A stretch of 64,000 nt of DNA from Clostridiaceae bacterium (lineage in GTDB: Bacteria; Bacillota; Clostridia; Lachnospirales; Lachnospiraceae): NCBI GenBank assembly GCA_910574345.1, contig CAJSZV010000026.1, positions 1 to 64,000 of the forward strand, written 5' to 3'. Below the pieces are notes generated by a model. That model had not been told where the DNA came from and did no database searches. It saw nothing but the letters and a program-made list of their open reading frames with translations. The number at the start of each line of letters is the position of its first letter. Positions within the stretch are counted from its first letter, which is position 1. Below, in pieces: positions 1 to 64,000 of the stretch. The position numbers and the translations under genes were made by a program.

Positions 1-25
1 AACATATAAAATTCAAAAAATTGAC

Positions 26-50
26 AAAAAAATAAGCCACAAATGGCTTA
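26..50 (-). terminator. Rho-independent terminator, minus strand
   Basis: A 7-bp stem (33-39 with 44-50, loop 40-43) is followed, reading the minus strand, by seven T residues (26-32). It would end a minus-strand transcript coming from about position 160. Confidence 0.65.
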
Positions 51-69
51 AATACGGGATTCTTTGAAT

Positions 70-120
70 TTACGAAAAAAAGCAAGTGTCGAAAACCCGA
101 AATACATATTTCACTGACAT
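70..120 (-). CDS. Possible 16-aa peptide
   Basis: An ATG at 120 is preceded on the minus strand by an AAAAGGAGG ribosome binding site with 8-nt spacing. The frame gives 16 residues ending in DTCFFS before TAA, and a terminator follows at 26-50. A TATAAT lies upstream on the same strand (rc of about 174-179), but its -35 is weak. Seen: promoter-like box, strong binding site, short frame and terminator in the right order. Not known: whether the peptide is made. It may instead be a leader or a small RNA. Confidence 0.3.
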   Translation of the reverse strand: MSVKYVFRVFDTCFFS

Positions 121-242
121 AGTGGGAACCTCCTTTTGGGCTTTCTGGGGAAATAAAAAAATAACTTACCTATTATACAACCAGATTTACGAGAAATCCA
201 GCAGTTTTCTCATAAATTTTATATTTTTTTAGACGACTTTTC

Positions 243-271
243 TTGATTTATGGAGAGACTGACACTATAAT
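243..271 (+). promoter_or_regulatory. Sigma-A promoter of ftsH
   Basis: TTGATT (243-248), a 17-nt spacer and a perfect TATAAT (266-271). Transcription should begin near 278. An ATG at 280 would then be practically leaderless, so translation more likely starts at the ATG at 325. Confidence 0.7.
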
Positions 272-324
272 AGTAAGATATGGCACAAAACAGCCATAAG
301 GAAGAGATAGGAGAACTGGAATTT

Positions 325-2220
325 ATGGAGAACAATAATAACAAGGGTGACGGCAGGATACCGGGTGGTCAGGGACAGACGATGCTGATCATCCTGATTG
401 CGGCATTGATTACCTTTGTCAGTATTTTTAAGATGGGAGACTATCTGAGAGGAAAGGGAAGCAGCCAGGAAGTACCTTACAGTGAGTTTGTCCAGGCTTT
501 GGAGGACGGAAAGGTAAAAGAAGTCCGGGTAAGCGGAAGCGAGGTGTACTTTCGGACCCTGGAAGGCGCGGAAGGCTACCGGCCTGGCATGGAGTACATC
601 TCTGTCAGAATGGAGGGCGGCGATCAGCTGACCCAGAGGCTTGTGGATGCCGGAGTGGAAGGAAGCCAGGAGAACGCCAGCAACAGCGTATGGCTGGAGA
701 ATCTGATCAGCTTTGCTCTCATGTTCGGGTTTCTGATTTTGTTTATGAATTTTATGATGAAGCGCATGGGCGGCGGCGGAATCATGGGTGTAGGCAAGAG
801 CACGGCCAAGATGCACATGCAGAAAGAGACCGGGATTACCTTTATGGATGTAGCCGGACAGGATGAAGCCAAGGAATCTCTGGTGGAGATCGTAGATTTC
901 CTGCATAATCCGGGCAAATATACCCATATCGGAGCGAAACTTCCCAAAGGCGCACTGCTTGTGGGACCTCCGGGAACGGGCAAGACTCTTCTTGCCAAGG
1001 CTGTGGCAGGGGAGGCGAAAGTGCCGTTTTATTCTCTGTCAGGCTCAGACTTTGTGGAGATGTTCGTAGGCGTGGGAGCTTCCCGTGTCCGTGATCTGTT
1101 TAAGCAGGCCCAGGACAGTGCCCCCTGCATCATCTTTATTGATGAGGTGGATGCTATCGGCAAGAGCCGTGATTCCCGCTATGGCGGAGGCAATGACGAG
1201 AGGGAGCAGACTTTGAATCAGCTGCTGTCGGAGATGGACGGTTTTGATTCCTCCAAGGGACTTTTGGTGCTGGCGGCGACCAACCGTCCGGAGATTCTGG
1301 ATCCGGCCCTTCTGCGTCCGGGACGTTTTGACCGGAGGATTATTGTGGACAAACCGGACCTGAAAGGAAGGATCAACACCCTGAAGGTTCATGCCAAGAA
1401 TGTAGCCTTAGACGAGACCGTAGATCTGGAAGCCATTGCACTGGCCACATCGGGAGCCGTAGGTTCGGATCTTGCCAATATGATCAACGAGGCTGCCATT
1501 CTGGCGGTGAAGAACGGAAGGGCGGCAGTGAACCAGAAGGATCTTTTTGAGGCGGTGGAAGTGGTTCTGGTGGGCAAGGAGAAGAAGGACCGGATCTTAA
1601 GTAAGGAGGAACGGCGCATCGTATCCTATCATGAAGTAGGCCATGCCCTCGTAAGCGCTCTCCAGAAGGACGCGGAGCCGGTACAGAAGATCACCATTGT
1701 GCCAAGGACCATGGGGGCTTTGGGATATGTGATGCAGGTACCGGAAGAGGAAAAGTACCTGAATACAGAAAAGGAGCTGCGTGCCATGCTTATCGGATGT
1801 CTGGGAGGACGTGCGGCGGAGGAGCTGGTCTTTGAGACTGTCACCACCGGTGCTGCCAATGACATCGAGAAGGCTACAAAGATTGCCAGGGCCATGGTGA
1901 CCCAGTATGGTATGTCCAAGCGTTTTGGCCTCATGGGACTTGCCACTCAGGAGGATCAGTACTTAAGCGGCCGCATGGTGCTAAACTGCGGGGAGGCCAC
2001 AGCGGCGGAGATTGATCAGGAGGTTATGCAGATTTTGAAGGATTCCTACGAGGAATCCAAGAGACTTCTCAGCGAGAATCGGGAAGTTATGGATAAGATC
2101 GCAGAATTCCTGATTGAGAAGGAAACCATTACCGGTAAAGAATTTATGAAAATATTCAGGGAATGCAAGGGTCTGCCGGAACCTTCTGAGGAAGAATCCC
2201 AGGAAGAAAAAAAATTATAA
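325..2220 (+). CDS. ftsH: ATP-dependent zinc metalloprotease FtsH
   Basis: Membrane-anchored AAA+ protease that unfolds and degrades membrane and short-lived cytosolic proteins as a hexamer. In order: an N-terminal membrane segment, a short extracytoplasmic part, a second membrane segment, an AAA module with Walker A GPPGTGKT, Walker [10 protein letters not shown] and an SRH ending LLRPGRFDR, then the zinc site HEVGH. The acidic, Lys-rich tail is normal. The frame is open from an ATG at 280, but the promoter's predicted start of transcription near 278 and an AGGAG at 309-313 favour the ATG at 325 (631 aa, typical length). Single-gene unit closed by the terminator at 2234. Identity is secure; only the start is uncertain. 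Confidence 0.95.
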
Positions 2221-2233
2221 AATGCAGCGATTA

Positions 2234-2264
2234 ATGGAGATGCCGGGACGGCATCTCCATTTTT
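2234..2264 (+). terminator. Terminator after ftsH
   Basis: Perfect 11-bp stem (2234-2244 with 2250-2260), loop GGGAC, then TTTT. Confidence 0.85.
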
Positions 2265-2285
2265 GTGCAGAGGCATGTAAGGAAA

Positions 2286-2690
2286 TCAGCGGCAGTCGTT
2301 ATGTCTGCCTTTATGGATATCCTCCGTTCCGGCGGCAATGGCGGTCTCGTAGTACACGCATTTGTGGTTTATGATCTCCATCTGTCTTTGAAGTTCTTCC
2401 ATCTGCTTTTCAACCGCTTTTTTTCTCTCCAGGAACAGCTGATACCGCTGGTTAAGGGAGGAATCCCCTTCTTTTACGAGAAGAACAAACTGTTTGATGT
2501 CTCTGATGGGCATACCTGTACTTTTAAAGCATTCGATGACCTGGAGCATCTGGATATCTGAGTCCGTAAACATGCGGTAGCCGGAGTCTTTTCTCTGCAG
2601 AAAGGGGAGAAGTCCCTCTTTGTCGTAGTATCTAATGGTAGAGACGGGAAGGTTCATCATTTTGGAGACGTGGCTGATGGTGTATGTCAT
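2286..2690 (-). CDS. MerR-family transcriptional regulator
   Basis: A 134-aa regulator with an N-terminal winged helix-turn-helix (residues 1-70; VSTIRYYDKEGLLPF and SGYRMFTDSDIQML are MerR hallmarks) and a C-terminal dimerisation coiled coil rich in Glu, Lys and Gln. No metal-binding Cys pair is apparent, so it probably senses a small molecule. The frame continues 120 codons upstream, but that part is unlike MerR proteins; the ATG at 2690 has an AAAGGA site. It is divergent from iadA and is the natural candidate regulator of iadA and the permease gene (inference from position). Confidence 0.85.
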   Translation of the reverse strand: MTYTISHVSKMMNLPVSTIRYYDKEGLLPFLQRKDSGYRMFTDSDIQMLQVIECFKSTGMPIRDIKQFVLLVKEGDSSLNQRYQLFLERKKAVEKQMEELQRQMEIINHKCVYYETAIAAGTEDIHKGRHNDCR

Positions 2691-2733
2691 AGGTGGGAAT
2701 CCTTTCTTAAAATGGGGAGTGGAAACAGGTCCT

Positions 2734-2768
2734 GAGTTTATCATAACTCGTAAGGTGTTTTTTTTCAA
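2734..2768 (-). promoter_or_regulatory. merR-type gene promoter with overlapping palindrome
   Basis: Minus strand: TTGAAA (2763-2768), 17-nt spacer, TATGAT (2740-2745). The imperfect palindrome GAGTTTATCATAACTC (2734-2749) covers the -10 box and could serve autoregulation. Confidence 0.5.
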
Positions 2769-2864
2769 CAGAAATGCAAGTTCATGGAAGACTCTTTGCT
2801 TTAATTGTGGTAAACTATAAAAAACAGACCATAAAGGCAGGAATATGGAAAGGAGACAGAACAG

Positions 2865-4037
2865 TTGTATCTGATTAAGAAAGCTCATATTTATGCCCCT
2901 GAAGATCAGGGGACTCAGGATGTGCTGATCGGCGGAGGGCAGATTCTGAAAATAGCCGGAGATCTTCCGGCAGAGGAGGATTATGGGGTTGAGGTGATCG
3001 ACGGCAGCGGGAAAGTCCTGATGCCGGGACTTATCGATGCCCATGTCCATATCTTAGGCGGCGGCGGTGAAGGAGGAGCAAAGACCAGAACGCCGGAGAT
3101 TATGCTGACGGATATTATTACGGGAGGCGTGACCACAGTGGTGGGGTGTCTGGGCACCGACGGGTGCACCAGAACCATGAGCAGCCTTTTAGCTAAGGCG
3201 AAAGGACTGGAGGAAGAGGGAATCACCGCCTATGTATACACCGGTTCTTATCAGGTGCCTGTAAGAACTCTGACGGGAAATATTATGGACGATATCATTC
3301 TTCTTGAAAAAGTGGTGGGAACCGGAGAGATCGCCATATCGGATCACCGCTCTTCCCAGCCTTCAAAAAAGGAGTTTGCCAGAATTGTGGCGGATACCAG
3401 AGTAGGGGGGATTCTGTCAGGGAAGGCGGGACTTGTGAATATTCATATGGGGGACGGGGAGAACCGGTTAAAATTCCTCCGGTATGTGCTGAAAAAGACA
3501 GAGATTCCGGCGTCCAATATGCTGCCTACCCATATTAACCGAAGCAGGGCTTTGATGGAGGACGGGATTGACTACGCAAGGACTCTGGGCGGATATATTG
3601 ATCTGACTACCAGCTCTGACCCTGATTTTCTGGATCCCGATGAAGTGAAGGCCAGCACAGGACTTAAGATGGCTCTGGATGCCGGGGTTTTGGCTGACCA
3701 TGTGACATTTTCCTCTGACGGCCAGGGAAGTCTTCCTGTATTTGGGCCGGGGGGAGAATTTGTGGGACTGGGCGTGGGAAAGGTGGCATCTCTGTATCGG
3801 GAGATGAGGGATGCGGTTCTTACGGATCAGGTGCCTTTGACGGATGCCTTAAGAGCGGTGACTTCCAACCCGGCTGCTTTGCTGAAACTGGCCAAAAAGG
3901 GAAAAATCTTTGAAGGCGCCGATGCGGATCTGGTACTGGCAGAGAAAGATAACTTAAGGATCCACACGGTTATGGCAAAAGGTGTGGTGATGATTCGGGC
4001 CGGACAGGTTCTCGCAAAGGGGACGTTCGAACATTAA
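2865..4037 (+). CDS. iadA: Beta-aspartyl (isoaspartyl) dipeptidase
   Basis: Zinc amidohydrolase (390 aa) that cleaves isoaspartyl dipeptides formed during protein damage or degradation. Seen: the DAHVH metal-binding motif (His 60 and 62), GGEGGAKTRTPE typical of IadA, later metal ligands in NIHMG and PTHINR, and the catalytic Asp region SSDGQGS. The start is TTG at 2865, preceded by AAAGGAGAC with 7-nt spacing; no ATG fits as well. A permease gene follows after 25 bp, so uptake and hydrolysis of peptides or derived amino acids probably go together. Family assignment is firm; the exact substrate is inferred. Confidence 0.92.
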   Translation: MYLIKKAHIYAPEDQGTQDVLIGGGQILKIAGDLPAEEDYGVEVIDGSGKVLMPGLIDAHVHILGGGGEGGAKTRTPEIMLTDIITGGVTTVVGCLGTDGCTRTMSSLLAKAKGLEEEGITAYVYTGSYQVPVRTLTGNIMDDIILLEKVVGTGEIAISDHRSSQPSKKEFARIVADTRVGGILSGKAGLVNIHMGDGENRLKFLRYVLKKTEIPASNMLPTHINRSRALMEDGIDYARTLGGYIDLTTSSDPDFLDPDEVKASTGLKMALDAGVLADHVTFSSDGQGSLPVFGPGGEFVGLGVGKVASLYREMRDAVLTDQVPLTDALRAVTSNPAALLKLAKKGKIFEGADADLVLAEKDNLRIHTVMAKGVVMIRAGQVLAKGTFEH

Positions 4038-4062
4038 TTACAGATGAGACAGGAGAAAAACG

Positions 4063-5577
4063 GTGGAAAAAAAGAAAAAAACATTTCAGATGCCCCATAC
4101 ATTTATCATTATATTCGGCGTGATTTTATTTGCAGCCGTACTTACCATATTTATTCCCTTGGGACAGTATGACACCAAGGAAATTACTTATATGCAGAAC
4201 GGGGCGGAGAAGACAAGAACAGTGCTGGATCCTGACAGTTTCCGCTATGTTCTTGACGAGAACGGCAATAAAGTGACAAAGATCGCGCCGCTCTTCGGCA
4301 CCGAGGATTTCGGGGGACAGGGAATTCTGAACTATGTATTTGAAGGCATGACGGTTGGCGACAAGAACGGAACGGCAGTGGGAATTATTGCTTTTATTCT
4401 GGTAGTAGGCGGTGCTTTTGGAATTGTCCTTCGCACCGGAGCCGTGGAGAGCGGCATCATGAGAGTGATTGCCATGACAAAAGGAAAAGAGATTCTGCTT
4501 ATTCCGATTCTGGTTGTCCTGTTTTCTCTGGGGGGAGCGGTGTTCGGCATGGGGGAGGAGGCCATTCCCTTTGTCATGATTCTGGTTCCCATGTTCATCG
4601 CCATGGGGTATGACGCCGTAGTGGGAATTATGTGTTCCTACGTGTCCACCCAGATCGGCTTCGGCTCGTCCTGGCAGAATCCGTTCAGTCTGGCCGTGGC
4701 TCAGGGTGTCGCCGGTCTTCCCGTTATGTCGGGCGCCTGGTTCCGCATTCCCATGTGGATCTTCTTTACAGGGCTTACTATTGTGTTTACTATGAGATAC
4801 GCGGTGAAGGTGAAGAAGAATCCTGAGATTTCCGTGGCCTATGAGTCCGACGGGGAATACCGCCGGGAATTTGCCAAAAAGGGCAGTCAGATGCCGCCCT
4901 TTACCCTGGGACACAAGCTGGTGATTCTTACCATCGCCGCCTGTGTGGTGTGGACCATCTGGGGCGTGGTAAGCCAGGGATATTATATACCGGAGATTGC
5001 TTCTCAGTTCTTTGTTATGGGCCTTGTGGCAGGCATTATCGGAGTAGCCTTCCGCCTCAATGATATGAAGTTAAATGACATTGCCACTTCCTTTGAGCGG
5101 GGAGCGGCAGACCTTCTGGGAGCGGCCATGTGTGTGGGAATGGCTCAGGGAATTATCATCATTCTGGGAGGCACCAGCGCCACGGACGGTACGGTGCTCA
5201 ACACGATTCTTCACTCTATCAGTGAAGGCATGCAGGGATTCCCGGCAGTGATCTCGGCATGGCTTATGTATCTGTTCCAGTCTGTGTTCAACTTCTTTGT
5301 GGTATCCGGCTCCGGCCAGGCGGCTCTGACCATGCCGGTTATGGCGCCGCTTGCGGATCTGGTGGGAGTGGAGCGTCAGGCGGCGGTTGTGGCCTTCCAG
5401 CTCGGCGATGCATTTACCAACTTTATTGTGCCTACTTCCGGCTGTCTGCTGGGAGCCCTGGCAGCGGCCAAACTTGACTGGGGGAAATGGGCGAAGTTTC
5501 AGATTAAGTTCCAGGCTGTGCTGATTGTGTGCGCTTCTGTTGCCATGGTGCTGGCTGTGGTGCTGGGACTGTCGTAA
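4063..5577 (+). CDS. YfcC-type amino-acid/dicarboxylate permease
   Basis: A 504-aa integral membrane protein with about a dozen hydrophobic segments and motifs of the YfcC/ArcD-like family (VVGGAFGIVLRTGAVESG, GMGEEAIPF, STQIGFGSSWQNPF, VVSGSGQAAL, DAFTNFIVPTSG). Such proteins move basic amino acids or C4-type acids; the substrate cannot be read from sequence. GTG start at 4063 with AGGAG 7 nt before it. Downstream of iadA in the same operon, it may handle products of isoaspartyl-peptide breakdown (inference). A terminator follows. Confidence 0.85.
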   Translation: MEKKKKTFQMPHTFIIIFGVILFAAVLTIFIPLGQYDTKEITYMQNGAEKTRTVLDPDSFRYVLDENGNKVTKIAPLFGTEDFGGQGILNYVFEGMTVGDKNGTAVGIIAFILVVGGAFGIVLRTGAVESGIMRVIAMTKGKEILLIPILVVLFSLGGAVFGMGEEAIPFVMILVPMFIAMGYDAVVGIMCSYVSTQIGFGSSWQNPFSLAVAQGVAGLPVMSGAWFRIPMWIFFTGLTIVFTMRYAVKVKKNPEISVAYESDGEYRREFAKKGSQMPPFTLGHKLVILTIAACVVWTIWGVVSQGYYIPEIASQFFVMGLVAGIIGVAFRLNDMKLNDIATSFERGAADLLGAAMCVGMAQGIIIILGGTSATDGTVLNTILHSISEGMQGFPAVISAWLMYLFQSVFNFFVVSGSGQAALTMPVMAPLADLVGVERQAAVVAFQLGDAFTNFIVPTSGCLLGALAAAKLDWGKWAKFQIKFQAVLIVCASVAMVLAVVLGLS

Positions 5578-5607
5578 AACATGGTTAATGAAAGAAAACG
5601 GGATGTG

Positions 5608-5639
5608 GGAGAGCTCTGAACTGCAGGGCTCTCCGTTTT
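5608..5639 (+). terminator. Terminator after the permease gene
   Basis: 7-bp GGAGAGC/GCTCTCC stem (5608-5614 with 5628-5634), then GTTTT. Confidence 0.65.
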
Positions 5640-5663
5640 ATTCTCACAATTTTATTCTCACAA
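5636..5663 (+). repeat. Perfect tandem 14-mer
   Basis: TTTTATTCTCACAA occurs twice back to back (5636-5649, 5650-5663), just before the -35 box of the metal-resistance operon. Function unknown. Confidence 0.9.
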
Positions 5664-5669
5664 TAGCAG

Positions 5670-5722
5670 TTGACATTTTAAAAAAAAGTGATAATATAAA
5701 CATATGAATAAATGTTCATATG
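5670..5722 (+). promoter_or_regulatory. Metal-responsive promoter and ArsR/SmtB-type operator
   Basis: TTGACA (5670-5675), 16-nt spacer, TAATAT (5692-5697), immediately followed by a perfect 8-bp inverted repeat CATATGAA-6-TTCATATG (5701-5722). This closely resembles known operators of the SmtB/CadC/CzrA family. It covers the transcription start, so the regulator encoded next should repress until metal binds. Confidence 0.85.
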
Positions 5723-5740
5723 AAAGAGAGGAAAGATTTC

Positions 5741-6121
5741 ATGACAAAACAGGAGAGAATTGAGAGGGAGGTTCAGGAAGGCGTCTGCGAGTTTATGCAT
5801 GTCCATGAGGAGATCGTGGAGAAGGTGGAAAAGGTCATGCCGGATGAACAGCAGCTTTTGGATTTGTCGGAATTTTTTAAGGTATTTGGAGATTCTACAA
5901 GAATCAAGATTTTATATGTGCTGAGTCAGTCGGAGATGTGTGTCTGTGATATCGCCAGCCTTCTTCAGATGGGGCAGTCGGCCATCTCTCATCAGCTTCG
6001 GGTGCTGAAGCAGATGCAGCTGGTGAAGTTTCGCAGAGACGGAAAGACCGTATTTTATTCCCTGTCGGATAATCATATTCAGACGATTCTGGCCCAGGGT
6101 ATGGAACATATCTGTGAATGA
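5741..6121 (+). CDS. ArsR-family metal-sensing repressor (CadC/CzrA-like)
   Basis: A 126-aa winged-helix repressor. The recognition region is SLLQMGQSAISHQLRVLKQM. Two possible metal sites are visible: a MCVCDI box like the alpha-3N thiolate site of CadC/ArsR, helped by Cys and His near the N terminus (VCEFMHVHEE), and an alpha-5-like D-x-H ... H-x-x-E set at the C terminus as in CzrA. A frame start exists at 5720 inside the operator, but the ATG at 5741 follows AGAGAGGAAAG at good spacing. The P-type ATPase gene begins 49 bp after the stop, so the pair should respond to Cd, Pb or Zn excess. Confidence 0.9.
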   Translation: MTKQERIEREVQEGVCEFMHVHEEIVEKVEKVMPDEQQLLDLSEFFKVFGDSTRIKILYVLSQSEMCVCDIASLLQMGQSAISHQLRVLKQMQLVKFRRDGKTVFYSLSDNHIQTILAQGMEHICE

Positions 6122-6170
6122 GGGACCCAGAAGGAAAAGACGGAAGGCAGACGAAAGCGAGGGAAAGACT

Positions 6171-8108
6171 ATGACGAAGAAACAGAAAAAAATGGTGATC
6201 CGCCTGAGCCTCAGTGCAGTGTTTTTGGCGGCAGGGATTGTGACAGAGGGAAGACACCCTATGGACTGGGTATTGTTTCTCATATCCTATTTGTCAGCAG
6301 GGTATGATATTCCTCTCAAGGCTTTGAGGAACATCTTAAACGGCCAGGTGTTTGATGAGAATTTTCTTATGACCGTGGCCACCTTCGGCGCCATCGGCGT
6401 GGGGGAACTGGAAGAGGCTGTGGCGGTTATGCTGTTCTATCAGGTAGGCGAACTGTTTAATGACTATGCGGTGAACCGTTCCCGAAAGTCCATCACCAAT
6501 CTTATGGACATTAATCCGGAATATGCCAATGTGCTCAGGGATGGGAGAGAAGAGCTGGCGGAACCGGACGAGGTGGAGGTCGGGGAGACCATTATCATCA
6601 AACCGGGAGAAAAAGTGCCCTTGGACGGTGTGGTTATAAAGGGCAGTTCCAGTCTGGACACCAAGGCTCTGACCGGCGAAAGTGTTCCTGCGGAAGTGGC
6701 GGAGGGGGAGAGTATTGTCAGCGGTTCTATTAACCTAAACGGGCTTTTGGAAGTACAGGTGACAAAGGTCTTTGACGATTCCACAGTGGCTAAGATTCTG
6801 GAACTTGTGGAGAATGCAAGTTCCAGAAAAGCCAGGGCGGAGAATTTCATTACGAGATTTGCCAGAGTGTACACTCCGATTGTAGTGATCCTGGCTTTGG
6901 TTCTTGCTTTGACACCTCCGGTGCTTTTCGGACAGGAGTGGTCGGTATGGGTGTACAGAGCCTGTAGTTTTCTGGTGGTGTCCTGCCCCTGCGCCCTGGT
7001 GATTTCTGTTCCTTTAAGTTTCTTCGGAGGTCTGGGCGCGGCTTCCAGGGAGGGAATCCTTATGAAGGGAAGCAACTATCTGGAGGCCATGGGCAATCTG
7101 GATACAGTGGTGTTTGACAAGACGGGGACATTGACCACAGGGAAGTTTCAGGTGTCAGAGGTGAGACCGGCTTCTGAGGGAGAGGGAAAACCCTTCCTCA
7201 GCAGGGAAGAACTTCTGGAACTGGCAGCTTACGGAGAATACCGTTCCAACCATCCCATCGCTCTTTCTGTTAAGGAGGCCTTTGAGAAGGAGAAGGAAGG
7301 AAGGATTCTGGATAGCGATAGGATTCTGTCCGTGGAGGAGATTGCAGGCCATGGAATGCATGTGGAACTGACAAAACCCCCAAGGAGCGGCGGGGAAGGG
7401 GACCGGGAAAAAGTATGGGTCAGGAATCTCTATATCGGCAATGAAAAGCTGATGAGACGCCAGGGCATCGCCCCAGAGCAGAATGATGCACCGGGGACTG
7501 TCCTGTATCTTGCAGATGATCATATGTTTTTGGGTTCCATTGTAATTGCCGATACAATCAGAGATGATGTGCCGAAAGCCTTAAAAGAACTTCGGAGAGC
7601 AGGAGTCCGCAGTCTGGTGATGCTTACAGGAGATAAGGAAGCCGTGGGAATGGCGGTAGGCGCAAAGCTGGGACTGGATCAGGTGTTTGGAGGACTTCTG
7701 CCAGGGGATAAGGTGCAGAAGGTGGAGGATTTGCTGAGAGAAAAACCGGAGGATAGGACTCTGGCTTTTGTGGGAGACGGGATCAATGACGCACCGGTTC
7801 TTGCCAGGGCGGACATCGGGATCGCTATGGGCGGAATCGGCTCTGACGCGGCAGTGGAAGCGGCGGATGTGGTGATTATGAATGACGAGCCTTCCAAGAT
7901 CGTGGACGGAATTCGGATCGCCAGAAAAACCGTGGGGATTGTGAGACAGAATATTGTATTTGCTATTGGAGTGAAAGTGCTTGTGCTGGTATTGGTAGCC
8001 TGCGGATGGGCTTCTATGTGGGCGGCAGTCTTTGGGGATGTGGGGGTATCGGTGCTGGCTATATTGAATGCCGTCAGAGCTCTCAATTATAAGAAAATAG
8101 GGCAATGA
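6171..8108 (+). CDS. Zn/Cd/Pb-exporting P1B-type ATPase
   Basis: A 645-aa heavy-metal efflux ATPase of the plasma membrane. Seen in order: N-terminal membrane helices, the actuator TGE (ALTGESVPAEV), the intramembrane CPC motif (SCPCALVISVP), the phosphorylation site DKTGTLT, the HP motif (SNHPIALS), ATP-binding GDGINDAP, and a last pair of helices with Lys and DVG as in P1B-2 Zn/Cd pumps. No N-terminal CxxC metal-binding domain is present. GTG at 6114 opens the frame; ATG at 6171 follows GAGGGAAAG and is preferred. Same operon as the ArsR repressor. Confidence 0.92.
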   Translation: MTKKQKKMVIRLSLSAVFLAAGIVTEGRHPMDWVLFLISYLSAGYDIPLKALRNILNGQVFDENFLMTVATFGAIGVGELEEAVAVMLFYQVGELFNDYAVNRSRKSITNLMDINPEYANVLRDGREELAEPDEVEVGETIIIKPGEKVPLDGVVIKGSSSLDTKALTGESVPAEVAEGESIVSGSINLNGLLEVQVTKVFDDSTVAKILELVENASSRKARAENFITRFARVYTPIVVILALVLALTPPVLFGQEWSVWVYRACSFLVVSCPCALVISVPLSFFGGLGAASREGILMKGSNYLEAMGNLDTVVFDKTGTLTTGKFQVSEVRPASEGEGKPFLSREELLELAAYGEYRSNHPIALSVKEAFEKEKEGRILDSDRILSVEEIAGHGMHVELTKPPRSGGEGDREKVWVRNLYIGNEKLMRRQGIAPEQNDAPGTVLYLADDHMFLGSIVIADTIRDDVPKALKELRRAGVRSLVMLTGDKEAVGMAVGAKLGLDQVFGGLLPGDKVQKVEDLLREKPEDRTLAFVGDGINDAPVLARADIGIAMGGIGSDAAVEAADVVIMNDEPSKIVDGIRIARKTVGIVRQNIVFAIGVKVLVLVLVACGWASMWAAVFGDVGVSVLAILNAVRALNYKKIGQ

Positions 8109-8113
8109 AAACC

Positions 8114-8142
8114 TTGCATATCCTTTTTTTTCCGTATATAAT
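8114..8142 (+). promoter_or_regulatory. Sigma-A promoter of aat
   Basis: TTGCAT (8114-8119), 17-nt spacer, TATAAT (8137-8142). Leaves a leader of about 100 nt. Confidence 0.65.
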
Positions 8143-8250
8143 AAAAACAGCAGCAGATTAGTAAAGTTTGAAAGGGACTCAAGACAAGACTAGAGACGGT
8201 GTTAATGTTACTGGAAGGGGAATTGCCGTCACCATGAAAAGGGGATAATT

Positions 8251-8919
8251 ATGCCGGTATTTCGTTTAAGCAAAGAAGAACTGATTTTTCCAGCACCAGC
8301 CCTTGCCGAGGACAGCGGCCTTTTGGCCGTAGGCGGGGATTTAAGCGTAGACCGGTTACTTTTGGCCTACACCCATGGCATTTTTCCGTGGTACAACCCG
8401 GGAGAGGAGATCCTGTGGTGGTGCCCTAAAGAGAGATTTCTTATATTTCCCAGGGATATTCATGTGTCCCATTCCATGAAAAAATACATGAAGAAACACA
8501 CATTCAAGGTCCTTTTAAACCGGGATTTTCAGGATACCATGCATCACTGCCGCATAAAGAGGGAAGCGTCGGAGGGAACATGGATCAGCGATGAGATGGA
8601 GGAGGCTTATCTTAAACTGCATCATGCAGGATTTGCAGTGAGCGTGGAGGCCTATGAAGAGGAAAAACTGGCAGGCGGACTCTACGGTGTGGTTATAGGG
8701 AGATGCTTTTTTGGAGAGAGCATGTTTTCGGAACAGGAGAACGGCTCCAAGATCGCTCTCATTGTGTTTTCCCGTTTTTTAGAACAGCGAGGTTTTCTTT
8801 TTATTGACTGCCAGTTCCATACGGATCATCTGGAGCATATGGGCGGGCAATATGTGTCATGGGACAGATTTGAGGATCTTCTGCGGGAAGGCACGGTTTC
8901 GGGAGAAGTACAAGGATAA
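8251..8919 (+). CDS. aat: Leucyl/phenylalanyl-tRNA--protein transferase
   Basis: A 222-aa cytosolic enzyme that adds Leu or Phe from tRNA to N-terminal Arg or Lys of proteins, marking them for ClpS/ClpAP-type degradation. Family motifs are clear: GLLAVGGDLSVDRLLLAY near the N terminus, GIFPWYNPGEEILWWCP, RDFQDTMHHC, TWISDEMEEAY, GGLYGVVIGRCFFGESMFS, and IDCQFHTDHLEHMGG. Normal length; ATG start with AAAAGGGG upstream. Confidence 0.95.
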   Translation: MPVFRLSKEELIFPAPALAEDSGLLAVGGDLSVDRLLLAYTHGIFPWYNPGEEILWWCPKERFLIFPRDIHVSHSMKKYMKKHTFKVLLNRDFQDTMHHCRIKREASEGTWISDEMEEAYLKLHHAGFAVSVEAYEEEKLAGGLYGVVIGRCFFGESMFSEQENGSKIALIVFSRFLEQRGFLFIDCQFHTDHLEHMGGQYVSWDRFEDLLREGTVSGEVQG

Positions 8920-8927
8920 GATTTGTA

Positions 8928-8956
8928 TTGACAAATGAAAGCCTGACTGCTATATT
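8928..8956 (+). promoter_or_regulatory. Strong sigma-A promoter of glnA
   Basis: Perfect TTGACA (8928-8933), 17-nt spacer, TATATT (8951-8956). Transcription should start near 8963, so the RNA begins almost directly with the hairpin at 8968. Confidence 0.85.
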
Positions 8957-8967
8957 TTACACATGAC

Positions 8968-9018
8968 GAGGACGTTACACAGGCGGTCATTGGGGACAAT
9001 GGCCTTTGTAACGTCCTC
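8968..9018 (+). promoter_or_regulatory. Long GNRA-capped hairpin in the glnA leader
   Basis: A 51-nt hairpin: perfect 12-bp stem (8968-8979 with 9007-9018), a single mismatch, 4 bp (8981-8984 with 9002-9005), a 3-nt bulge, 5 bp (8988-8992 with 8997-9001) and tetraloop GGGA. It lies between promoter and ribosome binding site and has no U-run, so it is not an intrinsic terminator. Possible roles: target of an RNA-binding regulator, 5'-end stabiliser or nitrogen-responsive switch. Confidence 0.75.
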
Positions 9019-9043
9019 TATTCATATAAAAGGAGATGAAGCC

Positions 9044-10381
9044 ATGGGAAGATACAGCAAAAACGATATTATTCGAATGGTGGAAGAGGAAGACGTAGAA
9101 TTTATCAGACTGCAGTTTACCGATATTTTCGGAATGCTTAAGAATGTGGCGATCACTGCCGGGCAGCTTGAGAAAGCTTTGGACAACCGCTGCATGTTTG
9201 ACGGTTCGGCCATAGAGGGATTTGTCAGAGTGGATGAGACGGACATGTATCTCCATCCGGACCTCAGTACTTTTGAGATATTTCCATGGCGCCCTCAGCA
9301 GGGAAAGGTGGCCCGCCTGATCTGTGATGTGTACTGTCTGGACGGTACTCCTTTTGAGGGCGATCCGAGGTATGTTCTGAAAAAAGTGCTGAAAGAGGCG
9401 GAGGATATGGGGTATCGGTTCAACGTAGGACCGGAGTGCGAGTTTTTTCTGTTCCATATGGATGAGGAAGGGCGTCCCACTACCACGACTCATGAGATGG
9501 CCGGATACTTTGATGTGGGCCCCATTGATCTGGCGGAGAATGTAAGGCGGGATATTGTGCTGAACCTGGAGGATATGGGATTTGATATTGAATCCTCTCA
9601 TCATGAGATTGCTCCGGGCCAGCATGAGGTGGACTTCCAGTATGAGTCAGGCTTAAAGGCGGCGGATAATATTCTGACATTTAAGATGGCGGTGAAGACC
9701 ATTGCCAAACGCCACGGCCTCCATGCCACCTTTATGCCCAAGCCCAAAGCCGGGGTCAATGGGTCGGGTATGCATATCAATATGTCTCTGGAGGATTGTT
9801 TCGGCAAGAATTTGTTTGCCGATGACGATGATGAGAGAGGACTCAGCAAACTTGGCTATCAGTTTATGGCAGGAATCCTGAGTCATATAAAATCCATGAC
9901 AATCCTTATGAATCCTCTGGTGAATTCTTATAAGAGACTGATTCCGGGCTATGACGCGCCTACGTATATCGCCTGGTCCACTGCATCCAACCGTGGCCAG
10001 CTGATCCGCATTCCCTCATCCAAAGGGGCCAGTACCAGAATCGAACTGCGAAGCCCCGACTCCGCCATGAATCCTTACCTGGCTTTGGCAGCCTGTCTTG
10101 CGGCAGGGCTGGACGGCATCAAAAAGCAGATGAGTCCGCCCAAGGCAGTTTCCCGAAGCGTATATTCCATGACAGAGGAAGAGTTAAAGGAGCAGGGCAT
10201 CAGCCAGCTTCCGGAGACCTTGGGAGAGGCCATAGAAGCTTTTGAGGGCGATGTGTTTTTACAGGGAGTTTTGGGAAAACACATTTACACCAAATATCTG
10301 GAAGCAAAGAAAGAAGAGTGGAACGAATTCCGGTCTCAGGTGACGGACTGGGAGATCGAAGAGTATCTCTATAAGTTCTGA
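9044..10381 (+). CDS. glnA: Glutamine synthetase, type I
   Basis: Cytosolic dodecameric enzyme making glutamine from glutamate, ammonia and ATP. The 445-aa length fits the short GSI-alpha class. Visible signatures: FTDIFGMLKNV, FDGSAIEGFVR, GPECEFFLF, the ATP-site KPKAGVNGSGMHINMS, NPLVNSYKRLIPGYDAP and RIELRSPDSAMNPYLALA. No adenylylation-type Tyr loop was found. An open frame from 8963 crosses the leader hairpin and is rejected; ATG at 9044 follows AAAAGGAGATG. An ANTAR regulator gene follows 32 bp downstream. Confidence 0.96.
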   Translation: MGRYSKNDIIRMVEEEDVEFIRLQFTDIFGMLKNVAITAGQLEKALDNRCMFDGSAIEGFVRVDETDMYLHPDLSTFEIFPWRPQQGKVARLICDVYCLDGTPFEGDPRYVLKKVLKEAEDMGYRFNVGPECEFFLFHMDEEGRPTTTTHEMAGYFDVGPIDLAENVRRDIVLNLEDMGFDIESSHHEIAPGQHEVDFQYESGLKAADNILTFKMAVKTIAKRHGLHATFMPKPKAGVNGSGMHINMSLEDCFGKNLFADDDDERGLSKLGYQFMAGILSHIKSMTILMNPLVNSYKRLIPGYDAPTYIAWSTASNRGQLIRIPSSKGASTRIELRSPDSAMNPYLALAACLAAGLDGIKKQMSPPKAVSRSVYSMTEEELKEQGISQLPETLGEAIEAFEGDVFLQGVLGKHIYTKYLEAKKEEWNEFRSQVTDWEIEEYLYKF

Positions 10382-10413
10382 GGTTTTAAGGAGTCTGCCT
10401 GGAGGTGAGATGT

Positions 10414-10995
10414 GTGACCAAAATCATAGTGGCATTTTCTAAACCAGGAGATGCAAAAAATATAAAGAATATACTCATGCGCAGCGGTTTTCAGGTGGTT
10501 GCGGTCTGTACTTCCGGCGGGCAGGTTCTTACCTGCATGGAGGATTTAAACGGAGGGATCATCGTCAGCGGCTACCGGTTTGAAGACATGCTGTACAGAG
10601 ATATCCTTGAGTATATGCCCAAGGAATTTGAGATGCTTTTGGTAGCCTCGCCAAACCGGTTTGGAGGAATGATGCCCCAGGGGATTGTATGTCTGCCTAT
10701 GCCTATAAAGGTCCAGGTACTGGTGGATACCCTGGAAGAAATGTGTGAATCTCAGACCAGCAGAAAAAAGAAACGAAAGAAACAGCCTGTACAGAGAAGC
10801 GAGGAGGAGACAAAGCTGATTCTTGAAGCCAAAGAACTTTTGATGGAGAGAAACAGAATGGCGGAACTTGAGGCTCACCGTTATCTTCAAAAGTGCAGCA
10901 TGGACAGCGGGACCAATATGGTGGAGACGGCGCAGATGGTGATCAGCCTGATCAGGGGTCAGAATAACGCAGGAGGAACAAGAGAAGAAAAATGA
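10414..10995 (+). CDS. ANTAR-domain RNA-binding antitermination regulator
   Basis: A 193-aa protein: an N-terminal receiver-like fold (residues about 3-110) in which a clear phosphoacceptor Asp is hard to place, a basic linker (RKKKRKKQ), and a C-terminal ANTAR three-helix domain (AKELLMERNRMAELEAHRYLQK, then SGTNMVETAQMVISLI, split here). ANTAR proteins bind dual-hexaloop RNAs and stop transcription termination; in clostridia relatives act on nitrogen genes including glnA. The GTG at 10414 is preferred over GTG 10405 because GGAGG (10401-10405) is then 8 nt away. Overlaps dapF by 4 bp. Confidence 0.85.
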   Translation: MTKIIVAFSKPGDAKNIKNILMRSGFQVVAVCTSGGQVLTCMEDLNGGIIVSGYRFEDMLYRDILEYMPKEFEMLLVASPNRFGGMMPQGIVCLPMPIKVQVLVDTLEEMCESQTSRKKKRKKQPVQRSEEETKLILEAKELLMERNRMAELEAHRYLQKCSMDSGTNMVETAQMVISLIRGQNNAGGTREEK

Positions 10996-11792
10996 AATTT
11001 ACAAAGATGCAGGGGGCGGGCAATGATTATGTGTATGTCAACTGTTTTGAGGAGACTATAGAGGAGCCGGAAGTTCTGGCAGTGAAAGTCAGCGACCGCC
11101 ATTTTGGAATCGGGTCTGACGGACTGGTGCTGATCTGCCCGTCCCAGTCAGCTGATGTGAAGATGAGGATGTTCAATGCCGACGGGTCGGAGGGAAGAAT
11201 GTGCGGCAATGCTATCCGCTGCGTGGGAAAGTATGCCTATGATCACGGTTTGGTGTCCGGGACCGGGATTAGGGTGGAGACTTTGGATGGAATAAAGGAA
11301 CTTAAGATGGAGCTTGCCGGCGGCAAAGTGGTGCGGGCTTCCGTGGACATGGGTGTGCCCCAGGTGACTTCCCGTGTTCCTGAGGATATATGGGTTGAGG
11401 GAGAGAAAAGGGAATTTGTGGGAATATCCGTGGGGAATCCTCACGCCGTTTATTTTTGCGGGGATATTGATTCCTTAAACCTTGATCAGACAGGCCCTTT
11501 TTATGAGAATCATGAAAGGTTTCCGGACAGGGTGAATTCGGAGTTTGTCCAGGTAATGGACCGGGGCCATATCCGCATGCGCGTGTGGGAGCGGGGCAGC
11601 GGTGAAACCTGGGCATGCGGAACGGGAGCTACTGCCAGCGTCGTGGCATCTATCCTTATGGGCTATACGGATGACAAGGTAAGAGTGTCTCTGCGGGGCG
11701 GCGATCTGACAATTACATGGAACAGAAACACAGGGCATGTCTTTATGGAAGGACCGGCAATAGAGGTATTCAGCGGAACGTTCACAGAGTGA
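10992..11792 (+). CDS. dapF: Diaminopimelate epimerase
   Basis: A 266-aa cofactor-independent epimerase converting LL- to meso-diaminopimelate for peptidoglycan and lysine. Key features: start MKFTKMQGAGNDYVYV, first catalytic Cys in GRMCGNAIRCVGKY, GNPHAV, and the second Cys in ERGSGETWACGTGA. ATGA overlap with the ANTAR stop implies translational coupling; the product of DapL, encoded next, is its substrate. Confidence 0.96.
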   Translation: MKFTKMQGAGNDYVYVNCFEETIEEPEVLAVKVSDRHFGIGSDGLVLICPSQSADVKMRMFNADGSEGRMCGNAIRCVGKYAYDHGLVSGTGIRVETLDGIKELKMELAGGKVVRASVDMGVPQVTSRVPEDIWVEGEKREFVGISVGNPHAVYFCGDIDSLNLDQTGPFYENHERFPDRVNSEFVQVMDRGHIRMRVWERGSGETWACGTGATASVVASILMGYTDDKVRVSLRGGDLTITWNRNTGHVFMEGPAIEVFSGTFTE

Positions 11793-11825
11793 CGGCCAGC
11801 AACAAAGGATGGGAGAGATGAAGAG

Positions 11826-13046
11826 ATGTTTAAGGTCAATGAAAATTATCTGAAATTACCGGGAAGTTACCTGTTTTCCACCATTGCGAAAAAGGTAAAT
11901 GCCTATTCTCAGGCAAATCCTGACAAAAAAGTGATTCGTCTGGGTATAGGCGATGTGACGCAGCCCCTGGTTCCTGCTGTTATAAGGGCTATGCATGATG
12001 CGGTGGATGAGATGGGGGACGCCGCTACGTTTCGCGGGTATGCGCCGGATCTGGGATATGGATTTTTGAGGGAAGAGATAGCAAAAAAGGATTATCAGGA
12101 AAGGGGATGTCCTGTTGAGGCAGATGAGATCTTTGTGTCTGACGGAGCCAAAAGCGACTGCGGCAATATCCAGGAAATCTTTGCTCCTGACAGCCGGATC
12201 GCGGTCTGTGATCCGGTGTATCCTGTGTATGTGGACTCCAATGTAATGGCGGGGCGGACAGGGGACTATGATGAGGCCAGGGGAACATGGAGCCGGGTGA
12301 TCTATATGCCCTGTACTGCCGGGAATCATTTTGTGCCGGAACTGCCGGGGGAGAGGCCGGATCTGATCTATCTGTGTGTCCCCAATAATCCTACGGGAAC
12401 CACATTGAACAGGGACCAGTTAAAGGTATGGGTGGATTATGCCAATGAGACAGGAGCGGTTATTCTGTATGATGGGGCTTATGAGGCTTATATAGCAGAG
12501 GAGGATGTGCCCCACAGTATTTTTGAGATTGAGGGAGCCAGAACCTGTGCCATTGAATTCAGGTCTTTTTCCAAGAATGCCGGGTTTACAGGCGTGCGTC
12601 TGGGATTTACGGTGATTCCAAAGGACCTGAAAAGCGGGGATGTATCGGTTCACAGCCTGTGGGCAAGGCGCCATGGCACGAAGTTTAACGGGGCCCCTTA
12701 CATTGTTCAGAAAGCGGCCATGGCAGTGTATTCCCAGGAAGGGAGAGTACAGTTAAAGGATCAGGTGGCTTATTATATGAACAATGCACAGATCATCTAT
12801 AAGGGATTAAAGGAAGGGGGGTATCAGGTATACGGAGGCGTCAATGCTCCTTATATCTGGCTGAAAGTGCCTGACCATATGACTTCCTGGGACTTCTTTG
12901 ACTGGCTTTTGGAGCATGCCAATGTAGTTGGAACTCCGGGAAGCGGCTTTGGACCAAGCGGTGAGGGGTATTTCAGGCTGACAGCCTTTGGAACATATGA
13001 AAATACAATGGAAGCCATGGAGCGAATCAGAAGATTAAATGGCTGA
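11826..13046 (+). CDS. dapL: LL-diaminopimelate aminotransferase
   Basis: A 406-aa PLP enzyme making LL-diaminopimelate in one step from tetrahydrodipicolinate, bypassing acylated intermediates; used by many Clostridia. Seen: [40 protein letters not shown], and the PLP-lysine region [21 protein letters not shown] with GGGAGAGATG upstream; the next gene starts within its last codons in an alternative frame. Confidence 0.95.
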
Positions 13047-13059
13047 AGGGAGAAGGAGT

Positions 13060-13497
13060 ATGGATGATATTGACAGAAAGATACTGAAGATTTTGCAGGA
13101 TAATGCCAGGACGTCCTTAAAGACTATTGCGGAAAAGACATTTTTGTCATCTCCGGCAGTGTCGGCAAGAATCGAAAAGCTGGAAAAAGACGGAATCATC
13201 GCCGGATACCATGCACTGGTGGACCCAATGAAGCTGGGGTATCATATCATTGCGTTTATTAATCTGGATGTGGTTCCGGAAGACAAGCCCAAGTTCTATA
13301 CTTATGCTGCACAGATGCCCAATGTGCTGGAGTGCAACTGTGTTACAGGGGAGTATTCCATGCTCATGAAAGTGGCTTTTCAGAGTACTATGGAGCTGGA
13401 TATTTTTATCGGACAGCTGCAGAAGTTTGGGAAGACCAGTACCCAGATCGTGTTCTCGACTCATGTGGGGCCACGGGGCGTGGATGTGGATGAGTGA
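13060..13497 (+). CDS. Lrp/AsnC-family regulator
   Basis: A 145-aa regulator: N-terminal HTH (DRKILKILQDNARTSLKTIA, SSPAVSARIEKLEKDGII) and a C-terminal RAM ligand-binding domain (GYHIIAFINLDV, ECNCVTGEYSMLMKVAF). Such proteins sense amino acids as octamers. ATG 13060 follows GGGAGAAGGAG; an in-frame ATG at 13039 overlaps dapL. Its place after dapL suggests a role in lysine/DAP or general amino-acid control (inference). Confidence 0.9.
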   Translation: MDDIDRKILKILQDNARTSLKTIAEKTFLSSPAVSARIEKLEKDGIIAGYHALVDPMKLGYHIIAFINLDVVPEDKPKFYTYAAQMPNVLECNCVTGEYSMLMKVAFQSTMELDIFIGQLQKFGKTSTQIVFSTHVGPRGVDVDE

Positions 13498-13545
13498 GGG
13501 CAGGTTATCGGGCAATCATAGAAATCCGCAAGAAAACCGCAATAG

Positions 13546-13583
13546 AAAAGTCTGCTGAATCGGCGGTCCAGCAGACTTTTTTT
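13546..13583. terminator. Bidirectional terminator
   Basis: Stem 13548-13557 with 13569-13578, followed by seven Ts on the plus strand and by a T-run on the minus strand. It separates the convergent Lrp and HAD genes. Confidence 0.9.
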
Positions 13584-13589
13584 GCTGTA

Positions 13590-14240
13590 TCATGAAAGAC
13601 TTTTTAAAATAGAGGGGACGTGGCTCAGGCTGGATATCTCATAGTCCGCTAAAGAGCGGTCAAAGCCGAACCGGTCGTCAATCAGGGCAGCTATAGTCAT
13701 GCCGGCCCGTGAAGCAGCGGTAATGCCGAGGGTGGAATCTTCAATTACGAAACACTCTCCGGGGGAAAGCCCCAGCTGTGCGGCTGTGTATTGATAAATC
13801 TCAGGATTGGGCTTGCTCTGTTTGAACTGACTTCCGCTTACAATGGTATCGAAGTAGGAAGCAATATTATTTTCGGTAAGGACCCGCATAATAATATCCA
13901 TCTGGGTAGACGAGGCCAAAGCCAGGGCATAATCATGCTTTTTAAGATACTTAATAAGTTCTGCGGCTTCGGGGCGGAAGATAGCCCGGTAATCTACCTG
14001 GGAGAAGACATCAACGGAAGCCCGATACTCATCCCTTAGTTCCTGCCAGCTCTGTCCGTTGTTGACCGCACGGGCCATGACAGACCAGCCATCCTCCTTG
14101 GAAGCTCCTACCATGCCATAAAGCTGTTCAATGGTAACATCCGGATTCTTCGTGCGCGCAAAGGCCAGATCATACTGCAGATAGCAGAACTCACTGTCAA
14201 TAAGCACGCCGTCCATATCGAAAATCACTGCTTTAATCAT
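13590..14240 (-). CDS. HAD-superfamily hydrolase, phosphoglucomutase-like
   Basis: A 216-aa cytosolic phosphohydrolase or phosphomutase. Motif I VIFDMDGVLIDSE (nucleophile Asp), motif II LASST, motif III Lys in KQSKPNPEIYQ, motif IV VIEDSTLGITAA. The helical cap after motif I places it with beta-phosphoglucomutase-like enzymes; the substrate is unknown. ATG at 14240 is preceded by GAGGAAAGGA on the minus strand. Confidence 0.9.
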   Translation of the reverse strand: MIKAVIFDMDGVLIDSEFCYLQYDLAFARTKNPDVTIEQLYGMVGASKEDGWSVMARAVNNGQSWQELRDEYRASVDVFSQVDYRAIFRPEAAELIKYLKKHDYALALASSTQMDIIMRVLTENNIASYFDTIVSGSQFKQSKPNPEIYQYTAAQLGLSPGECFVIEDSTLGITAASRAGMTIAALIDDRFGFDRSLADYEISSLSHVPSILKSLS

Positions 14241-14284
14241 AATCCTAATATCCTTTCCTCTTTGAGTAATGTAAGTAAGTACAG

Positions 14285-14326
14285 CTGCAGGATATCAGAC
14301 TCGGCTGAAGCTTCCTGCAGTTTTTT
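14285..14326 (+). terminator. Plus-strand terminator-like hairpin between minus-strand genes
   Basis: 8-bp stem CTGCAGGA/TCCTGCAG (14285-14292 with 14313-14320) followed by six Ts on the plus strand. Both flanking genes run on the minus strand, so it would stop antisense transcription. Confidence 0.4.
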
Positions 14327-14336
14327 GATGCAGTCC

Positions 14337-15116
14337 CTATACTCCGGTCTCCCTGACCATAAAGGTATTATAACCGGCATTTTTTAACTGCTGTTCCATG
14401 CGCACGGCATTGTCCATATTCAGGAAAGCGCCGACCCTGACTTTATAATTGCCGTTGTCATGAATGATAAAGGCCGGATAACCTTGGGAGAGGAGCTGGT
14501 TGGCCTGCTGGGAGGCAGCCTGCCTGCTTTGGTAAACTCCGGTCTGTATCTGGTAATATTCGGGGCGGGAGGCTTCCTCTTCACGGATAGTCTTTAGAAT
14601 TCCGTCGGCAATGGCCTGGGCAATGGCCTGAAAATTCTGGTCAAAGGTGCGGTTATCCGCTTCATTGTCTATAAAGCCGGCTTCCACAAGAACCGCCGGC
14701 ATCTGGGTGCGTCTGAGAACCACTAATCCGGGGCGCTCGATGACTCCTAAATTGACAAAGCCGGCTGAGGCAAGGGCGGAATTGATATTCTCGGCCATGA
14801 GAGCCGGAACCCCGGTGTTTTCATAGACAAGAGTCTCGGCGCCGGAGGCAGTGCCGGGCACGGGCATGGCGTTGCGGTGGATGGAGACAAAATAGTCAGC
14901 TCCTGAGCGGTTGGCAATCTGAGCCTTCTCAAAGGGCGTGTTGTACGTATCGCTGACGCGGGTGTATACCACATCAATACCGTTTTTTGTGAGAATGTTG
15001 CCTACAGCCAGAGTCAGATTTAAGTTGTCTGTCTTCTCCTGACGTCCGAAATAGGTGGCACCGGGTTCTGCTCCCCCGTGGCCGGCGTCTAATATGACTT
15101 TCATTGTTTCTGCCAA
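14337..15116 (-). CDS. N-acetylmuramoyl-L-alanine amidase with SPOR-like domain
   Basis: A 259-aa amidase_3-type zinc enzyme cutting the amide bond between muramic acid and the stem peptide. Catalytic domain residues about 5-180: ILDAGHGG (zinc His), Glu in GGAEPG, SIHRNA (second zinc His region), VLVEAGFIDNEAD (catalytic Glu). Residues about 187-259 (YQIQTGVYQSRQAA ... YKVRVGAFLN) form a SPOR-type peptidoglycan-binding domain. No signal peptide is visible. TTG start at 15116, with AAGGAG 9 nt away. Resembles CwlD-type sporulation amidases but the lack of an export signal is odd. Confidence 0.87.
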   Translation of the reverse strand: MAETMKVILDAGHGGAEPGATYFGRQEKTDNLNLTLAVGNILTKNGIDVVYTRVSDTYNTPFEKAQIANRSGADYFVSIHRNAMPVPGTASGAETLVYENTGVPALMAENINSALASAGFVNLGVIERPGLVVLRRTQMPAVLVEAGFIDNEADNRTFDQNFQAIAQAIADGILKTIREEEASRPEYYQIQTGVYQSRQAASQQANQLLSQGYPAFIIHDNGNYKVRVGAFLNMDNAVRMEQQLKNAGYNTFMVRETGV

Positions 15117-15187
15117 ATCAAAAAGCTCCTTCCAAAAACAGTTTATACACTATGAATATGTGAAATCATTGGAAAATTGCATAACTG

Positions 15188-16504
15188 TCAGGAAAGTTCC
15201 GCGATTCTGGTAACGCCTACATAAATATGTGAAATCTTATACCAGGTGGCAAAATCCACCACTCCTGTCTGGGGCAGACCGAAAACGGACTGGAATTCCC
15301 GGACAGAGGCAGCCGTGTCGGGGCCATAAAAACCGTCTGGAGCCACACGGGGAACGGCGCTGTAGATTGTGGCAATGGCATCCAGCTGCTCCTGAAGCTG
15401 CCTGACCTTTTGACCGGAGGAACCTATCATTAAATTCTCCCCCGGCCAGGAGGCGGGAATCCCGGCGATCTGTTCTGCGGTGTTGATATAGATGCTTGAG
15501 CCGTAGAAGTGGCGGAGGATCTCAATGGAACTGTAGCCCCGCTCACCTAAGGAGCAGGAACCCCACTGTGTCATCCATCCCGGACAGGTGACCTGTCTTC
15601 CGTCGCAGTACTGGGTTAAAATAGGCTGTTTTACGTCAGGCCTGGATAAGTAATTGTCAAAAATCTCGTCTACTACAAGGGAGATGCTCTCATAAATATT
15701 CCGCCCGTAGATCCATTTGTGATCATAGGCTGTGGAAGAGGTGATGGTAAAGTCATAGCCCTGGTTCCGATACCACTCCGTATACACCCGGTTCAGGGTG
15801 AAGGACATAATAGCCAGCACATTGGCGGTTATCGTAGACTGAGGCCAGGTGGCGTAGATCTCGCTGGAGGCCACATTTTTGATGTAATCCCGATAAGGGA
15901 CATAGTAGTTTGAGGCCGAGGCGTCGGAAGGGACGCCGTCATGAACCACGATGGTCTGGGGAACTACCACCCGGCTTAGGACGATCTCCCCGGATTCCCC
16001 CACAGGCTTCACCTCTGGCTCGGCGATCTTCGGCGGATAGTTTCCATACAGCGTGTGATCCGGAATGACAAGGGACTGATCCAAGGGCTCCGGGTCATCC
16101 TCCGGCTCAAGAGTTACGGGCTGGATGGAAGTGGCATCGGGAAGAATCTCCGTTCCGGAGATGGACTGGGTCTTAAAGCCGGGTGCGCTGATCTCCAAAT
16201 TGTATTCGGAGTAAGGCTTTTCATCGCCTGGGGCAAGGCTGTACTCCAAAAGAGGAGCGTCAAGGGCCACCTGCTCCGTCTGACCGGAACTGTTGGTGGT
16301 AACTTCTTCCAGAGTAGCGGCCGGGTTGCTGGTGCTGCTGATCCGGACTGTGGCATTCTGGATAGGAAAGTTATTGACTATGGATACTACATTGACCTGG
16401 AGAAGACCGCGGCTTCCCTGGTCAGTCTCACAGGCGCGGATGCGCTGGCGCGGGCAGGATCTTAAGTCTGAAAGCCAGGGGTTAAAGGATGGCTGAAAAG
16501 GCAT
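15188..16504 (-). CDS. SpoIID-like domain protein with peptidoglycan-binding domain
   Basis: A 438-aa protein. Residues about 35-130 look like a carboxypeptidase-regulatory or Ig-like beta domain (VNVVSIVNNFPIQNATVRIS). Residues about 200-290 resemble the SpoIID/LytB fold (VPYRDYIKNVASSEIYATWP, ANVLAIMSFTLNRVY). Residues about 365-430 are a PG_binding_1 repeat (IGSSGQKVRQLQEQLDAI, DGFYGPDTAASVREFQ). No signal peptide. Neighbour of the amidase, so a role in remodelling cortex or cell wall is likely; catalytic activity is not shown. ATG 16504 with GAGG upstream. Confidence 0.75.
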   Translation of the reverse strand: MPFQPSFNPWLSDLRSCPRQRIRACETDQGSRGLLQVNVVSIVNNFPIQNATVRISSTSNPAATLEEVTTNSSGQTEQVALDAPLLEYSLAPGDEKPYSEYNLEISAPGFKTQSISGTEILPDATSIQPVTLEPEDDPEPLDQSLVIPDHTLYGNYPPKIAEPEVKPVGESGEIVLSRVVVPQTIVVHDGVPSDASASNYYVPYRDYIKNVASSEIYATWPQSTITANVLAIMSFTLNRVYTEWYRNQGYDFTITSSTAYDHKWIYGRNIYESISLVVDEIFDNYLSRPDVKQPILTQYCDGRQVTCPGWMTQWGSCSLGERGYSSIEILRHFYGSSIYINTAEQIAGIPASWPGENLMIGSSGQKVRQLQEQLDAIATIYSAVPRVAPDGFYGPDTAASVREFQSVFGLPQTGVVDFATWYKISHIYVGVTRIAELS

Positions 16505-16563
16505 ATCTTTATTTCCTCGCAGAAGATAGTTACTACTAATATATTTACTTTCGGAGAAAAAAG

Positions 16564-17937
16564 TTACAGCATAATATATTTGATCACAAAAACTATGGCC
16601 AGAATATACATAAGAGGACTGATCATCTTCTTTGCCGCCTTGCCTGTAGCCAGGTTCATGACCACATAAGAGATAACGCCCATGGCTATACCTTCGGAGA
16701 TACTGTACATAAAAGGCATGGCGGTGATAGCGATATAGGAAGGAATTGCCTCCGTATAATCGCTGAAATCAATTTTTGTGATGGAAGTCATCATTAAAAA
16801 TCCGACGATGACCAGGGCCGGAGCCGTGGCAAAAGATGGGATGGCCAGAAAGATGGGGGATAAAAACAGGGAGAGTCCGAAAAGAGCGGCAGCGGTTACT
16901 GCTGTAAGTCCTGTTCTTCCGCCTTCCGCCACACCGGAGGTGCTTTCCACAAAAGTGGTGGTGGTGGAGGTTCCAAGGACGGCTCCTGCGGATGTACCCA
17001 CTGCATCTGCCAGAAGAGCGCCGCGGATGCGGGGCAGCTTGCCGTCTTTATCAAGCATGTCCGCCTTGGAGGCCACTCCGATAAGTGTTCCCAGGGTATC
17101 AAAAAGATCCACAAACAAAAAGGCAAACATTACCACAAAGAAGTCAAGGGAAAGAATTCCATTAAAATCCATTTGCATCAGAGTGGGCGCCAGGCTTGGA
17201 ACAGACAGGCCGCCGGAAAAGTCCGGGAGCAGGCTGTAGCAGCCAAGGTCAGGGTTAACCTGATAAAGACCTGCAAGCTGGAACAGGATGCCAAGTCCCC
17301 AGGTAATGAGAATTCCCCAGAGAATATTGCCTTTCACGTTCTTAATCAGGAGAATTCCCGTAATCAGGATTCCGGCTAAAGCCAAAACCACGGTGATGCC
17401 TTCACTGAAAAATGTTCCGGCCTGAACAGAGTCTTTAAAAGAGTAAAGGGCTACCAGGGTGGAGCTGTCCACCACGATTTTGGCGTTCTGCATGCCGATA
17501 AACGCGATGAATATGCCGATTCCAACAGATACTGCATGTTTCAAGTTCATAGGGATGGCATTGAAGATGGCTTCCCTTACATTTGTCAAGGAAAGAACGA
17601 TGAAAACAATACCTTCAATAAACACTGCAGCCAGGGCGGTCTGCCAGGAATAGCCCATCTGAAGCACCACCGTGTAGGCAAAATATGTGTTCAGTCCCAT
17701 ACCGGGAGCCAGCACAAAGGGGTAATTGGCAAAGGCAGCCATGAGAAGGGTTGCGATCATGGAAGCCAGAGCCGTGGCAGTGAATACAGCGCCGCTGTTC
17801 ATGCCTGCGTCACTTAGGATGCTGGGATTGACGGCCAGAATATAGGCCATAGTCATAAAGGTTGTGATGCCGGCCAGAACTTCTGTCTTAACATCGGTGC
17901 GGTTTTCTTTCAGATGGAACAGTTTTTCCAGATTCAT
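16564..17937 (-). CDS. NCS2-family purine permease (AzgA-like)
   Basis: A 457-aa integral membrane transporter with about 12 to 14 hydrophobic segments. Family signatures: RTDVKTEVLAGITTFMTMAY, APGMGLNTYFAY, DLFDTLGTLIGV, and the STTTTFVESTSGVAEGGRTG block (here split). AzgA-type proteins import hypoxanthine, guanine or adenine. ATG 17937 has a perfect AAGGAGG site; a longer frame to 17997 crosses the leader hairpin and is rejected. Confidence 0.92.
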   Translation of the reverse strand: MNLEKLFHLKENRTDVKTEVLAGITTFMTMAYILAVNPSILSDAGMNSGAVFTATALASMIATLLMAAFANYPFVLAPGMGLNTYFAYTVVLQMGYSWQTALAAVFIEGIVFIVLSLTNVREAIFNAIPMNLKHAVSVGIGIFIAFIGMQNAKIVVDSSTLVALYSFKDSVQAGTFFSEGITVVLALAGILITGILLIKNVKGNILWGILITWGLGILFQLAGLYQVNPDLGCYSLLPDFSGGLSVPSLAPTLMQMDFNGILSLDFFVVMFAFLFVDLFDTLGTLIGVASKADMLDKDGKLPRIRGALLADAVGTSAGAVLGTSTTTTFVESTSGVAEGGRTGLTAVTAAALFGLSLFLSPIFLAIPSFATAPALVIVGFLMMTSITKIDFSDYTEAIPSYIAITAMPFMYSISEGIAMGVISYVVMNLATGKAAKKMISPLMYILAIVFVIKYIML

Positions 17938-17961
17938 GGAATTATCCTCCTTAAAATGGTT

Positions 17962-17985
17962 GTCATCGCCTGCCAGGGCGACGAC
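17962..17985 (-). promoter_or_regulatory. Hairpin in the purine permease leader
   Basis: A 9-bp stem (one G-T pair), 17962-17970 with 17977-17985 and a 6-nt loop, sits about 15 nt upstream of the ribosome binding site. It lacks the core of the known purine riboswitch; function unknown. Confidence 0.4.
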
Positions 17986-18094
17986 CTGTGTGCACATCAG
18001 TGCGGTTGCGTTTTCATTTTATCACTGAGCAGTGTAAAAAGCTACCGAACAGCAGAAAAATTTAAATATTATGGTCTTCCAAACGGGAGAAATG

Positions 18095-18103
18095 TGGTAT
18101 AAT
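18095..18103 (+). promoter_or_regulatory. Extended -10 promoter
   Basis: TGG followed by TATAAT (TATAAT at 18098-18103) forms an extended -10 element; the -35 (TCTTCC, 18075-18080) is weak. Drives the CPBP protease and glycosyltransferase genes. Confidence 0.6.
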
Positions 18104-18150
18104 AGGAAGCACACCAATGTGAAAAATAATTTTAAGGAGAGATAAACAAC

Positions 18151-18774
18151 GTGGACTCTGTAAGACTGCTGCTAAGGATCTGCTGGCCCATGGTTTTTTA
18201 TGGCCTTTTGATTGATGCAGCGTCTCTTCTTTTTCGGAATCTGGGAGGACTGGCCTGTACGTTCATAGGGGCTGTGGCCGCCATTCCTTTTTTGTGGAAA
18301 GCTTACGGGGGAGAAAAGAACAGGGAACAAAGACTCAGCCTCAGGGACGGGCTCATGTGTGTGTTTGGAGGAATAGCGGCATGTGTCCTGGTGAATACTC
18401 TGATTAGAGTCAGCGGCATAGCCGGGATCTTTACAGGATTTTCTCAGGTGTCGGAACAGTTCTACAGGCCTCCTTTGTGGCTGCAGGTATGTGCCATGGG
18501 AGTGGGGATCCCGCTGGCGGAGGAGCTGGTATTTCGGGGACTTGTGTTCGGAACGGTCAGAAAGAACCGGTCTTTTGGGCAGGCAGCGGTTATGTCCGCT
18601 CTTTTGTTTGGGATTTACCACGGCAATGTTCTTCAGGGGGCCTATGGTTTTTTTATGGGGATATTGCTGGCGTGGGTTATGGAAAGAAGAAGGACCATAT
18701 CAGCTCCGGTTCTGATGCATATGTCCGCCAATATGACATCGGTGGTCATGACATTGGCATGGAGCATGAGATAA
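18151..18774 (+). CDS. CPBP-family intramembrane metalloprotease
   Basis: A 207-aa polytopic membrane protein of the Abi/CPBP (type II CAAX protease-like) family. The signature Glu-Glu and Arg (LAEELVFRGLVFG), a His in FGIYHGNVLQG and Asn in MHMSANMTS make the intramembrane active site. Substrate unknown; relatives process lipoprotein-like or prenylated peptides or confer bacteriocin immunity. GTG at 18151 after AAGGAGAGA. A glycosyltransferase gene follows 15 bp later. Confidence 0.85.
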   Translation: MDSVRLLLRICWPMVFYGLLIDAASLLFRNLGGLACTFIGAVAAIPFLWKAYGGEKNREQRLSLRDGLMCVFGGIAACVLVNTLIRVSGIAGIFTGFSQVSEQFYRPPLWLQVCAMGVGIPLAEELVFRGLVFGTVRKNRSFGQAAVMSALLFGIYHGNVLQGAYGFFMGILLAWVMERRRTISAPVLMHMSANMTSVVMTLAWSMR

Positions 18775-18789
18775 AAGGAGGAAGAAGAA

Positions 18790-19809
18790 GTGAAGCTGTT
18801 ATCAGTGGCAATTCCCTGTTACAATTCGGAATTATATATGAGGCACTGCATCGAATCTCTGCTGGAAGGAGGCGATGAAGTGGAGATCCTGATTGTGGAT
18901 GACGGTTCCACAAAGGATAAGACGCCTCAGATTGCAGATGAGTATGAAAAGAGATATCCCACGGTATGCAGGGCCATTCACCAGGAGAACGGAGGCCATG
19001 GGGAGGCGGTTAATGCCGGACTCCGCAATGCCAATGGAATCTACTTTAAGGTGGTGGACAGCGACGACTGGGTGGACAAAGATGCGTATATGGAAGTTTT
19101 GAAGACCCTTAGAGAGTTTGTGTATGGGAAACAGACTCTGGATATGCTGATTTCCAATTTTGTCTATGAGAAACAGGGCGTCAGGCGGAAGAAGGTAATG
19201 AATTACCGTACGGCGCTGCCCAGAGACCAGGTGTTTTCCTGGAAAGATGTCAAGATGTTTATGCTGGGACAGTATATTCTCATGCATTCTGTCATATACC
19301 GTACGGAACTTTTGAGACAATGCGGTTTAAGTCTTCCCCAGCATACCTTTTATGTGGATAATATTTTTGTATACCAGCCCCTTCCCTATGTCAAGACCAT
19401 GTATTATCTTGATGTGAATTTTTACCGGTATTATATAGGCCGCGAGGATCAGTCGGTGAATGAAAGCGTGATGATCGGAAGGATTGACCAGCAGATCCGA
19501 GTGACCAAGCTGATGCTGGATTACTATGCGGAGGCTAAGATTACCCAGTGGAAACTTCGTTACTATATGGTGCGGTATCTGGAAATAATGATGGTGATTT
19601 CCTCCATTCTGGCAATACGCTCAGGCACGGATGAAAACATGGCGAAGAAGAAGGAACTGTGGCAGTATGTGAGGAAGCTGAATCTGCTTTTGTATCTCAG
19701 GCTTCGGTTTGGTTTCCTGGGGCAGGGAATGAATCTGCCGGGAAAAGGCGGACGGAAAGTGTCTGTGGCAGGCTATAAGATCAGTCAAAAGTTTTTTGGT
19801 TTCAATTAG
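18790..19809 (+). CDS. Glycosyltransferase family 2
   Basis: A 339-aa GT-A-fold enzyme: VAIPCYNSELYMRHCIESLL, VDDGSTKDKT, HQENGGHGEAVNAGL and the DxD-like VDSDDW that binds metal and nucleotide sugar. The C-terminal part has hydrophobic, basic helices that suggest membrane association. Acceptor unknown (cell-surface glycan or glycolipid). GTG start at 18790, 15 bp after the protease stop, with AAAAGGAGG. Confidence 0.88.
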   Translation: MKLLSVAIPCYNSELYMRHCIESLLEGGDEVEILIVDDGSTKDKTPQIADEYEKRYPTVCRAIHQENGGHGEAVNAGLRNANGIYFKVVDSDDWVDKDAYMEVLKTLREFVYGKQTLDMLISNFVYEKQGVRRKKVMNYRTALPRDQVFSWKDVKMFMLGQYILMHSVIYRTELLRQCGLSLPQHTFYVDNIFVYQPLPYVKTMYYLDVNFYRYYIGREDQSVNESVMIGRIDQQIRVTKLMLDYYAEAKITQWKLRYYMVRYLEIMMVISSILAIRSGTDENMAKKKELWQYVRKLNLLLYLRLRFGFLGQGMNLPGKGGRKVSVAGYKISQKFFGFN

Positions 19810-19857
19810 CCGGAATCTACAGGAAAACCATTGTGGCTCTTCCAGGAGTAATGGTGT

Positions 19858-19894
19858 TTGCATTTGCTGTTTTCTTGAGTTATATTGAACTCAA
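19858..19894 (+). promoter_or_regulatory. yitT promoter with palindromic operator
   Basis: TTGCAT (19858-19863), 17-nt spacer, TATATT (19881-19886). A perfect 7-bp inverted repeat TTGAGTT-6-AACTCAA (19875-19894) covers the -10 box, as expected of a repressor site. Confidence 0.5.
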
Positions 19895-19919
19895 ATAATC
19901 AAGAATACAGAAGGAGGCA

Positions 19920-19976
19920 ATGGAAACCGTGCCGCAGGCACGGCAGCTGTTGAAAAGTCATGACAAGAGAATTTAA
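19920..19976 (+). CDS. Possible leader peptide upstream of the YitT gene
   Basis: An 18-residue frame beginning METVPQARQLL starts at an ATG right after AAGGAGG (spacing only 2 nt) and ends 17 nt inside the next gene. It contains a perfect 7-bp hairpin (19927-19933 with 19937-19943). The YitT gene itself has hardly any ribosome binding site, so coupling to this frame would explain its expression. Confidence 0.3.
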   Translation: METVPQARQLLKSHDKRI

Positions 19977-20826
19977 GAATCCGGCGATGAAGCTTTTATG
20001 GGAGTATGGTCTTATCACAGCCAGTATCTGGGTTATGGTAGTGGGAGTTTATTTCTTTAAGTTTCCCAATCACTTTGCATTCGGAGGCGTTACCGGATTT
20101 TCCACTGTGGTCAGCGCCGTTACTTCCTGGTCGGCAGGCGGCTTTACCTTCGCGGCCAACATGATTCTTCTGCTGGTTGGATTTATCTTTGTGGGACGTC
20201 AGTTCGGAGTGAAGACCGTGTACGCCAGCGTGCTGATGTCCGTATGCTTAGCCCTTCTTGAGAAGATATACCCTATGACCGGGCCCCTGACATCGGAACC
20301 GGTGCTGGAACTTGTTTTTGCCATATTTTTGCCGGCAGTAGGTTCGGCTATTCTGTTCAATATCGGTGCTTCCAGCGGGGGAACGGACATCATCGCCATG
20401 ATACTGAAAAAATATACCAGTTTTAATATCGGAACAGCACTTCTGCTGGTGGATATGTTTGCTGTGGGCTGTTCCTTTTTTATCTTTGGTCCTACCACAG
20501 GCCTGTTCTCCAGCCTGGGCCTTATGGCCAAGTCCCTGATGGTGGATGGGGTTATCGAGAATATCAACTTATGCAAGTGTTTCAACATTGTGTGTGACGA
20601 TCCGGCCCCCATCTGTGATTATATTATTAACCGGCTTGACAGGAGCGCCACCATCTATGAGGCTCAGGGAGCATTTACCCACCACAAGAAAGCGGTGGTT
20701 ATGACAACTATGAAGCGCGGGCAGGCTGTACGGCTGCGCAATTATATCAGAAGCGTGGAACCTACGGCGTTTATGATGGTAACTAATTCCAGTGAAATTA
20801 TCGGAAAAGGGTTTTTAAACAGCTAA
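19960..20826 (+). CDS. YitT-family membrane protein
   Basis: A 288-aa protein: five or six membrane helices (residues about 15-185; NHFAFGGVTGFSTVVS and GASSGGTDIIAMILKKYTSFNIG are family marks) and a C-terminal cytosolic DUF2179-type domain (residues about 205-285; YEAQGAFTHHKKAVVMTTMK). Function of the family is unknown. The start is forced by a TGA in frame at 19951; its binding site is weak. Followed by a long hairpin. Confidence 0.85.
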   Translation: MTREFKNPAMKLLWEYGLITASIWVMVVGVYFFKFPNHFAFGGVTGFSTVVSAVTSWSAGGFTFAANMILLLVGFIFVGRQFGVKTVYASVLMSVCLALLEKIYPMTGPLTSEPVLELVFAIFLPAVGSAILFNIGASSGGTDIIAMILKKYTSFNIGTALLLVDMFAVGCSFFIFGPTTGLFSSLGLMAKSLMVDGVIENINLCKCFNIVCDDPAPICDYIINRLDRSATIYEAQGAFTHHKKAVVMTTMKRGQAVRLRNYIRSVEPTAFMMVTNSSEIIGKGFLNS

Positions 20827-20830
20827 AGAG

Positions 20831-20875
20831 ACAGCAACAGGGCACAGGCCGCAGAGGCCTGTGCCCTGTTGCTGT
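20831..20875 (+). terminator. Perfect 20-bp hairpin without U-run
   Basis: 20831-20850 pairs without mismatch with 20856-20875; loop GCAGA. The next bases are TCATATAG, so it is not a standard terminator. It may still end or protect the YitT transcript. Confidence 0.5.
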
Positions 20876-20908
20876 TCATATAGTTCGCTTTACTCTTAAA
20901 GAATCTTC

Positions 20909-20937
20909 TTGTAATTTTCTTTCGTATTCTTTATAAT
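20909..20937 (+). promoter_or_regulatory. Promoter of the phosphorelay operon
   Basis: TTGTAA (20909-20914), 17-nt spacer, TATAAT (20932-20937). Confidence 0.6.
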
Positions 20938-20996
20938 AGGGGTAAGTATCTAAAACTGCATTGTATAGATAGCAATAAATTGAGGAAGGAACTGAT

Positions 20997-23033
20997 ATGA
21001 AGACGGAACAAGAGTTTAAACAGAAAATACTGATTGCGGACGACTCTGAAATGAACCGGTCGATTTTGACCGATATGCTTGAAAGCGAGTATGAGATTAT
21101 TGAAGCGGAGAATGGAGTTGAGGCAGTCGCTGCCATTCAGAAATATGGAGTGGAGCTTTCTCTTATCCTGTTGGACATCGTAATGCCGGAGATGGACGGA
21201 TTCGGGGTTCTGGAAGTGATGAACAGACGCCGCTGGATCGACGATATTCCTGTCATTATGATATCATCGGAAAGTGCTTCCCTTCATGTAGAACGTGCAT
21301 ATGAATTGGGAATTACGGATTATATCAGCAGGCCCTTTGATGCGCTCATCGTTCATCGAAGGGTAGTTAACACCATTATGCTTTATGCAAAACAGAAGAA
21401 GCTGACCGCCCTTGTCATGGAACAGATCCAGGAAAAAGAGAAACAGAGTACGCTGATGATTGATATTCTCAGTCATATCGTAGAGTTCCGGAATGGCGAA
21501 AGCGGGCTTCATGTGCTACATATAAGGATTTTGACCGAGATGTTTTTAAAGCATCTGCCCCACATTACAGACAGGTATCAGTTTACCAGAGAAGAGATAT
21601 CCATGATCTGTATGGCATCGGCACTTCATGATATCGGAAAGATCTCTATTCCCGGAGAGATTCTGAACAAACCGGGCCGTCTGACAAAAGAAGAATTTGA
21701 TATTATGAAGACCCATACCACCATCGGGGCGGAGATGCTTGACAAGCTGTCTTTCCATCAGGATGAACTTCTTGTGAAAGAAGCTTATGCTGTCTGCCGG
21801 TGGCATCATGAACGGTATGACGGCCGGGGATATCCGGATGGTTTGATGGGAGACGAGATTCCTATCTCTGCTCAGATTGTGGCTTTGGCGGACGTGTATG
21901 ATGCTTTAACCAGCGAGCGTGTATACAAAAAAGCATTTTCCCATGAAGAGGCAGTCCGTATGATCTGCAACGGAGAATGCGGTACGTTTAATCCGCTTTT
22001 GCTGGAGTGCTTGAAAGATATTGCGGATACGCTCCAGGAGAATCTGAAAAGTGCGGACGGAGCCGGGACAGATGAAAAAGAACTGCAGGATATCCTGGAG
22101 GAGAAGCTTTATCCGAAAGAGGCTTCCGCTTCTGAGCGGACGCTCAAGCTTTTGGAGCATGAAAGAATGAAGTACAGTTTTTATGCGTCCATGTCAGAGG
22201 AAATCCAGTTTGAATATACGTTGTCTCCGCCTATGCTTACCTTGTCGGACTGGGGCGCCAGAAGGCTGCAGCTTCCGGAGGTTGTAATGGATCCTTTGGG
22301 TGATAAGCGGATTACGGATATAATGAGTGCAGAAGAACTCAGGAATCTTTCACGCATTCTGCATAATACGTCGCCGGAAGAACCTGTGGTGAAGTATGAC
22401 TGCAAATCAAAAATAGGCGGTATGGACAGGTGGGTGAGGATTGTTGTCCAGACCATGTGGTCCAGCGATGAGACTCCCAAGTATGAGGGCGTTATCGGCA
22501 AGGCGGTGGATATTCATGAGGCCCGTTTGCGGATTGATGCTCTGGAAAATATGGCTTCCCATGATACCCTGACAAAACTGCTGAACCGCGACTATGCAGA
22601 GAAGTGGATCGAGGAATGCCTGCACAGAGAAGGCTGCGGCAGGTATGTGATGATGCTTCTTGACTTGGATCATATTAAGGAGGCTAATGTGAGCCGGGGA
22701 CGAATGTTTGGCGACGAACTTCTGGTTCATGTGGCGGAAAGCCTGCTCCAAAACACAGGTGAGAATGAGATCGCAGCAAGGATCAGCGGCGATGAATTTC
22801 TCGTCTTTATTAAGTGCGGGTCCGATGAAGAGGAAACTGTCCGCAGGATTGCTTCTGTCCTCAGCGGCGAATACAAAGGGTTCTCCTTTTCTGCATGCAT
22901 GGGCGTTGCAGAAGCAGAGGGTTCGCAAAAAGAGTATGTGCAGCTGTTTAAAGAAGCGGATCAGGCCCTTATGGAGGCTAAGCGCAAAGGACCGGGCCAT
23001 TGTGAGTTTTATAAAAATATAAGGCGGCAGTAA
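20997..23033 (+). CDS. Response regulator with HD-GYP and GGDEF domains
   Basis: A 678-aa cytosolic cyclic-di-GMP enzyme. Residues about 8-130: receiver domain (ILIADDSEMNRSIL, phosphoacceptor Asp in LILLDIVMPEMDG). Residues about 155-350: HD-GYP phosphodiesterase, intact (ALHDIGKISIPGEIL, HHERYDGRGYPDGL, ALADVYDALTSERVYK). Residues about 390-510: PAS-like segment. Residues about 515-675: GGDEF cyclase with SGDEF signature and Asp in LLDLDHIKEAN; the usual GH motif is changed (RGRMFGD) and no RxxD inhibitory site is seen. Net activity cannot be predicted. An Hpt and a hybrid kinase gene follow. Confidence 0.92.
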   Translation: MKTEQEFKQKILIADDSEMNRSILTDMLESEYEIIEAENGVEAVAAIQKYGVELSLILLDIVMPEMDGFGVLEVMNRRRWIDDIPVIMISSESASLHVERAYELGITDYISRPFDALIVHRRVVNTIMLYAKQKKLTALVMEQIQEKEKQSTLMIDILSHIVEFRNGESGLHVLHIRILTEMFLKHLPHITDRYQFTREEISMICMASALHDIGKISIPGEILNKPGRLTKEEFDIMKTHTTIGAEMLDKLSFHQDELLVKEAYAVCRWHHERYDGRGYPDGLMGDEIPISAQIVALADVYDALTSERVYKKAFSHEEAVRMICNGECGTFNPLLLECLKDIADTLQENLKSADGAGTDEKELQDILEEKLYPKEASASERTLKLLEHERMKYSFYASMSEEIQFEYTLSPPMLTLSDWGARRLQLPEVVMDPLGDKRITDIMSAEELRNLSRILHNTSPEEPVVKYDCKSKIGGMDRWVRIVVQTMWSSDETPKYEGVIGKAVDIHEARLRIDALENMASHDTLTKLLNRDYAEKWIEECLHREGCGRYVMMLLDLDHIKEANVSRGRMFGDELLVHVAESLLQNTGENEIAARISGDEFLVFIKCGSDEEETVRRIASVLSGEYKGFSFSACMGVAEAEGSQKEYVQLFKEADQALMEAKRKGPGHCEFYKNIRRQ

Positions 23034-23067
23034 GCAGGAGCGGCAACATAAAACGGAGGAGACAGTG

Positions 23068-23430
23068 ATGAGTTTAAATGAATGTTATACAGCCCTTGAG
23101 GGTAATTTTGACGACGTATTAGGGCGGCTTCGCAGTGAAAAGCTGGTTCAGAAATTCGTGCTCAAGTTCTTAAACGACGGAAGTTATGATTTGCTGTGCA
23201 GATCTTTGGAGTCTGGTGATTACCAGGAGGCCTTCAGGGCATCTCATACCATAAAAGGCGTCTGCCAGAATCTGAGCTTTACAAAACTGTATGCTTCCAG
23301 CAACAAACTGACAGAGGCGCTGCGTTCCGGCTGGAGTGAAGAGGCAGGACCTTTGGTGGAAGAGGTTAAGAAAGATTACCAGCAGACAATTGGGGCAATT
23401 CAAGAGCTGCAGAAAGAAGCAGGGGCCTGA
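23068..23430 (+). CDS. Hpt histidine phosphotransfer protein
   Basis: A 120-aa four-helix protein with the phosphorylatable His in ASHTIKGVCQNLSF. Hpt proteins pass phosphate between receiver domains. ATG 23068 is preferred over GTG 23065 because of GGAGGA at 23055-23060. It lies between the c-di-GMP response regulator and the hybrid kinase and should connect them. Confidence 0.88.
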   Translation: MSLNECYTALEGNFDDVLGRLRSEKLVQKFVLKFLNDGSYDLLCRSLESGDYQEAFRASHTIKGVCQNLSFTKLYASSNKLTEALRSGWSEEAGPLVEEVKKDYQQTIGAIQELQKEAGA

Positions 23431-23459
23431 CAGGGATACAGCAGTCAAGGAGAGGATAT

Positions 23460-26000
23460 ATGAAAAATAAGACAACCCGCTTTTTATCAGCCAGTATCAT
23501 TATAATATTTGTACTCTGCGTCGCAGTGTTTTCCTATCTGGCGTATTATATGAACAGGCAGAGTGCGGAGACTATTAATGAAGTCGGAACGATCTATATG
23601 ACGGGGATGAGCGAGAGGATTTCCATACATTTCAGGACAACCATTGAACTGAGACTGTCACAGGTGGATGCTCTTGTGAAGACGTGCCCGCCAGAGGCTT
23701 ACAGAGGCACAGAAAAAAAGGAATTCCTTATTTATAATGCAAAAGCCAGGGATTTTGATTATCTGGCCCTGTGTTCCAAAGAAGGAACATTTGAGATGCT
23801 TTACGGGGATCAGATAAGCGTGACGGATCCGGAGCCGTTTTTTACGTCTTTGAGCCATAATGAAAAGAAAGTGGCAGTGGCGACGGATTCAAAAGGGAAC
23901 AGCCTGATCCTTTTGGCGGTCCCTGCCTTATATATGATGAATAGCGGTGAGACGAGTGCGGCGCTGGTGGCGGGAATTCCGTCGGATTATATAAAGAATC
24001 TGCTTGCTCTGGATGAGGATAATACGCTTATGTATTCCCATATTATCCGCAAGGACGGAAGTTTTGTAATCCGAAGCGGGGATGCGTACAGAGAGAACTA
24101 TTTTGACCGGATTCGGGGATTCTATGACGATGACCAGCTTGACCACGGAGAGCAGTGTGTGGAGGAACTGGCTTTTGCCATGGAGAATAACCAGAACTAT
24201 TCCAATGTTCTGGAGATCGGTGATGAGAGGCGTCATATCTACTGTGCCAGACTGCCTTTTTCCGAATGGTATCTGGTAACGATTATGCCTTATGGAGTCC
24301 TGAATGACACCATGGGACAGCTGAACCGGCAGTGGGGCAATATGGTTATATTAAGCTGCAGCCTGATTCTGTTTGCTTTGCTGTTCGTATTTGTCAGGTA
24401 CTTCCAGATGACCAGACAGCAGCTGAGGGATCTGGAGGAAGCCAGACTGGCAGCAGTTGAGGCCAGCAAGGCTAAAAGTGAATTCCTTTCCAATATGAGC
24501 CATGATATCAGAACACCGATGAATGCCATTGTGGGGATGACCGCCATTGCTACGGCCAATATTGATAATACAAAGCAGGTGCAGAACTGTCTGAGGAAGA
24601 TCACCTTATCCAGCAAGAATCTTTTGGGTCTGATCAACGATGTGCTTGACATGTCCAAGATAGAGAGCGGAAAGATGACGCTGAATGTGGATCAGGTTTC
24701 CCTGCGGGAAGTCATGGAGAGCATTGTCAATATTGTTCAGCCTCAGATTAAGATGAAGAAACAGCAGTTTGAGGTGACGATTCGGGATATTTCTGAGGAG
24801 AATGTATGCTGTGACAGTGTTCGTCTGAATCAGATCCTTCTCAATCTTCTGTCCAATGCCATTAAATTTACGGCGGAAGGAGGCCGGATCAGGGTTGACA
24901 TGTACCAGGAATTATCTCCCAAGGGAGAGGAATTCATACGAAATCATATCCGGGTAGAGGATACGGGAATCGGTATGTCCCCGGAATTTAAAGAAAAGAT
25001 CTTTGATTCCTTTACCAGAGAAGACAGGACGCGGGTGCGAAAGACCGAGGGGACAGGTCTTGGCATGGCCATTACAAAATATATCGTGGATGCTATGGAG
25101 GGCACCATAGAGGTGCAGAGCGAGCAGGGCAAAGGAACGGAATTCCATGTTATTTTGGATATGGAGAAGGCGGCGGTTCATGAGATGGATATGGTTCTGC
25201 CGTTATGGAACATGCTGGTGGTGGACGATGATCAGATTCTGTGCGAAAGTACAGTCAGCTCTCTGAAAGAAATTGGCGTGGATGCAGACTGGGCTCTGGA
25301 CGGGGAGAGCGCTCTGGAGATGGTGAAGAAAAACCACAGGACATCCAAAGAATATCAGATCATTCTGCTGGACTGGAAGCTTCCGGGGATTGACGGCATA
25401 GAGACGGCCCGCCGAATCAATAACAGTCTGAAAGGCGAGATTCCCATTATTCTGATATCCGCCTATGACTGGAATGACATTGAGACGGAGGCAAGGGCGG
25501 CTGGCATCAGCGGCTTTATCGCAAAGCCATTGTTTAAGTCTACGCTGTTCTATGGGCTGAGACAGTATATGGATGCTGTTGAAAGTGTCACGGAGAAGCC
25601 TAAGGAGGCAGATAAGATACTGGAGGGAGCCCATATCCTTTTGGCGGAGGATAATGAACTGAACTGGGAGATCGCCTCAGAGCTTTTGTCGGAACTGGGG
25701 CTGCAGCTTGACTGGGCGGAAAACGGCCGGATCTGTGTAGACATGTTCAAACAATCTCCCGCAGGCTATTACAGCGCGGTGCTGATGGATATTCGCATGC
25801 CGGAGATGACAGGATACGAAGCGGCAAGAGCCATCCGGGCACTGGTGCGGGAGGATGCGGATATTCCCATTATTGCCATGACCGCCGACGCGTTCGCGGA
25901 GGATATTAAAAGATGTCTGGACTGCGGGATGAATGCCCATGTGGCAAAGCCCATTGATGTCCGCGAAGTGGCAAGACTGTTGGAGAAATATATGAAATAA
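23460..26000 (+). CDS. Hybrid sensor histidine kinase with two receivers
   Basis: An 846-aa membrane kinase. Residues about 12-30 and 295-318 are membrane helices bracketing an extracytoplasmic sensor domain (dCACHE-like size). Then HisKA with EFLSNMSHDIRTPMNAIVGM (His), HATPase with NQILLNLLSNAIKFT, DTGIGMSPEFKEKIFDSF and GTGLGMAI. Two receiver domains follow (VVDDDQ ... LLDWKLPGIDG and LLAEDNELN ... LMDIRMPEMTG). No C-terminal Hpt: that function is supplied by the separate gene upstream. ATG with GGAGAGG upstream; terminator downstream. Confidence 0.93.
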   Translation: MKNKTTRFLSASIIIIFVLCVAVFSYLAYYMNRQSAETINEVGTIYMTGMSERISIHFRTTIELRLSQVDALVKTCPPEAYRGTEKKEFLIYNAKARDFDYLALCSKEGTFEMLYGDQISVTDPEPFFTSLSHNEKKVAVATDSKGNSLILLAVPALYMMNSGETSAALVAGIPSDYIKNLLALDEDNTLMYSHIIRKDGSFVIRSGDAYRENYFDRIRGFYDDDQLDHGEQCVEELAFAMENNQNYSNVLEIGDERRHIYCARLPFSEWYLVTIMPYGVLNDTMGQLNRQWGNMVILSCSLILFALLFVFVRYFQMTRQQLRDLEEARLAAVEASKAKSEFLSNMSHDIRTPMNAIVGMTAIATANIDNTKQVQNCLRKITLSSKNLLGLINDVLDMSKIESGKMTLNVDQVSLREVMESIVNIVQPQIKMKKQQFEVTIRDISEENVCCDSVRLNQILLNLLSNAIKFTAEGGRIRVDMYQELSPKGEEFIRNHIRVEDTGIGMSPEFKEKIFDSFTREDRTRVRKTEGTGLGMAITKYIVDAMEGTIEVQSEQGKGTEFHVILDMEKAAVHEMDMVLPLWNMLVVDDDQILCESTVSSLKEIGVDADWALDGESALEMVKKNHRTSKEYQIILLDWKLPGIDGIETARRINNSLKGEIPIILISAYDWNDIETEARAAGISGFIAKPLFKSTLFYGLRQYMDAVESVTEKPKEADKILEGAHILLAEDNELNWEIASELLSELGLQLDWAENGRICVDMFKQSPAGYYSAVLMDIRMPEMTGYEAARAIRALVREDADIPIIAMTADAFAEDIKRCLDCGMNAHVAKPIDVREVARLLEKYMK

Positions 26001-26004
26001 GAAG

Positions 26005-26041
26005 AAAGCAGTTCCGGGTTGGCGGAGCTGCTCTTTCTTTT
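26005..26041 (+). terminator. Terminator after the kinase gene
   Basis: 10-bp stem AGCAGTTCCG/CGGAGCTGCT (one wobble), flanked by AAGA and TCTTTCTTTT. Confidence 0.75.
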
Positions 26042-26122
26042 GATTAGGAAATTGCGTCTTATAGAACAAAAACGCTCCGCTTAGGAATGCATAAGAGTTC
26101 TCAAAAGTTCTCAAGCATAAAA

Positions 26123-26147
26123 CAAAAAAACCCTTGAAAATCAAGGG
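26123..26147 (-). terminator. Displaced terminator of the tRNA operon
   Basis: Minus strand: 7-bp stem CCCTTGA/TCAAGGG, then seven Ts. It follows directly the 42-bp tRNA 3'-end copy at 26156 and so must be the original terminator of the tRNA-Met gene, now 12 kb away from it. Confidence 0.8.
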
Positions 26148-26155
26148 CTTTAAAA

Positions 26156-26197
26156 TAGCGGAAGGGAGATTTGAACTCTCGACACTACGGGTATGAA
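26156..26197 (-). repeat. attL: copy of the tRNA-Met 3' half
   Basis: 42 bp identical to 38290-38331, covering part of the anticodon loop, the variable region, T arm and 3' acceptor strand of tRNA-Met. Identity stops exactly at both sides. Left end of the element. Confidence 0.93.
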
Positions 26198-26415
26198 GCG
26201 GATATGCCAGAATTATGAAAGCGCCCATTTTACCAATAAAAAACCCCGTTTTCCCATATATGCTATTTTTTATCTGGAAGCGGACAGCCTGAAACTGCAA
26301 GCAGAAGTAATGGGAATTGAAGCGACAGCATCTCATTTTGAAGCAGAATTTTATAATTTGAAGCAGAACTTTCTAAGGTTACATTTTCTTTTCGTCAACT
26401 CTGATAAACTTTCCC

Positions 26416-26444
26416 TTTCCAATTTCAACAAAATCCGCTATAAT
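26416..26444 (+). promoter_or_regulatory. Promoter of the small gene beside attL
   Basis: TTTCCA (26416-26421), 17-nt spacer, perfect TATAAT (26439-26444), plus strand, against the direction of the integrase. Confidence 0.55.
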
Positions 26445-26490
26445 AAGAGGGTCAGAGGCGGACAAGTGAGCACTCCTTATTTGGAGAATG

Positions 26491-26539
26491 CACACCTTTG
26501 GGACAGGCTTAATAAACTTAGGCCTGTGCCACAGGTGTG
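26491..26539 (+). promoter_or_regulatory. Structured leader of the small gene
   Basis: A 49-nt hairpin: 7 bp (26491-26497 with 26533-26539), 3 bp and 6 bp separated by single mismatches, and a TTA/TAG extension. It ends 12 nt before the ribosome binding site. Confidence 0.6.
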
Positions 26540-26568
26540 TAAACACCAGAGAAAGGAGGATGTGGTCT

Positions 26569-26742
26569 ATGATTTTCCTCGAAATCCTTAGCCGTATCGT
26601 GAGTATCTTGGTAGGCATTGCTACATTAGCCGAAAAGTGTAAATCTTACATACAGCACCAAAAGGGACGGACAGAAAAAGACCCATCAGCTAGCTTGCCG
26701 GCGACTGATGGGTCGATTGACGATTGCATAAGCAACCGTTAG
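26569..26742 (+). CDS. Small hydrophobic protein, toxin-like (57 aa)
   Basis: ATG at 26569 follows AAAGGAGG with 9-nt spacing. Residues 1-20 are hydrophobic (IFLEILSRIVSILVGIATL), then a short basic stretch (EKCKSYIQHQKGR) and a polar tail. It has its own TATAAT promoter, a long leader hairpin and a terminator, all within 370 bp. This arrangement, a short single-helix peptide on a highly structured mRNA inside a mobile element, recalls type I toxins, but no antisense partner was identified. No family was recognised. An additional hairpin lies in its 3' coding part (GACCCATCAG with CTGATGGGTC). Confidence 0.6.
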   Translation: MIFLEILSRIVSILVGIATLAEKCKSYIQHQKGRTEKDPSASLPATDGSIDDCISNR

Positions 26743-26754
26743 TCCTCCGAAAAG

Positions 26755-26783
26755 AGGGTGGCAGCAACACCGCCACCCTTTTT
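26755..26783 (+). terminator. Terminator of the small gene
   Basis: 8-bp AGGGTGGC/GCCACCCT stem, loop of 9, then TTTTT. Confidence 0.85.
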
Positions 26784-26827
26784 ACATGTTCATCATAGCA
26801 CGATGAAAAATGAAAGTCAACTAAAAC

Positions 26828-28147
26828 TTAAACAGCATTTTCAGCATTTTCTAACATGGTTCCTAACTGCTCAATATAAGGTGTCAGTCTCCTTATATAT
26901 TCTTCATTCACCTTATAATGTCTTTCTGCTACCGTATCAATGACATGGCCTACTGCCTTTTCCACATCGTTGACATTGGCCCCTAAGATATCCAGCTGGT
27001 CTTGGTAGAAATGCCTTGGCATACCCAGAGTAAACCTTTTACAATCTCCATTCCTTTGGAGATAGCGGACTATATTTACACCAAAGGCATGTTCATCTAT
27101 GAGATTCCCATTCCTGTCAACGATTATCATGTTCTCATTTCCAGCAGGAATTGATTTTTTTCTGCTTCCATCCTCAACCAAGAACTTTTCTAACTCATTG
27201 ATGTAATGGAATACCCTTGCCGTTGCCGGGACTTTTCTGCGAGAACCTTTGTTCTTTGTTGTACCAATGTCAAAAGTCCTTTCAGCTCCCCTTGTCTTGT
27301 CCTGTCTGACAAGGGCCTGCCTGATGATGATATAGCCCTTATCCTGTATGAGGTCTCTCTTTTCCAGAGCAAAAAACTCTTGAGGCCTCATGCCTGTTAA
27401 GAACAAAATCCATGAAACCAGATAATAGCGCCTGTTTGCTTTCAAAACTTCTAAAACTTCTCTGGCTTCTGCACAGGTCAGGGCCTTTTGTTCCCTGACT
27501 TTTTCTTCATGGTCATTGTCAGTGATGTAAGTAGGGATTTTTACATCACTGATGATCAGTTCCAAATCATCTGCGGATATCCATTTTTTCTTTCTGCAAT
27601 ATTTCATGATCCGTTTAAACGAAATGATATGGTTCTGTACAGTCTTAGGAGCCGCCTGTTTCCCATTCATTCCTTTGGATATCCTATTGACAAGAGTTTG
27701 AAAGTCATCAAAGGAGATATCCTTAACCATCATATGCCCCATGATACGTGTGATATTGTTAGTACTGGTCTTTTCCCCCAGAAAAGTCTGGTGGGAGACA
27801 GTAGGCTCATACTGTTGAAGAAATGCTTCAACAGCGTCCTTTACTGTCACTGTGCAAATAGGAGAGGGTGGAGCAGTGGCAGTAGCCGCCACAACAGGAA
27901 CAGGCTTGTCCATTGTTCCCTGTTCTGACTGGTAAATGCCTGTCAGAAAAGCAATCCTTTTTTTCTCCAGCTCCTCTCTGTCTCCAGTGAGTACCTTTCT
28001 TTTCTTATTCCCGTGGATATCATCATAATAAAAGGCAATGCCATAAACCTCCTGGCCCTTTTTGTTCATTCTTCCAGTAGGGTAGATGGAAGGCTTACCA
28101 TATTTTACTAATTCTTCTGTTAAACGATATGTAACTGTTTTCTCCAT
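26828..28147 (-). CDS. Tyrosine recombinase / integrase
   Basis: A 439-aa phage-type integrase. Residues 1-90: arm-binding-like region; about 100-195: SAM-like core-binding domain; about 225-425: catalytic domain with box I Arg (LTGMRPQEFFAL), Lys in TTKNKGSRRKVP, Arg of box II in LGMPRHFYQ, His in VGHVIDTVAERHY and the nucleophile Tyr of RHYKV. The first His of the usual HxxR is replaced by Gly. Located 630 bp inside attL; should catalyse integration at tRNA-Met. AAAGGAG 9 nt before ATG. Confidence 0.93.
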   Translation of the reverse strand: MEKTVTYRLTEELVKYGKPSIYPTGRMNKKGQEVYGIAFYYDDIHGNKKRKVLTGDREELEKKRIAFLTGIYQSEQGTMDKPVPVVAATATAPPSPICTVTVKDAVEAFLQQYEPTVSHQTFLGEKTSTNNITRIMGHMMVKDISFDDFQTLVNRISKGMNGKQAAPKTVQNHIISFKRIMKYCRKKKWISADDLELIISDVKIPTYITDNDHEEKVREQKALTCAEAREVLEVLKANRRYYLVSWILFLTGMRPQEFFALEKRDLIQDKGYIIIRQALVRQDKTRGAERTFDIGTTKNKGSRRKVPATARVFHYINELEKFLVEDGSRKKSIPAGNENMIIVDRNGNLIDEHAFGVNIVRYLQRNGDCKRFTLGMPRHFYQDQLDILGANVNDVEKAVGHVIDTVAERHYKVNEEYIRRLTPYIEQLGTMLENAENAV

Positions 28148-28291
28148 TTCTTTTTACTCCTTTTCTTATAAAATTTTGAGGGAGGATAACGCTGAAATGG
28201 TGGAAAGTCAAGCAGTTTTCCTCCCTTGAATGATATATTTTTTATATATAAATGCTTGTTGATAAGCAACTGAATACCCCTAAATTACTGC

Positions 28292-28311
28292 TAAAATTGG
28301 TATTTTGGTAT
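28292..28311 (+). repeat. Dispersed motif, site 1
   Basis: TAAAATTGGTATTTTGGTAT, identical over 20 bp to site 3 at 34060; between the methylase stop and the integrase start. Confidence 0.85.
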
Positions 28312-28353
28312 CTGATACAGGGACAGCCCCAAAGCAGATACTAAACAATAGTT

Positions 28354-29250
28354 TTATCCTCTAATATCCACCTCCTCCAGACCAGGAAGTATGTAATTTG
28401 TCCAGACATACTCCCTGCGTTTGGGCTTTGGCTGTCCATGCTTTGTAGAAACAGCATGGGCATAGGTATACATTATCTTATAACAATGGAATCCTGCCTT
28501 AGCCAGGTGGCGGTCATAGAGGTAAGAAAACTTTCCCCTGTATCCGCACAACATGACCAGCCCCTCATAGTGGCTCAAACTTCTTGCCAGTCTTTCATGC
28601 TGGTTGTTGGACAACATGCCCTTGTAATACACGTTGTCCTTTATGGTGTCATTCATATAAGGAGGGTCAGCAAAACAGAAAACATTTTCCTTTTCCTTAT
28701 ACTTTTCCACCAGTTCCAATGCGTCACCACAGATAAACTCTATCTTTTTTTCTGTAGCCGCTTTCCGCATTGGATACAGGCATCTTATTAGGGACTGCCT
28801 GTATTGCGCTGGCGTCTCATTGCTTTGGACAAAACTTTTTCTGCCAGCGCTATAACTCATAAAGCATTCAGCAACCATATATTTGGCTCTGGTTAGTTCA
28901 GTCAAATATATGCAATTATTTCCTAATGCTTTATGAGCTTTTTTGAAATGCTCTTTCCCCCTTTCGCAATTAAGAATTGTTTCCCAATTCTCATTTTCTT
29001 GAATGACTTTGTACAGGTTGATAATGTTCCTGTCAAAGTCATTCGATATTATTTTTTCTGCTGGTGTACTGAATGTGATCGTCCCACCGCCAGCGAATGG
29101 GTCAATCAAAGTTTGGATATTCCTTGGGAAAAAGGAAGAATATACTTTAAATTTTTCTTTCTTTCCCCCTATCCAAGGAAGCCCAATGGGCTTTAGCTTT
29201 TTGGAGGCTTCCCCCATGAGGGGGGAACCATTCGTTATGTTACTGCTCAT
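28354..29250 (-). CDS. D12-class DNA adenine methyltransferase (Dam-like)
   Basis: A 298-aa m6A methyltransferase. Motif order of the alpha/D12 class: GLPWIGGKKEKF (AdoMet site near the N terminus), DPFAGGGTITF, and catalytic DPPY in FADPPYMND. Target site cannot be read; D12 enzymes often modify GATC. No linked restriction gene in the element, so it is probably an orphan enzyme for self-protection, replication or anti-restriction. Its start overlaps the end of the preceding 232-aa gene by 11 bp, implying one operon. Confidence 0.88.
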   Translation of the reverse strand: MSSNITNGSPLMGEASKKLKPIGLPWIGGKKEKFKVYSSFFPRNIQTLIDPFAGGGTITFSTPAEKIISNDFDRNIINLYKVIQENENWETILNCERGKEHFKKAHKALGNNCIYLTELTRAKYMVAECFMSYSAGRKSFVQSNETPAQYRQSLIRCLYPMRKAATEKKIEFICGDALELVEKYKEKENVFCFADPPYMNDTIKDNVYYKGMLSNNQHERLARSLSHYEGLVMLCGYRGKFSYLYDRHLAKAGFHCYKIMYTYAHAVSTKHGQPKPKRREYVWTNYILPGLEEVDIRG

Positions 29251-29938
29251 TGTTTTTTTCTCCTTTCTTTACAATCTCCTTGGCTTTTTCAATATCTTCT
29301 TTACTGAAAAAGCTTGTGGTCATTTTTATACGGATTGACCACTTTTCATGCCTGCTGGGGCACTGGTAAAGGTTCCAATGGTCTTTATCCGTACCTTTCC
29401 AAAGAGTGCAGAAATCCCCAGCTTTCTCCCGAAATTCTTTTTTCGTCCAGCCGCTGTTGACTGCATTCAGGAGATCACCTACTTCATTCCATGGCAGGCA
29501 GAAGTAGGGCTGACCATCTTTAAGGCTTATGTATGCCTCTGTGCAAAGGTTCCCGTCTTCCATCTCACCCTTCCGATGGGTGGATTTATAAACTTCAAAC
29601 AGGGCCGAAATAAGCTGGTTGAAGCTCACTTTTGAAGCCACATTGACACCTCTGGTTTTTAATCTTTCCCAAGCGCGATGTATCTTTGTGACATCTGCTG
29701 TGGAAAAAGAAAAGCGTGAATTGCTATTCATTATCTTTTCAATTTCCTTGATGCTTTTCCCCTCTTCCTGTATCAACTTTGATTTCGGGATTATGATTTC
29801 CTCATCATAATCCGAACCGAATTTGGGGTTTACACTTAATCTAGGCTTTGCCCCATTGTTGTGTTTGAACACAACTAATGCAGTTAGTCCAGACTGCTCC
29901 ATCTCCAATGTTACTTTCTCTTTTGATAAATTCACCAT
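29240..29938 (-). CDS. Unknown protein (232 aa), element operon
   Basis: Not recognised. Soluble, mixed alpha/beta appearance, Lys- and Trp-rich C-terminal half (GDFCTLWKGTDKDHWNLYQC). No signal peptide or membrane helix. The ATG at 29938 follows AGGAG; an earlier in-frame start at 29971 is less well placed. Translationally coupled to the adenine methylase, so a partner role in DNA modification or replication is possible (inference from position only). Confidence 0.7.
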   Translation of the reverse strand: MVNLSKEKVTLEMEQSGLTALVVFKHNNGAKPRLSVNPKFGSDYDEEIIIPKSKLIQEEGKSIKEIEKIMNSNSRFSFSTADVTKIHRAWERLKTRGVNVASKVSFNQLISALFEVYKSTHRKGEMEDGNLCTEAYISLKDGQPYFCLPWNEVGDLLNAVNSGWTKKEFREKAGDFCTLWKGTDKDHWNLYQCPSRHEKWSIRIKMTTSFFSKEDIEKAKEIVKKGEKNNEQ

Positions 29939-30422
29939 GTTTTTTCTCCTATCTATTAGATTTTTTTGCAACGAGCTAAAGCAAGCTCTTTACATGTCTA
30001 ATACAAAAGAGATCCAGTACCACTTTTGAAATCATAGCCCGGTATGGCACGTATGGGGTTTCCAAATAATTTTTTAAGAAAATTTTTTTGAAACTTTCGT
30101 TCTGTTCTGTGAAATTATAAACAGATAGAAAAACTTACTATTAAAAATTTGGATTCTTTCTACCCCATTATTTTCAACATCCATTACTGTTTTTGAAACT
30201 TAGTCATTTTAAGCGAGAGTATCCTTATTTTGAGGGCAGGCATGGTAAATTTGAGGTAACGCGTCTATAAAAAATGGGATATCTTATATTGAAAATGAGT
30301 ACCTATACTCACAAAACCTATAAACAACCCCCAAGGCATCCCAAAACATTCTGACATTATATCGTCCTATGCAAATAGAGAAAAATGGAAATGTATCTTA
30401 AGCAGTGGCTCTTTTTGGCACC

Positions 30423-30466
30423 CTACCCAAATAGAGCGAAATTGGATTTGGGTAGTCGTTTTTTTT
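30423..30466 (+). terminator. Plus-strand terminator without an assigned gene
   Basis: Perfect 10-bp stem CTACCCAAAT/ATTTGGGTAG (30423-30432 with 30446-30455), then TCG and eight Ts. No plus-strand gene precedes it, suggesting a small RNA ending here. Confidence 0.75.
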
Positions 30467-30508
30467 CTGTCCAAACCATCAAAAATACTTAAAAATCACT
30501 ACTTTCGC

Positions 30509-30547
30509 AAAAAAATAGGGCCATATCATAAATATGATATAACCCTA
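30509..30547 (-). terminator. Terminator of the resolvase operon
   Basis: Minus strand: AGGG, ATATCAT/ATGATAT, CCCT stem with 2-nt mismatch, then A and seven Ts. Confidence 0.75.
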
Positions 30548-30585
30548 TTGACACAACCTATGCTCCTATTTTTGACACACTGACG

Positions 30586-31071
30586 CTAACTCTGTCTTGG
30601 TTTAAATGCTCCATAATACTTCACTCTGGGGTTCTTCCCTATCTGATAATTGGTATTTTTGGTATTTTTCAACCGCTTCTCCATTACCTTCAGATAGTCC
30701 TCAACCGCCGCCCCTATCTTGTTTTCTAGGGAGAGATTGTTGAGGGCGTCATTTCTATTATATTCCTGTATCCTAGCCATAATCCGTCCACCCTTTACCA
30801 TATGGACAGTCTTATGGATTGAGGTGACGTTAACAACCGTTACGACGGTTAACGCCCTATGTGCGGCATTTACTGCTATAGAACGGTCAACCAATTCCTC
30901 GATAAACTGTTCCACCGCCTCTGCTACACTGAAAATATATGTAGTACTTTCAGTATATGTGGCTTTTCGTGACAGCTCTATCATGGCGATACACCGCCCA
31001 TCAATTTTGTTGTAAAATTGTACTATCGTCCCTGATTGCTGGACGTGTACAAGGCTCAACTGTTTACCCAT
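30586..31071 (-). CDS. Unknown protein (161 aa)
   Basis: Not recognised. Probably soluble. The middle is Val/Thr-rich (ALTVVTVVNVTSIHK), the C terminus is basic (KRLKNTKNTNYQIGKNPRVKYYGAF), suggesting nucleic-acid contact. Codons 140-146 contain one copy of the dispersed repeat motif, read as NTKNTN. It is the last gene of a three-gene unit with a 59-aa protein and the resolvase. Confidence 0.65.
   Translation of the reverse strand: MGKQLSLVHVQQSGTIVQFYNKIDGRCIAMIELSRKATYTESTTYIFSVAEAVEQFIEELVDRSIAVNAAHRALTVVTVVNVTSIHKTVHMVKGGRIMARIQEYNRNDALNNLSLENKIGAAVEDYLKVMEKRLKNTKNTNYQIGKNPRVKYYGAFKPRQS
30650..30669 (+). repeat. Dispersed motif, site 2 (in coding sequence)
   Basis: TTGGTATTTTTGGTATTTTT, one base longer in the first T-run than sites 1 and 3. 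Confidence 0.6.
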
Positions 31072-31073
31072 AT

Positions 31074-31253
31074 TTACCTTGCCCCCTTTCTCATAAACTC
31101 TTTTTCACAAGCCAGTTGGGAGAGTATCTCTACAACTGGTTTTAATTCTTCTGGTGTTATGGCTTTTAAATCAGATATCACCATAACATCAGAAATTACT
31201 TCACCATCTTCACCCTTGTTTACATCTTCAATCACCAAACTTATTAAATACAT
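31074..31253 (-). CDS. Small acidic protein (59 aa)
   Basis: ATG at 31253 with TAGGAGGAAAAAAT upstream; TAA lies 2 nt before the next ATG. Rich in Glu, Asp, Val and Ile (begins MYLISLVIEDVNKGEDGE). No family recognised. Tight coupling on both sides makes it a real gene. Confidence 0.75.
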   Translation of the reverse strand: MYLISLVIEDVNKGEDGEVISDVMVISDLKAITPEELKPVVEILSQLACEKEFMRKGAR

Positions 31254-31264
31254 ATTTTTTCCTC

Positions 31265-31936
31265 CTAAAAATCTATCTCTGCATTATCAGAAATAGTTGA
31301 TATTTTCTTTTCAATTTCCTCAAGCTTTTTTCTTCGGTAATAGCTTGAACGACTTATCCCAAGGAGTTTACAAGCCCTGTCCATGCTTAACTCCTTGTTC
31401 TCAACTTCTTGGGAAATCTGTTCCCAATCTTTTATTTCTTTAGCAGGTCGCCCTTTGTATCTCCCTTCCCTTTTGGCAACCTCTATCCCTGCTCTTTGCC
31501 TTTCCTTGATAAACTCTAATTCAAGGTCAGCAAATATTGCCATCAGGTTATAAAATAACTCACCCATTTTTGTATGAGTATCTATGCCCTGATTAAGTGC
31601 AATTATATTCACCCCCATTTCCTTTAGCTTGGAAGAAAACTCAACTAATTCTTTTAAATTTCTTCCTAATCGGTCAATACTTAGAACTATGACCGTATCA
31701 CCAGAGCGCAGTTGTTCCATCATCTTTTGGAACTCTGGACGCTCCATGTTCCTTCCTGACATCTTGTCCTCAAAATAAACATCACATTTATTTTCAAGGA
31801 CTTCTTTCTGTCTGGCAGAGTTTTGTTCCTTGGTGGATACTCTGCCATAACCAAAAACTGTCCCAGAACCTTGTCCCAAAATTCTGTTGACTTGTTTCAT
31901 ATCTTTTTCATAATCTTGTGTCATATTATGCTCCAT
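31265..31936 (-). CDS. Serine recombinase (resolvase/invertase)
   Basis: A 223-aa small serine recombinase. Catalytic domain residues about 27-165: GYGRVSTKEQNSARQ with the Ser nucleophile, Arg residues in DRLGRNLKEL and MSGRNMERPEFQ; the long E helix (LMAIFADLELEFIKERQRAG); C-terminal HTH (ELSMDRACKLLGISRSSYYR). Typical of resolvases of plasmids and Tn3-like elements. Here it may resolve multimers of an excised element. ATG at 31936 after AAGGAGG. Confidence 0.92.
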   Translation of the reverse strand: MEHNMTQDYEKDMKQVNRILGQGSGTVFGYGRVSTKEQNSARQKEVLENKCDVYFEDKMSGRNMERPEFQKMMEQLRSGDTVIVLSIDRLGRNLKELVEFSSKLKEMGVNIIALNQGIDTHTKMGELFYNLMAIFADLELEFIKERQRAGIEVAKREGRYKGRPAKEIKDWEQISQEVENKELSMDRACKLLGISRSSYYRRKKLEEIEKKISTISDNAEIDF

Positions 31937-32251
31937 ACTGAATCCTCCTTGAATATAAAATATTAACTAGCAACATATAAACTTATAAAATATTGAATCC
32001 CATATGGGTATACCTAATGAAGCGTTTTTTTGATTTCATTTGAGTTATTTCAAAACTATAAAAAATTAATTTTAAATAGTTCTGGTACAATCCAAATGAA
32101 ATATCAAACTCAATTTCTCATAAGGTTATTTCATAAATAAAACTATTTATGACACAGCTTTATTGAGCGATTTTATTCTTTTTATTAAGCTTATATCAAT
32201 ATTTCATAAACTTATTCCATTAACAAAATGGAGATTATTTCTTAGATAAAC
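31937..32251. other. Gene-free stretch; candidate res site
   Basis: Very AT-rich. Contains a 10-bp perfect inverted repeat ATTTCATTTG/CAAATGAAAT (32033-32042, 32093-32102), a 9-bp one TCATAAATA/TATTTATGA (32131-32152) and CCCATATGGG (31999-32008). Position upstream of a resolvase gene is where res sites are usually found. Confidence 0.45.
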
Positions 32252-32290
32252 AAAAAAATCCAACATACACTTTATAAGCATATGTTGGAT
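32252..32290 (-). terminator. Terminator after the 25-aa frame
   Basis: Minus strand: 10-bp stem ATCCAACATA/TATGTTGGAT (32258-32267 with 32281-32290), then a run of Ts. Confidence 0.85.
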
Positions 32291-32307
32291 TTATGAATCT
32301 TTATATT

Positions 32308-32385
32308 TTACTGTGTATCTGTGAAAACGATTCCGCATAAAAATAAGACTCCTATTACCGTTGGGATTAAATACTTTTTCTCCAT
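32308..32385 (-). CDS. Possible 25-aa hydrophobic peptide
   Basis: ATG at 32385 with AGAGGTGAAGAAAT upstream. Begins MEKKYLIPTVIGVLFLCG: a short basic start, one hydrophobic segment with a Cys, and a polar tail. A terminator follows within 20 nt. It lies 88 bp after a secreted-protein gene. Could be a signalling peptide, a small membrane peptide or a chance frame. Confidence 0.4.
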   Translation of the reverse strand: MEKKYLIPTVIGVLFLCGIVFTDTQ

Positions 32386-32473
32386 GCTTTATTTCTTCAC
32401 CTCTTTTAAAAATGTTTTTTTAAAGATAAGAGGAGTAACCACTTTGGTTACTCCTGAAATTTATTTCTATTTA

Positions 32474-33139
32474 TTAATAAGTTCTAACATTTTCTGATAC
32501 GCCACCTTTACTACCTGCCTGGTCCCAAAATTCTATTATTAAATCATCTGGCCATCCCTCTTCCCTAAGACCATCAACAACATCTTGTGGTATTACTGTA
32601 CCATCTGATGCTCTAAGTTCTCCAGTTGGTTTATTCTCATTTTGAGGTGGTGTGTTATTCTGTTCCTGCTTTGTATTATTGTTGCTATCCGTAGGTATTC
32701 TTTCTAATTGACGCTCATTTACCCCCGCACTCCGTACTTCTGCTAAACCACTTGTAATTGCACCAAATGTTCCGTCGTGCTCTTGGTTAAATGTCATATA
32801 AACATCTTTACCATTGATGTTATAGACTCCATTTACTGTTAACATACGACCAAATGTCCCATCATGGTTTACATTAAGGAGATATGACTTTCCTGTAGAT
32901 TTATCCGTTACTAAACCACTGTACATCACTGAACCGTCTTCTGCTCCTAGCATATACCAATGATGGGTAACATCATCTTCAAACCAACAATCCTTAATGT
33001 AACCCCCACGATTATCTGATACCTGCCAGCGGTCTCCTGAACCTATCCACCTTTCAGATTGAGCAGCATAGGAGAGTAGGGGAAGTGATAAACTCATGCC
33101 TATTGCCAACCCTAAAGCCACCAAACCTTTCTTTCTCAT
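32474..33139 (-). CDS. Secreted protein of unknown function (221 aa)
   Basis: Clear Sec signal peptide (MRKKGLVALGLAIGMSLSL, cleavage likely after SYAA). The mature part has Trp/Tyr/Gly-rich segments (DRWQVSDNRGGYIKDCWF, HHWYMLGAEDGSVMYSGL, HDGTFGRML, HDGTFGAI) reminiscent of choline- or cell-wall-binding repeats, then an Asn/Gln-rich linker and a C-terminal helical part (DVVDGLREEGWPDDLIIEFW). Element-borne surface or exported factor. AAGGAGG with 9-nt spacing before ATG 33139. Long leader with an internal terminator. Confidence 0.8.
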   Translation of the reverse strand: MRKKGLVALGLAIGMSLSLPLLSYAAQSERWIGSGDRWQVSDNRGGYIKDCWFEDDVTHHWYMLGAEDGSVMYSGLVTDKSTGKSYLLNVNHDGTFGRMLTVNGVYNINGKDVYMTFNQEHDGTFGAITSGLAEVRSAGVNERQLERIPTDSNNNTKQEQNNTPPQNENKPTGELRASDGTVIPQDVVDGLREEGWPDDLIIEFWDQAGSKGGVSENVRTY

Positions 33140-33195
33140 TGCTTTTGTATCCTCCTTAAATCATTTTTGTATATGTTCCCTTTTGATATAGAAAA

Positions 33196-33235
33196 TTAAA
33201 AAGGCAAGGTGTCAGCTTATACAGTCCACCTTGCC
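33196..33235 (-). terminator. Terminator in the leader of the secreted-protein gene
   Basis: Minus strand: perfect 9-bp stem GGCAAGGTG/CACCTTGCC, then five Ts. It lies between the module at 33543 and the gene start at 33139, so it may attenuate the gene or end a separate RNA. Confidence 0.75.
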
Positions 33236-33285
33236 CTATTTTCGTACTATTTTCGTACTCAAATAAACTCCTAGCCATTTTCATC

Positions 33286-33314
33286 TTGTCTAATGCTCAT
33301 TTTTGCATTATAAT
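33286..33314 (+). promoter_or_regulatory. Promoter of the cloverleaf RNA
   Basis: TTGTCT (33286-33291), 17-nt spacer, TATAAT (33309-33314). The predicted start, near 33321, is the first base of the structured segment. Confidence 0.65.
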
Positions 33315-33320
33315 GAAATG

Positions 33321-33416
33321 GCATAGCAGTGGATAGCCTCCATGTGGCTTAGTGTTCTCGCAAAACACTTTGTCACGCCGGCAGTGGTGTTACCAGCACC
33401 TCTGTCAGCGCTATGC
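33321..33416 (+). ncRNA. Candidate cloverleaf ncRNA (about 96-110 nt)
   Basis: Closing stem GCATAGC/GCTATGC (33321-33327 with 33410-33416). Inside are three arms: AGCC-7-GGCT (about 33335-33349), AGTGTT-7-AACACT (33351-33369), and a 10-bp arm with one U-U mismatch (33380-33389 with 33397-33406, loop 33390-33396). A T-rich tail (ACTTTTCAATTTTC) follows. No long frame overlaps. The family was not recognised; it could be a copy-control antisense RNA or another regulatory RNA of the element. On the opposite reading the same block could be part of a transfer origin. Confidence 0.55.
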
Positions 33417-33542
33417 ACTTTTCAATTTTCTTATCCCTATCTTACCATGGAAAGCACTCCATTTCAAGATTTATCTTCCCATAACTGCTATTTTACAATC
33501 ATATGTACCATCAGCCCCTCTCGTTTCGATCTGTCTATATCT

Positions 33543-33599
33543 TAACGCTGGGAGCCTGGTCTGTCTGTAGGGGGATTCACCAGAAATAAACATAGGATT
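33543..33599 (-). promoter_or_regulatory. Conserved promoter-like module A
   Basis: Minus strand: AATCCT ... CAGACA, 17 nt, TAAGAT, with CCCAGCGTTA around the -10. Shares these parts with module B (36515-36591) and partly with module C (37734-37792). Confidence 0.45.
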
Positions 33600-33833
33600 T
33601 AGTGAGATTGTAGGATTGGGATTTTACTTTTAGTTGAATAAACAGTAAATAACAGCACAATATATTATAAATGATATAGAACACATAGCATTTCATAGAT
33701 GCCATTTCTCTACCATGCTAAGCCCATCTTTATCCCGCCCTCATGCTCATAATAGTTATCAGATTTTCTCTTATGATTTTATGCCAGTATCCTTTTTCAG
33801 AGGTAAACAGAATCTTTCTGACTTTTTCCATAA

Positions 33834-33860
33834 GAAAAAGCCATGCAGTCAAACATGGCT
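33834..33860 (-). terminator. Minus-strand terminator
   Basis: 7-bp AGCCATG/CATGGCT stem followed by five Ts on the minus strand. It follows a weak 36-codon frame (33849-33959). Confidence 0.65.
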
Positions 33861-34059
33861 CCTATATCTGACTTCATATCTCATGTAATCTGTAACTATA
33901 TTGGGATAGGCACAATAGGGCAGGGGAGTACAGGTAATGAGACCGTATCCCCACCGCATTGTCCTTTTAGCCTTATGTAAACAGGTCATATCCCAATTTA
34001 TATGGTTTTATGGTCTGCATATCCATATTTTCTTAATTTATCTATAATCGAAAACAGGA

Positions 34060-34079
34060 TAAAATTGGTATTTTGGTAT
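34060..34079 (+). repeat. Dispersed motif, site 3
   Basis: TAAAATTGGTATTTTGGTAT; identical to site 1; sits between the arms of the 10-bp inverted repeat 33982/34102. Confidence 0.85.
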
Positions 34080-34269
34080 TTTACCAGTCATTTCCCCATT
34101 TATATGACCTGCTATCTCTGAGCATCCATTCTTTCTTTAAAAATATCCCCAATCACAAGACATGCTCAAAATTGGTTTTATTTATTTTTCTTATCTATCC
34201 CCATCTATCCCCTATCTTACATACTTTTCCCCCTTCTTCCTCTCTTTTCCCCCATCAAGGGGTTGCTCT

Positions 34270-34319
34270 TTTCTACTGTGTTGTGGGGGGAGGGGGTCGC
34301 CCTTTCTACTGTGTTGTGG
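34270..34319 (+). repeat. 17-bp direct repeat in G-rich DNA
   Basis: TTTCTACTGTGTTGTGG at 34270-34286 and again at 34303-34319 (33-bp period), each followed by G-runs. Confidence 0.85.
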
Positions 34320-34980
34320 TGGGGTGGAGGTGCATCCCTTTCTAAGAAAGAAAAACCGCAAAAAAGAAAGAACACTTTTTTTCAAAATAATGCTATGGGG
34401 CGGGCACCAATTACTTTGTTATAATGTTTTCTATCTCGGTCTAATATTTTTTTCAACCATCTTTCATAAACCTTTATTTTGAACTCTATTTCACATCTGC
34501 TTTATACAAAATTCCTCTCATGTTATCACGCAATTTCATCATGATACACGGGGTTTCCATTTTCTTCTACAATCAATTTTATTCCTTTTACAGAAACCCT
34601 TAAACATCATTTCCTATTTAAAAATATCTCTCAACAAAATTTTATGTTATTAATAATTCATATGAATCCTTACATCATTTAGGATAATCATTTTTCTATC
34701 TGTTCCGTGTTTTTCTCAACTGCCAATTCTATACTTTTTTATGCAAACTGACATCGTTTTATCTGCATACAAAACTTATAAATTTTAACTGTTTTATAAA
34801 TGTACTTTTAATTTTATATTATGCTCCACCTATTTTTAAATCCCATGCTCTATTAAAATCTTTTCCTATGTATTCCTTAAAAATTCTTCCATGCATCCAT
34901 TTTCCTGTTTTCTATTCTTATGTATTACACTTTTTATTGTCCTTTCCACCACTTTTTCATCCCCCGTTTTTTCTACTTGA

Positions 34981-35014
34981 TGTACCCCTCAAATTTGCCC
35001 TTCATGTACCCCTC
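34981..35014 (+). repeat. Iteron-like direct repeat
   Basis: TGTACCCCTC at 34981 and 35005 (24-bp period). A second pair, TTGCGTAA twice in tandem, lies near 35,163. Confidence 0.5.
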
Positions 35015-35234
35015 TTTTTTCAAAAGTCAAAAAAATAATTTTGCCCTTTTCAATCCGTCCGCCATTTTCCAGCCCCATATCTTTCCAACTCAATCCTCAA
35101 CCCATGATCCTATCCTTATCTTTAGGTTCTCTCTATTTTTTATATGCTGAAAAAGCATAATTTGCGTAATTGCGTAATTTTCCCCCAGCCCATACTGAAA
35201 ATATTACGCCACATAGAAACTAGCATTACAAATA

Positions 35235-35287
35235 AAATAAGCAGAGGAGCCAGACCCTTGCCGAAGCCTTTTTCACCCTGCTTATTT
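35235..35287 (-). terminator. Terminator of the 177-aa gene
   Basis: 10-bp stem AAATAAGCAG/CTGCTTATTT with a 33-nt loop; T-rich on the minus-strand side. Confidence 0.5.
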
Positions 35288-35304
35288 TTGGTATTTTGGT
35301 ATTT
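35288..35304 (+). repeat. Dispersed motif, site 4
   Basis: TTGGTATTTTGGTATTT, just after the stop of the 177-aa gene. It shares a further upstream context, TTTTCACYCTGYTTATT, with site 5. Confidence 0.8.
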
Positions 35305-35309
35305 CATAA

Positions 35310-35843
35310 TCAGATATCCAGATAAATCATCCCGTCCTCCAGCACACTGGGGATATCAGGAGTTAATTTCCCCTTTATCTGTGTTTTTAACAGCTTCCCA
35401 TATCCAGCCCCTTCCATAACCTTTTTCAGATGATGCACATACAAGTCAATCAGCTGTTCCACGTTCTTTACATCCTGTATATTCTCTAAGGTTAAATCCT
35501 CCACGGTTCCATTATCCATAAGGAACTTTTTACTAATACTGATTGTCAGACTATCACCATTGTCATTCATGCTCTTGACCACTCCGGCCACCTTTAACAG
35601 CCACTCCATGGAGGGCCTGCCATCATCATATGTCCAGTGCATATTTTTCTTATCGTCCAGCCCCACATAAGTACCATCATTGGAAAAATCAAACAGGCCG
35701 TTTTCTAACATGATATCCGTTAATTTTTCAAGCCCTTTCTGGGTTTCTGCGTAAAAATCAAATAAACCCGCATACAGATATTTTCTGCCTGTGTCCTCTT
35801 CCTTATTGATAGTCACATCGCTTATCATTATTTCACCTTTCAT
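35310..35843 (-). CDS. Unknown protein (177 aa)
   Basis: Not recognised. Soluble, acidic, without signal peptide. Contains a long helical C-terminal part (TLENIQDVKNVEQLIDLYV). ATG 35843 follows AAAAGGGGATAAGAAA. Motif sites 4 and 5 flank it on both sides, which suggests co-regulation with its neighbours. Confidence 0.65.
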   Translation of the reverse strand: MKGEIMISDVTINKEEDTGRKYLYAGLFDFYAETQKGLEKLTDIMLENGLFDFSNDGTYVGLDDKKNMHWTYDDGRPSMEWLLKVAGVVKSMNDNGDSLTISISKKFLMDNGTVEDLTLENIQDVKNVEQLIDLYVHHLKKVMEGAGYGKLLKTQIKGKLTPDIPSVLEDGMIYLDI

Positions 35844-35873
35844 TTTCTTATCCCCTTTTCACTCTGTTTATTT

Positions 35874-35897
35874 TTGGTTTTTTGGTATTTCTGGTAT
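35874..35897 (+). repeat. Dispersed motif, site 5 (degenerate)
   Basis: TTGG, T-run, TTGGTATTTCTGGTAT; between the 183-aa and 177-aa genes. Confidence 0.6.
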
Positions 35898-35909
35898 GGA
35901 GAGACCGCT

Positions 35910-36461
35910 CTAAGCGGCCTCTGTGTTATTAGCTTTTTCTTTCTGCCCTTTTTTCTCTTTCCTGGTGCCTGTCTCCTTCTTTTCTTCTTCCACCTTTTCT
36001 GCTTCTTCCACCTTGGCCTCTGGTGCCTGTTCAGCACCAGAACCCCCCTTTTCCTTTCCAAAGTCTTCCAGCTCCCAGATAGAAGCCTCCAGATTATTGG
36101 TGATTTCATTTAACTTACTGATAAACTGTAAATCCTCTTCTTTTAAGTTCAGCGCATTTACCATGCACATCCTGTCCAGGTCTGCTTTGAACTTACGAAA
36201 CAGGAGTGTTACCCTTTCCTGCATGTTCTGCTCTTTTCCAACTGTCCCTTTCTTATATTTCCCCCTTGCTATCACCACAATCTCACCAGAAGCCGTTAAC
36301 ATTTTGATAGCCCCGGCGATAACGCCGTCTGTCATTTCTTCCTTTCTGTCAGCTTTCTCCTTGATGACTGCTACCAGTTCCTTTCTGTCATACTCGTTCC
36401 CATTCTCCATGTAACCTCTGATAACGTCCTTTGCAATCTCGCTCAATGATCTCATACACAT
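35910..36461 (-). CDS. Winged-helix-like protein with charged tail (183 aa)
   Basis: Residues about 4-70 look like a winged helix (SEIAKDVIRGYMENGNEYD, TDGVIAGAIKMLTASGEIVV, then ARGKYKKG). Residues about 75-130 are helical, and the last 50 residues are low-complexity Glu/Lys (EKVEEEKKETGTRKEKKG). A DNA-binding role is likely but unproved; it is a candidate reader of the dispersed motif. ATG 36461 after AGGAG with 9-nt spacing. Preceded by promoter module B. Confidence 0.6.
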   Translation of the reverse strand: MCMRSLSEIAKDVIRGYMENGNEYDRKELVAVIKEKADRKEEMTDGVIAGAIKMLTASGEIVVIARGKYKKGTVGKEQNMQERVTLLFRKFKADLDRMCMVNALNLKEEDLQFISKLNEITNNLEASIWELEDFGKEKGGSGAEQAPEAKVEEAEKVEEEKKETGTRKEKKGQKEKANNTEAA

Positions 36462-36514
36462 AACTTTTTTCTCCTTTTTGATTTTTCTTTTTCTTAACTT
36501 CTATACCCATATCA

Positions 36515-36591
36515 TAACGCTGGGATATTTGTTTGTCTGTGGTGGAAGTGACGGAAAGAGCATAGCTGGAATGTACGATTTATACAGGATT
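36515..36591 (-). promoter_or_regulatory. Conserved promoter-like module B
   Basis: Minus strand: AATCCT, then CAGACA, 17 nt, TATGAT within CCCAGCGTTA. Lies 54 bp before the 183-aa gene. Confidence 0.5.
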
Positions 36592-36601
36592 TCCAGCTAT
36601 G
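36561..36601 (-). terminator. Hairpin after the DUF5688-like gene
   Basis: 11-bp inverted repeat CATAGCTGGAA/TTCCAGCTATG with a 19-nt loop; followed on the minus strand by TCTTTCC, so a weak terminator, overlapping module B. Confidence 0.5.
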
Positions 36602-36611
36602 CCCTGATTCC

Positions 36612-37532
36612 TTACATGATAGAGATTTCATTTTTTATCCTGTCATACAGATAAACATTGTCTGACAGGATATCTGCATCAGGGACATCCGACCTGTTGA
36701 TATGTTCCACCATTTTTTTCAGGCCTTTCATATCCAGTTTATTACTATAAGGAAGTAACACGAACTCATGGATACTGAAGGGCAGGAGTACCACATCGCT
36801 TTCCACCATGAACGAAAAATTTTTTAACATATCCGGGTATAAGATTACTCCGGCGCCATTTACCCCGCAGGTATTGCCTGCGATATACAAAGGCTTTGCC
36901 ATGACAGCAGACAGCAGTTCATCCAGACCGACGTCTATGTATCCGTTCCCCCTGTATTTTTCTGCGATCTCTTCCATGATCTGTCCCATACTGCACAGGG
37001 AAACGGGAAACAGTTTCGGCGTATTCTTCTTTGCCAGCTCATACAGGGTTTCTGTGTCGATCCCCCATTTTTTTCTTTCCCTGTGGCTTATCATGCATGT
37101 TGACTGTCCTTTTTCATCCCTGCCCACGATAACATGAAAAGTGACTGCCAGGTCCAGATAAGGCACATAGGGGATATCGTTAAACAGCAGCAGATTTTTA
37201 TCATGATTTACCAGCTTATAAAAAATCTTATCCTTTGCCTGCTGAAAGTCTTCCAGTTCATTCAATGGGAGATCCGCTTTTTCAAAGGTGTTGAACATAT
37301 CATAAATATCATTGGATAACTGCTCCAAAGCCATGCCCTCCTCATACACGTCATAGTAGGGCTCCAGATAAACCACAAGCCCCTCATCATCCTCCGGCCT
37401 TTTCCCGATCAGGCCAGTCATATAAACCCCATTATTTATCTTTATACGCTGGACTTCAATGTTAAGACTGCCCTGAAAACGTTGTGCCTGTTCTTTCCTC
37501 ATGCGCTCAACAAAGCGCTCAAAACTGATCAT
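36612..37532 (-). CDS. DUF5688-like protein (306 aa)
   Basis: Resembles the DUF5688 family, common in Lachnospiraceae genomes and mobile elements and of unknown function: INNGVYMTGLIGKRPEDDEG, VYLEPYYDVYEEGMALEQLS, then a long C-terminal half ending in KLDMKGLKKMVEHINRSD. No signal peptide or membrane helix. ATG 37532 with AAGGATAGGGAT is preferred to the frame start at 37592, which overlaps the preceding small gene. Confidence 0.7.
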   Translation of the reverse strand: MISFERFVERMRKEQAQRFQGSLNIEVQRIKINNGVYMTGLIGKRPEDDEGLVVYLEPYYDVYEEGMALEQLSNDIYDMFNTFEKADLPLNELEDFQQAKDKIFYKLVNHDKNLLLFNDIPYVPYLDLAVTFHVIVGRDEKGQSTCMISHRERKKWGIDTETLYELAKKNTPKLFPVSLCSMGQIMEEIAEKYRGNGYIDVGLDELLSAVMAKPLYIAGNTCGVNGAGVILYPDMLKNFSFMVESDVVLLPFSIHEFVLLPYSNKLDMKGLKKMVEHINRSDVPDADILSDNVYLYDRIKNEISIM

Positions 37533-37536
37533 ATCC

Positions 37537-37698
37537 CTATCCTTCCTTTCCTTCTTTTTCTGCCAGCTCCGCAAGATAAGCGATTTTATCAATCGTTGTC
37601 TTTGTGATATCTTTCATGCACTTGGTAATAACCATGGAGCATAAGCAGTAAACCGCTATCATAATGACAGCACCCAGACTTTTTACCGCTTCATACAT
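37537..37698 (-). CDS. Small membrane protein (53 aa)
   Basis: ATG 37698 follows AAAGGAGGGTGAGCTT. One hydrophobic segment (LGAVIMIAVYCLCSMVIT), then a Lys-rich amphipathic tail (KCMKDITKTTIDKIAYLAEL). Stop lies 4 nt before the next gene's ATG. Function unknown. Confidence 0.72.
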   Translation of the reverse strand: MYEAVKSLGAVIMIAVYCLCSMVITKCMKDITKTTIDKIAYLAELAEKEGKEG

Positions 37699-38250
37699 AA
37701 GCTCACCCTCCTTTCTTTAACAGGGTGCCATTGTAACGCTATGAAGCATGAAAGAAAAGAGTGAGATTAGCCAGAAATCATACGACAGGATTAGGGCTTT
37801 TGCCATTTTTTAAAATCTCCAAAAATCTCATAGTCCAAAAACCCAATACCCCAAAAACTCATTGAAAACCCCCTGGACCCCATTTCCCCCATTATCCAGA
37901 CCATTTCCTACCCAGCCTAATAAAACCCCTTTAACCCCCTTTAAAATCGTTCTGGCCCCTGTTTTACCTAATCTGACTATCTGACCATAAATCCATTCGG
38001 GGTGTAATGGCTTCTAATAAACCACAAACAGGCTATAATACTTTATAAAAATCCCCTATGTATCCCCCTAAAATGAAAGCAGAGAGGAAGCAAATGAAAG
38101 CAGGCTGGCAGATGCAAGGAAAAGAGAGAAAAGCTCTATTCAACTAAAAAACAAAAGAGGGTAGAATAAGATGTATATAGAACGCACACAATTCAACAAG
38201 AAGTAAGAGAAAACACCAGAAAAACACCAAATAAAATCGAAACAGCACAC
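37699..38250. other. Gene-free right end of the element
   Basis: Contains promoter module C (37734-37792) and then about 250 bases that are strikingly A/C-rich on the plus strand with many CCCC runs (37,830-37,950), followed by A-rich DNA with the related pieces AAAACACCAG and AAACACCAAATAA near 38,215-38,235. No gene seen. Confidence 0.6.
37734..37792 (-). promoter_or_regulatory. Promoter-like module C
   Basis: Minus strand: TAATCCTGT, ATTTCTGGC-like block as in module A, then ATAGCGTTACAAT (TACAAT as -10). Upstream of the 53-aa gene. Its -35 is poor. Confidence 0.35.
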
Positions 38251-38278
38251 AAAAAAACATCTGCCAACCAGCAGATGT
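38251..38278 (-). terminator. Element-supplied terminator for tRNA-Met
   Basis: Minus strand: 8-bp ACATCTGC/GCAGATGT stem (38257-38264 with 38271-38278), then a T-run. It lies just inside the right end and replaces the displaced terminator at 26123. Confidence 0.85.
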
Positions 38279-38289
38279 TCCTTTTTTAG

Positions 38290-38331
38290 TAGCGGAAGGG
38301 AGATTTGAACTCTCGACACTACGGGTATGAA
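38290..38331 (-). repeat. attR: tRNA-Met 3' half
   Basis: 42 bp identical to 26156-26197; here part of the intact tRNA gene. Confidence 0.93.
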
Positions 38332-38363
38332 CCGTATGCTCTAGCCAACTGAGCTATTCCGCC
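38290..38363 (-). tRNA. tRNA-Met (CAT)
   Basis: 74 nt. Acceptor GGCGGAA/TTCCGCT, D arm GCTC/GAGC, anticodon stem TACGG/CCGTA with loop TTCATAC, T loop TTCAAAT, discriminator A; CCA not encoded. The T stem has one A-C mismatch (GAGAG against CTCCC). An Ile2 tRNA with modified CAT is the alternative, but the body fits elongator Met. Integration site of the element. Confidence 0.9.
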
Positions 38364-38379
38364 ATATGATGTTGTGGTA

Positions 38380-38452
38380 TGGGGCCTATAGGGCTCGAAC
38401 CTATGACCCTCTGCTTGTAAGGCAGATGCTCTCCCAGCTGAGCTAAGACCCC
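38380..38452 (-). tRNA. tRNA-Val (TAC)
   Basis: 73 nt, acceptor GGGGTCT/AGGCCCC (one wobble), anticodon loop TTACAAG giving TAC, T loop TTCGAGC. First gene of the two-tRNA operon. Confidence 0.93.
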
Positions 38453-38483
38453 GTAACCTTGCCGCTCTCGCGACTGCTTTGTT

Positions 38484-38512
38484 AGTATAATTGATATTGT
38501 TCTTGTTGTCAA
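38484..38512 (-). promoter_or_regulatory. Promoter of the tRNA operon
   Basis: Minus strand: TTGACA (38507-38512), 17-nt spacer, TATACT (38484-38489). Confidence 0.9.
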
Positions 38513-38614
38513 CACTTTTTTGGCAGATTTTGAAAAAAGTTTAGATAGAGAAGTACCACTTTATTTTTCGGCAAAATATGGTATACTTAAAATCAGAAAA
38601 GAGAGGAGGCTGTC

Positions 38615-39538
38615 ATGTACTATTTCATAGTGAATCCCAATGCAAAAGGCGGCGGGTGCCGTAAAATATGGATGAGGCTTGAAAGGCAGCTGACTCATCT
38701 GGGCGTGGATTATGAAGCATTTTTGACGGAAAAGCAGGGCGATGCTGCAGAGTATGCCGCAAAGCTGACAGAAGGATGCAGAGAACCCAGAGTGATCATT
38801 ACAGTAGGCGGCGACGGAACCATGAACGAGGTTTTAGACGGACTGGCATTCTTAGGTCCTGTGACACTGGGATATATTCCTGCCGGCTGCGGCAATGATC
38901 TGGCAAGAAGTTTAAAGCTTCCTAGGCGTCCCCTGCGCTGTCTTAAAAAAATCCTGAATCCCAAGTATTATAAACTGTTAGATTACGGTGTCATGTCTTA
39001 CGGAGAAAAATTAGAGCACCGGCGTTTTCTGACCAGTGCCGGAATCGGAATGGACGGGGCAGTATGTCACCGGCTTATGGAGCCCAAAGTAAAGCAGGCG
39101 CTGAATAAGCTTCATCTGGGCAAGCTCAGTTACGTCATAGCGGGAGTACGGCAGCTGATCTTCTCCTATCCGGTGAAGGGATATCTTTTGCTGGACGGCA
39201 CCCAGAAAGTGGAGCTGAATCATATATATTTTATATCTGTTCATAATCTTCCTTATGAAGGCGGCGGATTCAAGTTTGCGCCGGCGGCTGATCCATGCGA
39301 CGGAAAACTGACGCTCTGTGTGGTGCACCACAGCAGTAAGATGAAACTGATTCCATTTTTAATCAGTTCTGTTTTGGGGCATCATAAAAAATACCGGGGA
39401 GTCCGCAGCTATCACTGTCAGGAAGCGGAGATTCATGTGGAGCGTCCCATGGCGGTTCATGCAGACGGGGAAAGCTGTATGTGTCAGAAGGAACTTCAGT
39501 TTAGGTGCATACCTGGAAAAGTCCGTCTGATTGTATGA
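38615..39538 (+). CDS. Diacylglycerol/lipid kinase (DagK/YegS family)
   Basis: A 307-aa cytosolic kinase phosphorylating diacylglycerol or a related lipid, recycling it for phospholipid and lipoteichoic acid synthesis. Seen: IVNPNAKGG nucleotide loop, VGGDGTMNEVLDGL catalytic block, GYIPAGCGNDLARSL, and HADGE near the C terminus. ATG with GAGAGGAGG upstream. First gene of a forward-running block. Confidence 0.9.
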   Translation: MYYFIVNPNAKGGGCRKIWMRLERQLTHLGVDYEAFLTEKQGDAAEYAAKLTEGCREPRVIITVGGDGTMNEVLDGLAFLGPVTLGYIPAGCGNDLARSLKLPRRPLRCLKKILNPKYYKLLDYGVMSYGEKLEHRRFLTSAGIGMDGAVCHRLMEPKVKQALNKLHLGKLSYVIAGVRQLIFSYPVKGYLLLDGTQKVELNHIYFISVHNLPYEGGGFKFAPAADPCDGKLTLCVVHHSSKMKLIPFLISSVLGHHKKYRGVRSYHCQEAEIHVERPMAVHADGESCMCQKELQFRCIPGKVRLIV

Positions 39539-39568
39539 CAAAACCATAGATAACAGGAGGGAAACGAT

Positions 39569-40123
39569 ATGAGGATAGGACAGGGATATGATGTCCACCG
39601 TCTGGTGGAAGGAAGAAAACTGATTCTGGGAGGCGTGGAGATTCCTTATGAGAAGGGGCTTTTAGGCCACTCCGATGCAGATGTGCTGATTCATGCCGTC
39701 ATGGACGCCCTTTTAGGGGCGGCGGCTCTGGGGGATATCGGGCAGCATTTTCCCGATACGGACCCGGCCTATGAGGGCATCTCCAGCGTGGAACTTTTGC
39801 GTCATGTGGGAGAGCTTTTGGAGACGGAAGGATATGTAATCGAGAATATTGACGCCACCATTATTGCCCAGAAGCCGAAACTTGCAGCGTACCGCCCCAT
39901 GATGGCGGAGAATATTGCAAAGGCTCTGAAGCTTGCGGGGGATAAAGTAAGTGTTAAGGCGACTACGGAGGAAGGTCTTGGATTCACGGGGAATGGTCAG
40001 GGAATCTCAGCTCAGGCCATTACCTTATTGACATGTGCCGCCGATTATTGTTATGATGACAGAATGGAAGGGAAAGGATGCGGCCTCTGTCCGGGGTGTG
40101 ACAGACAGCGGGAGCAGCTTTGA
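39569..40123 (+). CDS. ispF: 2-C-methyl-D-erythritol 2,4-cyclodiphosphate synthase with Cys-rich tail
   Basis: MEP-pathway enzyme for isoprenoid precursors. Residues 1-155 are a complete IspF: zinc ligands in YDVHRL (Asp, His) and HADLE-equivalent [56 protein letters not shown]. An unusual extension of about 29 residues follows, with five Cys (LLTCAADYC and [10 protein letters not shown]), like a metal or redox module. Length 184 aa against the usual 155-160. Confidence 0.95.
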
Positions 40124-40142
40124 TGATAAGAGGAGGAACCTT

Positions 40143-41555
40143 ATGAAAATCTTTAATACGCTTACGGGAAGAAAGGAAGAATTTATCCCTTTGGAGCCTG
40201 GAAAAGTGAAGATGTATGTGTGCGGACCTACGGTTTATAACTTGATCCATATCGGTAATGCCAGGCCTATGATCGTATTTGACACGGTTCGCCGGTATTT
40301 GGAATATAAAGGATATGAAGTGAATTTTGTTTCGAATTTTACGGATGTGGATGACAAGATTATCAAGAAGGCCATAGAAGAGGGTGTGGATTCCGGCGTT
40401 ATCTCAGAGCGATATATCAGGGAGTGCAAAGAAGATATGGCGGCTATGAATGTAAGGCCGGCTACGGTTCATCCGAAAGCCACGGAAGAGATCGACGCCA
40501 TGATCAGCCTGATTGATACTCTGATTGAGAAGGGCCACGCCTACAGGGCGGAGGACGGAACCGTCTATTTCCGAACAGAGTCCTTTCGGGATTACGGCAA
40601 GCTTTCCCACAAGAATCTGGACGAACTGCAGTCAGGTTTCAGAGAGATTAAGGTGACAGGGGAGGAGGGAAAGGAAAACCCGTCCGATTTCGTGCTCTGG
40701 AAGCCTAAGAAAGAAGGAGAGCCTTACTGGGAGTCTCCGTGGTGTGAGGGAAGACCCGGCTGGCATATTGAATGTTCGGCTATGTCAAAAAGATATCTTG
40801 GGGAACAGATTGATATTCACGGCGGCGGCGAGGACCTGATCTTCCCCCATCACGAGAACGAGATTGCCCAGAGCGAGGCGGCAAGCGGGAAGGAATTTGC
40901 AAAATATTGGATGCACAACGGTTTTTTGAACATTGACAATAAGAAGATGTCCAAATCTTTGGGGAATTTCTTCACTGTGAGAGAGATCGGTGAAAAATTT
41001 GACCTTCAGGTGCTGAGATTTTTCATGCTGAGCGCCCACTACCGCAGTCCTCTGAATTTCAGCGCCGAGCTTATGGAGTCGTCTAAGAACGGTCTGGAAA
41101 GAATCCTCAACGGTCTCGACAAACTTCGGGAGCTGGAAGGCAAAAAGACAGAGGACAGCGGACTCACAGAGGAAGAAAAAAACTGGGTTGAAGAGGCCCA
41201 TGGGCTGACAGCGAAGTATGAAGCCGCCATGGAAGACGATTTTAACACGGCGGATGGGCTGTCGGCAGTGTTCGAACTGGTGAAATTAAGCAATTCAACA
41301 GCAGGTGAGAGCAGCAGCCGGGAATACATTGGGTATATGAAAAAAAACATAGAGACGTTGTGCCAGGTTCTCGGTCTTGTTACGGAGAGAAAGGCGGAGG
41401 TGCTGGATGAGCAGGTGGAGGCGCTGATTGTCGACAGGCAGAAGGCCAGAAAGGAAAAGAATTTTGCTCTTGCAGATGAGATCAGACAGAAGCTTCTGGA
41501 CATGGGGATCATTCTGGAGGACACAAGAGAAGGCGTGAAATGGAAGAGAGCATAA
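40143..41555 (+). CDS. cysS: Cysteinyl-tRNA synthetase
   Basis: A 470-aa class I synthetase charging tRNA-Cys. Zinc Cys in MYVCGPTVYN, HIGH-like HIGNARPMI, zinc site WHIECSAM and HHENEIAQSEA, KMSKS in NKKMSKSLGNFF. The frame is open from 40035, but ATG 40143 follows AGAGGAGGAACC and fits the family. Downstream mrnC starts inside its last codons. Confidence 0.96.
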   Translation: MKIFNTLTGRKEEFIPLEPGKVKMYVCGPTVYNLIHIGNARPMIVFDTVRRYLEYKGYEVNFVSNFTDVDDKIIKKAIEEGVDSGVISERYIRECKEDMAAMNVRPATVHPKATEEIDAMISLIDTLIEKGHAYRAEDGTVYFRTESFRDYGKLSHKNLDELQSGFREIKVTGEEGKENPSDFVLWKPKKEGEPYWESPWCEGRPGWHIECSAMSKRYLGEQIDIHGGGEDLIFPHHENEIAQSEAASGKEFAKYWMHNGFLNIDNKKMSKSLGNFFTVREIGEKFDLQVLRFFMLSAHYRSPLNFSAELMESSKNGLERILNGLDKLRELEGKKTEDSGLTEEEKNWVEEAHGLTAKYEAAMEDDFNTADGLSAVFELVKLSNSTAGESSSREYIGYMKKNIETLCQVLGLVTERKAEVLDEQVEALIVDRQKARKEKNFALADEIRQKLLDMGIILEDTREGVKWKRA

Positions 41556-41968
41556 AGGCGGAAAGAATGAATCTGGCGGAGACAGAACCTGCCATGTACT
41601 CTCCTTTGGTTCTGGCCTATCTGGGAGATGCGGTATATGAACTTATGATCCGCAGCAAAGTGGTGAGACAGGGCAATACGCAGGTGAATAAGATGCATAA
41701 AAAGAGCGCTTCCCTTGTAAAGGCCCAGACTCAGGCCAGTATGATAAGGCTTTTGGAGCCTGACCTGACGAAAGAGGAACTGGCCATATTTAAAAGAGGC
41801 AGGAACGCCAAGTCCGTTACCATGGCCAAACATGCCACCATGGCGGAATACCGCATGGCTACGGGCATGGAAGCACTTGTGGGATATCTGTATTTGTCAG
41901 AACAGTTTGAGCGGCTGTCGGAGTTAATCAGCCTGGGACTTAAGAAGATGGAGGAGAGGGAGACATAA
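41540..41968 (+). CDS. mrnC: Mini-ribonuclease 3
   Basis: A 142-aa RNase III catalytic domain without dsRNA-binding domain, maturing 23S rRNA in Firmicutes. Seen: LAYLGDAVYELMIR (catalytic acidic residues) and RGRNAKS. Overlaps cysS by 16 bp; the rlmB start follows directly. cysS-mrnC-rlmB order is conserved in Firmicutes. Confidence 0.93.
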   Translation: MEESIKAERMNLAETEPAMYSPLVLAYLGDAVYELMIRSKVVRQGNTQVNKMHKKSASLVKAQTQASMIRLLEPDLTKEELAIFKRGRNAKSVTMAKHATMAEYRMATGMEALVGYLYLSEQFERLSELISLGLKKMEERET

Positions 41969-42709
41969 ATGAGCGAAGACAATCTTCTGATAGAGGGGCG
42001 CAATGCGGTTCTTGAAGCGTTTCGTTCCGGCAGGACCATTGATAAACTATATGTGCTGGATGGCTGCAGGGACGGCCCCATACAGACCATCCTTAAGGAA
42101 GCCAGAAAGCAGGATACCATCATCACCTTTGTGGCCAGGGAAAGACTGGATCAGATGGCCCGCTCCAAAGGCCATCAGGGAGTTGTGGCACAGGCCTCCG
42201 CTTATGGATATGTTCAGGTGGAGGATATTCTTCAGAAAGCGCGGGAGAAGGGGGAGGATCCCTTCCTGATTTTGCTGGACGGCATTGAGGATCCCCACAA
42301 TCTCGGAGCCATTATCAGAACGGCCAACTTGGCCGGAGCTCATGGAGTAATCATTCCCAGGCGGAGAGCCGCAGGACTTACGGCCACGGTGGCAAAGACG
42401 TCTGCCGGAGCTTTGAATTATACTCCTGTGGCAAAGGTGACGAATCTGAAAGCCACCATGGAGCAGCTGAAAAAAGAGGGACTGTGGTTTGTCTGCGCTC
42501 ACATGGATGGAGAGCTGATGTACCGGGTAAATCTTAAGGGTCCTATCGGTTTGGTTATAGGAGGCGAGGGGGACGGTGTGGGAAGACTGGTGAGGGAGAC
42601 ATGCGACATGACGGCCTCCATTCCCATGTACGGAGACATTGATTCTCTCAATGCGTCGGTGGCAGCAGGCGTCCTGGCCTATGAGATCGTGAGACAAAGG
42701 TTGTTATAA
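41969..42709 (+). CDS. rlmB: 23S rRNA Gm2251 2'-O-methyltransferase
   Basis: A 246-aa SpoU/TrmH-type enzyme. N-terminal substrate-binding domain (LLIEGRNAVLEAF), then the knotted SAM domain: LDGIEDPHNLGAIIRTANLAG, IIPRRRAAGLTATVAKTSAGA, LVIGGEGDGVGRLVRETCD and SIPMYGDIDSLNASVAA (each split here where long). Modifies the ribosomal peptidyl-transferase region. Immediately follows mrnC. Confidence 0.94.
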   Translation: MSEDNLLIEGRNAVLEAFRSGRTIDKLYVLDGCRDGPIQTILKEARKQDTIITFVARERLDQMARSKGHQGVVAQASAYGYVQVEDILQKAREKGEDPFLILLDGIEDPHNLGAIIRTANLAGAHGVIIPRRRAAGLTATVAKTSAGALNYTPVAKVTNLKATMEQLKKEGLWFVCAHMDGELMYRVNLKGPIGLVIGGEGDGVGRLVRETCDMTASIPMYGDIDSLNASVAAGVLAYEIVRQRLL

Positions 42710-42773
42710 AAGGATAGGCAGCTGCAAGATACAGGGCAGCTGCAAGTATGATAGAAAGATAGAGGTGTCATAA

Positions 42774-43841
42774 ATGAAGAAATGGGTGTTATTTTTAAGC
42801 GGAACCGCCGCTGCACTGGCTTTGGGTGCAGGGGGCTGCGCCGCCGGCTCCGGCAGTCATGCTGCTGCCGGCGGGGAGACGGCAGTGCAGGCCGGGACAG
42901 CGGAGACGGAAGCAGAGGCCGAGGACGAGACAAAGGCAATGGAGACGACAGAGCAGGCGGCTTCCGCCGGGGAGACGGAGGAACTGCTTGCAGTCATCGA
43001 TGATGAGATGGTACCGCTGTATTCCAAGCCTCAGGGAAGCCTGGTGCGTATTCCTACAGCTTCAGGAACGGTTACCTATGGCAACGGCACGGTGTCTGTG
43101 GACGCGTCCAATGCCCAGAGCGGTTATGTGATGGTCAAATATACAGGCGGTGTCAGCAAGATTAAGGTGCAGATCACCAAGGGCGGCCTCACCTATACCT
43201 ATGACTTAAATGCCAGGAATGCCTATGAGGTGTTCCCTCTGTCTGAGGGAAACGGAACATATTCCATCAAGGTTTTTGAGAATGTAAGCGGGAACCAGTA
43301 CTCTCAGGCATTCAGCCAGGATGTGTCCGTATCCTTAGTCAATCAGTTTGAGCCGTTTTTGTATCCGAACCAGTATGTGAATTTCTCACAGGGAAGCGCA
43401 GCGGTGCAGAAAGGCGCCGAGGTGGCTGCCAGCGCAGGCGATGCCCTGGGAGTAGTCAATGCCGTGTACAACTATGTGGTTAATAATATGACCTATGATA
43501 CGGCCAAGGCTGCCAGCGTCCAAAGCGGATATCTGCCCAATGTGGATCAGGTTCTGGCGTCAAGGACGGGAATTTGTTTTGATTATGCGGCTCTTATGGT
43601 ATCCATGCTCCGCTCTCAGGATATTCCGGCCAAGCTTGTGGTAGGTTACACAGGCAGCGCTTATCATGCATGGGTGAACGTGTATATTGACGGTGTGGGC
43701 TGGATTGACAATTATATTTATTTTGACGGAACAAACTGGTCTTTGGCGGATCCAACATTTGCCTCCACAGGAGGACAGAGCGACGCCATCAAGCAGTACA
43801 TCGGTAACGGAGCCAATTATCAACAAAAATATTGTTATTAA
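42774..43841 (+). CDS. Transglutaminase-like lipoprotein
   Basis: A 355-aa exported protein. N-terminal export signal with Cys in LGAGGCAAGSG (lipobox-like, not canonical). Residues about 25-80 are an Ala/Glu/Thr-rich linker. The middle is a beta-rich domain. Residues about 215-345 form a transglutaminase-like papain fold with Cys in RTGICFDYAAL, His in AYHAWVNVYI, Asp in SLADPTFAS. Likely a surface cysteine protease or cross-linking enzyme; substrate unknown. Precedes the pilus-like operon by 14 bp, perhaps sharing its transcript. Confidence 0.82.
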   Translation: MKKWVLFLSGTAAALALGAGGCAAGSGSHAAAGGETAVQAGTAETEAEAEDETKAMETTEQAASAGETEELLAVIDDEMVPLYSKPQGSLVRIPTASGTVTYGNGTVSVDASNAQSGYVMVKYTGGVSKIKVQITKGGLTYTYDLNARNAYEVFPLSEGNGTYSIKVFENVSGNQYSQAFSQDVSVSLVNQFEPFLYPNQYVNFSQGSAAVQKGAEVAASAGDALGVVNAVYNYVVNNMTYDTAKAASVQSGYLPNVDQVLASRTGICFDYAALMVSMLRSQDIPAKLVVGYTGSAYHAWVNVYIDGVGWIDNYIYFDGTNWSLADPTFASTGGQSDAIKQYIGNGANYQQKYCY

Positions 43842-43855
43842 AAGGAGACACACGC

Positions 43856-44908
43856 ATGAGTAAGAACACAGAGCAGAAGTATACATATCAGGAACTTTCT
43901 GCTTTCTGTCTTCAGGTGTCCCTTCTTTTGAAAGCTGCAGTCCCCCTGGATGAGGGACTGCGGATTATGGCAGAGGATGCGGCAAGTGAGGACGAGAAGA
44001 AACGGCTGCTTTTTTTGGCAGACGAGATCGAACTGGGAGCACCGGTTTTTGAGGCTTTGGAAAAGACAGAGAGTTTTCCTGACTATGTGATAAAGATGGC
44101 AAAGTTAGGCGATCAGACGGGCACTCTGGATCAGATGATGGAGTCTTTGTCCGTGTATTATGACAAGGAAGACAGGATGATTCGGAATATCCGCAATGCC
44201 ATTACGTATCCGATTATGATGGTCCTTATGCTTTTGGTGGTGCTGTTTGTACTGTTTACCAGGGTTATGCCTATTTTCGAGGAAGTATATGAGCAGCTGG
44301 GAGCCCAGATCTCTCCCGTGTCTCAGGCGGCCATCAGGCTTGGCGGCGCCTTCAGCGGAATCGCCCTGGCAGCGGCGGCTCTGGCGGCAGCGGTGGTTCT
44401 GGGACTGTACATAGCGTCTAAATTCGGCAAAAAGGTCCATGTGGTGGAGACGGTCATGGAACGGTTTAAACGGTCTAACAAGACAGCCCTTCTGGTGGCA
44501 AAGAGACGGTGCAGTTCGGTTCTGGCTTTGACATTAAAAAGCGGTCTGGAGTTGGAAAAGGGAATCGAGCTTGCCAAGGAGCTGGCCAATAACAGCAAGA
44601 TTCATGAGTATCTGACAAAGTGCAAGGATGATTTGGATATAGGCAAAACTTATGACGAGGCAATGAAAGAATCAGGGCTGTTTAACGGCTTCCAGATTCA
44701 GATGATCAAGGTAGGGAATCGAAGCGGACGTCTGGACACGGTCATGGAGGATATCTCCAGAGGGTATGAGGAGGAGGCGGACGCATCCATCGACAACACC
44801 ATCTCCAGGCTGGAGCCTACGATTGTGGCGGTTCTGGCAGTGTCCGTAGGTCTGGTGCTTCTGTCGGTGATGCTTCCTCTGGTAGGCATATTGTCAGCAA
44901 TAGGATAA
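43856..44908 (+). CDS. PilC/GspF-type inner-membrane platform protein
   Basis: A 350-aa type II secretion/type IV pilus platform protein with two T2SSF domains: FCLQVSLLLKAAVPLDEGLRIM ... YVIKMAKLGDQTGTLDQMM (each part shorter here) and a second copy beginning SSVLALTLKSGLELEKGIEL. Three membrane helices (about 125-145, 170-195, 325-348). ATG 43856 after AAAGGAGACA. First gene of the operon ending with pilT. Confidence 0.87.
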   Translation: MSKNTEQKYTYQELSAFCLQVSLLLKAAVPLDEGLRIMAEDAASEDEKKRLLFLADEIELGAPVFEALEKTESFPDYVIKMAKLGDQTGTLDQMMESLSVYYDKEDRMIRNIRNAITYPIMMVLMLLVVLFVLFTRVMPIFEEVYEQLGAQISPVSQAAIRLGGAFSGIALAAAALAAAVVLGLYIASKFGKKVHVVETVMERFKRSNKTALLVAKRRCSSVLALTLKSGLELEKGIELAKELANNSKIHEYLTKCKDDLDIGKTYDEAMKESGLFNGFQIQMIKVGNRSGRLDTVMEDISRGYEEEADASIDNTISRLEPTIVAVLAVSVGLVLLSVMLPLVGILSAIG

Positions 44909-44920
44909 TAGGTGGAAACA

Positions 44921-45247
44921 GTGAAACGGTTGAAAAGCAGTTGGAATATGGTAAAGGGATACCTGATATCAGCGGTATTTTTCGGTGTCGTGATTGGAGT
45001 GTTTTTAAATGGAGTGCTGTCCATGTCTGACAGGATGGACCGGGAGGGCGCGGAGACTTTAAGAAGCGCCATTGCCAGGGCATCTGTACAGTGCTATGCC
45101 ATTGAGGGACGTTATCCGCCTTCTGTCCAGTATCTGGAAGAAAACTATGGAATTCGAATTGACCGGGAGCGGTTTCATGTATTTTATGAAGGCTTTGCCT
45201 CCAATATTATGCCGGACATTACGGTTATTTCTAATCTGGAAGAGTAA
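44921..45247 (+). CDS. Small membrane-anchored pilus-operon protein 1 (108 aa)
   Basis: N-terminal basic stretch, one membrane helix (YLISAVFFGVVIGVFL) and a small soluble domain (RSAIARASVQCYAIEGRYPP), which resembles the alpha-helix plus beta body of pseudopilins. The classic G-F-x-x-x-E processing site is absent: Gly-Tyr starts the helix but there is no Glu at +5. GTG 44921 with AGGTGG. Position between PilC and PilT suggests a minor pilin-like component. Confidence 0.65.
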   Translation: MKRLKSSWNMVKGYLISAVFFGVVIGVFLNGVLSMSDRMDREGAETLRSAIARASVQCYAIEGRYPPSVQYLEENYGIRIDRERFHVFYEGFASNIMPDITVISNLEE

Positions 45248-45262
45248 GGGGGAAGAAGACGT

Positions 45263-45757
45263 TTGAAGCAGCAGACACAGCAGAAGGGCCAGACGGTTAA
45301 CCTCCTTTTTACAATGCTGTTATTTTTAGTGTTTGTGTTATGCGCACTGTTTACGGTGCTCATCGGCGGAAAGGTTTATGAGAATATCAACAGCCGTATT
45401 GAGGAGAATTATTCCGGTCAGGTGGTCTTAAATTATGTGGCCAACAAGGTGAGGCAGGGAGATGAGGCAGGCAGAGTGGCTGTTAAGACCATGGAAGATA
45501 CTCCGGTGCTGGAACTGACCCAGGAAATTAACGGAAGAAAATTTGTGACGTGGATCTATTATCGGGATGGAGCCGTCAGGGAATTGTTTACCAATGAAGG
45601 CAGCGGACTGGGACTGAAGGACGGTCTTGAGATTATGGAATGCCGGGGGCTTACCTTTGTACAGGAGGATTCCCTTCTTAAGATACAAGTGACGGGAGCC
45701 GAAACCAACAGTCTGTTACTGAACATCAGAAGCGGAGGCGGTCAGGATGAAGAATAA
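45263..45757 (+). CDS. Small membrane-anchored pilus-operon protein 2 (164 aa)
   Basis: TTG start at 45263 after AAGGGGGAAG. N-terminal membrane helix (LLFTMLLFLVFVLCALF), then a soluble domain with predicted beta strands (RKFVTWIYYRDGAVRELF). Similar small proteins occur in pilus-like operons of Clostridia (DUF4860-type; from memory, not checked). No Glu at +5 after the Gly. Confidence 0.65.
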   Translation: MKQQTQQKGQTVNLLFTMLLFLVFVLCALFTVLIGGKVYENINSRIEENYSGQVVLNYVANKVRQGDEAGRVAVKTMEDTPVLELTQEINGRKFVTWIYYRDGAVRELFTNEGSGLGLKDGLEIMECRGLTFVQEDSLLKIQVTGAETNSLLLNIRSGGGQDEE

Positions 45758-46169
45758 ACGTGATTCGGGAACCGCCATGTTTCTCATGGAGATGATTGCA
45801 GTAGTATGTTTCTTTATTCTGTGTGCCAGTATCTGTATTTTGGCATTTGTAAAGGCTAATAATCTAAGCCGCTTAGCCAAGGACACCAATTATGCATCTC
45901 TGGCAGCAGAGAGTGTGGCTGAGACCTGGAAGGCAGAGGATACAAAAGGACTTGAGACCAGGCTTTTGATGTGGGAGGATGGGGAAACAGGGGTCATCTG
46001 CTGGGATGCCCGGTGGAATCCTGTTGAAAACAGGGATGAGGCGGTTTATGAGGCAAGGATTGACCTGGCAGGAGACGAACTGGTAAAAGAGGTGCAGATC
46101 AACATCCGGCGCCTGGAGGATGATAAGGAGTTATTTGAACTGACTGCCAAAAAAATCCTCCGTCAATAA
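45747..46169 (+). CDS. Small membrane-anchored pilus-operon protein 3 (140 aa)
   Basis: Overlaps the previous gene by 11 bp. Begins MKNKRDSGTAMFLMEMIAVV: hydrophilic start, Gly, then a membrane helix with Glu at +7 rather than +5. The soluble part (NYASLAAESVAETWKAED) looks like a pseudopilin stalk. Role inferred from context. Confidence 0.65.
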   Translation: MKNKRDSGTAMFLMEMIAVVCFFILCASICILAFVKANNLSRLAKDTNYASLAAESVAETWKAEDTKGLETRLLMWEDGETGVICWDARWNPVENRDEAVYEARIDLAGDELVKEVQINIRRLEDDKELFELTAKKILRQ

Positions 46170-46194
46170 ACAGGCATGGAGGGAAAAAAAAAAT

Positions 46195-46659
46195 ATGAAC
46201 GAAAAACAGTCAGGCGGGCGGGCCAATATCGGTACGTCGTCTCTGATTTTAATTTTTATTATTTTATGTCTGACAATTTTCGGACTTCTCTCTTTGAGCA
46301 GTGCAGGAAGCGACTGGAGGCTGGCTCAGAAGAATGCCGAGTCTGTCAAGGGATACTATGAAGCGGACAGTCAGGGTGTGGAATTCGTGGCTATGATTGA
46401 TGAGGCTTTAGCCCGATGCAGCCAGGCGGCTGATGAGGAAGAGTATCTGAGGCTTGTAAAAGAGGAGTTAGGAAGCTTCTATCAGGAAGAAACCAGGATT
46501 GCCCAGACAGATGTAGAGATGCTTTACGGACAGATGCTTCACATAGAATTGGAAATAAACCGGGAAGAAGAGGCAGGGTATCGGATTCTTAAATGGAATG
46601 TATATCATTCCGTGGACTATGAGATTGATAAATCCATGTCTGTATGGACCGGCAGTTGA
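46195..46659 (+). CDS. Small membrane-anchored pilus-operon protein 4 (154 aa)
   Basis: ATG 46195 after GGAGGG and an A-run. One N-terminal helix (SSLILIFIILCLTIFGLL) then an acidic, helical domain with a beta C terminus (ILKWNVYHSVDYEIDKS). Pseudopilin-like topology (GspK-like in lacking Glu +5) but no sequence family recognised. Confidence 0.6.
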   Translation: MNEKQSGGRANIGTSSLILIFIILCLTIFGLLSLSSAGSDWRLAQKNAESVKGYYEADSQGVEFVAMIDEALARCSQAADEEEYLRLVKEELGSFYQEETRIAQTDVEMLYGQMLHIELEINREEEAGYRILKWNVYHSVDYEIDKSMSVWTGS

Positions 46660-46678
46660 TGGAGAAGGAGAATGAGTT

Positions 46679-47743
46679 ATGGATATTAGAGGAGTGCTCC
46701 AAACGGCAGTAGACAGAAAGGCGTCGGATATCTTTATTGTAGCCGGCATGCCTTTGTCTTATAAAGTGGGAGGAATCATTGAATATCAGGAGGAGGATAA
46801 GCTGTCCCCTGTTCAGATTGAGAAATTGATTGAAGGCTTATATGAAGAGGCACAGCACCGCAGCATGAAGAAAATACAGGAAGAGGGGGATGATGATTTC
46901 TCTTTTGCCATAAAGGATTTATCCCGATTCCGTGCCAATGTGTTCCGACAGAGGGGCTCTCTGGCGGCCATCATCCGTGTCATTACCTTTGAACTGCCAA
47001 ACTACGAACAGCTTCATCTTCCCAGAACCATTATTGATGTGGCAAAGATGACCAAGGGTCTGGTGCTGGTGACAGGACCGGCAGGAAGCGGTAAGAGCAC
47101 GACTCTGGCCTGTATCATCAATGAGATCAACAAGACAAGAAATGCCCATGTTATTACGCTGGAAGACCCTATTGAGTACCTTCACCGCCACGACAAGAGC
47201 GTGGTGTCACAGAGGGAGATCGGAACGGATACGGAAAGTTATGTGACGGGTCTCAGGGCCGCTTTAAGGCAGGCGCCGGATGTCATCCTTCTGGGAGAGA
47301 TGAGAGACTACGAGACCATTAAGACTGCCATGACAGCGGCGGAGACAGGCCATTTGGTCATCTCCACTCTTCATACCGTAGGGGCGGCCAATACCATGGA
47401 CCGTATTATCGACAGTTTCCCGCCGGAGCAGCAGCAGCAGATCCGGGTGCAGATATCCATGGTTATGGAGGGGGTCATCTCGCAGCAGCTGATTCCCACT
47501 CTCCAGGGCGGCGTGCAGCCGGCTTTCGAGATCATGTTCTTTAATAATGCCATAAGAAATATGATCCGTGAGTCCAAGATTCATCAGATTGACAACGTAA
47601 TCGCCACCTCGCAGAAGGAAGGCATGGTGTCCATGGATGCAAGCCTGATTCAGCTGTATCAGAAAGGCATTATTTCCAAGGATGACGCCATTATCCACAG
47701 CAACAACAGTGAGCTGATGGCAAAGAAGATCGAACGGCTGTGA
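46679..47743 (+). CDS. pilT: PilT-type retraction ATPase
   Basis: A 354-aa secretion ATPase. N-terminal PAS-like domain (ASDIFIVAGMPLSYKVGG), Walker A GPAGSGKST, Asp box ITLEDPIEYLH, Walker B VILLGEMRD, His box GHLVISTLHTVGAANTMDR. The AIRNMIRESKIHQ motif near the C terminus is the PilT signature needed for retraction. Hexameric motor at the membrane. No PilB/GspE assembly ATPase or prepilin peptidase is in this window. Confidence 0.92.
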   Translation: MDIRGVLQTAVDRKASDIFIVAGMPLSYKVGGIIEYQEEDKLSPVQIEKLIEGLYEEAQHRSMKKIQEEGDDDFSFAIKDLSRFRANVFRQRGSLAAIIRVITFELPNYEQLHLPRTIIDVAKMTKGLVLVTGPAGSGKSTTLACIINEINKTRNAHVITLEDPIEYLHRHDKSVVSQREIGTDTESYVTGLRAALRQAPDVILLGEMRDYETIKTAMTAAETGHLVISTLHTVGAANTMDRIIDSFPPEQQQQIRVQISMVMEGVISQQLIPTLQGGVQPAFEIMFFNNAIRNMIRESKIHQIDNVIATSQKEGMVSMDASLIQLYQKGIISKDDAIIHSNNSELMAKKIERL

Positions 47744-47812
47744 TCAGAAGAATAACTTTTACCGGATTTGGGATACTGATAAGGTAAAGAATCTGGGAAA
47801 AGAGGTTTGATC

Positions 47813-48799
47813 ATGGTAAATGATAAGAGAAAAGTGGTTCTGGTAGGAACGGGGATGGTGGGCATGAGTTATGCTTATTCCCTGCTGAATCAGAATGTAT
47901 GTGACGAACTGGTGCTTATTGACTTAGATAAAAAACGGGCGGAAGGCGAGGCTATGGATCTGAATCATGGCCTTGCCTTTTCTGCTGCCAATATGAAGAT
48001 TTATGCAGGGGAGTATGAAGACTGCCGGGACGCGGATATTGTGGTCATCAGCGCCGGTGTGGCCCAGAGGCCGGGAGAGACCAGGCTTGCACTTCTGAGA
48101 CGGAATGCAAAGGTATTCCGGTCTATTGTAGAGCCGGTGACGGCTTCCGGTTTTGATGGTATTTTTCTTGTGGCTACCAATCCGGTGGATATTATGACCA
48201 AGATTACCTACGTGCTGTCAGGTTTTAATCCGAGAAAGGTTCTGGGTAGCGGTACGGCTCTGGATACGGCCAGACTCCGGTATCTTTTGGGAGAATATCT
48301 GAGGGTGGATCCCAGGAATATCCATGCCTATGTTATGGGGGAACACGGCGACAGCGAATTTGTGCCCTGGAGTCAGGCCCAGGTGGCTACCAAGTCCATT
48401 CTGGAGCTGTGCAAGGAGAATTCGGAGATTGATACGAAACGGCTTAAGGAGATCGAACAAGAAGTACAGGGGGCGGCTTACCGAATCATCGAGGCGAAAA
48501 ATGCCACCTATTATGGAATCGGCATGGCTCTTACCAGAATTACCAGGGCCATTCTGGGAGATGAGAACAGCGTGGTTACAGTTTCAGCCATGCTGAAAGG
48601 AGAGTATGGGCAGACAGACGTATTTTCCGGAGTGCCCTGCATCATCAATAAAAACGGAGTGCAGAGAGTCCTGAAATTGTCCTTGTCTCAGGAAGAGTCC
48701 GAAAGGCTGGGCGAATCCTGCAAGGTGCTGAGGGACAGTTATGAGCAATTGTCCCAACAACATGACAGAGAGGAGCCGGATGGCGTCTCCGGCTCCTGA
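47813..48799 (+). CDS. ldh: L-lactate dehydrogenase
   Basis: A 328-aa NAD-dependent enzyme reducing pyruvate to lactate. GTGMVGMSYAY nucleotide loop; GVAQRPGETRL with Gln at the specificity position (Arg would mean malate dehydrogenase); catalytic VMGEHGDSEF. ATG 47813 after AGAGG rather than TTG 47807. The last 10-15 residues extend the usual end (EEPDGVSGS) and their codons form an 8-bp hairpin. Confidence 0.93.
   Translation: MVNDKRKVVLVGTGMVGMSYAYSLLNQNVCDELVLIDLDKKRAEGEAMDLNHGLAFSAANMKIYAGEYEDCRDADIVVISAGVAQRPGETRLALLRRNAKVFRSIVEPVTASGFDGIFLVATNPVDIMTKITYVLSGFNPRKVLGSGTALDTARLRYLLGEYLRVDPRNIHAYVMGEHGDSEFVPWSQAQVATKSILELCKENSEIDTKRLKEIEQEVQGAAYRIIEAKNATYYGIGMALTRITRAILGDENSVVTVSAMLKGEYGQTDVFSGVPCIINKNGVQRVLKLSLSQEESERLGESCKVLRDSYEQLSQQHDREEPDGVSGS
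48773..48796 (+). other. Hairpin at the end of ldh
   Basis: 8-bp GGAGCCGG/CCGGCTCC stem inside the last ldh codons; no T-run on either strand. May help separate convergent transcripts. Confidence 0.4.
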
Positions 48800-48802
48800 C
48801 AG

Positions 48803-49771
48803 TTAATCCTCTACGGTCAGTACTCTGAACCCGGTATCGACCCAGGTGTTTCCGATGAGATAGGAGGTGTATCTGCTTCCGGCAGAGATATCCGCCTGAT
48901 AGGAAACCAAAGGTTCGCTGCCAAAGGCATTGCCCGATACCGTGCCGATAACGATCATGGGAAGTTCCCGAATGATGGAGAATGTGCTGGCATTGGTAAT
49001 ATAGAACTGATAGGAACCAGCCATGGCCTGTTTATAAGCGGTTACCTCCTGGAAGCCTACATTGTGGAACACCGTGTCATGGCTGTAAAGCATGACATCA
49101 TAGCTGGAGCCGCTGTAGGACATGTTGGCTACCCGGTAGCAGCCTGTATTGTAATTCATGTTGTTGCAGCCGTTGGCTGCGACCTGAATCATATTCAGCC
49201 CGCCTGCAGCCGTGTCCACCAGCACCATGGTGTATCTCTGCCCGCCTGAGAAGGGGAAGGTCTGCTGCAGGAGGATGGTGCGGAGGCCTGAAGCCCTTCT
49301 TACAGTAACGGTATGGAACCCATCGGAAACCTGACTGAAGTTGGAAAGTGTACCAAATCGGGAGTTGATTGCATAGTTTGTATTATCAATAGAAATATTT
49401 ACGGGAAATGTGTTGGATGAAGCGTTTAAAAACCGTACTTGTGCATTGCCGGATGAAATGGTGCAGTTAGGACAGGACGGGAAAACCGGCAGCACTGTGA
49501 CAGGAGGCGCCCAGACTGTGCTGCCGGGATAAGCGGGGATGCCGCCTTCGGGAGCAACGGGGGTGGTGATGCCATAGTCGTTGTTGGAGCCGCTGCCGGG
49601 GTAAGCGGGGATGCCGCCTTCGGGAGCAACGGGGGTGGTGATGCCGTAGTCATTGTCGGAACCGCCGCCGGAATATGCGGGGACGCCGCCTTCCGAGGCC
49701 ACGGGAGTGGTAAGACCATAATCTTCTGCTGTCAGATGTGCGCTGACGGGAGCGTTGTTATTTTCAGCCAT
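48803..49771 (-). CDS. Repeat-bearing protein with DUF4397-like domain
   Basis: A 322-aa protein without signal peptide. Residues about 17-85 hold three copies of a 24-residue repeat (DYGITTPVAPEGGIPAYPGS core). Residues about 108-215 resemble a DUF4397 beta domain (QVRFLNASSNTFPVNISID, FHTVTVRRASGLRTI). A similar second half follows (YRVANMSYSGSSYDVML ... VSYQADISAGSRYT). Likely structural, perhaps spore-surface or exported by another route. Function unknown. Confidence 0.75.
   Translation of the reverse strand: MAENNNAPVSAHLTAEDYGLTTPVASEGGVPAYSGGGSDNDYGITTPVAPEGGIPAYPGSGSNNDYGITTPVAPEGGIPAYPGSTVWAPPVTVLPVFPSCPNCTISSGNAQVRFLNASSNTFPVNISIDNTNYAINSRFGTLSNFSQVSDGFHTVTVRRASGLRTILLQQTFPFSGGQRYTMVLVDTAAGGLNMIQVAANGCNNMNYNTGCYRVANMSYSGSSYDVMLYSHDTVFHNVGFQEVTAYKQAMAGSYQFYITNASTFSIIRELPMIVIGTVSGNAFGSEPLVSYQADISAGSRYTSYLIGNTWVDTGFRVLTVED
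49524..49739 (-). repeat. Three 72-bp tandem repeats in coding sequence
   Basis: Units begin at 49524, 49596 and 49668. The two units nearest the C terminus are nearly identical; the first translated copy has diverged (ASEGGVPAYSGG). Confidence 0.9.
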
Positions 49772-49874
49772 AGAAGAGCCTCTTTATTGTTTTTTACTTA
49801 AAGTTTATGAGAGGCCTGTAGTTTTTGTGTCAGGAATGGATATAAAATATTTTGTAATAAAATTTATTTTTCGG

Positions 49875-49903
49875 TTGACAAAATATGACCGGCATGATAA
49901 TAT
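49875..49903 (+). promoter_or_regulatory. Promoter of tRNA-Thr
   Basis: TTGACA (49875-49880), 17-nt spacer, TAATAT (49898-49903). Confidence 0.8.
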
Positions 49904-49940
49904 AGGTAAGGCTTAAGGAGACCTTAAGTTTGTAAAAGAC

Positions 49941-50013
49941 GCTGATGTGGCACAGGTGGTAGCGCACCTCATTGGTAGTGAGGAGGTCACGGGTCCGAGT
50001 CCCGTCATCAGCT
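49941..50013 (+). tRNA. tRNA-Thr (GGT)
   Basis: 73 nt. Acceptor GCTGATG/CATCAGC, anticodon stem CCTCA/TGAGG with loop TTGGTAG, T loop TCCGAGT; CCA not encoded. Confidence 0.93.
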
Positions 50014-50022
50014 CTTTGGAAG

Positions 50023-50051
50023 TCCGGCAGAGATATCTGCCGGATTTTTTT
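50023..50051 (+). terminator. Terminator of tRNA-Thr
   Basis: Perfect 9-bp TCCGGCAGA/TCTGCCGGA stem, loop GATA, seven Ts. Confidence 0.95.
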
Positions 50052-50137
50052 GTCCCTGTAAAAGAAACCCCTTTTCTATCGGAGAGGAATATGATATGAT
50101 AACCTAATATTGGGAAGACTACGGATGGAGGAATATT

Positions 50138-51814
50138 ATGGAAGAGAACAGAGAAGCAGTGGAAAGCTCCAGGAACTTTATAGAACAGGAGATTGACAAA
50201 GACCTGGCGGAAGGAGTTTATGATCATGTACAAACCCGTTTTCCGCCGGAGCCTAACGGATATCTTCATATCGGACATGCCAAGTCCATTCTTTTGAATT
50301 ACGGCCTAGCGAAAAAGTACGGCGGCAAATTCAACATGCGTTTTGACGATACCAACCCTACAAAAGAGAAGGAAGAGTTTGTTCAGTCCATTATCGAGGA
50401 CGTGAAGTGGCTGGGGGCTGATTTTGAGGACCGCCTGTTTTTTGCGTCCAATTATTTTCAGCAGATGTACGAGTGCGCGGTTCTGCTGATCAAAAAGGGC
50501 AAAGCCTTTGTCTGTGATTTAACTGCGGATGAGATAAAGGAATACCGTGGAGATTTTAAGACTCCGGGCAGGGAAAGCCCCTGTCGCGGCCGCAGCATTG
50601 AAGAGAATTTAAAGCTGTTCGAGGAGATGAAAGAAGGGAAGTATCAGGACGGAGAGAAAGTGCTGAGAGCCAAGATCGACATGGCTTCCCCCAATATCAA
50701 TATGCGCGACCCGGTGATTTACCGCGTGGCCCGCATGAGTCATCACAACACCGGCGACGCCTGGTGCATTTATCCCATGTATGATTTTGCCCACCCGATT
50801 GAAGATGCCATAGAGCATATTACCCATTCCATCTGCACCCTGGAGTTTGAGGACCACAGACCTCTTTATGACTGGGTAGTAAGGGAATGTGAGTTTGAGA
50901 ATCCTCCCAGGCAGATTGAGTTCGCCAAGCTGTACCTGACTAATGTGGTTACGGGAAAACGCTACATTAAAAAGCTGGTGGAAGACGGTATTGTAGATGG
51001 TTGGGACGACCCCAGGCTGGTGTCCATCGCGGCTTTAAGAAGAAGAGGATATACGCCGGAATCCATCCGGAAATTTGTGGAACTGGTAGGCGTGGCAAAG
51101 GGCAACAGCTCCGTGGATTACGCCATGCTTGAGTATTGCATCAGGGAGGATCTAAAGCTTAAGAAGCCGAGGATGATGGCCATCCTGGATCCGGTGAAGC
51201 TGGTGATTGACAACTATCCGGAGGGACAGACAGAGGAATTATCCATTCCCAACAATTTAGAGAACGAGGAGCTGGGAGAGAGAAAGGTTCCTTTCGGAAG
51301 AGAACTCTATATCGAGAGAGAAGACTTTATGGAGGAACCGCCTAAAAAGTATTTCCGTCTGTTCCCCGGCAATGAAGTGCGGCTTATGGGAGCTTACTTT
51401 GTGACCTGTACAGGCTGCGAGAAGGATGAAGACGGCAAGGTTACCGTGGTTCATGCCACTTATGATCCTGAGACAAAGAGCGGTTCAGGATTTACAGGAA
51501 GGAAAGTGAAGGGAACCATTCACTGGGTTGCGGCAGCCACTGCGGCAAAGGCGGAGTGCCGACTGTATGAGAATATTGTGGACGAGGAGAAAGGGAAGCT
51601 CAATGAAGACGGGACTTTGAACTTGAATCCCAACTCTCTCACTGTGGTGCCGGAGTGTTTCATCGAGCCTGCGCTGACAGCGGTGAAGGCTTATGACAGC
51701 TTTCAGTTTATGAGAAACGGCTATTTCTGTGTGGACAGTAAGGACAGCAGGCCGGAGCATCTGGTATTTAATCGGATCGTTTCTCTTAAGAGTTCCTTTA
51801 AATTACCAAAATAA
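50138..51814 (+). CDS. glnS: Glutaminyl-tRNA synthetase
   Basis: A 558-aa class I synthetase. [16 protein letters not shown] (HIGH), [14 protein letters not shown], Rossmann catalytic fold, [11 protein letters not shown] in place of KMSKR-type loop, and C-terminal beta-barrel anticodon domain ([11 protein letters not shown]). Direct charging of tRNA-Gln, although many Firmicutes use GatCAB instead. No T-box leader seen. ATG with GGATGGAGG. Confidence 0.95.
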
Positions 51815-51890
51815 AGCCCATGAAGAAAGCTGACGGGGAATGCCGCGTCAGCTTTCCGGCATTTAAAAAGGCAGGTGAACCGGAGAAACC

Positions 51891-53291
51891 ATGGAACTGA
51901 TGATTCCGTTAGAGTCCCGCGGCTCTAAATCCATGTATGAACAAATCTATGAATATATAAAGGGAGAGATACGAAAAGGAAGCCTTAAGGAGAAGGAGCG
52001 TCTCCCCTCCACCAGGGTTTTGGCGGAAAATCTGAAAGTAAGCCGTTCCACCACCCAGATGGCTTATGATCAGCTGATTGCGGAGGGGTATATCGAGGCT
52101 GTGCCTCATAAAGGTTATTATGTACTGCGCATGGAAGAACTGGTAGAGATGGAATCGGAACGAACGAAACCTTTTATACGGGAGGCGGATTCCATGGATG
52201 GAGATCTTAAGATTGATTTTTCTCCCAGAGGAATTGATCTGTCTCATTTTCCCTACAATGCATGGCGCAAAGTAACCAGGGATACTCTGGTGGAGGATAA
52301 TAAGGAGATGTTCCTCACCGGTTCTCCTCAGGGGGAGGCGGCTCTTCGGGAGGCCGTAAAAAAGTATCTCCATTCCGCCAGAGGGGTAAACTGCCGGGCA
52401 GATCAGATTATTATAGGTGCGGGAAATGAATATCTGCTTATGCTTTTGCACCAGATTCTGGGACCGGGACGGATCATTGCCATGGAGAACCCCACGTATA
52501 AGCAGGCATACCGGGTGTTTGAAAGTCTTGGATATGAGATCATACCTGTGGAGATGGACGGATACGGCATGGATGCAAAGGCTTTGGAGGAAAGTAAAGC
52601 TGACATCGCTTATGTGATGCCGTCCCACCAGTATCCCATGGGCATTGTAATGCCTGTGCTGAGGAGACAGGAACTTCTTAAGTGGGCGGGGAAAGAAAAG
52701 AGATATTTGATAGAGGACGATTATGACAGTGAATTTCGCTACAGGGGAAAGCCTATTCCGGCGCTGCAGGGGTTAGACAAAACAGGACGGGTGATCTATA
52801 TGGGCACCTTTTCCAAATCCATTGCTCCCGCCATTCGTGTGGGGTATATGGTTCTGCCGGAACCTCTGCTTCATGTGTATAGGCAGAAACTTAAGTTTTA
52901 CGCTTCCACAGTGTCCAGAATTGATCAGAATATTCTATATCAATTTCTTACGGGGGGATATTATGAACGGCATTTAAACAGAATGCGCGCAATCTATAAG
53001 AATAAGCATGATATCCTTTTGGGGCAGTTAAGAAGATTGGAAAAGGATTTTTTCATTCAGGGAGAATATGCGGGGCTTCACGTACTTCTCACAAGCAGGA
53101 AGGGACGCAGGGAAGAATGGCTTGTGGATAAGGCAAAGAAGTCAGGAGTACGGGTCTATGGGTTATCGTCCTGCTTTATTCGTGAATATGACAATAACCG
53201 GCCTGCCACCGTGCTTTTAGGGTATGCCAACTTAAGCGAAGAGCAGATAAAAAAGGGGGTAAAACTGCTTATGAAGGCATGGGAGGTTTAA
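51891..53291 (+). CDS. MocR-family regulator (GntR HTH plus aminotransferase domain)
   Basis: A 466-aa fusion. Residues about 10-75: GntR winged helix (YEQIYEYIKGEIRKGSLKEK, LPSTRVLAENLKVSRSTTQM). Residues about 110-460: class I aminotransferase fold with MPSHQYPMGIVMP, EDDYDSEFRY and the PLP Lys in GTFSKSIAPAIRVGYM. Such proteins sense PLP or amino-acid adducts (PdxR, GabR types). No target gene adjacent. Confidence 0.9.
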   Translation: MELMIPLESRGSKSMYEQIYEYIKGEIRKGSLKEKERLPSTRVLAENLKVSRSTTQMAYDQLIAEGYIEAVPHKGYYVLRMEELVEMESERTKPFIREADSMDGDLKIDFSPRGIDLSHFPYNAWRKVTRDTLVEDNKEMFLTGSPQGEAALREAVKKYLHSARGVNCRADQIIIGAGNEYLLMLLHQILGPGRIIAMENPTYKQAYRVFESLGYEIIPVEMDGYGMDAKALEESKADIAYVMPSHQYPMGIVMPVLRRQELLKWAGKEKRYLIEDDYDSEFRYRGKPIPALQGLDKTGRVIYMGTFSKSIAPAIRVGYMVLPEPLLHVYRQKLKFYASTVSRIDQNILYQFLTGGYYERHLNRMRAIYKNKHDILLGQLRRLEKDFFIQGEYAGLHVLLTSRKGRREEWLVDKAKKSGVRVYGLSSCFIREYDNNRPATVLLGYANLSEEQIKKGVKLLMKAWEV

Positions 53292-53308
53292 GTGCGGTTT
53301 TTCCGAAT

Positions 53309-53337
53309 AAAAAAGAGCCCGTTCAACCGGACTCTTT
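53309..53337 (-). terminator. Terminator of the 133-aa gene
   Basis: Minus strand: AAAGAG-x-CCG/CGG-x-CTCTTT stem followed by a T-run. A second hairpin, TACCCTCCGTG/CACGGAGGGTA (53337-53370), adjoins it. Confidence 0.6.
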
Positions 53338-53378
53338 ACCCTCCGTGTGTTCCCTTGTCCACGGAGGGTATATCAGGG

Positions 53379-53780
53379 TTATTCCGCTGTATCCTCTTCG
53401 ATGGTAGTGGCAGCTTTTCCGATGGCATCAGTAAGCTTTTCCTTAACCTTTGCCGCCTCTTCCTTTACATCCTGTACTTCCTGGGAGACTTCCTCCTTAA
53501 CCTCGCCGGCTATGTCTTCCGCCTTGTTGACGGCGGCTTCCATGACCTCTTTGGCCGTCTCTTCTTTTTTCTCTCCTAAAGGCACGTAATTCCGTGGAGC
53601 GGATTCACTCTCGTGGGGAAGGGTTCCGTCAAAATCGTCATCATCGCCTTCAAAATCGTGGAAGTCTTCATCCAGTTCTGCGTGGAAGGAACGATATTTC
53701 AAGAAGTAGGAAACTCCGGCAGCAATCGCCCCGGAAATGGTTGCCAAAGCAAGAAATTTGCCAAAATTCTTTTTTGCCAT
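53379..53780 (-). CDS. YtxH-like membrane-anchored protein (133 aa)
   Basis: N-terminal basic start and one membrane helix (FLALATISGAIAAGVSYFL), then an acidic segment (DFEGDDDDFDGT) and a long helical Glu/Lys/Ala-rich coiled-coil tail (KEEVSQEVQDVKEEAAKV). Resembles YtxH-type general-stress proteins in layout; function unknown. Confidence 0.7.
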   Translation of the reverse strand: MAKKNFGKFLALATISGAIAAGVSYFLKYRSFHAELDEDFHDFEGDDDDFDGTLPHESESAPRNYVPLGEKKEETAKEVMEAAVNKAEDIAGEVKEEVSQEVQDVKEEAAKVKEKLTDAIGKAATTIEEDTAE

Positions 53781-53903
53781 GGTGAGATACTCCTTTCTGT
53801 GTGGACTCTTGAGTCTATTGTAATACCATTATTCCAAAAAAGGAAGGCATATATTTAAAAAAAGTTTATAAAATATTTAAAGGATTGGAAAAATTTGAAA
53901 AAA

Positions 53904-53930
53904 TTAGCACTCAAGCCTTGACAGTGCTAA
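53904..53930 (+). promoter_or_regulatory. CIRCE operator (HrcA site)
   Basis: TTAGCACTC-9-CAGTGCTAA; one mismatch from the consensus right arm GAGTGCTAA. Overlaps the -35 box TTGACA (53918-53923); -10 is TATAAC (53941-53946) at 17 nt. HrcA should repress groESL. Confidence 0.93.
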
Positions 53931-54001
53931 CAAAGGGTGCTATAACATTGTTGTGAACGAAAAACGTAATGACAACATTATTATACTAGGAGGAATCATA
54001 T

Positions 54002-54286
54002 ATGAAATTAGCGCCGTTATTTGACAGAGTCGTATTAAAGCAGCTGGTTGCAGAAGAGACCACCAAGTCCGGTATCGTGCTTCCGGGGCAGGCAAAAGAG
54101 AAACCTCAGCAGGCAGAGGTTGTGGCAGTAGGACCTGGCGGAGTAGTGGACGGCAAGGAGGTTACCATGCAGGTTAAAGTCGGCGATCAGGTAATCTTCT
54201 CCAAGTATTCAGGAACAGAAGTGGAAGTAGAAGACGAGAAGTATGTAATCGTGAAGCAGAACGATATCCTGGCTGTGATTGAGTAA
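54002..54286 (+). CDS. groES: Co-chaperonin GroES
   Basis: 94 aa, normal length. KLAPLFDRVVLKQL, then mobile-loop region ETTKSGIVLPGQAKEKPQ, and GGVVDGKEVTMQVKVGDQV. Lid of the GroEL chamber. Transcribed with groEL from the CIRCE-controlled promoter; AGGAGG upstream. Confidence 0.97.
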   Translation: MKLAPLFDRVVLKQLVAEETTKSGIVLPGQAKEKPQQAEVVAVGPGGVVDGKEVTMQVKVGDQVIFSKYSGTEVEVEDEKYVIVKQNDILAVIE

Positions 54287-54364
54287 GCCGGGAGCCAAGC
54301 AGCTTTTATGCCGCCGACACGGCGGCGGACTTAAAGATTGATTACAAGAAAACTGGAGGAATGA

Positions 54365-55990
<1,626 letters not shown>

Positions 55991-56015
55991 GCGAAAGCAG
56001 AGCAAAGTAAAAAAG

Positions 56016-56066
56016 TGCACGGGGGATTGCCATGCTTGCATGAGCAATCCCCCGCGCATTTTTTTA
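56016..56066 (+). terminator. groESL terminator
   Basis: 10-bp GGGGGATTGC/GCAATCCCCC core stem extended by TGC/GCA, then seven Ts. Confidence 0.85.
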
Positions 56067-56074
56067 TTTTGCGA

Positions 56075-56117
56075 GCAACGGATAGCGAGAACGCGAAGCG
56101 TTGGAGCTATCCGTTGC
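56075..56117. repeat. Structured palindromic element
   Basis: 12-bp perfect stem GCAACGGATAGC/GCTATCCGTTGC, a 3x3 internal loop, then AACGC/GCGTT with triloop GAA. Looks like a member of an interspersed palindromic repeat family; only one copy lies in this window. Confidence 0.65.
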
Positions 56118-56167
56118 GGAGGGCAAAGCCCCTCTGCTTTCGCTTACAAGGCAATGTTCGCGAAGCG

Positions 56168-56256
56168 GACGAGCCGTCCCCAAATCAAGGCCCAAGCGAA
56201 GTCCGCCCCACAGACGAGCCTACCTCCAAATCAAGGCCCAAGCAACCTCCGCCCCA
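56168..56256 (+). repeat. Imperfect tandem repeat, about 45-bp period
   Basis: Units at 56168-56210 and 56213-56256 share GACGAGCC, CCAAATCAAGGCCCAAGC and CCGCCCCA. Confidence 0.8.
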
Positions 56257-56288
56257 CCCCAAGAAAAAAAGAAAGGACCCCAACCCCA

Positions 56289-56783
56289 ATGAACGATTCC
56301 TACGCAGAGTGGCTGGTAAAGCGCAAAGCCCCAGCCTACACCATTATTATCAAAGCAGTCCTCATAGCCCTATGTGCCGTCAGCGCCTTTTTAGCCCTCA
56401 TGACCGTATTCGGCATACTGATTCTAACCGCAGTGGGCGCTGCCACCTATTTCATTTTCCAGAATCTGAATCTGGAATTCGAATATCTTATCGTCAACGA
56501 CCAGATCACCATAGACAAGATCATGGGCCGGGCCAGAAGAAAAAAAGCATGGGAAGGGGTGCTCAGCGAAGTCCAGATTGTAGCCCCCATAGATTCCTAT
56601 GTATTGAAAGACTACGAGAATCCCAGCATGAAGATCCTTGATTTCAGTTCCCACATCCCCCATGCCAAAGTATACGGAATGATACATCAGGGAGAAGGTC
56701 ACACCACCAAGATTATCTTCGAACCCAACGACCGCATCCTGCAGCATATCCGGCAGCGGAGCCCCCGGAAAGTAATTCTGTAA
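56289..56783 (+). CDS. Small membrane protein of unknown function (164 aa)
   Basis: Two adjacent membrane helices at residues about 18-65 (AVLIALCAVSAFLALMTVFG, then AVGAATYFIF), followed by a soluble PH-like beta domain (FEYLIVNDQITIDKIMGRAR, KAWEGVLSEVQIVAPIDSY). Common in Clostridia (possibly the DUF6106 family). ATG 56289 with GAAAGGA 11 nt upstream; the frame runs further up through repeats but without family likeness. Confidence 0.75.
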   Translation: MNDSYAEWLVKRKAPAYTIIIKAVLIALCAVSAFLALMTVFGILILTAVGAATYFIFQNLNLEFEYLIVNDQITIDKIMGRARRKKAWEGVLSEVQIVAPIDSYVLKDYENPSMKILDFSSHIPHAKVYGMIHQGEGHTTKIIFEPNDRILQHIRQRSPRKVIL

Positions 56784-56799
56784 TTGTCGCAAAATACAT

Positions 56800-56828
56800 T
56801 TGACAACCTCTAAAAAATCTGCTATATT
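56800..56828 (+). promoter_or_regulatory. Promoter of guaB
   Basis: TTGACA (56800-56805), 17-nt spacer, TATATT (56823-56828). Confidence 0.88.
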
Positions 56829-56842
56829 AGGATACTAAATAA

Positions 56843-58330
<1,488 letters not shown>

Positions 58331-58384
58331 AGATAAGGCAACGAGAGGCTGTCGTTTAATACCGGTTTTCGGCCTCTGACACAG

Positions 58385-58455
58385 GGAAGAGACCATTCCA
58401 TAGAACTCAGGATTTTTCAAAGCTTGGATTCTTATGGAACGGTTTCTTCCTTTTT
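58385..58455 (+). terminator. Large terminator after guaB
   Basis: About 18-bp interrupted stem (GGAAGAGACC-x-TTCCATA against TATGGAA-x-GGTTTCTTCC), long loop, then TTTTT. Confidence 0.75.
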
Positions 58456-58516
58456 AGCTGCTGTCATAGGCGGAGTGGAACGAGTATAGAAAATAATAAA
58501 CTGAGATGTCCTTGAG

Positions 58517-58542
58517 AACTGCAAGAATATCTTGCAGTTTTT
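58517..58542 (+). terminator. Hairpin upstream of the defence operon
   Basis: Perfect 10-bp AACTGCAAGA/TCTTGCAGTT stem, loop ATA, run of five Ts. Insulates the operon from upstream transcription. Confidence 0.7.
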
Positions 58543-58601
58543 GAAATACCATGATAATATAATGTCAGCCTCAAAAAGTTATATACAAATTTACCTGTAA
58601 A
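58532..58601 (+). promoter_or_regulatory. Promoter and operator of the defence operon
   Basis: TTGCAG (58532-58537), 17 nt, TAATAT (58555-58560); an overlapping TATAAT lies at 58558. The palindrome TTTACCTGTAAA (58590-58601), 17 nt before the first gene, is a candidate binding site of the HTH controller. Confidence 0.5.
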
Positions 58602-58617
58602 ATGTGGGAGGTTATAT

Positions 58618-58851
58618 ATGGCTGTCAGCTATGATAAACTCTGGAAGCTGCTTATTGATAAGAAAATGAATAAGAGCCAATTGTGCGAGAAAGCAAAAAT
58701 AAGCACGAACGCAATGGCAAGACTTGGGAAAAATGAAGATGTACGAGTAGAAGTTCTTGCACGAATTTGCCTGGAACTTGGCTGCTCTATGGATGAAATA
58801 ATGGAAATACTTCCAGAGAAGAATGAAAAGGAACATACGGTATGGACATAG
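58618..58851 (+). CDS. Xre-family HTH controller protein (77 aa)
   Basis: A single Cro/C1-type HTH: YDKLWKLLIDKKMNKSQLCE, KAKISTNAMARLGKNEDVRV, LARICLELGCSMDEIMEI. Small HTH proteins of this kind often precede restriction-modification genes as controllers. Stop overlaps the endonuclease start by 10 bp. AT-rich codon use, as in the rest of the operon. Confidence 0.85.
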   Translation: MAVSYDKLWKLLIDKKMNKSQLCEKAKISTNAMARLGKNEDVRVEVLARICLELGCSMDEIMEILPEKNEKEHTVWT

Positions 58852-59570
58852 AAAAATATGTGGCAGATGATCTCTTAAATAGGTTTGAGTTTTATAACTA
58901 CGGTCATGCATTGGAGATACTCCATGATGCTTTTCCTATAGAATGGAATGAGTTACAAGAATGTTTGAGAAAATTAAAACTTACTTTGGCAGATATTAAA
59001 AAATCCGGAGGTAATGAATCTCCAATACCAAAGAAGTTTGATGATGTTCTATATCCCTATGGCTGGAGAGAAATTAGAATAAGCGGTGATTTGGTTGTAA
59101 AAAAATATCCAAGACAGACGGCACAGAGAAGAGGGCGCTTTGCAGATGAACCATATGAGGTTGAAACAATAGAAGGTTATATTGATGGACATAATATAGA
59201 TTTTTTGAAAAATAGAGTTGCCTTTGATCTTGAATGGAATAGTAAAGATCAAACATTTGACAGAGATTTATTAGCTATGAGAACCTATTTCGATTGCGGA
59301 TTGATTGATGTGGGCGTTATCGTAACGAGGGCAGAGGCACTTAATGATATTTTTAAGAAAGAAACGGATAGCAATGGTCAATTACTAATAAAGAAGTATG
59401 GGGCAAGTACCACCTGGATGGGAAAATTGCGGTATCGGCTTGATTCGCGTCGCAATGGAGGATGCCCCATTTTGGCAGTGGGGATAGGAAAGGAATGTAT
59501 TGAAGAATATGGCAGATTTAATGAGTACTATACAAAACTTAATGGAATTTACGAGCGGAAAAAAATATAA
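58842..59570 (+). CDS. BglII/BstYI-family type II restriction endonuclease
   Basis: A 242-aa PD-(D/E)XK nuclease. The core GYIDGHNIDFLKNRVAFDLE followed by WNSKDQTFDRDLLAMRTYFD and GLIDVGVIVTR matches the BglII/BstYI family, with Asp and Glu of the active site in NIDF and DLEWN. Relatives cut AGATCT or RGATCY, so a GATC-containing target is plausible but not proved. No signal peptide. Lies between its likely controller and methyltransferase; the next gene starts inside its last 24 codons. Confidence 0.83.
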   Translation: MDIEKYVADDLLNRFEFYNYGHALEILHDAFPIEWNELQECLRKLKLTLADIKKSGGNESPIPKKFDDVLYPYGWREIRISGDLVVKKYPRQTAQRRGRFADEPYEVETIEGYIDGHNIDFLKNRVAFDLEWNSKDQTFDRDLLAMRTYFDCGLIDVGVIVTRAEALNDIFKKETDSNGQLLIKKYGASTTWMGKLRYRLDSRRNGGCPILAVGIGKECIEEYGRFNEYYTKLNGIYERKKI

Positions 59571-60153
59571 TACTATCTATGCAGATCCGCCATGGCAGTT
59601 TCAGAACAGGACAGGGAAGGTTGCTCCGGAACATAAACGGTTGACTCGGTATGAGACCATGACAATTCCAGAGATTAAAGCATTGCCTATCGAGAATATA
59701 ACAGGAGAAAAAGCGCACTTATATTTATGGATTCCCAACGCATTGCTTCCGGAGGGATTAGAAGTAATGGATGCCTGGGGGTTTGAATATAAGGGAAATA
59801 TTGTGTGGGAGAAAGTGCGAAAAGACGGGGGACCTGACGGCAGAGGAGTTGGATTTTATTTTAGAAATGTTACAGAATTGATTTTGTTCGGTATTAAGAA
59901 AAAAAGCGCACCTAACAGAACCCTGCAGCCAGCACGCTCTCAGGTAAATATCATCCGGGCAATGAAGCGGGAACATAGTCGTAAGCCGGATGAAATAATT
60001 CCCATTATTGAGGCATGCAGTCAAAGTCCCAGAATTGAACTTTTTGCCAGAGGAGTTCGAGAAGGCTGGGATATGTGGGGGAATCAGGCAACTGCTGATT
60101 ATGAACCGACGTGGGAGACTTATTCTAATCATACAGTAGCACATGTTGAGTAG
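59500..60153 (+). CDS. MT-A70-family adenine methyltransferase
   Basis: A 217-aa m6A methyltransferase with the catalytic DPPW (YNTIYADPPWQFQN), HLYLWIPNALLPEGLEVMDA, and a SAM-site region KPDEIIPIIEACSQSPRIEL. The expected protective partner of the upstream endonuclease. TTG 59500 has AAAGGA at 5 nt; ATG 59509 or 59521 are alternatives. Overlaps the endonuclease gene by 71 bp, so both are made from one mRNA in different frames. Confidence 0.85.
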   Translation: MKNMADLMSTIQNLMEFTSGKKYNTIYADPPWQFQNRTGKVAPEHKRLTRYETMTIPEIKALPIENITGEKAHLYLWIPNALLPEGLEVMDAWGFEYKGNIVWEKVRKDGGPDGRGVGFYFRNVTELILFGIKKKSAPNRTLQPARSQVNIIRAMKREHSRKPDEIIPIIEACSQSPRIELFARGVREGWDMWGNQATADYEPTWETYSNHTVAHVE

Positions 60154-60197
60154 AATAAACTAAGCGATATTGGCATACAAATGATAAGGAGACAAAC

Positions 60198-60353
60198 GTG
60201 TATAAATATATTGAGAATTATAAAGGACGTAAAGATTTGATTGATTTATATGAAGATAATTCGCTATTACTTTATGCTTTGCAATTGAGATATGATATAG
60301 AAGACATTATTTCTGTTGCATCTGAAGCACTTACTGATGGTAGTGATGAATGA
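60198..60353 (+). CDS. Small acidic protein (51 aa) of the defence operon
   Basis: GTG 60198 after a good AAGGAG at 7 nt. Acidic, helical (RKDLIDLYEDNSLLLYALQL, RYDIEDIISVASEAL). Its TGA overlaps the AIPR start in an ATGA, so the two are translationally coupled. No family recognised; could be a regulator, inhibitor or partner of the AIPR protein. Confidence 0.75.
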   Translation: MYKYIENYKGRKDLIDLYEDNSLLLYALQLRYDIEDIISVASEALTDGSDE

Positions 60354-61873
60354 AAAAAGAAGCGCAGGAAACTGACTTGGCTAAAGTGAATAAGGCGAGT
60401 GATTTGAACGTTGCTGCTTCATGGATTTTTACTAGAGATATTGAAGATATCCCCAGTAGAATAAAAGATGCTGTGGGTGAACTGCAAGATGCTATTAAAG
60501 AGGGCGATATAAATACAATATATTTCTGGCACGTGCATAATATGAATGAAAAAAATAATCCAGAAGTACAGAAAGAACTAAATACCGTACAAATTGTAGC
60601 ACAAAAATTAGTTAATTCATTAGCTGGAGATAATTCTGTTAAAATTGTTGCATTAGAGGTAGGAAATAATACTATTGAAAAATGGTATAATAGTTCAAAT
60701 AAGCGTATTATGGTCGAGGATACGATTACAATTGATGGGACCGGAAATGTATTTGAAATAAGTGGGAATAAATGGCGGGCTAGTGTCACTGCAGTAAAAG
60801 GTTCTTGGATACGAAGATTGTATTTGAAGTACAAGGATGATCTTTTTTCAGGAAATCCTAGAAATTTTCTTGGAGCAGGAAAGAGAAAAAATAAAATTAA
60901 TTTAGGAATTATGGATACTGTAGAAAAGCAACCTGAAAATTTTTGGGCATACAATAATGGATTAACGGCATTAGTAAATGATTACTGTATTGATGATAAT
61001 AATATAATAAAATCAGTGACGGGAATTACTATTATAAATGGTGCACAGTCTACAGGGGCGATTGGAGCGGTAGAATCGTTAAAAGATGATTTTTTGGTGC
61101 CGATACGTTTTATTGTGTGTAGTGATCCTAAAATTATTGAGGAAATTATAAATAATAATAATAAACAAAATGAAATTCTCCCGTCTGATTTAAGAAGTAA
61201 TGATAAGCAACAAATTAGACTTAGAAATGAATTTAAAAAATATCCCCAATTATACTATAGTGGAGGAAGAAGGGATAGTACACGAGTAAGAAATAAAGAA
61301 GTATTTGATCCTTATCTGGTGGCGCAAACTTTATTAGCTTATCATGGCGATTGTGTAACTGCATATAATTCAAAAAGGATAATTTGGGATGAGGATAAAG
61401 AGTATACCAATATTTTTTCAGATCAGCTTTCAAGTGAACATATTATTTTTGTTTATTCTCTTGGAAGAGCCATTGATGAATATAAAATTAATTTAAAAAA
61501 TAAAAAAGAAGAGAGGACGGATGTTGAAGAGGCAGAGTTTACATTTTTAAGTAAGCGTGGAGCAAAAATGTTATTGATTTATGCTATTAGCAGTTGTATG
61601 GAAAGTTTAATCGGTAAAAAGATTTTGGATTCATGGAAGTTATTTTATAAAGACAATCAGGACTTTGATTCTTTAGTAAAAAAGTGGAACCAAATTATTG
61701 CTATTTTATTACCATTTCATGGAATATTAGAACCAGCATTGATTGGGGGACTAAAAAACCGGGAAATATCAAAGAATGTAGCAATGCAGCTTCGTGCTGT
61801 TGTATCGTCATTGGGAACAGTATATTCAATGCAACTTTGTGGATTTATTGAGAGCATTAATACAAACATGTAA
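60350..61873 (+). CDS. AIPR-family abortive-infection protein
   Basis: A 507-aa protein. The AIPR signature is in the middle: ENFWAYNNGLTALVNDY, then VTGITIINGAQSTGAIGA, followed by NKQNEILPSDLRSNDKQQIR. AIPR proteins are linked to abortive phage resistance and often stand beside restriction-modification genes. Biochemistry not well known. Strongly AT-rich. Coupled to the 51-aa gene; the operon ends here. Confidence 0.85.
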   Translation: MKKEAQETDLAKVNKASDLNVAASWIFTRDIEDIPSRIKDAVGELQDAIKEGDINTIYFWHVHNMNEKNNPEVQKELNTVQIVAQKLVNSLAGDNSVKIVALEVGNNTIEKWYNSSNKRIMVEDTITIDGTGNVFEISGNKWRASVTAVKGSWIRRLYLKYKDDLFSGNPRNFLGAGKRKNKINLGIMDTVEKQPENFWAYNNGLTALVNDYCIDDNNIIKSVTGITIINGAQSTGAIGAVESLKDDFLVPIRFIVCSDPKIIEEIINNNNKQNEILPSDLRSNDKQQIRLRNEFKKYPQLYYSGGRRDSTRVRNKEVFDPYLVAQTLLAYHGDCVTAYNSKRIIWDEDKEYTNIFSDQLSSEHIIFVYSLGRAIDEYKINLKNKKEERTDVEEAEFTFLSKRGAKMLLIYAISSCMESLIGKKILDSWKLFYKDNQDFDSLVKKWNQIIAILLPFHGILEPALIGGLKNREISKNVAMQLRAVVSSLGTVYSMQLCGFIESINTNM

Positions 61874-61939
61874 ATTAAAGAGGTTGGGGAAATATAATGT
61901 TTGAGTTCTGCTCAGGCCCCGATAATTATGAAGGCAAAT

Positions 61940-61978
61940 AAAGACCGGAAACAACAGTATCAGCTGTTTCTGGTCTTT
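61940..61978. terminator. Bidirectional terminator between AIPR and gerA genes
   Basis: Stem AAAGACC-x-GAAACA against TGTTTC-x-GGTCTTT with a short loop; usable from both convergent genes. Confidence 0.65.
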
Positions 61979-62060
61979 GTTATGATACAGGAATCCATTA
62001 AAGCATTCTTCTAAAGATCAATGCATAATTTATAAAGTGTATGATAATCATTGATGAAAC

Positions 62061-63473
62061 TTAAGTTTTTACTTTGTGGGGAAGCCGTCCCCGAAAGAAC
62101 CGTTTTTTCAGTTCAGACCACCGAAAAGGAATCAGCGGATAAACATAGCTTTTTCCTGCAATGGTCTTGTTAAAGACAATGGCGCAAACGGACAGAATAA
62201 CCCCTGCTGTGAACCCCCAATAATTAAACAGGGCCGTGAAAATCAGAAGGAGCATTCTCATGAATTTCAGGGCATATCCCAGTTCAAAGCTGGCTTGGGA
62301 ATAGTTGGCCACTGTAACAAAAGCCATATAGAGCATGGTCTCACTGTTGAACCATCCGGACTTTACAGAATATTCCCCAAGGACAATACCGGCAATAACA
62401 CTTAACGGCGTAGTCAGCATGCTGGGAGTATTAATGGCTGCCAGCCGGAGACCGTCAATAGCAAATTCCAGGATCATTAACTGAAAAAACAGAGGCACAT
62501 AAGGCTGTTCCGACAGTTGTATAAATTGAAGCCAGGGAGGAAGAACCTCCGGGTTTTGCATCAGCAGAAGCCAGGTGGGAGTCAGAAACAGGGTTAAAAA
62601 TGAAATGACCATACGGGAAAGCCTGAGATAGGTTCCCGTAACGGGAGGAAAATAATAGTCGTCCGCTTCCTCAATAATATCAAAAACGGATGACGGAAGA
62701 ATCATGGCTGCCGGAGAGTTATCTACAAGAATAATAATATTTCCCTCCAGGATAGAAGCCGCTGCTGTGTCCGGTCTCTCGGAAAACTTAAATTTGGGGA
62801 AAGGGTTGTACCATTTACTGGGGTAGAGACATTCCGCCAGGCTTTCCTGGTTCATAGTCAGGGCATCTACATGGATATTTTTAATGCGTTTTTTGATCAT
62901 GGATAACATCTGTTCATCTACACGGCCTTTCATATAGCAGACAGCAATATCCGTATGAGAGCTTTCCCCGGCAGACATAATCTCCATGGTCAGCTTCGGG
63001 TCTCTGATCCGGCGGCGGATGAGAGCTGTATTGAAGATCAGGGTTTCCACAAATCCGTCCCGTGATCCCCGCATAACTTTATCTTTTTCCGGTTCTGACA
63101 CGCCTCTGGCGGGGTAGGTACGGCAGTCTATGGTGAGACAGCTGGAATATCCGTCAATAAAGATACAGGTAATGCCGGTGAGAAGCTGTACGATCATGGA
63201 ATCAGAGCTGTCCACAAGCCCTACTTCCCCGTAAGGAATATACTGCTTAGAAAATCCATGGGCATCCTCAGGCATATCTTCCGGCTTCATGGACTCCCAG
63301 ATCTGAAAAATCTTCAAGAGAACTTCGTCTTTCGTGAACCCATCTATAAAATAGGCGCAGGCAGTTCTGCCGCCGATGCACAGCGTCCGGTATACCACAT
63401 CAAAGTTAGCATTGACATCCAGCAGTTTGTTCATAGACTGGATATTGTCTTGAATATGTTTGGAAAAATCCAT
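62061..63473 (-). CDS. GerA-family spore germination protein
   Basis: A 470-aa germinant-receptor A subunit. Cytosolic N-terminal half (QDNIQSMNKLLDVNANFDVV, KGRVDEQMLSMIKKRIKNIH) and a C-terminal membrane part with about five helices, containing the family motifs VDNSPAAMILPSSVFD and EADDYYFPPVTGTYLRLSR. Located in the spore inner membrane in relatives. ATG 63473 with GGAAGGAG at 8 nt; frame start at 63503 rejected. No gerB or gerC follows. Confidence 0.93.
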   Translation of the reverse strand: MDFSKHIQDNIQSMNKLLDVNANFDVVYRTLCIGGRTACAYFIDGFTKDEVLLKIFQIWESMKPEDMPEDAHGFSKQYIPYGEVGLVDSSDSMIVQLLTGITCIFIDGYSSCLTIDCRTYPARGVSEPEKDKVMRGSRDGFVETLIFNTALIRRRIRDPKLTMEIMSAGESSHTDIAVCYMKGRVDEQMLSMIKKRIKNIHVDALTMNQESLAECLYPSKWYNPFPKFKFSERPDTAAASILEGNIIILVDNSPAAMILPSSVFDIIEEADDYYFPPVTGTYLRLSRMVISFLTLFLTPTWLLLMQNPEVLPPWLQFIQLSEQPYVPLFFQLMILEFAIDGLRLAAINTPSMLTTPLSVIAGIVLGEYSVKSGWFNSETMLYMAFVTVANYSQASFELGYALKFMRMLLLIFTALFNYWGFTAGVILSVCAIVFNKTIAGKSYVYPLIPFRWSELKKRFFRGRLPHKVKT

Positions 63474-63617
63474 AGGATACACTCCTTCCTGTTTTGAAAA
63501 CACGGTTCATTTGGAAGTATGTGCAAAAAAGCAGAGTTTATGAGTGGAAAAATTGTGATATCAATACAGAAATAATCGGAAATTAAAGAGGAAATTGTGT
63601 AAAACAGGTAAAATTAA

Positions 63618-63646
63618 TTGACAAAAACGGATAAAAATGGTATATT
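63618..63646 (+). promoter_or_regulatory. Strong plus-strand promoter
   Basis: TTGACA (63618-63623), 17-nt spacer, TATATT (63641-63646). Predicted transcript starts near 63653. Confidence 0.8.
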
Positions 63647-63673
63647 TACCAGGTAAAACACGGAAGGGGTGCC

Positions 63674-63817
63674 GTGGGAACGTTTGGATATGGGGGATAC
63701 CAAACTGGTATAAAACACCAAACTGGTATAAAACACCAAACATATAATGCAGTGGTTGATGATCGTGACCAGAAGCTGTCTTCTTATGGGGGGAAGGCAG
63801 CTTTTTTCTGTGCATAA
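63674..63817 (+). CDS. Possible 47-aa repeat peptide
   Basis: GTG 63674 after GGAAGGGG (4-nt spacing). Gly/Tyr/Gln-rich start (MGTFGYGGYQTGIKHQTGIK) with the hexapeptide QTGIKH twice. A terminator lies before the stop codon, so either the terminator leaks or the RNA is not an mRNA. Confidence 0.3.
   Translation: MGTFGYGGYQTGIKHQTGIKHQTYNAVVDDRDQKLSSYGGKAAFFCA
63699..63734 (+). repeat. Perfect tandem 18-bp repeat
   Basis: ACCAAACTGGTATAAAAC twice (63699-63716, 63717-63734), then a partial third ACCAAAC. Each unit holds the small palindrome ACCA-AAC-TGGT. Confidence 0.95.
63773..63807 (+). terminator. Terminator of the plus-strand transcript
   Basis: 11-bp stem AAGCTGTCTTC/GAAGGCAGCTT (one G-T), then Ts to 63807. 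Confidence 0.75.
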
Positions 63818-64000
63818 AAAAAGCCCTCTGAAAAGGGAGGAGCCGGTCTGACCTTTTGCAAGGCCGACCGGCGGATTATGAAAAAAATCTTATCAAATGT
63901 AAGCAGCTTTATCTTTCGATGGTTTAAGTATATTCTACAATTATGAAGAAGGTTTTTCGAGGTTGTAAAAGTGTTATGAAAGAATTGTTAATAAACTGTG
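63818..64000. other. Right edge, no gene seen
   Basis: Holds a hairpin GCCGGTC/GACCGGC (63842-63848 with 63866-63872) with an inner CCTT/AAGG stem and tetraloop TTGC; no T-run follows. The remainder is AT-rich and may be the leader of a gene beyond the window. Confidence 0.5.

Follow-up and report, generated by a model that had tools for sequence, protein, structure and literature searches.

A BglII-like restriction-modification operon whose AIPR gene appears to be split by a 64-bp deletion

Between guaB and a gerA-type gene, the window (the whole 64,000-nucleotide stretch of DNA that was analysed, from a gut bacterium) carries a restriction-modification (R-M) operon in which, as we consider quite probable, the AIPR gene has been split by a deletion and only restriction and modification are working. 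The original prediction had described five coupled genes at this place. All five open reading frames (ORFs) lie on the + strand where they had been positioned, and the proposed order and families are borne out by the ORFs and by Pfam: an HTH_26 (Cro/C1-type) regulator (58,618–58,851; 77 aa; 8.9e-17), a BglII/BstYI-family type II restriction endonuclease (58,842–59,570; 242 aa; PF09195, 2.7e-43), an MT-A70 family (m6A-type) DNA methyltransferase (59,509–60,153; 214 aa; PF05063, 4.3e-30) and an AIPR gene (60,350–61,873; 507 codons from M73; PF10592, 4.8e-30; 105.7 bits with a cut-off of 25). However, these are four genes only, as the remaining 51-aa frame (60,198–60,353, + strand, GTG start), for which no Pfam family was matched, is the detached N-terminus of AIPR.

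This assignment comes from the relatives. In L051 (uncultured Acetatifactor, CATKYJ010000008.1) to L055, L058 and L060 to L063 both AIPR parts lie in one frame of 573–583 codons, and in L189 in one of 586 codons; the 51-aa frame corresponds to residues 1–51 of the about 578 residues of the relatives' AIPR. On the protein family phrog_1841, the 51-aa frame is placed at positions 26–64 (a weak match, E = 0.034) and the AIPR frame at positions 91–536. The 51-aa frame furthermore matches AIPR genes of Klebsiella (E = 3e-5) and Arthrobacter (E = 0.2), and a search of the plasmid collection (E ≤ 5) gave no free-standing homologue of it outside AIPR. It had been proposed as a separate, acidic gatekeeper of a five-gene, two-layer system, and it does possess its own start codon and a coupling to the next frame. 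Yet, as its residues are fused to AIPR as the N-terminus in the relatives, the idea of a separate gatekeeper has to be regarded as extremely improbable.

Compared with L051, exactly 64 bp are absent: positions 60,349/60,350 of the window align with positions 5,936/6,001 of L051, and the same site is seen against other relatives. The missing 64 bp account for both the frame shift and the loss of the most conserved N-terminal stretch, which holds K53, D55, Q70 and Y72, each invariant in 24 aligned relatives. Due to the split, a single frame with the N-terminal TDG..D.K.D..Q.Y segment is not found in the window. Such a deletion would leave a front piece of 51 codons and a remainder of 507 codons and would remove the putative catalytic strands, so that restriction and modification would be the only functions still expected here. 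The predicted 4-bp overlap (ATGA, 60,350–60,353) is present as sequence, as a by-product of the deletion.

The remainder of AIPR shows no decay, with a dN/dS of 0.11 on the window branch (0.084 on the L051 branch) and no further break, which would also fit with a protein still in use. The break may thus be of recent date or have been tolerated, or it may stem from an assembly error. In the latter case the true operon would be intact, with four genes and a working AIPR. The draft state of the source assembly (106 contigs), the preservation of AIPR after the break and the fact that no repeat was seen by eye at the two breakpoints in relatives would fit with such an error. A clean loss of 64 bp would, however, be unusual for it, and breakage is common in this clade, with five further broken AIPRs among 20 close loci (L056, L057, L059, L066 and L076), some of them being draft or metagenome assemblies themselves. 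An assembly error is thus rather unlikely. Alternatively, ATGA coupling might allow the two pieces to be produced as separate proteins which act together, or the remainder might act on its own, as the ATGA overlap is perfect and dN/dS on the window branch is low not only for the remainder but also for the 51-codon front piece (0.127, with few changes). Yet, the 21 lost residues include the four invariant positions, and an ATGA-type split as in the window is absent from all 19 other loci of the clade; L056 and L057, which are broken near the same place, are frameshifted by one base instead. A functional split therefore appears improbable. A programmed frameshift joining the two parts is unlikely as well, as the stop precedes the A-run and 64 bp are absent. 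The preferred reading remains a true deletion, with AIPR probably being dead in the window.

The R-M half of the operon, as far as can be judged from its sequence, looks intact and is apparently working. The BglII domain of the endonuclease scored 148 bits with a Pfam cut-off of 26, and D120, D129, E131-W-N133 and K135, residues which appear to be of the active-site type, are retained in at least 97% of 34 aligned endonucleases, that of the window included. The DPPW motif of the MT-A70 protein is invariant among 29 aligned sequences, and the protein matches a PADLOC type II methyltransferase (2.3e-82). Its gene overlaps the endonuclease gene in the window and adjoins BglII in 21 of 25 IMG/VR loci. 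Enzymes of the BglII/BstYI family cleave AGATCT or RGATCY. By family resemblance, the endonuclease would cut unmethylated copies of its site in incoming DNA, and the MT-A70 enzyme would methylate adenine in a site which, given the endonuclease family, probably contains GATC. The window includes 59 RGATCY and 12 AGATCT sites, which is below the shuffle means but not diagnostic of the target.

Judging from intact relatives, the last gene would formerly have encoded an AIPR effector consisting of a nuclease-looking N-terminal domain followed by the AIPR domain. Among 74 AIPR ORFs, 12 contain a D..[IVCL]D..QxK motif in their N-terminal part, 44 only the QxY form and 18 neither (either motif occurred in 2.4% of shuffled sequences). 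The present clade has QxY and not QxK; the D..QxK motif of some other AIPRs has a nuclease-like appearance. The model of the N-terminal domain (pLDDT 88, pTM 0.84) places strands 56–60 and 65–72 within the deleted stretch. A search of the PDB for a nuclease fold yielded a best E of 6e-3 and none at 0.001, and a Pfam scan of 24 N-terminal domains yielded no nuclease model above the cut-off. Among the weak Pfam matches, a type I restriction subunit domain was the most common, occurring with 5 of the 24 domains at a best E of 0.0017. By motif and model the intact N-terminal domain looks restriction-nuclease-like, without statistical significance. If restriction fails or the balance of modification is upset, an intact AIPR would probably attack nucleic acid, and, following the published idea of coupling, this action would stop the infected cell.

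In IMG/VR, no relative was retrieved with the remainder of AIPR as the sole query, while alignment A1 retrieved 36 loci. In 15 of 20 close loci, AIPR is preceded by R-M genes, which are of four kinds: BglII, AlwI-like, DpnII and a DUF6997 protein, which is presumed to be an endonuclease. R-M genes were sought only for families found in other loci, so that other kinds could be missed; in addition, ORF calling missed the R-M genes of L062, which were recovered by tblastn, as well as the BglII ORFs in L163 and L019, which were not. These neighbourhoods are in agreement with the proposed general association of AIPR with R-M and indicate that their coupling at the level of the clade is real. Of the proposed two-layer system, the linkage thus holds for the clade, but a working second layer does not hold for the window, where the N-terminal motif is deleted. 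The predicted five-gene order was absent from the loci fetched. The nearest arrangements were L051, with BglII, MT-A70 and an intact AIPR but without HTH gene, and L067, with HTH, BglII, MT-A70 and an AIPR of another subfamily.

It is also possible, albeit doubtful, that AIPR owes its place behind the R-M genes to chance clustering at a variable locus and does not cooperate with them; this would be compatible with the split described above. Indeed, the BglII/MT-A70 pair itself mostly occurs without AIPR, none being present among the listed neighbours of 24 IMG/VR loci in which a BglII ORF had been called or in L068–L071, and R-M genes of the kinds searched for almost never adjoin the more distant AIPRs of IMG/VR. 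Against chance stand the R-M genes of four kinds ahead of AIPR in 15 of 20 close loci; moreover, the same R-M core is accompanied by the other-subfamily AIPR in L067 and by an annotated abortive infection gene in Comamonas.

A more specific and, in our view, very unlikely reading is that this clade is a shared last-gene effector which guards adenine methylation at GATC-containing sites and fires its restriction-nuclease-like N-terminal domain once this methylation fails; if true, the window would represent a natural mutant of such a system that has lost its effector. In that reading the partner methylases (D12/Dam-type, N6/N4-type and MT-A70) and the endonucleases differ, and the sites all contain GATC. 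Few changes of R-M partner in the tree make it less likely. BspD6I, the site of which is GAGTC, is a PDB match of the AlwI-like endonuclease of L052. This match and the motif GCWGC of a published operon carrying an AIPR gene, which may be of another clade (PMC5608340), make it doubtful that GATC is common to all partner R-M systems.

With a GC content of 0.30–0.41 in 500-base windows, the operon is, as predicted, AT-rich compared with guaB (0.43–0.55) and gerA (0.42–0.48). As guaB and gerA are separated by only 37 bp in genome G252, the operon appears to be an insertion between them. The predicted overlap of 10 bp between the first two genes is present, while that of 71 bp exists only with a TTG start of the methylase at 59,500, which is also possible; the ATG at 59,509 (MADL), which in the alignment corresponds to where the L051 protein starts, gives 62 bp. 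Terminators had been expected at both ends. A simple scan of 58,200–62,200 found three sites (1.8 expected by chance), two of them within guaB and the endonuclease gene; the third is a terminator-like hairpin in the gap between operon and gerA (61,948–61,970, - strand), and the gap ahead of the operon contains none. Promoter-like sites were at chance level (15 found, 16.5 expected).

The palindrome predicted ahead of the HTH gene, AACTGCAAGAATATCTTGCAGTT, is present at 58,517–58,539 with the core CAAGAWTATCTTG at 58,522–58,534. It is a candidate operator, which the HTH regulator would probably bind and thereby set expression of the operon. The core also precedes the BglII genes of L067 and L068, and by the same scan it is absent from L051, L069, L070 and L167. 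A relative of the HTH gene (81%) is present in L067, a broken one in L069 and only a C-terminal remnant in L068; none was found in L051. The core thus occurs in L068 despite the HTH remnant and is missing from L069 and L167, which have the HTH gene or its ruin.

Type II R-M genes of four kinds precede the members of one AIPR clade, in which the best-conserved motif of the N-terminus is similar to the site of a restriction nuclease. Together, linkage and motif provide a concrete, testable hypothesis on how AIPR acts and what it senses, and the intact operon of L051 and the broken one of the window offer a natural comparison. The 51-aa frame is also a warning that small 'new genes' next to effectors can be fragments of broken effectors.

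Among known systems, the R-M half resembles BglII and BstYI in its Pfam BglII domain, the adjacent methylase and the conserved acidic residues, and in the PDB the endonuclease matches BstYI best (E = 0.0049). The methylase partner is of the MT-A70 family, whereas that of BglII itself is an m4C enzyme. AIPR matches MzaE of the MZA system (9e-14), but its 50.9 bits are far below the NCBIfam cut-off of 1050, and membership in MZA was rejected; it also matches AbiU AIPR-like proteins (4.1e-26). L051 has the same gene order, with values of 88% (BglII), 87% (MT-A70) and 89% (AIPR), but its AIPR is intact (578 aa) and its flanking genes are others. Among the matches listed in open-licence PMC, no title addressed this AIPR clade across BglII, AlwI and DpnII operons. 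Makarova et al. (2012; PMC3506569) assign an N-terminal HEPN domain to AIPR. Here, motif and model strands point to a restriction-nuclease-like domain instead, without statistical proof, as PDB fold matches are significant for neither type of domain; with the full AIPR model, a HEPN toxin entry appeared at rank 41 (E = 1.2). AIPR genes in R-M operons are already published, together with the idea of suicide as a back-up of immunity (excerpts of Iyer et al., 2008, PMC2292703, and Makarova et al., 2012), and the operon of the window shares with these the AIPR gene within an R-M operon. It differs in that one AIPR clade is common to BglII/MT-A70, AlwI-like, DpnII and DUF6997 operons and in that the AIPR of the window is broken.

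All open reading frames (ORFs) of the operon read along the + strand, and the operon is flanked by guaB and a gerA-type gene. Pfam identified an HTH_26 regulator (58618-58851), an Endonuc-BglII endonuclease (58842-59570), an MT-A70 methylase (59500 or 59509-60153) and, as a 507-aa frame, the suspected abortive-infection protein AIPR (60350-61873), while a 51-aa frame (60198-60353) belongs to no Pfam family. PADLOC matched the methylase to type II methylases and the AIPR ORF to AbiU. The predicted AT-rich composition was confirmed, with a GC content of 0.43-0.55 in guaB dropping to around 0.30 in AIPR, as was the 10-bp overlap of the HTH and BglII genes. The overlap of BglII and MT-A70 amounts to the predicted 71 bp given a TTG start, but to 62 bp if translation begins at ATG 59509, the codon aligned with the MADL start of the methylase of a close relative (L051, uncultured Acetatifactor contig CATKYJ010000008.1). 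In alignments including the window and filtered for length, score and known duplicates, the endonuclease retains D120, D129, E131-W-N133-S-K135 and other conserved positions (34 sequences), and the methylase retains DPPW (29 sequences). Of four PDB matches listed for the endonuclease, BstYI scored best (E 0.0049), the other three being non-nucleases by name. The region is a real restriction-modification (R-M) operon and probably a working one.

The 51-aa frame had originally been suggested as a possible gatekeeper of a five-gene, two-layer system of restriction and abortive infection. This system is unsupported in the window: in relatives, the frame is the N-terminus of AIPR. Within the profile phrog_1841, positions 26-64 give a weak match to the 51-aa frame (E 0.034), and positions 91-536 match the 507-aa frame. 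When the plasmid collection was searched with the 51 aa by tblastn (E up to 5), the hits were confined to the beginning of annotated AIPR genes, in a 5.4-Mb Klebsiella record (E 3e-5) and on an Arthrobacter plasmid (E 0.2). A scan of genome contigs yielded 16 loci (L051-L066), and at L051-L055, L058 and L060-L063 both parts form a single frame of 573-583 codons; at L189 this frame has 586 codons. BLASTN aligned the window to L051 in two blocks, 58841-60349 to 4426-5936 and 60350-61874 to 6001-7522. As these blocks leave a gap between 5936 and 6001 in L051 at window 60349/60350, the window lacks exactly 64 bp. The ATGA overlap of the 51-aa frame and AIPR is present, but as a by-product of this loss. 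At L056 (536-2268) and L057 (5783-7521), a single-base frameshift within an A-run interrupts AIPR just after M73, the position where the window deletion ends; the coincidence may be accidental or due to a sequencing error or a site prone to slippage.

The deletion takes out residues 52-72 (L051 protein numbering). N-terminal positions invariant over 24 relatives include T46, G48, D51, K53, D55, Q70 and Y72, of which the last four are absent from the window protein and D51 is replaced by E. The corresponding region of some other AIPR proteins contains D..[IVCL]D followed by QxK, a pattern resembling that of PD-(D/E)XK nucleases. Among 74 AIPR ORFs no shorter than 480 aa (the broken window ORF counted, and some possibly one gene fetched twice), a regular expression found QxK in 12, only QxY in 44 and neither in 18; shuffled N-terminal parts gave one of the two forms in 2.4%. 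AlphaFold2 modeled the intact protein of L051 with a pLDDT of 85 but a pTM of 0.46; the N-domain modeled alone reached 88 and 0.84, and in it the strands 56-60 and 65-72 precede a helix. In the PDB, this N-domain matched best to 4zqu, a CdiA toxin domain entry (E 6e-3, probability 0.97); in BFVD, an uncharacterised phage protein came first (2.3e-7) and a phage 'restriction endonuclease' second (0.018). Pfam scans of 24 N-domains gave a weak match to a type I restriction subunit domain in five (best 0.0017), and Mrr_cat_2 matched the AIPR protein of L067 below the model cut-off (E 0.057). No PDB match of the L051 N-domain passed E 0.001, and no Pfam nuclease model exceeded its cut-off in the 24 N-domains, so that the idea that this part of AIPR may act as a nuclease is an inference rather than a result.

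Changes were counted by branch, using four outgroups for the AIPR parts and two for BglII and MT-A70. On the window branch, the AIPR remainder accumulated 64 synonymous and 28 non-synonymous changes, equal to a dN/dS of 0.11; on the L051 branch the counts are 90 and 30 (0.084). For the 51-codon part, changes are few: 8 and 4 (0.127) on the window branch, and 3 and 6 (0.508) on the L051 branch. The corresponding dN/dS values are 0.066 and 0.10 for BglII, and 0.143 and 0.122 for MT-A70. The break is therefore recent, harmless to the remaining part or an assembly error. The AIPR gene of the window is probably dead.

The close clade of this AIPR comprises 20 loci (window, L024, L051-L066, L076 and L189), with L022, L023 and L029 uncounted as their DNA is identical to that of L053, L060 and L066, respectively. 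At 15 of the 20, R-M genes precede AIPR on the same strand. These are BglII and MT-A70 in the window and L051; an AlwI-like endonuclease with a D12 methylase, mostly fused, at L052, L053, L055, L061, L062, L065, L076 and L024 (where the fetched stretch holds just part of the endonuclease); D12, N6/N4-type (CcrM-like, under the model cut-off) and DpnII genes at L057 and L058; and D12 with DUF6996/6997/7226 genes at L060, L063 and L064, the latter two also with an N6/N4-type methylase. The DUF6996/DUF6997/DUF7226 protein of these three loci, located beside the D12 methylases where an endonuclease would stand, is possibly an uncharacterised restriction endonuclease, the DUF6997 protein being presumed to be one from its position in the operon; that of L060 has no PDB match. 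No BglII, MT-A70, AlwI-like, D12, N6/N4-type, DpnII or DUF6996/6997/7226 gene was found at L054, L059, L066 and L189, and L056 offers just 535 bp of upstream sequence. AIPR is intact at 12 loci, runs off the contig at two (L064, L065) and is broken at six (window, L056, L057, L059, L066, L076).

In a tree of 20 AIPR rows including outgroups, whose root is unsure due to long outgroup branches, the two BglII-linked rows group together (100/99) within a set that also holds L054 and three AlwI-linked rows (100/98). Five changes of partner label are required (minimum possible four, shuffle mean 10.8); as partner types are clustered on the tree, partner swaps were few. This clade is uncommon: counting the own genome each time, it occurs in 1 of 26 genus genomes, and thus in no other of that sample, in 2 of 398 of the phylum sample and in 3 of 392 of the order sample. 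Distant relatives on 36 IMG/VR contigs share 24-41% identity in their best segments, and the two ORFs printed on each side contain none of the searched R-M kinds, except for a CcrM-like ORF two away from AIPR at L155. The own genome holds two further AIPR-domain genes (L002/L077 on G000:C21, L003/L078 on G000:C3).

Of 250 genomes in the family, 10 contain BglII-family matches, own genome counted. At 21 of 25 IMG/VR BglII loci an MT-A70 gene adjoins, six of these genes lying upstream or on the opposite strand; none is beside BglII at L160 (contig end), L163 (BglII ORF uncalled), L167 and L168, and at L161 the BglII frame itself is broken. AIPR is absent among the printed neighbors of the 24 IMG/VR loci with a called BglII ORF and is not shown at genome loci L068-L071; L072 is truncated by the contig end. 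L051 combines BglII, MT-A70 and an intact AIPR without an HTH gene, and L067 (G133; L067:5815-9099) combines HTH, BglII and MT-A70 with an AIPR from another subfamily, which suggests that this R-M core acquired AIPR at least twice. The latter AIPR carries a D..QSK motif. On a Comamonas plasmid (L018:3890-6264), the gene downstream of a BglII/MT-A70 pair is annotated as encoding another abortive infection family protein.

As the HTH gene is broken in L069 (1884-2130) and a remnant in L068 (6001-6240, palindrome kept), the BglII/MT-A70 pair appears able to last without its regulator. The palindrome core CAAGAWTATCTTG, a possible operator, lies ahead of the genes at L067, at L068 and in the window and is missing in L051, L069, L070 and L167. 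The AlwI-type operons L052, L053, L061 and L065 also begin with an HTH gene of this family; the core was not found in their scanned upstream parts.

Of 19 guaB regions read in genus genomes (L105-L123), gerA was reached in 12; in seven the contig ended or gerA lay outside the part read. guaB and gerA are 37 bp apart in L109 (G252) and in the other reached regions gerA lies behind differing genes, so that the operon is a local insertion in a variable gap. This gap, nearly empty in one genome, may be an insertion hotspot.

AIPR is reported to be commonly encoded by RM operons (PMC2292703) and is mentioned in other methylase or R-M-like operons (PMC9523054; PMC5608340, motif GCWGC). A coupling of immunity and suicide has been proposed in PMC3506569, where AIPR appears alongside RM and is assigned an N-terminal HEPN domain. 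The coupling idea itself is therefore already published and not new. Among the literature matches listed, no title concerned this AIPR clade across BglII, AlwI-like, DpnII and DUF6997 operon kinds. The part worth following is that a single AIPR clade stands downstream of R-M genes of several kinds.
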